Below the pieces are notes generated by a model. That model did no database searches, was not told the origin of the DNA, and saw only the letters and a program-made list of their open reading frames with translations. Below are positions 1-22,781 of a DNA stretch of 22,781 bases, piece by piece (the stretch's first letter is position 1; each line of letters opens with the position of its first letter). The DNA lies in the IMG/VR virus record IMGVR_UViG_3300030060_001304, positions 1 through 22,781 of that record. One strand, written 5' to 3'. This stretch comes from a virus. The position numbers and the translations under genes were made by a program.

Positions 1-1643
1 TCATACATGCGGTTGATGCCTTTATTATTGTCTCCGTCACCCAAACCTTTGACAGCATTGGTTGTCATTACAAACTCACCGGGCATCAGCATAGCTCTAA
101 CGCTGTCTTTGCCGGGAGTTCCCTCATTAGGCATGATACCGCCTACACGGCGCGGGAAAATCTCTCCACCTTCTGCTGCATACTGACCCAAACCTTGAGT
201 ATACGTTGTAGGAACAAACACGTCCCCTGTAGCATATTGAGGAGTATAACCAGCAAGTAAGAAGCGGTCCTTATTATCTAAATAATACTGATTAGGACCC
301 ATAAGTCTATCCATCTCCTCATCAGTGTCATCGTCTTCATCGGGTTTGTCAAAAACACCACCAGCGTATAAGCCTGCGCCAGCTAATGCGGCACCGGGTA
401 AATAAGTTCTTGTAAGACCCGGAGCGGCGCTTTGAGCGAGTTTTGCAGCAGCGTCTAAATTTTTCGCTGTGGCAGGTATGTTATTTGCTTTTAATATTTC
501 TTGAGGCGTAGGTCCAGAAGGTAAAAAAGCATCCTTCATAGAGGGTAAAAAGTCTTTCCCACCGGGAGTGAAAGCATCTTGAACGCTTTCAAAAAATCCC
601 GGTGTTTCAGGAATGTTTGAAAAAACGGCTTCACCTGTGGGAGTTACAGTCGCTGCGGGAGCCGTAGTCGCAGCAGAGCCTGTTTGAGTCGCAGCAAATC
701 TTCCTTGAACGGGATCAGTGCCTTTAGCAAAAGGGCTAGTCTCAAGAAATGTTCCGTCGGCGGCTGTCGTACCAGCTACATCTGTCGCACCCGTCACGAC
801 ATCACCGGGACTAGTAGCACCCGTCTCTGTCGCACTAGCCACTGTGTCTTGAACTATATCACTTTGAGCCAGAGTAGCAGACTCTGCTGGAGCACTCAGG
901 GTCATCGCTTGCGTGAAGCTAGACTGCATTGGGTTAGTTGCTACGTTTTTAACGCCCTTAGTAAAGCCCTCTAAGAAGTTGCCTTTACCAGCAGACAAAC
1001 CGCTAGACACACCTTGGCTGACTCCGCCAATCGCGCCCCCAATCAAACCCGCTGTAACAGCTTCTTTTAGGCTTCCACCCTGTATTAGCGTTCCAATACC
1101 CGCGCCTAAAGCACCGGCATACATCATGTTAAACCCAAGTCCAGCCGGACCTAAGACAAAAGGTAAAACAAAAGGTGCCGCCTTTTTGACTACCTTAGTC
1201 ACACCCTTGAGAGCTTTGCTCACGCCTTTAGCTAGTTTGCTTACACCCTTTTTTACGCCCTTAAACAGCTTCTTCAGAAAGAACTCAGGCATACCTGTGT
1301 CTGGATTGATGGAGTTTACACCAGAACCAACCACATATCGCTCTGGGTCCTCTACGCCAAGTTCTCGCAGGTGACTAAATATAGAGTCCCGTAGCTTCGG
1401 GTTGTCGTCAATCAGGGCCTTTGGGACAATCAACTCACCAGTTTCAACGTGAGCAACGGTGTCATCACCGTATCGACCGTAAGATGCCATGCGCGTAGCG
1501 ATAGGCTCAAACGTAGCGATACCGGCAGATCCAAACTCCTGCGCCGCTTCTTCTCGCTCCAGAGCTTCGATCTCGTGGTCTTCCATATAGAAATCGGCTA
1601 TACCGCCCGCTGGAAACTCAAGAACCTCTGCTGCTTGTGCCAT
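1..1643 (-). CDS. Large virion protein with membrane-active features, 3' end missing
   Basis: An open frame starts at ATG 1643 and runs 547 codons without a stop to the window edge, so the C-terminus is missing. Visible parts: an acidic N-terminal region; a DxV...GE motif at residues 60-73; a lysine-rich helix at 122-155 with repeated KGV units, about 12 Lys and no acidic residue; a Gly/Ala-rich hydrophobic stretch at 158-212 like a glycine zipper; a Thr/Ala/Pro-rich low-complexity region at 245-345; a very acidic patch at 434-446 (DEDDDTDEE); and a C-terminal GKDSVRAMLMPGEFVM block at 511-526. That last block resembles one seen near the ends of many tail tape-measure and marine phage virion proteins. 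Its place at the end of the tail operon, together with the membrane-seeking segments, suggests a protein ejected with the DNA or spanning the tail. This is an inference. The start has an AGGGA sequence about 9 bases upstream. Confidence 0.7.
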   Translation of the reverse strand, partial: MAQAAEVLEFPAGGIADFYMEDHEIEALEREEAAQEFGSAGIATFEPIATRMASYGRYGDDTVAHVETGELIVPKALIDDNPKLRDSIFSHLRELGVEDPERYVVGSGVNSINPDTGMPEFFLKKLFKGVKKGVSKLAKGVSKALKGVTKVVKKAAPFVLPFVLGPAGLGFNMMYAGALGAGIGTLIQGGSLKEAVTAGLIGGAIGGVSQGVSSGLSAGKGNFLEGFTKGVKNVATNPMQSSFTQAMTLSAPAESATLAQSDIVQDTVASATETGATSPGDVVTGATDVAGTTAADGTFLETSPFAKGTDPVQGRFAATQTGSAATTAPAATVTPTGEAVFSNIPETPGFFESVQDAFTPGGKDFLPSMKDAFLPSGPTPQEILKANNIPATAKNLDAAAKLAQSAAPGLTRTYLPGAALAGAGLYAGGVFDKPDEDDDTDEEMDRLMGPNQYYLDNKDRFLLAGYTPQYATGDVFVPTTYTQGLGQYAAEGGEIFPRRVGGIMPNEGTPGKDSVRAMLMPGEFVMTTNAVKGLGDGDNNKGINRMY

Positions 1644-1704
1644 TTTTCAATTCCCTGATATAAGGTTTCCCGCAGTCTAACCTTTTTTTTCAAACACGTC
1701 TACT

Positions 1705-1995
1705 CTATGACGTGCTTACAGTTACTGTTCCTATCGACCCCGTCGCGGAGAAAGCCCCGCTAAAAATTTCTGTCTTACCAACTACTTTTAAGAAACCGCC
1801 ATCTGCAATGTAAATATCGCCCTGCTGAAGCAAGTTGTTATTACCATCAGTTGGCACCTCTTGAAAATTAAGCTGGGGATTCTGCATTTGCCTCAAAAAT
1901 ATCTCTAAGGCTCTCACCAAATCCGTGATGTATTGCTCATTTACCTCTTTTGGAGGAGTGGGCAACCTTGGAAAAGGCGTGACATTAGTAGCCAT
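1705..1995 (-). CDS. Small tail-region protein, unknown function
   Basis: The protein has 96 residues. I chose ATG 1995 because it overlaps the stop of the upstream gp10-like gene as TAATG. A longer frame from 2046 exists but would run back into that gene. The N-terminus is proline-rich (PFPRLPTPP), then a helix (about residues 18-38) with alternating charged and hydrophobic residues, then a QGDIYIADGGFLKVVG segment that should form beta strands, and a Gly/Ser/Thr-rich end. Proteins like this sit after tail stabilisation genes in marine phages, but I know of no assigned role. The coupling to the gp10-like gene suggests a minor tail component. Confidence 0.75.
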   Translation of the reverse strand: MATNVTPFPRLPTPPKEVNEQYITDLVRALEIFLRQMQNPQLNFQEVPTDGNNNLLQQGDIYIADGGFLKVVGKTEIFSGAFSATGSIGTVTVSTS

Positions 1996-3881
1996 TATCT
2001 TCTCCCGTCCATTCTTAGATCTACTCTTGGACTGCCCAAACGCCATCTCGTGCCAGCAGAAGAGGAGTCAACCTTAATACTAAACGACCGTCCCCTTAAT
2101 CTTACGTCCGCCTTGTTTGTGAACTGTTCAAACGGTACGGTAGTAGAAGTTGCCGTGCGATCTACTTTGGCTAGATCAGATTGAAGATAGCTACCACCCG
2201 GAAAATTGTTAGTTTGTAAGGTCACATTAACTGTAGGGTCCGTATTAGTTGACCCGGTAAAGGTAAAATCAGGGATTATTCTTCTTATGAAGCTAAATTT
2301 GTCCCCTTCGCCAATATCAATCGGGCTAGACTCAATACTAGCGGTTAAGATTGAGCCGTCGTCCGTGTAACCAGATTCGTGATTATACAAATAGTTATTG
2401 GCTGCTCCTATTGGGAAGTCTCTTATACCTCTATCTATAAACGCCGTCCGACCCAAATCACCGTAGTACCATAAGTTTTCTGCATAATTAAAGATCACAT
2501 ACCTATCGTTTTCACCATCGCCGCCATTTGCCAACGAGTTGCTGCTAGATGTATAAAACCAGATAACCTCGCTAAACTCTGATATGATCCCAGCATACAC
2601 TTTTTCAAACTGGTCAAAGTCAAAGTCGAAAAACACATGTTCTGTTACCGTGCAGGGCAGTTGTTGAGTCTTACCATCGTATAAGTAAAAATTCTGTTTA
2701 CCCATCCAGAAGACTGCATCTTCTACGGCAACCGCTGCATTTGGGCCCATAATCGTAATGTTGGAAGCCAGAGGCTGTATACCAAAGGTAAACGGTGCAC
2801 CTATGAACTGCATTGAATGAACGGAACTATTTGTAAATACAACTATCTCACGCTTTGTCTCTATGGCTTTTACAAACTGAGATCCTGTGCCTATACGTAA
2901 GTCACCTGCCGTGTTTGTAGCGGTTGGGTTCCAATCAAGCACATTTTCTTGGTCAGAAAAACGAATTAACAAAGGATCTTGTGTCGTGCTGCCTACTGGA
3001 TTTGTCCCAAAGGCTATTACATGCCTATCAACATCCGATACCAATATTTGCTTTGCTATGACAGGTGTTTCATTAGCACCGCCGATTGTGCCGATTTCAA
3101 CAGCCCTGTTAGAGAAACCATCATCTTTTATCCAATAATAAATACCGCCATCTCTTGGGTTTATTATTAAGTTTTCTCCAAAATTATCGTGACTCCACAG
3201 TCTTAATTGAGTGGTTACACCAATAGATGCAGCAGAACCCCAAGTGCCTCTGCCCCATGTACCGGCACCCCAACCAGTGCCGCCAACGCCGTTAGCTAAA
3301 CCAGAATTTATTTGATATACCCCGTCTACGCCGGAACCACCATTACCGCTATCGCTGGCATTTGCCGTAACGGTTGCACCAGATGTATCTTTTGCTTCAA
3401 AAGTGTATGTGTTAGAGGTGGGGGCACTGGTTACCTGATATTCTTGATTTAGAACAGCCGCAGTTACGTTTCCACCAAGACTTACTGCACCAGATATTGT
3501 TACGTGGTCCCCGGTAACTGCTCCATGATTACTATCGGTAGCGGTTATTGTAGAGCTACCGTTTGTTGCGGCAAAAGTTATGCTGTTTGTAGATGTTTTC
3601 CTAATCGGAGTTACGTCGTAAAACTGCTGACCCTCTTCTATGTAGTATTTAACCTCTGTTCCTAAACCCAATAAATTAGAACCGTCCAGAGCCGACCAGT
3701 TAAACAGCCCTCTGGCCGTGCCCACATATGTGTTAGTGCTATATTTTTCCCAGCCGCCTATTATTTCCGGAAAACCAAGACGAAACCTTACTCTATCACA
3801 ATCTACCCAACCACCTTCGTTAGTGTAGGATGTAACATCTCTATTTATACCGGGTTTAAATAGCAGTTTTGTTAACGGCAC
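1995..3881 (-). CDS. Tail stabilisation protein, P22 gp10-like
   Basis: The protein has 628 residues and starts at GTG 3881, three bases after the previous stop. The N-terminus (LLFKPGINRDVTSY, then GGWVDCDRVRFR and GFPEIIGGWEKY) is the signature opening of phage proteins related to the P22 packaged-DNA stabilisation protein gp10, which plugs the tail hub. The rest is beta-rich. It includes segments such as RLWSHDNFGENLIINPRDGGIYYW and a long C-terminal beta domain, as expected of a propeller-like hub protein. P22 gp10 is about 470 residues. Much of the excess here is an insert at residues 96-220, rich in Ser, Thr, Gly and Ala, which ends in a WGAGTWGRGTWGS motif. Its stop overlaps the next gene. 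Family assignment is from memory of the conserved N-terminus; I am fairly confident. Confidence 0.8.
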   Translation of the reverse strand: MPLTKLLFKPGINRDVTSYTNEGGWVDCDRVRFRLGFPEIIGGWEKYSTNTYVGTARGLFNWSALDGSNLLGLGTEVKYYIEEGQQFYDVTPIRKTSTNSITFAATNGSSTITATDSNHGAVTGDHVTISGAVSLGGNVTAAVLNQEYQVTSAPTSNTYTFEAKDTSGATVTANASDSGNGGSGVDGVYQINSGLANGVGGTGWGAGTWGRGTWGSAASIGVTTQLRLWSHDNFGENLIINPRDGGIYYWIKDDGFSNRAVEIGTIGGANETPVIAKQILVSDVDRHVIAFGTNPVGSTTQDPLLIRFSDQENVLDWNPTATNTAGDLRIGTGSQFVKAIETKREIVVFTNSSVHSMQFIGAPFTFGIQPLASNITIMGPNAAVAVEDAVFWMGKQNFYLYDGKTQQLPCTVTEHVFFDFDFDQFEKVYAGIISEFSEVIWFYTSSSNSLANGGDGENDRYVIFNYAENLWYYGDLGRTAFIDRGIRDFPIGAANNYLYNHESGYTDDGSILTASIESSPIDIGEGDKFSFIRRIIPDFTFTGSTNTDPTVNVTLQTNNFPGGSYLQSDLAKVDRTATSTTVPFEQFTNKADVRLRGRSFSIKVDSSSAGTRWRLGSPRVDLRMDGRR

Positions 3882-3884
3882 AGT

Positions 3885-4457
3885 TTAGATCTCATCGGGC
3901 CAGTCGTTGATTTTTGCGATAGTTTTTAAAGAACCGTCTAAATTACGCTCATCTTTAAATAAGGCCATAAATGCTGTAAGATCTGCTGCACCATTCAAAG
4001 CTGTTTCTATCTCTCCGCATTTAGTGCGAACAGCATCTCTGTATGTAGTAACTGAACTAGGTATGGCTGTGGATTTTTCAGCCTTACGAGTAACATACCA
4101 GTCATGCACGGCTAGTTTGTCGTTTGCCGTGCGCTTTGTTTGTGCTACCCACACAGACTTGAGGCCTAGTGTCACTATTTGCTTGCCTGTCATTGGATCG
4201 TTTACAGCTTTACCATCTGAGTCCACCTCATTAACGTCTGTCAGGCTTTTTGGAATCAACGTGCCATCGGTCTGCCTACCCCAATAAAAGCGGTTATCAA
4301 ACGATGCTTCTGAAGCTGGTGGATCTTCCCAAACTATCTTAAAAGTAGCTTTCTGCGAGTCAGAATAACGCATCCACACCTTTGAGTGTTGGTTGCCGCT
4401 ATCATCAACCCACTCTCGACCTTCTTTTAAGGTTCTTCCATTATGTTTCCACGGCAT
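3885..4457 (-). CDS. Tail fibre-associated protein, unknown function
   Basis: The protein has 190 residues, with a good AGGAGA ribosome site ahead of ATG 4457. The N-terminus (MPWKHNGRTLKEGREWVDDSG) is polar, followed by a WEDPPASEASFDNRFYWGR segment. The C-terminal half has a DWYVTRKAEK motif, a helical stretch with TTYRDAVRTKCGEIETAL, and it ends in DWPDEI. That C-terminal pattern (DWY.xRKxE, then a helix with Arg-Asp, then a final DWP) is reminiscent of small phage proteins next to tail fibre genes that act as fibre assembly chaperones. It lies directly between a large fibre gene and the gp10-like gene, which fits that role. The chaperone idea is an inference. Confidence 0.7.
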   Translation of the reverse strand: MPWKHNGRTLKEGREWVDDSGNQHSKVWMRYSDSQKATFKIVWEDPPASEASFDNRFYWGRQTDGTLIPKSLTDVNEVDSDGKAVNDPMTGKQIVTLGLKSVWVAQTKRTANDKLAVHDWYVTRKAEKSTAIPSSVTTYRDAVRTKCGEIETALNGAADLTAFMALFKDERNLDGSLKTIAKINDWPDEI

Positions 4458-4466
4458 TTCTATCTC

Positions 4467-6977
4467 CTATCGGGCATTAGCAAATTTGAATGGGGCTTCG
4501 GCAAAGGCAAGGTAGATATAGGTGCTTGCTGCGTTCATATTGTCAAAATCCGTTCTTAGCTTAAATCCATTACTAACAAAATCTATATGAGGTGGACCAC
4601 TAGTGTTTTCTGCTCCATTGTCTTGCGCCTCAATCCTCACATCTATTTCATTTTTTGCATTGGGAAGACGTTTGTTGTCAAACATATGCCAGCCCCCGCT
4701 AGCTGTACGCTTAATCATAAGCCACGCTGGCCTAAAGCCTGTGAAGACAAACGCACCATTTGCATTACCATTGCCAGTATATGATCCAATTTTGCTGTAG
4801 CCTTCAACACTGGCAAAAGAGTACATAACATAATCTCCAGTGCCAAAATAACTGCCGTATGAACCTAATCCAACAAGAGTGTTGCTAAGGCTTTGGAACC
4901 AATTACCTGCACCGCCAGCTTGAGCCGTTCCGGCTGTTGTATCAAGTAGTATAACATCTTCAGTATTCTCACCGAAAGAATTGTGCCAAATTTGCCAATT
5001 ACCAGTGCTACGATTTTTGAAAATAATCCAATCTGGTTTTACGCCCAAACCGTGCGCCACAGTTCTTTCTGCATCAGGCATAGTAAAAGTAGCTATACTA
5101 AACTTAGAAGTGGTATTCGCACTTAAACCAGTCAACGCTTGAGTGCCATCACTTAAACCTGCGTTTGACATTGATGAATAACCTGTACCATCTATGTTAA
5201 ACGTATTCGCAGAACCGCCAGCTTCCCAGTTCCAACCGACATAAGTTTTAGTATTTGCGTTCCATTCGTTTGTGGCTGTACCAGCAGTGCTAGTATATGC
5301 AACGGTAAAACCATCAGCATCAAATGATTTAAACCAATCTTGATTTGTTACATTATATTCTGCGGCATTACCACTTGATTGCAAATATCTGTGTGGGCCT
5401 CGTACACTATCTTGAAGTTCATGTGATAAAGCATCACTGCGAGATTTAATCCAAACCCAGTCTGGCTGGAATCCTACTCCAGTAATTGCATTTCCAGTGC
5501 TACCATCACCAGTATACAATACTGTATTAAAATGATCGTCAGCTTGGCTGCTTTGTCCGGGGCCGATTGTTATGTCAGGAAGATTGGATGTGCATAAAGC
5601 TAAAAAACCAGAGGGTGGGGCATATTCAAACGTGCCAATGCCGTTGTCATCTGCGTTGGCTGACGATACGTTTGCACTGTCTTGACCAAAATTAAATTTT
5701 AAAACAACACTGTAACCATCACTAGCGGCGGCTGGCACTACTGTTGTGATTCCTGTAATGTCAATGTCAAAATTAGTTACAATAGCTGAACCATTTTTAT
5801 AAAATGATAACTGTTTATCATCCATATTCAAAGCAACACCAAGAATATCCCCAGCGGATAAAGTCCCATAGTCATTGTCAGTGAGTGTGTTGTTATGTCT
5901 AATTTCACCGCCAACGTGGTTGTAGAATAAAACAACGCCAGTAGTGTCATTAAAATCGCTTGTGGCGTGAGGCACAGTATTTTGGTTCATAATACCGCAG
6001 AAAATTTCTGTCATCGTGCCAGCGTCAAATTCTACTTCCCAATACCACTTGCCAGAAGAAACACCGTGTGTGCCTCTGACAGATTGCCATCCGCTACTTG
6101 ACGGTGCGGCACAGTGTAAGTTGCCTTCTGAAAGCGTCCAATTAGCGGTTGTGCTTTGACTTAAAGGATTAAGCGTAGCAAAGTTGTTTGTGGGGCTGTC
6201 TAGCACGACATCTTCCGCAACTAGGTTACTTGCAGTAAAATCAATATTGTTTGAACCTGAATCATTGCCAATATCTGAATCATTATCAAATTTAAGATAA
6301 AACCCTGCGTCGCCCAATGTCAAACCTGACACATCTTTTGGAACCCAAACTCCGTCTTTTGTTTCTGCTAGATCACTGATTGCAACATCTTGACCATCAA
6401 TAGAAATAAACTCCGCTATATACCCTGCTAAATCTTGAGAATCACTAACACTACCAATTCTCATGGTGCTTCCTGTATGCCAAGTAACATCCGTATTCTG
6501 TCCCGGATAAGAATTTAAAGCCTGTAGTTCACCATTGACATAGAATTTTGCTCTGTCTGCCGCTGTAGATTGCGTGGTATCAATAATTAAGGCGAGATGA
6601 TACCATGCACTCGGATCCCGGAAAAGACGACTGACTCCTGACGTGGGTTGCACATAGGCTTGCCAACTGCCCGCATTATTGTCATAAATGTAAATACTAT
6701 TGTCTGTAAAAAACTGAAGCATAAGCCCAGCACTGTCTGCCCAAAATGGAGTGCAAACTCCTGATACTGATATACCAGCACGTTTTACCCAACAGCTTAT
6801 CGTAACTTTTTTTCTATTAGTTGCTGTCGGAGATGCAGAAGATATTGTGAGGTATCCACCAGACGCATCATCTATTTTTAACGATTTGTCAATGGTGTGA
6901 CTAAAAAACGAACCTAGCGAACCGCCGGGAGAGCCAGAGCCGCCAAGTCCAGCAGTGTTTGATTTAATTAGACTCAT
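4467..6977 (-). CDS. Tail fibre / receptor-binding protein with LamG-like and SPRY-like domains
   Basis: The protein has 836 residues. ATG 6977 overlaps the stop of the previous fibre gene as TAATG. A Gly/Ser-rich leader (residues 8-22) is followed by a concanavalin/LamG-like beta-sandwich at about 30-230, with SCWVKRAG, WYHLALIID, KFYVNGE and MRIGS segments. A SPRY/B30.2-like domain lies at about 285-432: SSGKWYWEVEFD, GDILGVALNMDDKQLSFYKNG. The C-terminal third holds three related units with GVGFQPDWVWIKSRS (about 500), GLGVKPDWIIFKNRS (645) and FTGFRPAWLMIKRTA (748). The protein ends in YIYLAFAEAPFKFANAR, a common end of marine phage fibre proteins. The two carbohydrate- or protein-binding folds point to host-surface recognition. 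No chaperone-cleavage or enzymatic motif was seen. Confidence 0.85.
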   Translation of the reverse strand: MSLIKSNTAGLGGSGSPGGSLGSFFSHTIDKSLKIDDASGGYLTISSASPTATNRKKVTISCWVKRAGISVSGVCTPFWADSAGLMLQFFTDNSIYIYDNNAGSWQAYVQPTSGVSRLFRDPSAWYHLALIIDTTQSTAADRAKFYVNGELQALNSYPGQNTDVTWHTGSTMRIGSVSDSQDLAGYIAEFISIDGQDVAISDLAETKDGVWVPKDVSGLTLGDAGFYLKFDNDSDIGNDSGSNNIDFTASNLVAEDVVLDSPTNNFATLNPLSQSTTANWTLSEGNLHCAAPSSSGWQSVRGTHGVSSGKWYWEVEFDAGTMTEIFCGIMNQNTVPHATSDFNDTTGVVLFYNHVGGEIRHNNTLTDNDYGTLSAGDILGVALNMDDKQLSFYKNGSAIVTNFDIDITGITTVVPAAASDGYSVVLKFNFGQDSANVSSANADDNGIGTFEYAPPSGFLALCTSNLPDITIGPGQSSQADDHFNTVLYTGDGSTGNAITGVGFQPDWVWIKSRSDALSHELQDSVRGPHRYLQSSGNAAEYNVTNQDWFKSFDADGFTVAYTSTAGTATNEWNANTKTYVGWNWEAGGSANTFNIDGTGYSSMSNAGLSDGTQALTGLSANTTSKFSIATFTMPDAERTVAHGLGVKPDWIIFKNRSTGNWQIWHNSFGENTEDVILLDTTAGTAQAGGAGNWFQSLSNTLVGLGSYGSYFGTGDYVMYSFASVEGYSKIGSYTGNGNANGAFVFTGFRPAWLMIKRTASGGWHMFDNKRLPNAKNEIDVRIEAQDNGAENTSGPPHIDFVSNGFKLRTDFDNMNAASTYIYLAFAEAPFKFANAR

Positions 6978-8134
6978 TAGGTCAAAGCTCCAGAAACCGT
7001 AACCAACACTTGATTAGCACCTGTGCCTATACAGAAGTAAGATAGTTGATACACACCAGCAGTCCCTATCGCAGTTAGGGCTGTAGCGTTTATTGCTACT
7101 TCACCACCAACTGTAATCGTTTGACCGTTAGCATTGCTCAAATGGATGTTGCCTGATTGACCAGCCGTCTCATTAGAAAAAGATAATAAACAGCCGTCAC
7201 TCGCTACAGTGATAGTAAAATCATTACTTAAAGCCATATTACAATCGGCGGTATCTGGGCTTGTTCCTGTGCCTAAACTAACAGTGGTTATTGTGCCTTT
7301 TGCTCTTCCTGAAACAGATACGTCATTGTTGATGGTCAAAGATACGTCATCTTCCACCGTCATCACCGCAGTGCCGTCCCGTTGTTGGAAGATAATGTCC
7401 TTTGCGTCCACAACGGGCTTAATCACAACATCACTTGAGGAATTAGTGATATTCAATATCTCCGTACCACCCGCTAAAAACTTAAAATCGTTGCCAGCAG
7501 CATCAAGTTGTATATCTCCAGCGGTGTCTATAATCAAGTCACCCGTGTCATTAACGATGTAAGAGTTAGTGCCACCATGATACAGGTTCAAATCCTCACC
7601 CGCGCCTAATGTTAGACGACCCACTGCACTATCGCCCGTCAGATCATCTGCATCAGCGTCTTGACCGATAGCCAGTTGACCGTGTGTTGCATTTAAATTG
7701 GTCAAGGCATTAACGACGGCTGCGCCACTACCCCCACCATCAAGATAGACCATAGCCACTTGACCATTCGGTATGGTTACATTTGCCCCAGACCCTTGAC
7801 TTATGATGATACTGTACGGACCTGAACTACCACTATCTGTAGTAGCGTTCTCAATAAGGTGAACTCTACTTATATTATTGGGCGCTATCGTAATCGTGCA
7901 ATTAGAGTCAAGTGCACCTGTATATTTTATATACATGGATCTAGCTGGATCGGTTGATCCATCAGCTATTGTGCTTGTATGCGTATCGGCATTGTCAGTT
8001 ATAGATTCAGTGCCGAAACCGAACGCTTCAGCAATAAGCTCAAGATTAGTATTGGTTGTAGTTCCCCAAGTACCAGAACCATCGCCAGTACCTAGCTCAT
8101 TAAGTCTTAAATCATTTACATAGGTGCTTGCCAT
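6977..8134 (-). CDS. Tail fibre protein
   Basis: The protein has 385 residues and starts at ATG 8134 after a GGACGG ribosome site. The N-terminus (MASTYVNDLRLNELGTGDGS then GTWGTTTNTNLELIAEAFGF) is a typical virion-attachment segment of marine phage fibres. The middle has beta-repeat blocks of the form GDLIIDTAGDIQLDAAGND and GTAVMTVEDDVSLTINNDV, which probably form an extended beta fibre. The C-terminal 100 residues form a beta-rich head with GNIHLSNANGQTITVGGE and YFCIGTGANQVLVTVSGAL. It lies directly upstream of the 836-residue fibre gene and is translationally coupled to it, so the two may form a proximal/distal pair. The trimer and pairing ideas are inference; the fibre assignment is fairly secure from repeat type and position. 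Confidence 0.8.
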   Translation of the reverse strand: MASTYVNDLRLNELGTGDGSGTWGTTTNTNLELIAEAFGFGTESITDNADTHTSTIADGSTDPARSMYIKYTGALDSNCTITIAPNNISRVHLIENATTDSGSSGPYSIIISQGSGANVTIPNGQVAMVYLDGGGSGAAVVNALTNLNATHGQLAIGQDADADDLTGDSAVGRLTLGAGEDLNLYHGGTNSYIVNDTGDLIIDTAGDIQLDAAGNDFKFLAGGTEILNITNSSSDVVIKPVVDAKDIIFQQRDGTAVMTVEDDVSLTINNDVSVSGRAKGTITTVSLGTGTSPDTADCNMALSNDFTITVASDGCLLSFSNETAGQSGNIHLSNANGQTITVGGEVAINATALTAIGTAGVYQLSYFCIGTGANQVLVTVSGALT

Positions 8135-8144
8135 TTTTCCGTCC

Positions 8145-8687
8145 TTACGCTGCTATGTCTGTCCAGTTAGGTGTTTGTGATACAGATACCCCAGACCAGC
8201 TTGGAGTCTGTGATGGAGAGATTGGTCTGTAAAGTATTTCCTCTCCAACTGAACCTGTTGCCGAAACTCCTGTTACAGAAAATCCTAAAGATAGAATAGG
8301 TGCGCTTGTGCCTGTACCTGCTGACGCTGTACCTGATACCCCCGTTACAGCAAAAGTCGCAGCGCCCGTTACACTCGCACTACCTATCGCACTGGTTCCA
8401 GCAGACCCTGTAACAGCAAAAGCCGCTGTACCTGTTACACTTACACTTCCAACTGACGTTGTACCCGCTACGCCAGTTACCGCAAAAGCCGCTGTACCTG
8501 TTACACTTGCGGTTCCTGCCGCTCCTGTTCCAACTACCCCTGTTACCGCAAAAACAGACGAGGCATCAGAGGTTACATTGCCAGCCGCTCCTGTTCCAAC
8601 TACTCCTGTTACCTCTACGCCAGAGCCTTGGTTCCAAGCACCAGAACCCCAAGTTCCTCGTCCCCAACCTGTAAGAAGATCTGACAC
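8145..8687 (-). CDS. Tail-region repeat protein with 22-residue repeats
   Basis: The protein has 180 residues and starts at GTG 8687. There is an in-frame stop just upstream, and GAGGT lies at a good distance ahead of the GTG. Residues 7-18 read GWGRGTWGSGAW, a motif also present in the gp10-like protein. Residues 24-150 hold five to six copies of a 22-residue unit such as FAVTGVVGTGAAGTASVTG, in which FAVTG starts each copy. The C-terminus has two SQTPxW motifs. The repeat should form beta strands, and it resembles beta-solenoid or stacked fibre repeats. It lies between a conserved small structural gene and the tail fibre, so a tail structural or fibre-neck role is likely. I do not recognise a characterised family. 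Confidence 0.7.
   Translation of the reverse strand: MSDLLTGWGRGTWGSGAWNQGSGVEVTGVVGTGAAGNVTSDASSVFAVTGVVGTGAAGTASVTGTAAFAVTGVAGTTSVGSVSVTGTAAFAVTGSAGTSAIGSASVTGAATFAVTGVSGTASAGTGTSAPILSLGFSVTGVSATGSVGEEILYRPISPSQTPSWSGVSVSQTPNWTDIAA
8238..8618 (-). repeat. 66-bp tandem repeats in tail-region protein
   Basis: Five to six copies of a 66-bp unit encode the 22-residue unit starting FAVTG. The protein units are more alike than the DNA copies, so selection on the protein is likely. The last copies are degenerate and merge with the C-terminal domain. Confidence 0.75.
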
Positions 8688-8698
8688 AGATTACCTCA

Positions 8699-9151
8699 TC
8701 AGGCTATACGTATGATCGCGTTACTCGCATCTGCTGTAGGAAACTGAATAGTAAAAGTCCCCGACGTAGATGTTTTGTTAGAGCTAAAATCTAACACAGC
8801 CACAGCTTTGTTACTGTTTGTGCTGTTGTAAATCAATGCACCCATTGCAGTGATTGTGGCTGTGGTAAAACTAAGATCAGCAAAATCTGTAAGAGCCGTT
8901 GTACCAGAAGTGGTTGGAGCAACTTTAGTAAGTGTGCCACCGCCTGTTGCGTATGTGCCGCTAGAAGCGACCTCACCTGTGGTGGTAAATGCTGTGGTAG
9001 TGGCTCCCAAAGTAGCCGTAGTACTAGACTTTCCACCGCTGCTCTCTGCATACAGAGCAAGCTTAAAAGCGTTACCGTTAGTTGCAAAATTGTGCGTACC
9101 CAACATCAATTCCTGTTTGAATGCGGTACACATTGCTTGTGCTATTGCCAT
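8699..9151 (-). CDS. Conserved phage structural protein, unknown function
   Basis: The protein has 150 residues. ATG 9151 overlaps the previous stop as TAATG. The N-terminus MAIAQAMCTAFKQELMLG is a conserved opening that I associate with a widespread set of small marine phage and cyanophage proteins. These are followed, as here, by FKLALY, a Thr-rich region with GGGTLT, a TALTDFADLSFTTATITA stretch, then GALIYN and NKAVAVLDF, and they end in ASNAIIRIA. The composition is Ser/Thr/Ala/Gly-rich and beta-prone with almost no charge, typical of a virion structural protein. It is encoded between connector and fibre genes. The precise virion role is unknown. Confidence 0.75.
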   Translation of the reverse strand: MAIAQAMCTAFKQELMLGTHNFATNGNAFKLALYAESSGGKSSTTATLGATTTAFTTTGEVASSGTYATGGGTLTKVAPTTSGTTALTDFADLSFTTATITAMGALIYNSTNSNKAVAVLDFSSNKTSTSGTFTIQFPTADASNAIIRIA

Positions 9152-9438
9152 TATAGTCTCCCTATAGCGTCAGCTAGTTGATGTTGACCCGCCTCACGGA
9201 CCTTCGCGCAAATATTAGCACGTTCTTCTTTTCTCGCCAACTCTATATAATATTGAGCCAAATTCCTAACTCTATCCCTAAAAGCCTCTGCTTGAAGTCT
9301 TATCGGGTCCGGAGCTTCATCTGATATGTAGATAAGTTTAGTCGCTAACATATCAGCTATCTGATCATTAGATAAACCTCCGTTGTCCGAAGACACAACA
9401 TTAACAGTTCCTACAGAACCAAAATTAACTTCAAACAT
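9151..9438 (-). CDS. Small conserved phage protein, unknown function
   Basis: The protein has 95 residues from ATG 9438. I chose this start because a GGGAG ribosome site lies 8 bases upstream and the ATG overlaps the end of the upstream gene by 8 bases. A longer TTG start at 9453 would put the ribosome site inside the reading frame. The N-terminal half is beta-like with VGTVNVVSSDNGGLSNDQIA. The C-terminal half is helical and charged, with DPIRLQAEAFRDRVRNLAQY and KEERANICAKVREAGQHQL. No motif of known function is visible. It is closely coupled to both neighbours, so it probably serves in tail or neck assembly. Confidence 0.75.
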   Translation of the reverse strand: MFEVNFGSVGTVNVVSSDNGGLSNDQIADMLATKLIYISDEAPDPIRLQAEAFRDRVRNLAQYYIELARKEERANICAKVREAGQHQLADAIGRL

Positions 9439-10108
9439 GATCATGTCTCCCAAATATTATAGGGTCTGACTCCACCGGTTCTGGAGGTTTTACATCAGAT
9501 TGCCTTGTTATCAAAATGTTTCCCTCTTGAATAGTCTGAACCAAAGGGTCTTCTAACCTATGGTATCCATACAGTTTTTCATTATCCGGAACATTTGTGT
9601 CAAGTAATCCCGAACGATGAGCTATTTCTAATTTTATGCCTTTTGACGCTGCGATAGCGCACCAAAACTCTACGCAAGCTCTGCCAGACTCCGCCATGTT
9701 TACGTTTTTATACGTAAAATCAATGCCGTATAAACATAGTTTTGTGGTTTTTTTCCATATAGCGTATGCAACGGCGTATGCAACAGTGTTGTTAAAATAA
9801 CAATATCCTGTCGATTTAACGACTTCTTCAAGTGGATATGGCTCTATTTTGGAGAACTTTTTGTTAGTTTGACAGGAATATATAGGTTTTTTGTTTTTTG
9901 ACAAAAACTCTCGTGCAATTCCCGTTTGAGATCCCGCGTTTTCTGTGTCTATAAAACGAGAGACCGGGTCCATCATAAACGTGCGATCAACGTGTATGAT
10001 AGCTCCAATACAATTTATGCCCCAAACTTCATCAAATGTTTGAGACGCAACTCTTGCAGCGATATAGTCAGCATAACTACCGCCCAAGCCAACAATGGCA
10101 ACTTTCAT
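9431..10108 (-). CDS. Rossmann-like phage protein, possible DUF115/sialyltransferase-like enzyme
   Basis: The protein has 225 residues. ATG 10108 overlaps the previous stop as ATGA. It starts with a beta strand and Gly-rich turn (MKVAIVGLGGSYADY), typical of a Rossmann nucleotide-binding fold. Then come DEVWGINCIG, DRTFMMDP, a FNNTVAYAVAYAIW helix and KLCLYGIDFTY, and then an AESGRACVEFW segment. This order (GxGxS start, a mid-protein N..AYA helix, LYGIDF, then an acidic-Cys helix) resembles DUF115/MptE-like proteins and bacterial sialyltransferase-like folds. The match is by pattern only. Similar proteins occur as single genes within the structural regions of many phages with no known role. 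The protein has no signal peptide, so it should act in the cytoplasm, on a nucleotide-linked substrate or on a virion protein. Confidence 0.7.
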   Translation of the reverse strand: MKVAIVGLGGSYADYIAARVASQTFDEVWGINCIGAIIHVDRTFMMDPVSRFIDTENAGSQTGIAREFLSKNKKPIYSCQTNKKFSKIEPYPLEEVVKSTGYCYFNNTVAYAVAYAIWKKTTKLCLYGIDFTYKNVNMAESGRACVEFWCAIAASKGIKLEIAHRSGLLDTNVPDNEKLYGYHRLEDPLVQTIQEGNILITRQSDVKPPEPVESDPIIFGRHDHV

Positions 10109-10959
10109 GTACGGGCCCTTCTTGGTAACCCCTGCCTGTTAGCATCATCGTTTTCACGGGCCTCACCAAGATCTTTTAGCCTAACTAAAGACTCAACAAA
10201 CCTCTCATTGTACATGCTCATTATGTCGGGTTCGCCTTTCATAAAGACATAAGCTTCAATGATACTTCCGTACAAAAGAGCGTTTGGTGCATTTTCACTT
10301 AACCAAGTCAATGTAGTGTCCGCAGAGGTAGACACAACAATTCCGGTGGCCCCACTTGTGCCCCCAGTAACTGTCTCTCCAACAGTAAAGTCCCCAGTAG
10401 GAAGAGTTATTACAAGCTCTGTAGCAGAGGTGAGAGAGTTTATTGTAGTGCTCTCTCCGCTTGTGCCTCCCGTTATCGTCTCACCTGAACTAAAAGTCCC
10501 TGTAACATTGCTTACCGTTAAGGTAACTTTGCTTTTTGTAAGACTAGTTGGTCTGTAATAATAATGAAGCTCTGTATCAAAATTTGCATTTGGCGTAGGT
10601 GATAATATAAAATTGTTTATATCATATATTGCATAGTATTTAGGAACCCCTGTGGTAGAAGGGTTTGGATTGTATTCTTGTATAAAATTTACATCTTTTT
10701 GTAACAAAAATTCTTTAGAACTTGAATTAGTTATGGAAATGCTAAAAGAAGCTAAATAATCATCAGGAACCGCTAAAAACTCGTTTCCAGATGTCATAGA
10801 CCCAGACACGTTTTTTCTAAAAAACTCAAAGTCCACGGATTTGAAAATGCGTTCTTCTGCTGACAGAATGAACCTATCTAAGTGGGAGACAAACACCGCT
10901 TCTTGGTTATCTGTATAATTTTTTACGGCTGTTTTTAACTGTGTGTATGTATAACTCAT
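10105..10959 (-). CDS. Head-tail adaptor protein, SU10-type
   Basis: The protein has 284 residues. ATG 10959 overlaps the previous stop as ATGA. The N-terminal region (YTQLKTAVKNYTDNQ then FILSAEERIFKSVDFEFFRK) and the segments FLAVPDDYLASFSI, YYAIYDINNFILSPTPN and LHYYYRPTSLT match what I know of phage head-tail adaptor proteins of the SU10 type. They attach below the portal. The C-terminal helical end includes LSENAPNALLYGSIIEAY and KGEPDIMSMYNERF, also typical. An insert at residues 144-215 carries two related units: FSSGETITGGTSGES and FTVGETVTGGTSGAT. Without the insert the protein would be near 210 residues, closer to the usual size. The assignment is fairly strong; the insert is discussed separately. 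Confidence 0.8.
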   Translation of the reverse strand: MSYTYTQLKTAVKNYTDNQEAVFVSHLDRFILSAEERIFKSVDFEFFRKNVSGSMTSGNEFLAVPDDYLASFSISITNSSSKEFLLQKDVNFIQEYNPNPSTTGVPKYYAIYDINNFILSPTPNANFDTELHYYYRPTSLTKSKVTLTVSNVTGTFSSGETITGGTSGESTTINSLTSATELVITLPTGDFTVGETVTGGTSGATGIVVSTSADTTLTWLSENAPNALLYGSIIEAYVFMKGEPDIMSMYNERFVESLVRLKDLGEARENDDANRQGLPRRART

Positions 10960-11696
10960 GGTGTATTCGCCTGTCCGCCCATACCACTATGGTTGGTGCA
11001 ATAGTAATATAGTGTTGGCGCTCCAACAGCAACTGCGATTTGTGTATACGCCCCAGAAGACCCCGGAGTGCCATTAGTGGTCACGCCCGTAGTGTATTCA
11101 GACCCTCCACCATGTGTTCCATTAGAAGTTGTTGAAAATCTAAGTGGATGACCTGAATTACTACTGTCGGACTGATCAAAACGATAAGTGCTTCCTTCAG
11201 ATAAATTGATAGTGGCCTGTTGTACTCCATCTATATAGTACTTGTTACCATAACCAGTGCTTGCAACAGTTACGGTAAAGGTTGCATTTACACCAGTGCC
11301 TGTTGCAGTAACGGTTACCGTGCCTGTAGCGCCAGTTCCGGAGACCCCTGTGGTGGCTGCATCGGTAGGCGTAACAACATCTCCACCAAAAGTAACCGTG
11401 CCTAGCTTTCCTTCTGCTTGTGGCACAAGTTCATACTGCAATGTTGTGGTATTAAAAATGGGAAAAGCTACAGTTACGTTTGTAGTTTCATTTTCTGGTC
11501 TATCTGGACGGGCATCTCGCAAAGTTTGAGGATCAAAAACCTTTCGGAAAGGGCCTAACTGTGGATGTTTTCTTTCAAACTCATCTTTTCCAACAAGTAG
11601 GCCATTCCACTCTTTACGCATGTCCTTATATCTATATCTAAGTCCAGAACGATCAGATATAGCGTAAGCGTATTTTCCTGTGGCATATCTAGGCAT
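10956..11696 (-). CDS. Neck/tail protein with C-terminal cupredoxin-like domain
   Basis: The protein has 246 residues. ATG 11696 overlaps the previous stop as TAATG. The N-terminal part (YAISDRSGLRYRYKDMRKEW, EFERKHPQLGPFRKVFDPQ) is conserved in marine phage connector-region proteins of unknown role. A Thr/Gly/Val-rich linker at 100-148 includes GVSGTGATGTVTV, like the repeats of the 180-residue protein downstream. The last 96 residues (151-246) look like a cupredoxin: an EGSTYRFDQS segment, GHPLRFS containing H183, and a final YYYCTNHSGMGG with C233, H236 and M239. This arrangement is that of a type-1 copper site, and the loop spacing C-x2-H-x2-M equals that of amicyanin. I infer copper binding; it is not shown. 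The domain is probably displayed on the neck or tail. Confidence 0.8.
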   Translation of the reverse strand: MPRYATGKYAYAISDRSGLRYRYKDMRKEWNGLLVGKDEFERKHPQLGPFRKVFDPQTLRDARPDRPENETTNVTVAFPIFNTTTLQYELVPQAEGKLGTVTFGGDVVTPTDAATTGVSGTGATGTVTVTATGTGVNATFTVTVASTGYGNKYYIDGVQQATINLSEGSTYRFDQSDSSNSGHPLRFSTTSNGTHGGGSEYTTGVTTNGTPGSSGAYTQIAVAVGAPTLYYYCTNHSGMGGQANTP

Positions 11697-12364
11697 TAGT
11701 TTGTCCTGAAATAGGCATACTCTGGTGTAACCGTGAAGCTAGAACGATCTCTATCTTCACCCATAGCTCTTTCAAACTCTTCTTCATACATAGCTTTTAA
11801 CATTTGAGTGCGATTAGGAGCCCGTTTAATTGACAGGTAATAAGCCAAACCAGCAGCTAAACAAGGATAGAACCTAAAAGGGACATCTAAGGTGTTTATG
11901 GCGGTGTCTGCATCGTCTATACGTGTCAAAGCGTTATAAACAACTACATCCGTGCTATTTTCTGGGGTTGGCCATAAGCGCAGGCTTGGTGTCACTTGTC
12001 TGTCTAAGAAAAACTGAGTGGGCCTGCCTGTAGTGGTCTTATTAGGAATGTTTAAGTCGTCATCTCTACTCACACGAGTTAGAGCAAAATCAGTGCTACT
12101 GCGAGTTACAACAGCACTCAGCACATCAATCACATCCGCAGATAAGGCATATGTCCTTGTTCCTGATGTAAGAGCCTGAGTTCTCTGCGTGATGGTCCAT
12201 TGGTTTAAGCCACGATTGGCCCATTCTGCCAGCATTATGTTTAAAGACCGTCGGGCCGTAACCAGATCGTAACCGGTCCTCACTTCTAAGCCACAACGCT
12301 CAAACGCCTCTTCTACATAATCTGCTACGTTTAGTTCAAAATCAACGCTTCCTGAAACAGCCAT
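11696..12364 (-). CDS. Tail accessory/connector factor, P22 gp4-like
   Basis: The protein has 222 residues. ATG 12364 overlaps the previous stop as TAATG. The opening (VADYVEEAFERCGLEVRTG then DLVTARRSLNIMLAEWANRG) and the following QWTITQRTQALTSGTRTYAL, DFALTRVSRDDD, and the FYPCLAAGLAYYLSIKRAP segment resemble the family of podovirus proteins related to P22 gp4. These join the portal to the tail hub. P22 gp4 is about 166 residues and this one is longer. The place before a neck protein and the adaptor supports a connector role. The specific family name is from memory of the conserved segments. Confidence 0.65.
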   Translation of the reverse strand: MAVSGSVDFELNVADYVEEAFERCGLEVRTGYDLVTARRSLNIMLAEWANRGLNQWTITQRTQALTSGTRTYALSADVIDVLSAVVTRSSTDFALTRVSRDDDLNIPNKTTTGRPTQFFLDRQVTPSLRLWPTPENSTDVVVYNALTRIDDADTAINTLDVPFRFYPCLAAGLAYYLSIKRAPNRTQMLKAMYEEEFERAMGEDRDRSSFTVTPEYAYFRTN

Positions 12365-13041
12365 TACTTTTCTTTCGCGTACAAGTTATCAAATATTTGA
12401 TTTACGTCCATTGTATAGTCTAAATCTGATTTTGAATAGTGTATATGCTGAGAGGGTAAGAAATCAGGCGCACCCTGTCCTGTTTCAAACCAAGCAGGAT
12501 GTGTGACCCGGACACGATTATTAGGCAGAGCAACGATGTTACCCGTGTATGGACCGGCATCCAAAAGCTCTAAAACGTGGCTCTGTTTATGCTGCGCTGG
12601 GTCATCAGCAATCTCGCTCTCCGTATAATCTACCGTAAAATAGTATTTAGCCGGATAAAACTCAGGCCCTATTTTGGCGATCCAAGGGCACGGATGAGCG
12701 CGATCTAAACGATAAACTGCGTGTGTATGGGACATACAGTCCCAAGGTTGCGCCAAATGGACAGGCATAGGTTCTGGCCACTCTTCAAAAGGCGTATCTC
12801 CAACAAGCGCAGTTATGGGCATTCTGGCCCACATCGCTCCCCCATGTACGTTCTGCTGATCCGTGCCATCGGTCTCACAGCCGGTGAATATCATCTGAAA
12901 ACTTAAACACCGGCTGGGCATCGTAGTAACCGCAATCGCCATAGCGTGAAGAAACTCGCCATGATAATTAGAGTGGTTACACGTATATTCTCTCCGCACC
13001 CAACACTTGAAGTGCGGAATATTACTTTGAAGGTAAGGCAA
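12364..13041 (-). CDS. Cys/His-rich phage protein, unknown function
   Basis: The protein has 225 residues and starts at TTG 13041, four bases after the preceding stop. An AAGG lies about 11 bases upstream. I chose this start because the N-terminal segment MPYLQSNIPHFKCWVRREY looks like the conserved opening of such proteins in marine phages. The next in-frame ATG would remove 33 residues. It has six Cys (13, 21, 45, 55, 102, 118) and about 15 His, with an early C-x7-C-x-H-x3-H pattern (residues 13-27) that could bind a metal. It has no membrane segment. It lies between the basic-protein cassette and the connector genes, so a head-closure or neck role is possible. No function is known to me. 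Confidence 0.7.
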   Translation of the reverse strand: MPYLQSNIPHFKCWVRREYTCNHSNYHGEFLHAMAIAVTTMPSRCLSFQMIFTGCETDGTDQQNVHGGAMWARMPITALVGDTPFEEWPEPMPVHLAQPWDCMSHTHAVYRLDRAHPCPWIAKIGPEFYPAKYYFTVDYTESEIADDPAQHKQSHVLELLDAGPYTGNIVALPNNRVRVTHPAWFETGQGAPDFLPSQHIHYSKSDLDYTMDVNQIFDNLYAKEK

Positions 13042-13045
13042 AGTC

Positions 13046-13330
13046 TTATACCTTGCCGCCCTTGGCCATGCCTTTTTTCTTCATCATGCCGCCGTTGGCC
13101 ATCTTCTGGACTTTACCGCCTTTGGCCATGCCTTTTTTCTTCATCATGCCGCCGTTGGCCATCTTCTGAACTTTACCGCCTTTGGCATAACCCTTCTTCT
13201 TCATGGCTCCACCGCCAGCCATCTTCTGGACTTTACCGCCTTTAGCCATGCCTTTTTTCTTCATGGTAGGTGCTACGTTACCTACAAGGCTAGATGAATA
13301 TTCATCCATTGTCATAAATTCTTTTGCCAT
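13046..13330 (-). CDS. Basic repeat protein with 20-residue tandem repeats
   Basis: The protein has 94 residues, with a GGAGCGG ribosome site 4-10 bases ahead of ATG 13330. The first 22 residues (MAKEFMTMDEYSSSLVGNVA) are acidic or neutral. From residue 23 to the end there are three full and one partial copy of a 20-residue unit, roughly MKKKGMAKGGKVQKMANGGM. The repeat is very basic, rich in Lys, Gly and Met. The DNA repeats every 60 bases almost perfectly (see the repeat feature). Similar GGKVKKM-type units occur in other marine phages. The composition suggests contact with DNA or negatively charged surfaces. There is no membrane segment, since the repeat is too polar. Function is unknown. 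Confidence 0.7.
   Translation of the reverse strand: MAKEFMTMDEYSSSLVGNVAPTMKKKGMAKGGKVQKMAGGGAMKKKGYAKGGKVQKMANGGMMKKKGMAKGGKVQKMANGGMMKKKGMAKGGKV
13049..13264 (-). repeat. 60-bp tandem repeats in basic protein gene
   Basis: Three full copies and one partial copy of a 60-bp unit lie head to tail and encode the 20-residue unit MKKKGMAKGGKVQKMANGGM. The unit keeps the phase exactly, and two neighbouring copies differ by only a few bases. The perfect length and near-identity suggest recent duplication by slippage or recombination. Copy number may vary between related phages. Confidence 0.85.
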
Positions 13331-13339
13331 TTTCCGCTC

Positions 13340-13717
13340 CTATGCTTGGCTTACAGAACCCTTGGTTCTCTTCCTACGGTTAGCCATGACAGCACCACAA
13401 CCTCGTGCTACTGCGGTTCCCGCAATTCTTTTACCTTTAAACGGTCTTTTGGGTGTTGTCACGGCCCCACCGTTTTTTAAACCTGTTACCTTTGCAGCTT
13501 TTGTATTAGCGACCGTAGTCTTTCCTTTAGCGCCTGCTTTTTTCTTTTTACGTGCTGTCGTAGCGCGTTCACTTTTGGATAAACTATTAGCTTTAGATCT
13601 AGGCAAGCAACGATCAGGGTTTTTCTTATCTTTTGAAGTGCCACATGGGCCTTTGATAGAGCCATCTGATCCAATCCTTACCCAGTCCTGTTTAAGCCAC
13701 TGTTTTAGCTGACCCAT
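13340..13717 (-). CDS. Small basic protein, DUF5872-like
   Basis: The protein has 125 residues and begins at ATG 13717, overlapping the previous stop as TAATG. The N-terminal part (QWLKQDWVRIGSDGSIKGP then CGTSKDKKNPDRCLPRSKA) includes a CGTSK...DRCLP pair of cysteines. It is followed by SLSKSERATTARKKKKAG, a pattern I associate with DUF5872, found in marine phages and some large DNA viruses. The C-terminal half is very Lys/Arg-rich and ends RGCGAVMANRRKRTKGSVSQA. The role is unknown. Its basicity and neighbours suggest that it binds nucleic acid or joins the virion. Family name is from memory. Confidence 0.7.
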   Translation of the reverse strand: MGQLKQWLKQDWVRIGSDGSIKGPCGTSKDKKNPDRCLPRSKANSLSKSERATTARKKKKAGAKGKTTVANTKAAKVTGLKNGGAVTTPKRPFKGKRIAGTAVARGCGAVMANRRKRTKGSVSQA

Positions 13718-13845
13718 TACGACTTCCGTTTACCGTTTTTTACCAACTTAGATAATGTTCGTGCCTGACCCGCGTGAGCTTTAGACGCTTTGCGTAGCTT
13801 CTTAGCCACCTTTTTAACTTGGGTCTTAGCCCTTCCTGTTAACAT
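13717..13845 (-). CDS. Tiny basic protein (42 residues)
   Basis: This 42-residue gene is below usual size cutoffs. It starts at ATG 13845, immediately after the stop of the upstream gene (TAAATG), and its TAA overlaps the ATG of the next gene (TAATG). The sequence is one basic amphipathic helix: MLTGRAKTQVKKVAKKLRKA followed by SKAHAGQARTLSKLVKNGKR and KS, with about 14 Lys/Arg and no acidic residue. The tight packing on both sides and the clear helical composition argue that it is real. It resembles the helix-rich basic peptides in this cassette. A DNA- or membrane-binding role is inferred. Confidence 0.7.
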   Translation of the reverse strand: MLTGRAKTQVKKVAKKLRKASKAHAGQARTLSKLVKNGKRKS

Positions 13846-14094
13846 TTATCGGCCTTTCCTTTTACCACCTTTTGACTTTTTGGCGTAGTTAGGGTCTTTG
13901 CAATATTTTGATGCGGCCAAGTTTGCATACGCTGACGGGTATGTGTCAAATGTGCGTTTAGCCCAAGCCTTGCCTTCGGGACAGATCTTACCACCACTTT
14001 TTACCTTCCCCCCTTTTTTCATGCGAACAGCGCTATTTGTAGCACGTTTTGGCACAGGACAGGCCGCGGCCCCTATTCTTACTGCACTGGTCAT
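13846..14094 (-). CDS. Small basic Cys-containing phage protein, unknown function
   Basis: The protein has 82 residues. ATG 14094 follows the stop of the upstream gene directly (TAGATG). The sequence is basic, with RMKKGGKVKSGGKICPEGKA, then WAKRTFDTYPSAYANLAASK and YCKDPNYAKKSKGGKRKGR. The ICPEGKAWAKRxFDxYPSAYAN..ASKYC pattern is one I recall from cyanophages and other ocean phages. It has two Cys in that block and one earlier. The GGKVKSGGK segment matches the unit style of the 94-residue repeat protein nearby. Function is unknown. The short length and charge suggest a DNA-, RNA- or virion-binding protein. Confidence 0.7.
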   Translation of the reverse strand: MTSAVRIGAAACPVPKRATNSAVRMKKGGKVKSGGKICPEGKAWAKRTFDTYPSAYANLAASKYCKDPNYAKKSKGGKRKGR

Positions 14095-14253
14095 CTAAAA
14101 CACTTTCTGCACGACTGCGGCTGCAACAATTAGTCCGGCTATGCCCCAAAGTCTTTGATCCAGTTTATCCAACTGTTTCTGTATCTGAGCATACCGGCCA
14201 TTGCACTCCTCTTCGTGCTTTTCCAGAAGTTTTAAAACATCGTCGGCTTTCAT
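14095..14253 (-). CDS. Tiny membrane protein with coiled coil (52 residues), XhlA/holin-like
   Basis: This 52-residue gene was found by direct reading. ATG 14253 follows the previous TAA directly, and its TAG is directly followed by the next ATG. The first 35 residues (MKADDVLKLLEKHEEECNGR, YAQIQKQLDKLDQR) form a charged helix with a heptad pattern. Residues 36-50 (WGIAGLIVAAAVVQK) form a membrane segment. This architecture, a short N-terminal coiled coil with one C-terminal membrane helix, is that of XhlA-type and related holin accessory proteins. It lies inside the basic-protein cassette, far from the lysis genes. A membrane role is likely and a lysis role is only possible. Confidence 0.65.
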   Translation of the reverse strand: MKADDVLKLLEKHEEECNGRYAQIQKQLDKLDQRLWGIAGLIVAAAVVQKVF

Positions 14254-14541
14254 TTAACACTTCCACCTTCTACGTGCTGCACAAATACGTTTTTTAGGAG
14301 TCTTCTTACAATTTATGTTGTGCATCTTCATCTGACCTTTTGATCGGCTACAATAAGATGCACGACGTTTTGCGTCTTTAGACCCCTTTTTAACTTTTCC
14401 TGTAACAGCCGTTTTTAACTTTGAACCGGGATTTGCACGTCTATATGCTGCCACCCCAGCTTTAGTCATTCCCGCCCCTTTTTCAGTAGGACGAAAATTC
14501 TTTTTATTGCGCTTTGGCATAGTAGCTTTACGCGGAGCCAT
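14254..14541 (-). CDS. Small basic Cys-containing protein, DUF6321-like
   Basis: The protein has 95 residues. ATG 14541 follows an AGGT that overlaps the end of the upstream gene. The block GMTKAGVAAYRRANPGSKLK, then TAVTGKV, and SKDAKRRASYCSRSKGQM is one I associate with DUF6321. The end (MKMHNINCKKTPKKRIC then AARRRWKC) is also conserved. It carries about 30 Lys/Arg, four Cys and almost no acidic residues. Four Cys at spaced positions could hold a metal. It is the first gene of the basic cassette. Role is unknown, and nucleic-acid binding is inferred from composition. Confidence 0.7.
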   Translation of the reverse strand: MAPRKATMPKRNKKNFRPTEKGAGMTKAGVAAYRRANPGSKLKTAVTGKVKKGSKDAKRRASYCSRSKGQMKMHNINCKKTPKKRICAARRRWKC

Positions 14542-14548
14542 GTTTTAC

Positions 14549-15163
14549 CTATGCGTGAAACACTGTAATCAGCAAAAAGGTCGAAACGGTGTACTGAATA
14601 AACAAACCACTTTCAAACAAAACGCCATCTTCCGGGATTGTTACATCTCGTGTAGCTGTTGCAGATGCAATCGACCTCAGTTTAAACTGGCTTGTCCCAC
14701 TAGGAGAACTTGTTAAAAAATCAATGGTGCCTGCGGTAGCCGTGCTTGAAAGAAAAGATCCTTTCAACCGTGTTCTACCCGCAAATATCACATCCGCAGC
14801 ATCCGCGCTAATACCGGCTTTCACGTTACCCGCAGGGTTACCCACCGCAGTTATGGACGCTATTGTGAGAAAGAAATTTGAACTAGTAGCAGCCCCTGCA
14901 TTTGCACCCGTAAGAGTCTCCGTTTGAGAGTCTCCGTTTACATCTGTGCCAACAATAGTGAATGCCTTACTACTATCATCACCGGCAGAGGTAACGGTAA
15001 CCTTTCTGGCATGAGAAAGAGTTACAGAGCCACTATCTGCGAGAGCCCCACCTATAGTTAGGGCCGCGTTATTTCCCACAGAGGCGTTAGCCGAAATACC
15101 GTCATCATCTGCTGCAACAGTATCCGCTGTGATGGTCACGGCTTTTACGTCTGATCCTGCCAT
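14549..15163 (-). CDS. Structural protein, capsid-associated
   Basis: The protein has 204 residues, with a perfect AAGGAGG ribosome site ahead of ATG 15163. The opening MAGSDVKAVTITADTVAADD and the following SVTLSHARKVTVTSAGDD, KAFTIVGTDVNGDSQTETL and GNVKAGISADA are Ala, Ser, Thr and Gly-rich beta-strand sequences, typical of virion surface or decoration proteins of marine phages. It ends in a hydrophobic LFIQYTVSTFLLITVFHA. That could be a buried or membrane-contacting tail, unusual for this type. It lies after a hairpin that separates it from the neighbouring structural gene, so it may be translated at a lower level. Decoration is inferred. Confidence 0.75.
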   Translation of the reverse strand: MAGSDVKAVTITADTVAADDDGISANASVGNNAALTIGGALADSGSVTLSHARKVTVTSAGDDSSKAFTIVGTDVNGDSQTETLTGANAGAATSSNFFLTIASITAVGNPAGNVKAGISADAADVIFAGRTRLKGSFLSSTATAGTIDFLTSSPSGTSQFKLRSIASATATRDVTIPEDGVLFESGLFIQYTVSTFLLITVFHA

Positions 15164-15175
15164 TTAAACCTCCTT

Positions 15176-15203
15176 ATAAAAGGAGAGGGGTGTTACCCCT
15201 CTC
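15176..15203 (-). terminator. Hairpin with short U-run after structural gene
   Basis: On the minus strand a 9-bp GC-rich stem (GAGAGGGGT paired with ACCCCTCTC, loop AAC) lies just past the stop of the 208-residue structural gene and is followed by CTTTTAT. The U-run is short, so I expect partial termination or attenuation. It also stands just before the strong ribosome site of the next gene. Confidence 0.6.
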
Positions 15204-15207
15204 GTCA

Positions 15208-15834
15208 TTAGGCTTCGTAGCCCATTAATTCAATAAAGAGTTTACCCGCAGTATAATCAGCATCTGTTGTATCACCCAGTGTTAGATACAAGAACTCATC
15301 AGCCGCCGGAACAGCAGTGAAGTAGACTTTGCTGCCTAATGTGGCGTCTCCAGCGTTAACTAACAAGGTCTCTGTCAAACTAGAAATAGCTCCATCCTCA
15401 ACACCTGTACCTTCTGTGGCAGAGTGCACGTTAATATCTGGATCACCGCCAGCAGGTGCCTCAAAACACTCCATGCTACCTGTTAAGATTGTGCCGTTTT
15501 TTGCAGCGGTAATCTGACCAATGTGACATACATTTGAAGTACCATTTACTCCAATGATGTCCCCGCTCGCGGTAGAACGCAGTCCAGTCAGGTCAATAAG
15601 AATACGGGTTGTAATGATGCCGCCTACACGCTGCACAGAACTACGATAAATAGTGCCTGTACCGCCTGTAATACCAGTACCAGCCTCTACAGCCATTGTG
15701 TTTGCATCAAACGATGACACACCAGTTGAACTGATGCTTGAAAGAGTTGTAAACGCACCGGTAGAGGAGTTTTTGCTAACAGAGGTAAAACCACCTTGTG
15801 AGCGAACTGCACCGGTAAAAGTTGTAGTAGCCAT
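15208..15834 (-). CDS. Virion structural protein, probable capsid decoration
   Basis: The protein has 208 residues, with an AGGAG ribosome site 7 bases ahead of ATG 15834. The N-terminus (MATTTFTGAVRSQGGFTSVS, then TLSSISSTGVSSFDANTMAV) and the segments TTRILIDLTGL, GTSNVCHIGQITAAKNG and SLTETLLVNAGDATLGSKVY form a Ser/Thr/Ala/Gly-rich beta-protein. Such proteins typically follow the capsid gene in marine phages. It is bounded by a strong terminator upstream and a hairpin downstream. That isolation suggests its own control of expression, as for an abundant virion protein. The exact virion site is not known. Confidence 0.75.
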   Translation of the reverse strand: MATTTFTGAVRSQGGFTSVSKNSSTGAFTTLSSISSTGVSSFDANTMAVEAGTGITGGTGTIYRSSVQRVGGIITTRILIDLTGLRSTASGDIIGVNGTSNVCHIGQITAAKNGTILTGSMECFEAPAGGDPDINVHSATEGTGVEDGAISSLTETLLVNAGDATLGSKVYFTAVPAADEFLYLTLGDTTDADYTAGKLFIELMGYEA

Positions 15835-15860
15835 GTCAATACTCCTGTCTTGGCTAATGT

Positions 15861-15879
15861 CAGCCGTAGGATACGGCTG
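15861..15879 (-). promoter_or_regulatory. Leader hairpin before structural gene
   Basis: A perfect 8-bp inverted repeat (CAGCCGTA, loop TCC on the minus strand, TACGGCTG) lies about 27 bases upstream of ATG 15834 and just after the capsid terminator. It has no U-run, so it is not a terminator. It could stabilise the 5' end of the mRNA or be a processing site. I see no convincing bacterial promoter in the stretch from 15835 to 15956. Confidence 0.45.
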
Positions 15880-15900
15880 TCAGGGTTTAAAAAACTATAC

Positions 15901-15932
15901 AATAAAAAAGAGCGACTGTGAAGCCGCTCTTT
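15901..15932 (-). terminator. Strong Rho-independent terminator after capsid gene
   Basis: On the minus strand a 10-bp stem (AAAGAGCGGC, loop TTCACA, GTCGCTCTTT, with one G.U pair) is followed by TTTATT. It starts 25 bases after the capsid stop codon. The stem and U-run make this a textbook intrinsic terminator for minus-strand transcripts. The plus strand lacks a matching U-run. Confidence 0.85.
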
Positions 15933-15956
15933 CTAACCTCTACGGGAAAGAGATTA

Positions 15957-16868
15957 TTATGCTGCGCCCGGTGTACCAAACACACAACGCCAATCAGAAA
16001 CGCCGAAGCTGTAACGCTCACGGGCCTTAAACCGCATGTTGCCGGTGTCAAAGTCACCTTCCATTGCAGTCTTGATTGGAGAACGGTTGAAGTATTTGAA
16101 ACCGTTTGGTGCATCGGTCTTGATGAAGAACGCATCTGTGTCTGTCAAGAAGTGGTTTACGACTGCACCTTCAGGCAGCATACCCATGTTCTTGATAGCG
16201 TTTGCGTCGTTATCAGCCGTTGCTGAACGCAAGTTTGAATTAATCACACGCTCTGCAATAAACTGCAACTCTTTTGGAATGATAAGCTTCATTCCACGAA
16301 CTGCAATCTTGAGACCACGCTCATCAGTCAAACCGGCGATATCAATCAACATCTGCTCAAGTGAAGTTTCATTCAAATCAGCAGCAGTTGACAGCAGGTT
16401 ACGCTGGTTGCCTGAGAGTGACGGGTGTGAAGATGAGCAAAGTGCTGCACCGTCGCCGATTGCAGAAGCGCCTGTGCTGAACGCATTGTTCAGGATAGCC
16501 GCAGCTTTAATCTGCTTGGTCTGAGCCATAGAGCGGGCCAGAGCCTTGGTGTAGCGAGACGCCAAACGGTCATACAGATTATCCTCAATGGCTTCCTCAG
16601 TAATTGAGAACGCCAAAGCGATTGTCTCGTGTGTGTACCGTGCTGTGAATGTCTCTTGAGCATCGTCAAAAGAGATGGCTGCGCCTTCCTCTTTAGTTGG
16701 TGCTGTTGAGAAACCCCCAAGCATCACTTCTTCTTCAAATGAACGATCAGATGCTTCTTCTGCAAAGATCTCAGCATGTTCGTTTTCATAACGATCATAC
16801 TCAAGCCCAAAAAGTGCATTTAGACCGGGTTCTAGCTCTTTAGCTAGTTGTGCTCTTGAAATAGCCAT
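15957..16868 (-). CDS. Major capsid protein, HK97 fold
   Basis: The protein has 303 residues, with a GGAGG ribosome site ahead of ATG 16868. Recognisable features are the N-terminal helix (MAISRAQLAKELEPGLNALF), ETIALAFSITEEAIEDNLYD (helix of the E-loop/axial region), SRYTKALARSMAQTKQIKAA, the CSSSHPSLSGNQRN segment, GLKIAVRGMKLIIPKELQF (P-domain strand and helix) and GVSDWRCVFGTPGAA at the end. These belong to the Mu gpT-like branch of HK97-fold coats. It follows scaffold and accessory genes and is followed by a strong terminator, which fits the most abundant structural protein. There is no delta-domain cleavage region, since the N-terminus goes straight into the coat. Confidence in role is high. 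Confidence 0.85.
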   Translation of the reverse strand: MAISRAQLAKELEPGLNALFGLEYDRYENEHAEIFAEEASDRSFEEEVMLGGFSTAPTKEEGAAISFDDAQETFTARYTHETIALAFSITEEAIEDNLYDRLASRYTKALARSMAQTKQIKAAAILNNAFSTGASAIGDGAALCSSSHPSLSGNQRNLLSTAADLNETSLEQMLIDIAGLTDERGLKIAVRGMKLIIPKELQFIAERVINSNLRSATADNDANAIKNMGMLPEGAVVNHFLTDTDAFFIKTDAPNGFKYFNRSPIKTAMEGDFDTGNMRFKARERYSFGVSDWRCVFGTPGAA

Positions 16869-16879
16869 TTCCTAGCCTC

Positions 16880-17512
16880 CTATATGCCGGTGTTCGCTGC
16901 GGTGCCTACGGCAGCAGCAAAGCCTGAGTTGAAAGGTGCGTTCAAACGAACGATGTACTGATGACCAACGGCTGAGTAGTCTGTGTTACCTTCCTCTTCG
17001 TAGAGGCCGACAATACGAACATCTAAGCCTGCGGTTGTCGCAGCGGTGCTAATATCAAGCATGTCAGAAGACTTACCTGTATTTGTGCTACCGTTGTTAA
17101 CACTCGCCATGTCACAGTTAGCAAAGGTATCTGCCAACGCGGTCGCCCGGTCGGTGTTAGTGCCATCTGCCACTACAACATATAGCTGCATTGGATCATC
17201 ATACACGTAAGCTTTGACAGGATGGTTCGTGTCAACGCTTACAGCATTTGAACCCGGCCAATAATTAAGGTGGGTGTTCTTACCGGTTACGGAGTCAACA
17301 TACTCAACACCACCTAAAACACCAAGAGGTGCTACCGCCTGATCGGAAATAGCGATTGTGCCCCCTGCGAGTGGAATAACAATCCCACCGTTATAGATAG
17401 CAGTAGTGTAGTTGCTGGCAATCTCATACATCGTCGTAGCGTTGTTATTAGGATTACCGCCCGTTTTACCAATAGGACGAAGGCCAAAACCACCTGTTAG
17501 GGTATTTGCCAT
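16880..17512 (-). CDS. Capsid-associated structural protein, unknown function
   Basis: The protein has 210 residues. It is Gly/Ala/Thr/Asn-rich and beta-prone: MANTLTGGFGLRPIGKTGG, then IYNGGIVIPLAGGTIAISDQ, VAPLGVLGGVEYVDSVTGK, LYVVVADGTNTDRATALADT and VGHQYIVRLNAPFNSGFAAA. Proteins like this are commonly encoded directly before the capsid gene in marine phages. It is separated from the capsid gene by only 11 bases that carry the capsid ribosome site, so the two are probably made together. Its low charge and beta content suggest a decoration or accessory role. No family function is known to me. Confidence 0.7.
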   Translation of the reverse strand: MANTLTGGFGLRPIGKTGGNPNNNATTMYEIASNYTTAIYNGGIVIPLAGGTIAISDQAVAPLGVLGGVEYVDSVTGKNTHLNYWPGSNAVSVDTNHPVKAYVYDDPMQLYVVVADGTNTDRATALADTFANCDMASVNNGSTNTGKSSDMLDISTAATTAGLDVRIVGLYEEEGNTDYSAVGHQYIVRLNAPFNSGFAAAVGTAANTGI

Positions 17513-17543
17513 TAGAGACTCCTATTTGACAAAGAGGTAGCCA

Positions 17544-18032
17544 TCATTTCTGAGGACCACCAAAAGTTACACGAGATTGACGATCTGGTTTATTGATCGT
17601 CATGGTCGAATGTGCATTCTCTCTCATCATATCAGAGTCCACCGCCTGCATCTGGTCAGCACTTCTTGAATTAAAATATGCTGTCCTTTCCGCCACAGTT
17701 TCATCTGGGATACGAGCGAGAATCAAACCACCTACTCCAAACACACCTTCATATTTACCTGAGTCAATTACCGGGGCCTCAAAGTCTGGGTACTCGTCCC
17801 TACGAACAAGCTCATAACCTTCGCGCATTTTTGCGCTGATGTTTTTAGTATCGTCAAAACCACGGGTTTCAGCCCTGATCCAACGATGCTTATAACCATC
17901 CGGTGCAGGCGGTGCGTCCAACATAGACGGAGGGGACCACGGCTTACGCTGCGCCGTCTTCTCCCTAGTTTGGTTTGCGCGAGAAGTACGTTTAATTCCG
18001 CCTTCAAACATTTCTTTTTGTTCTTCTGACAT
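17544..18032 (-). CDS. Head-region protein, unknown function
   Basis: The protein has 162 residues and is polar and charged. Segments include GGIKRTSRANQTREKTAQRK, then WSPPSMLDAPPAPDGYKHRW, IRAETRGFDDTKNISAKMRE, GYELVRRDEYPDFEAPVID and GGLILARIPDETVAERTAYF. The YKHRWIRAETRGFDDxxN...REGYELVRRDEYP block is one I recall from marine phages. Its place between scaffold and capsid suggests a head-assembly or internal head role. It has no membrane segment and no cysteine. The role is unknown. Confidence 0.7.
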   Translation of the reverse strand: MSEEQKEMFEGGIKRTSRANQTREKTAQRKPWSPPSMLDAPPAPDGYKHRWIRAETRGFDDTKNISAKMREGYELVRRDEYPDFEAPVIDSGKYEGVFGVGGLILARIPDETVAERTAYFNSRSADQMQAVDSDMMRENAHSTMTINKPDRQSRVTFGGPQK

Positions 18033-18036
18033 TAAC

Positions 18037-18903
18037 TTACTCCTTCACGTATTTCGCGTATTCTTCAAGCGGCACACCCAATTTCTTCGCTATCGCGACT
18101 TGGCTAGGGGTGAGTCTAACCTTTTTCCCACTACTGCGCCCAGAAGATGACCGGGATACGGAAGCAACCGTCTGAGCGGGCCGTCTGCTTTCCCCGTTTT
18201 TAAGCTTATGCGGAAACTCGCTCTGCATACGCTTGTCTAACTCACTATAGTACTCATCGCTCTGCGGGTCAAACCCTTCATTTTCGACAAGTTTTTTATG
18301 AACTCCAAAAGCGGCATATGTCATGGCCTCATCCGTGCCAAACCACTCATTCCGTTGTGCCCAACTTTCTGCTTTTGGGTCAGGGCGGCGTGGCTGTTGC
18401 TGCGGCATGGGCTGTTGAACTTGTGCCTGAACTTGTGCCTGTGCCTGCTGTGCGTAGCGCTGCTGTTGCGCTTTTGCCTGCTCGGCTCGGTCATTTTCTA
18501 TTGCAAGTCTAGTAATCTTACGCTGCGCTTCCACAACACCGTTTGTATCACCTATTTCAATAGCACGAGCCAGTTCACCTTCGGCAGTGCCCATCTCGCT
18601 AGTAACACGATTGCTGTATTCGTTAACATAATTCGTGTCCATCGCGTTCATGCGATTTTTAAGCTGCGCGGCCTCCTCCTGAACACCTTGTGCATACCGA
18701 AGCGCCTCGTCTTTCTGGCGCTCTGCTTCACGCATTTTTTTGGTTAGACGATCAATACGTTTTTGAGTGTTTGTCTCAGCTTTTTCAAACTGGTCCTCTG
18801 TTGCAGCCTCTACTTGCGGCTCTTCTTTAGCTGCCTCAACTTCAACTTCCGTATCTTGCTCATCTTCCAGATCTAACTCAATCTGTTGTTTTTCTTCTGC
18901 CAT
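18037..18903 (-). CDS. Capsid scaffolding protein
   Basis: The protein has 288 residues, with a GGAGAG ribosome site ahead of ATG 18903. The first 40 residues are strongly acidic. Residues 44-90 and 95-145 form coiled coils (RLTKKMREAERQKDEALRYA). Residues 141-172 are Gln/Ala-rich, ending PMPQQQPRRP. Residues 240-261 are Ser/Arg-rich and basic. The C-terminus (VRLTPSQVAIAKKLGVPLEE, then YAKYVKE) is a short helical block, like the coat-binding ends of phage scaffolds. Acidic, helical and basic-ended is the classic layout of a scaffold, and it precedes the head genes. I see no protease domain, so it is probably removed intact or by a protease encoded elsewhere. Confidence is good. Confidence 0.8.
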   Translation of the reverse strand: MAEEKQQIELDLEDEQDTEVEVEAAKEEPQVEAATEDQFEKAETNTQKRIDRLTKKMREAERQKDEALRYAQGVQEEAAQLKNRMNAMDTNYVNEYSNRVTSEMGTAEGELARAIEIGDTNGVVEAQRKITRLAIENDRAEQAKAQQQRYAQQAQAQVQAQVQQPMPQQQPRRPDPKAESWAQRNEWFGTDEAMTYAAFGVHKKLVENEGFDPQSDEYYSELDKRMQSEFPHKLKNGESRRPAQTVASVSRSSSGRSSGKKVRLTPSQVAIAKKLGVPLEEYAKYVKE

Positions 18904-18912
18904 TTATCTCTC

Positions 18913-19350
18913 CTAGAAATGAAGAATATCTTCGGGTTCTTTTATTTTTGCCAGTATCTCATCATCATTGAGAATACGAACCTCCCCACCGTCTATCTTG
19001 AACCGTGAGCCTGAATAACGAGCGAACATCACCCAATCACCCTGTTCACACCAAGATCCTGTGGGAAACTTTTCTGCGTCCTTATAGGCCAAAGATCCTA
19101 CCTTTAGGACGTAACCTACCTGTGTAGATACGGTTTGTTCTTGAACAACCGTGTCAGGAAGATAAATGCCACCATCTGTTTTGCCTTTACCCCTGTAAGG
19201 TAAAACCAAAATACGCCATCCTGTTGGATCTGGCATTCTTTCTAGGAGAGAACCCCCAATAGCTTCGGGGTCTAATACTCTATCGCTTGGCTCTTTGTAA
19301 GCCTCTGATAGATTTGCCACACCTTCAGATGCAGCTTCTAAGTCAATCAT
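18913..19350 (-). CDS. Phage GroES-type co-chaperonin
   Basis: The protein has 145 residues and overlaps the previous gene by 8 bases. The domain at residues 42-137 matches the Cpn10 pattern: GWRILVLPYRGKGKTDGGIY, VVQEQTVSTQVGYVLKVGS, then GDWVMFARYSGSRFKIDGGE and VRILNDDEILAKI. Residues 60-64 (GGIYL) match the hydrophobic mobile-loop tripeptide by which GroES binds GroEL. There is an N-terminal extension of about 42 residues with many acidic positions, not found in bacterial GroES (97 residues). Like T4 gp31, it should act with host GroEL, presumably to fold a large phage protein such as the capsid. No GroEL is seen here. The role is strongly supported. Confidence 0.9.
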   Translation of the reverse strand: MIDLEAASEGVANLSEAYKEPSDRVLDPEAIGGSLLERMPDPTGWRILVLPYRGKGKTDGGIYLPDTVVQEQTVSTQVGYVLKVGSLAYKDAEKFPTGSWCEQGDWVMFARYSGSRFKIDGGEVRILNDDEILAKIKEPEDILHF

Positions 19351-19540
19351 TGCTTCGCTCCTGTTTATCTAGCAGGCTCTTGAGTTCCTGTTCCACGTGA
19401 TCTAGGGATTTTAAATTTCCCATGAGCTCACGATATTGCTCTATACTGCTTACATTGTCATAAATTAACAAATCGTAAACAGCCTGCCGCCGCTCTTTTA
19501 TTATGCGAAAAACGGCTTCCGCAAAGTAAACCTCATCCAC
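19343..19540 (-). CDS. Small coiled-coil protein, unknown function
   Basis: The protein has 65 residues and starts at GTG 19540, with a GGAG site 9 bases upstream. The sequence is entirely helical and charged: AVFRIIKERRQAVYDLLIYD, SSIEQYRELMGNLKSLDHVE and QELKSLLDKQERSND. It has no membrane segment. The C-terminal half looks like a coiled coil. It overlaps the GroES gene by 8 bases, so the two are probably translated together. Proteins of this size occur next to GroES in marine phages. I know of no assigned role. Confidence 0.7.
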   Translation of the reverse strand: MDEVYFAEAVFRIIKERRQAVYDLLIYDNVSSIEQYRELMGNLKSLDHVEQELKSLLDKQERSND

Positions 19541-19582
19541 TCTGATAACTCCGCATTAAGTCTTATGTGTTCTTATAACACA

Positions 19583-20035
19583 TCAGTCTGTTTCTGCAAG
19601 AGCTCTCATCCTGTCAACTAAACGCCGTGCACGGTTTGGCACCTGAGTATACCACTTGGAGTCAACCATCTCATCTGCTGCGGCACTCCAATCTCTAGCG
19701 TCCACACCGGCTTTCATACCTTTAAACTTGCTGAGTCTAGGTCTACCCATGTTAAACATCATGTTTGCAATGATGTGCTGACACTCTTCGGGCAGGTCAT
19801 CAAAGTCTGAGTACAAAACTTTGCACTCATCAAGAGTTACAATCATATCAAGCGCAAATAACTGTTTAACACGTTCCTGCTCAACGACAGTGCCGACAGG
19901 TTTGCCGTGTTCTTCATCGGACTCTGTAATTAAATGACCAATTCCCGTCGTTGGCAAACCAAGATGGTCCAAATAGATCTCGTATTTGCACCCCTCATCT
20001 TCAGCGATTTCTTCGCGTAGTTTGTCTTTATTCAT
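19583..20035 (-). CDS. Endolysin, T4-type lysozyme (GH24)
   Basis: The protein has 150 residues. ATG 20035 overlaps the holin stop as ATGA. It belongs to the T4 lysozyme family (glycosyl hydrolase 24), which cuts the MurNAc-GlcNAc bonds of peptidoglycan. Catalytic positions are present: E14 in AEDEGCKYEI, D23 in YLDHLGLP and T29 in TTGIGHL, matching E11, D20 and T26 of T4 lysozyme. The C-terminal SKWYTQVPNRARRLVDRMR matches the family's WYNQTPNRAKR region. There is no signal peptide, so the enzyme relies on the holin for release. It follows the holin directly. Confidence is very high. Confidence 0.95.
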   Translation of the reverse strand: MNKDKLREEIAEDEGCKYEIYLDHLGLPTTGIGHLITESDEEHGKPVGTVVEQERVKQLFALDMIVTLDECKVLYSDFDDLPEECQHIIANMMFNMGRPRLSKFKGMKAGVDARDWSAAADEMVDSKWYTQVPNRARRLVDRMRALAETD

Positions 20036-20409
20036 TTCTTAAATCCTTTTATCCCGCGTATTCCGAAGCTTGCGCCGATTGAGGCGTACATCGCCCACTG
20101 GAACCACTCTGGTGTACGAGATAGAGCCGCAAACCCTTCCTCGACATACGGTTGTGTAAACGGAATGAAGCACATGGCAATTATGACAATAAACAAAATT
20201 GTCCACGCCTCGTCCTTCCAACTGTTGTCAGAGGACTGTGCCATTATCTTTTCCCAGCCAGCTTCGTGAGTGGCTGCGACTTTCATAACTTCGGCTTCGG
20301 CTTCGGCTTTTGCTTGTGCAACTCTGCCTTTGGCCTTTGTTTGCTCTATCTTCGACTCCATAAAGGAACCGGCTAAATTAGCTATAGGTCCTATAAGTGC
20401 TTGTATCAT
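20032..20409 (-). CDS. Holin, three-helix GTA type
   Basis: The protein has 125 residues. It starts at ATG 20409, overlapping the previous stop as ATGA. An N-terminal amphipathic helix (MIQALIGPIANLAGSFMES) is followed by a Lys/Ala-rich stretch (TKAKGRVAQAKAEAEAEVMK). After SWKDEAWT at residues 63-70 comes a membrane helix (71-89, ILFIVIIAMCFIPFTQPYV) and then a second one (102-118, WFQWAMYASIGASFGIR). The SWKDEAW signature and the three-helix layout match the holin family first named for gene-transfer-agent release (PF11351). Translational coupling to the T4-type lysozyme supports the role. It would form the inner-membrane lesion that releases endolysin. Confidence 0.9.
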   Translation of the reverse strand: MIQALIGPIANLAGSFMESKIEQTKAKGRVAQAKAEAEAEVMKVAATHEAGWEKIMAQSSDNSWKDEAWTILFIVIIAMCFIPFTQPYVEEGFAALSRTPEWFQWAMYASIGASFGIRGIKGFKK

Positions 20410-20618
20410 TCGTCCTCCAAGATTTCTAAAATCTCGCCAGCTTCAAGCCTGACCTTTAATTGCTTGCATGACCACTTTTTGTCAAAGTCAGCCGTGTGTC
20501 CTACATTACGCTTTATCTTACGACGTATATTTAAGCATTCAGATAGGTTCTTGTAAGGCGTGTATTCAACTCGCTCCTCACCTATCATCAATAACAAAAC
20601 AAACGTCATCTCAATCAT
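20406..20618 (-). CDS. Small exported or membrane protein with two cysteines, lysis region
   Basis: The protein has 70 residues. ATG 20618 overlaps the previous stop as ATGA, and its own stop overlaps the holin ATG likewise. The first 12 residues (MIEMTFVLLLMI) are hydrophobic, like a signal or anchor. The remainder is polar with beta and helix segments (GEERVEYTPYKNLSECLNIR, then KIKRNVGHTADFDKKWSCKQ) and cysteines at 28 and 51 that could form a disulfide. Its end is acidic. It is placed directly before the holin, so a lysis-regulating role is likely by context. It has no recognisable antiholin or spanin family. The Cys spacing resembles that of the 80-residue gene upstream. Confidence 0.7.
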   Translation of the reverse strand: MIEMTFVLLLMIGEERVEYTPYKNLSECLNIRRKIKRNVGHTADFDKKWSCKQLKVRLEAGEILEILEDE

Positions 20619-21004
20619 TTGTTAGTCAACTTTTCTATGTTGTCCTCAATCTTTGTCAGCCGTCTGTCGTAAAACTCCAAAACCAGCTTCTGTTGCTGGT
20701 CATGTGGGGCGTTGCCGCTTTCAATATTTTCTGCCAGTTTTTCTAACTCACTAGCCAAATGTTCGATCATCATAAACTGTTCTGAGTCTGCTGGCAAACT
20801 GCCCATCTCGCCACGCGGCCATTTGATGCGAAACTCTGTGTTCATTCCCAGATCTGTTTCCATAAGTATTATTTTGTTTTCTATAGTATTTAAGCGTTCA
20901 ATAATACCAAAATACGCCCACGTTCCTATGGCCGCTCCCACAACCATAGCGATGAGATTACGAATTGGCATGCTTAGTTCAGTGTTTTCATTTACCCTCG
21001 GCAT
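20615..21004 (-). CDS. Membrane-anchored coiled-coil protein, possible inner-membrane spanin
   Basis: The protein has 129 residues. ATG 21004 overlaps the previous stop as TAATG, and its own stop overlaps the next gene. An N-terminal membrane helix lies at about residues 16-34 (NLIAMVVGAAIGTWAYFG). It is followed by a helical periplasmic-type part with IERLNTIENKIILME, a conserved-looking RIKWPRGEMGSLPADSEQ segment, and a coiled coil from 80 to the end (LASELEKLAENIESG, FYDRRLTKIEDNIEKL). One membrane helix plus a coiled-coil outside is the i-spanin architecture, and its place in the lysis cluster supports it. No o-spanin lipobox gene was found nearby. An alternative is a minor tail or lysis-inhibition protein. 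Confidence 0.7.
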   Translation of the reverse strand: MPRVNENTELSMPIRNLIAMVVGAAIGTWAYFGIIERLNTIENKIILMETDLGMNTEFRIKWPRGEMGSLPADSEQFMMIEHLASELEKLAENIESGNAPHDQQQKLVLEFYDRRLTKIEDNIEKLTNK

Positions 21005-21246
21005 TACTCACACTTGTCCTTTCCTGCACATTCGGTAGGAAAACAATGCGCCATCATGCGGTAATAATGATTTTCATAGGTAGCCCGCCACATGTCTTCG
21101 TTAATAAGATATTCACACTGGGACTCTGTCATTGGCTGCTGTAGGGCTATCTGATTACCTATATATTGCCACTCGTTACCATCAAAACCCCACATGCTAA
21201 TAACCATGATGAACAAAGTTTCAACCGTGTGGTGAACCTCATTCAT
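21004..21246 (-). CDS. Small Cys-rich exported or membrane protein, unknown function
   Basis: The protein has 80 residues. ATG 21246 lies within the end of the upstream 56-residue gene. A hydrophobic stretch at residues 9-21 (ETLFIMVISMWGF) precedes a polar part: DGNEWQYIGNQIALQQPMTE, SQCEYLINEDMWRATYENH, and a Cys-rich end with CFPTECAGKDKC. Cysteines are at 44, 68, 73 and 79. The spacing between Cys44 and Cys68 (24) is close to that between the two cysteines of the 70-residue gene downstream (23). I recognise no family. Two short exported proteins of similar style and similar place suggest related roles. Confidence 0.65.
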   Translation of the reverse strand: MNEVHHTVETLFIMVISMWGFDGNEWQYIGNQIALQQPMTESQCEYLINEDMWRATYENHYYRMMAHCFPTECAGKDKCE

Positions 21247-21409
21247 CCGTAATTATCACCCATTGAACAGTGTTAGGGGTGCTTTCTGTCCTAAAATTAC
21301 CGGCAAGCTCCCAGTTTATATTATCTTTTACAGTCTCTTGTTTTTCATCACCTGTAACATGACCGTGTATCATCGCTGCCAGCATGGCCGCTATTATAAT
21401 GTTTTCCAT
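21239..21409 (-). CDS. Small exported protein (56 residues), unknown function
   Basis: This gene of 56 residues was found by direct reading. ATG 21409 follows GTGAG, and its TGA overlaps the ATG of the next gene. The first 17 residues (MENIIIAAMLAAMIHGH) are hydrophobic, like a signal or anchor, and the rest (VTGDEKQETVKDNINWELAG, NFRTESTPNTVQWVIITDE) is polar and beta-prone, without cysteine. The start and stop fit neatly between the neighbours, and no other gene explains the stretch. It is the third short exported-type protein in the run before the lysis genes. Confidence 0.6.
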   Translation of the reverse strand: MENIIIAAMLAAMIHGHVTGDEKQETVKDNINWELAGNFRTESTPNTVQWVIITDE

Positions 21410-21421
21410 AATCTCACTCTG

Positions 21422-21742
21422 TTATTTCTTCGACATCCACGCCGTCGTGCCCATGTATGCGCCGACAATGCCCGCTCCACTTAGAAATATAAGGTCGGTG
21501 ACTGCACCTAGACCTTCTAGTTTTTCCGCAGAGCACCACGGTGATGCTAGAAACACAGCATAACATCCCATAAATATCAAGGTATATCTGGCCATGCGTA
21601 ACTGAGCCACGTTCTTACGAAGCTCTGTTTCCGTCTTTTTTATCTCTTTGATGTGACTAAGCTCTTCGTCACTAACGATGCCGTCGCCGTCTTCATCATA
21701 CTCAGCGTATATAGACTTTTCTTGTAATTTTTTTTGACTCAT
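21422..21742 (-). CDS. EF-hand membrane protein, unknown function
   Basis: The protein has 106 residues. ATG 21742 overlaps the previous stop as ATGA. Residues 16-27 (DEDGDGIVSDEE) form a perfect EF-hand calcium-binding loop: D at 1, 3 and 5, G at 6, V at 8, S at 9, E at 12. A charged helix (30-48) follows, then two membrane helices at about 51-71 and 77-102. The layout, an N-terminal calcium-binding motif with a two-helix membrane part, is not one I know from phages. A role in sensing calcium at host entry or exit is conceivable, but this is speculation. An A8 run near the start codon is a possible slippage site. Confidence 0.7.
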   Translation of the reverse strand: MSQKKLQEKSIYAEYDEDGDGIVSDEELSHIKEIKKTETELRKNVAQLRMARYTLIFMGCYAVFLASPWCSAEKLEGLGAVTDLIFLSGAGIVGAYMGTTAWMSKK

Positions 21743-22221
21743 AACAACACCTTAAACATTAAAACAACAAACAACAACGTCATCAGTATGACTGCCCCCG
21801 CCATGACAATCTGATTCATGGTATCGTCAAATTTCTTTTGCTCCTGCAACTTCTTTCGTCTAGCTTCTGCCTCCGCTTCTTTCGCCGCTTGTATACGTTT
21901 TGCTCTTTCTGCAACTATTGAAGCCCAAGTGCCGTGTCCAAATCTAAGGTCCACCATACTGGCAATTTCTTGCATTTGTTCTTTTGCCAGCTTCGCGTCT
22001 ATAATTTCCTGCGCTACTGACTTTATACCAAACTGATCACCTACCCCTACACCAGACTTTTTATTACGTTTCTGTTGTACCTGTTTTTCGCCCTCAAACA
22101 GGTTGTCTATAAATCCAGCAATTTCAGACACGTCATTAGCCGTTCCGATAGCACCCTTGATGCCATCGACCGCACTCTTAAATAATGCAAATCCTGCTAA
22201 CGCCGCACTGATTGGTTCCAT
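21739..22221 (-). CDS. Membrane-anchored coiled-coil protein, unknown function
   Basis: The protein has 160 residues. ATG 22221 follows the portal stop by 12 bases. The N-terminus (MEPISAALAGFALFKSAVDG) is hydrophobic and amphipathic. The middle contains GEKQVQQKRNKKSGVGVGDQ, then DLRFGHGTWASIVAERAKRI and a charged helix (AAKEAEAEARRKKLQEQKKF). The C-terminal 24 residues (NQIVMAGAVILMTLLFVVLM) form a clear membrane anchor. Proteins of this type sit just after the portal gene in several marine phages. They may be ejected virion proteins or membrane proteins active at infection. No function is assigned. Confidence 0.7.
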   Translation of the reverse strand: MEPISAALAGFALFKSAVDGIKGAIGTANDVSEIAGFIDNLFEGEKQVQQKRNKKSGVGVGDQFGIKSVAQEIIDAKLAKEQMQEIASMVDLRFGHGTWASIVAERAKRIQAAKEAEAEARRKKLQEQKKFDDTMNQIVMAGAVILMTLLFVVLMFKVLL

Positions 22222-22233
22222 TTAGCCCCCAAG

Positions 22234-22781
22234 CTATTGTTTTTTAAGTAGTTCTCTCTCCATTGCAGACTGAATACGTGCTTGGGTCTGTTTTTCCTGA
22301 CTGGCCAGTTTCTGCTGGAACTGTGATGCCCGCATCTGCTGGTTCTGTGCGTCAAGGTTGAGCTTGGCGGCTTCGTTCTGAGCATCAGACTGTTCTGACT
22401 GCGCTCTAATCTGTAGCTCCTGCTCCTTCAACTTAACCAGAGGATCTGGTCCCTGATTAGACACTTGTTGAGACATCTGCTTGACCATCTGCATACCCTC
22501 GGCAACAAACTGTGCCGTCAGACCCTCAATGGCCAACATCTCTTCTTCAGTGGCAGCCGCACCGCCCGTAGCTTGTCTTTGCTGTATAAACTGCACCGCC
22601 GCACGTTCTCGCGCTGCAATCTTAACATGTTCCATGATGTGCTTCTGCAAGGACATTGCAATGGCAGGCATTCCGCCAACCATTGGTGTAGACCCAAACA
22701 CCATGTGCGCCATGATATGCGCCTCATGCTCCTGACCTTCAAACGCCTGCAAAGGCACCATGTCCAAAGCGTCTATGTTTT
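22234..22781 (-). CDS. Portal protein, C-terminal part
   Basis: The reading frame is open to the right window edge. The first codons seen read NIDALDMVPLQAFEGQEHEA. About 182 residues are visible. HIMAHMVFGSTPMVGGMPA and an IMEHVKIAARERAAVQF segment are followed by a Gln-rich coiled coil (IRAQSEQSDAQNEAAKLNL, QMRASQFQQKLASQEKQTQA) that ends in ELLKKQ. A long helical Gln-rich end is typical of the C-termini of podovirus portals. It precedes lysis, scaffold and capsid genes, as expected. The portal body lies outside the window, so the assignment rests on the C-terminal style and position. An alternative is another head-completion protein. Confidence 0.6.
   Translation of the reverse strand, partial: NIDALDMVPLQAFEGQEHEAHIMAHMVFGSTPMVGGMPAIAMSLQKHIMEHVKIAARERAAVQFIQQRQATGGAAATEEEMLAIEGLTAQFVAEGMQMVKQMSQQVSNQGPDPLVKLKEQELQIRAQSEQSDAQNEAAKLNLDAQNQQMRASQFQQKLASQEKQTQARIQSAMERELLKKQ

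Follow-up and report, generated by a model that had tools for sequence, protein, structure and literature searches.

We analysed a window comprising a whole IMG/VR virus record of 22,781 bp, and the best explanation for the last 96 residues of one of its connector-region proteins is a cupredoxin-like domain that has all four ligands of a type-1-like copper site and would serve as a mobile, virion-displayed connector module that is loaded with copper outside the host cytoplasm (probability roughly 0.6 for this reading as a whole). The cupredoxin-like nature of the fold and ligand set is very likely, copper binding by the domain is probable judging from its residues, and any given function can be proposed only tentatively.

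On its minus strand the window encodes a marine podovirus-like structural cluster, which includes a capsid protein, a GroES-like protein, a lysozyme and two SU10-adaptor-like connector proteins. The protein of interest is the product of a 246-residue ORF that is flanked on both sides by the SU10-adaptor-like ORFs, and the order of adaptor-like protein, N-terminal module and adaptor-like protein is kept in related contigs. Gene order thus assigns it to the head-tail connector part of the structural module, in agreement with the first-pass annotation, which had described a connector-type N-terminus. Its Gly/Thr-rich linker had a sub-threshold match to Big_3 as its sole Pfam hit, and inspection by eye revealed no signal peptide at its N-terminus, MPRYATGKYAYAISDRSG. 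The features are as follows, with conservation given for viral copies at 80% non-redundancy:

11696..12364, minus strand: SU10_adaptor-like protein of the head-tail connector family, upstream neighbour (Pfam PF24175, E 6e-17)
10956..11696, minus strand: 246-residue ORF with ATG start, encoding an N-terminal connector-region module, a linker and a C-terminal cupredoxin-like domain
11412..11696, minus strand: residues 1-95, putative connector-region module (PHROG 28581-like, E 4e-20)
11247..11411, minus strand: residues 96-150, Gly/Thr-rich linker, delineated from the sequence
10956..11246, minus strand: residues 151-246, cupredoxin-like domain of 96 residues (AlphaFold2 model; profile matches to plastocyanin, amicyanin and nitrite reductase; hhalign)
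11148..11150, minus strand: predicted copper ligand His183, in the motif GHPLRFS (97% conserved)
10998..11000, minus strand: predicted copper ligand Cys233, at a strand end in the AlphaFold2 model (97% conserved)
10989..10991, minus strand: predicted copper ligand His236 (95.5% conserved)
10980..10982, minus strand: predicted axial copper ligand Met239 (98.5% conserved)
10105..10959, minus strand: second SU10_adaptor-like protein, downstream neighbour (Pfam PF24175, E 2e-20)

Several other elements of this region deserve mention in their own right. The downstream adaptor-like protein (10105-10959, minus strand) contains a Gly/Thr-rich insertion at residues ~145-212 that matches other phage proteins belonging to head closure and tail fibre PHROGs, and a GroES/Cpn10-like co-chaperonin is encoded within the structural cluster at 18913-19350 on the minus strand (Pfam E 7e-13). 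Adjoining the connector genes is an ORF (12364-13041, minus strand) that matches PHROG 3704, a group called 'ferredoxin' (E 2e-27), with no match in Pfam; of 80 related contigs, 16 have an ORF of this type near the cupredoxin-like domain. A 94-residue ORF includes a 60-bp tandem repeat in 3.5 copies at 13056-13264, which encodes Lys/Gly-rich KKKGMAKGGKVQKMANGGM repeats.

Conservation of the ligand set

The window domain displays the ligand order His...Cys-x(n)-His-x(n)-Met that is seen in type-1 copper sites. The first-pass annotation had singled out these 96 residues, with H183, C233, H236 and M239, and its sequence, coordinates and residue assignments proved accurate, as did the amicyanin-like Cys-x2-His-x2-Met spacing and the Thr after the Cys to which it drew attention. 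It had staked this reading on the joint retention of the four ligands in homologues, and this is what we observed: among viral copies of the domain in which none of the four ligand positions is a gap, the H/C/H/M set is complete in 308 of 312, and in 63 of 66 when the copies are reduced to 80% non-redundancy. The six most conserved columns (in domain numbering) are M89, Y81, C83, H33, G18 and H86. The codons of the ligands vary synonymously with the residues fixed, both for the Cys (TGT 188, TGC 123) and for the two His (CAT/CAC 176/138 and 215/95). Most of the several peptide patterns with which the viral contigs were queried included no ligand position, and the ascertainment bias in these counts is accordingly modest; the scan of bacterial genomes was conditioned on the Cys and His, and its hits are excluded from the counts. 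The H/C/H/M set of the window domain is not a product of chance, and its strict conservation disfavors the suggestion, also made in the first-pass annotation, of a decayed fold with unused ligands.

The four exceptions are a D/C/H/L copy (L017), an H/C/N/M copy (L114), a D/R/T/I copy (L122) and a D/A/T/M copy in cyanophage PSS2. They are mostly joint losses (permutation P 0.03, a value that is based on few events and ignores relatedness). Outside the 312, three truncated or divergent copies (L092, L101 and L126) are also devoid of the ligand Cys, and in several baseplate-region proteins of cyanophages the second copy is alignable in its first half only. The PSS2 copy (gp080; L090, 4001-4321) is a single-domain protein of 112 residues annotated as a baseplate wedge subunit, in which three of the four ligands have been lost.

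That copies so highly divergent keep all four ligands is an argument that most of them would bind a metal. His2-Cys-Met is the canonical copper set, as in known cupredoxins, and copper is for this reason the metal that we infer.

Relationship to established cupredoxins

Searches of the PDB with profiles of the family ranked copper proteins above all others. A profile of 17 family sequences had copper nitrite reductase, pseudoazurin and plastocyanin as its top matches, and one of 56 sequences gave stronger matches to nitrite reductase (E 2e-6) and plastocyanin (3e-4), with some antibody chains lower down. A further profile (A5), which includes short-loop phage relatives together with the window domain, gave 57 matches at E<=0.01, all of them cupredoxin-fold copper proteins (best E 2.7e-7), which span plastocyanins, amicyanins, rusticyanins, nitrite reductases, auracyanins and the copper domain of cytochrome oxidase. 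In hhalign comparisons with marine bacterial cupredoxins of the plastocyanin/pseudoazurin type, a family profile (A4) attained a probability of 95.8% and a score of 50.1, against a score of at most 17.2 in 100 column-shuffled controls, and the close window-like subfamily by itself attained 82% and a score of 34.5 (shuffled controls at most 15.9). With the Cys-His-Met loop removed, the probability was 52% for A4, 1.4% for the close subfamily, and 67% in the comparison with the short-loop relatives; the direct cupredoxin signal of the close subfamily thus rests on this loop, since its removal drops the signal to noise. The short-loop phage domains provide a bridge, being matched by the window-like domains at 97.7% and in turn matching the plastocyanin-type proteins at 97.1%. 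Azurin-type bacterial proteins gave no match in hhalign (1.4%). Homology of the family to established cupredoxins is therefore detectable both in PDB profile searches and in hhalign against shuffled controls, with that of the close subfamily being loop-dependent.

The Pfam model PF00127 (Copper-bind, plastocyanin/azurin) was matched by 10 of 51 family members. The window domain itself did not match PF00127 even at E <= 10, nor did it match any cupredoxin model in Pfam, and a sub-threshold Pfam match to CBM_4_9 was taken as chance. When it was queried against the PDB with phmmer, it recovered antibody matches alone, with E 0.7 or worse.

AlphaFold2 predicted a confident beta-sandwich for the window domain (101-residue model from 51 sequences, pLDDT 90.5), with the Cys at the end of the strand 84-88, the His and Met in the loop that follows, and the last strand at 95-99, a layout of strands and loop that, in the model, is as expected of a cupredoxin. 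Foldseek searches of the PDB with this model placed no cupredoxin in the top 50, with weak Ig folds coming first (E >= 0.014, TM < 0.5); given these TM values and the dominance of antibodies in the PDB library, we rejected these matches as proof of an Ig fold. The model of a short-loop phage relative (L115; pLDDT 91.3) had amicyanin as its top match (E 2.4e-4, 28% identity), and nearly all of the matches below it were cupredoxins, plastocyanin included. Of the reading put forward in the first-pass annotation, the beta-sandwich and the remote homology to plastocyanin and amicyanin are supported, whereas an amicyanin-type fold match was obtained for the short-loop relative and not for the window model.

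The window domain shares with amicyanin and plastocyanin (PF00127) the four ligands and their order, the predicted strand order and position of the ligand loop, and remote sequence homology, and its Cys-x2-His-x2-Met spacing is identical to that of amicyanin. It differs from them in the long Gly/Thr-rich stretch between the first His and the Cys, which lie 50 residues apart, in the absence of a Pro from the C-x-x-H loop, and in having HP instead of HN at the first His. An Asn is usual at this position in plastocyanin and amicyanin, where it forms a second-sphere hydrogen bond; Pro occurs in its place in the window domain and in 91% of the viral copies at 80% non-redundancy. Furthermore, amicyanin and plastocyanin are exported periplasmic or lumenal electron carriers, whereas the window protein is a phage structural protein without an export signal, encoded in a structural gene cluster. 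A ligand loop of the Y-x-C-x2-H-x2-M-x-G type is shared with Cupredoxin_1 (PF13473) and the C-terminal domains of multicopper oxidases and NirK, as illustrated by YICSIHPYMKG and YICTLHPWMKG in the PDB matches 6hbe and 9cck. Those proteins are periplasmic or extracellular enzymes, in contrast to the phage case, where one such domain is attached to a protein of the virion. We also considered whether the domain could be a host plastocyanin acquired as a metabolic gene and rejected this, as it has no signal peptide, is embedded in structural proteins and has a different ligand-loop sequence. Since the window copy lacks the tested features of PF00127, plastocyanin and amicyanin, namely the cut-off score, the Asn and the export, we do not file it under any of these and regard it as a new cupredoxin-like subfamily of type-1-like character. 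Our searches of the open literature, as distinct from subscription papers and automated database annotations, found no paper on a cupredoxin domain in a phage particle.

A mobile module in phages and bacteria

The first-pass annotation treated the domain as part of a single protein; it is instead a widespread mobile domain. A scan of viral contigs showed that at least 595 of them encode relatives of the window domain, and 100 of 50,697 phage records match it, these being named as Synechococcus, Prochlorococcus, cyano-, Pelagibacter or Methylophilales phages or as marine or uncultured viruses. Isolates with the domain include S-TIM5, Pelagibacter phage HTVC028P and Methylophilales phage Melnitz. 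A scan of plasmids recovered no copy. The domain-bearing phage proteins are annotated as tail fibre, baseplate wedge, virion structural protein or hypothetical, and the domain occurs in them as a single C-terminal or N-terminal unit, as an internal insertion or in tandem arrays. Proteins of PHROGs 30742, 693, 677 and 708 (tail fibre, baseplate wedge, connector) contain it, and the annotation tables for these groups give tail structural terms only, with no copper or cupredoxin label. The present analysis names a domain hidden under many 'tail fibre' and 'hypothetical' annotations.

The N-terminal module of the 246-residue ORF occurs with the domain in 52 of 70 ORFs and without it in 18. In related contigs where this module is without the domain, a later ORF carries it; all these contigs were found through the domain, and a rule of one per genome can therefore not be drawn from them. 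In one contig (L074) the ORF equivalent to the downstream adaptor-like protein itself contains a copy. The presence or absence of the domain on the same connector protein within one lineage, and its recurrence elsewhere in tail-fibre and baseplate proteins, establish it as a mobile module. Several cupredoxin-like domains occur in a row in phage proteins (L114, L115 and L116) related to a large structural protein of P-HM2/MED4-213; in L114 (ORF frame 1, residues 617-1038) three tandem domains are H/C/H/M and one is H/C/N/M. Because of these tandem domains, some virions could hold many sites.

Outside phages, a predicted lipoprotein of SAR86 (L308, 4717-6264) and another of Woeseiaceae (L314, 4402-6267) have the domain at their C-terminus; both begin with lipoprotein-type signals (...SACGGGGG) and lie on chromosomal contigs with housekeeping genes. 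A further chromosomal SAR86 protein (L306, 5299-6264) ends in it as well, and on account of these three proteins the module can be considered common to marine bacteria and phages. The Woeseiaceae domains are 53% (L314) and 49% (L318) identical to the search query in tblastn, and the proteins that carry them score 24.0 and 24.5 bits, respectively, against PF00127, which exceeds its cut-off of 21.2 bits. At least one match in a Pelagibacter genome (L304) adjoins tail-fibre-like and terminase-like genes, and this copy looks viral.

Metal, function and alternative readings

Judged from the ligands, these observations suggest that marine virus particles may carry copper. As the protein is without an export signal, we propose that the apo-protein would be made and folded in the host cytoplasm, where free copper is scarce, and that Cu(I/II) would be taken up after assembly, either in seawater when the cell lyses or in the periplasm of a new host during entry. 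Copper binding would then hold the ligand loop of this exposed domain in place, and the domain so loaded would most likely act in surface contact or particle stability and not as an enzyme. Structural stabilization and host contact are the leading functional candidates, and electron transfer is without support. Weighing against the cupredoxin reading are the cytoplasmic synthesis, which would be odd for a copper protein, the Ig-first Foldseek result of the window model, the loop dependence of the direct signal, the lack of a Pfam cupredoxin match and the HP in place of HN.

The alternative that survives best, though at well below even odds, is a structural metal site, in which the domain is one of the accessory beta-sandwiches found on phage structural proteins, and its exposed fold is merely stabilized by copper or another soft metal such as zinc, with no copper chemistry or recognition. 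The insertion of the domain at the termini of and inside many unrelated virion proteins accords with it, as do the Ig-like folds nearest to the window model and the persistence of the domain after joint ligand loss in PSS2 gp080 (D,A,T,M) and L122 (D,R,T,I). However, ligands are very seldom lost (4 of 312 copies), where a dispensable stabilizer would be expected to lose them more often, and the His2-Cys-Met set points to copper. Ig-like accessory domains of tailed phages are likewise mobile beta-sandwich modules on virion proteins; we know of no conserved metal-ligand set in them.

Another reading is that virion-bound copper, or the cupredoxin surface itself, might be recognized by copper-uptake or periplasmic redox proteins of the host, in the manner of a Trojan horse. 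This reading, which is built on analogy, seems unlikely. In its favor, cyanophages, pelagiphages and a Methylophilales phage have copies in tail-fibre, baseplate and connector proteins, and the same domain occurs on predicted surface lipoproteins of marine bacteria, but there is no known receptor, and the window copy resides on a connector-region protein and not on a recognized receptor-binding tip. Metal in marine phage tails is the nearest published concept: phage tail fibres with HxH motifs that bind iron have been described, as has the Trojan- or Ferrojan-horse hypothesis (PMC11705849). These resemble the present case in placing a metal (copper here being predicted) on marine phage tails with a possible tie to host nutrient uptake, and differ from it in fold and ligands, with iron in place of a type-1-like copper site. 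A broader proposal, which we regard as doubtful though somewhat less so, is that marine tailed phages of cyanobacteria, SAR11, Methylophilales and unknown hosts have copper in their particles, bound by a dedicated cupredoxin domain that comes into play when the host is contacted; this would be a copper counterpart of the Ferrojan horse and an organic copper ligand of seawater that has been overlooked. Were copper bound, many marine phages would have a defined metal site on the virion, with a bearing on attachment, particle survival and copper complexation in surface seawater. The question of whether marine virions carry copper becomes directly testable, as each residue of the site is predicted and there are isolates that have the domain.

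The usual role of type-1 copper sites is electron transfer. A redox role, with Cu(I)/Cu(II) cycling to pass electrons or to detoxify copper or reactive oxygen during host entry or while the particle is in sunlit seawater, could be read from the complete type-1 ligand set; we identified no redox partner or docking patch, and the tandem copies in large fibres (L114) look structural, unlike a soluble carrier, which makes such a role improbable. Equally improbable is that no metal is bound and the His/Cys/His/Met set is a packing signature of an Ig-like domain with a convergent resemblance to cupredoxins, as the Ig folds retrieved with the window model and the loss of the direct profile signal on masking the loop might imply, because this is countered by the short-loop bridge, the match of the short-loop model to amicyanin, the bacterial homologues that exceed the PF00127 cut-off, and the invariance across very divergent copies of a lone Cys, two His and a Met, which is hard to explain by packing.
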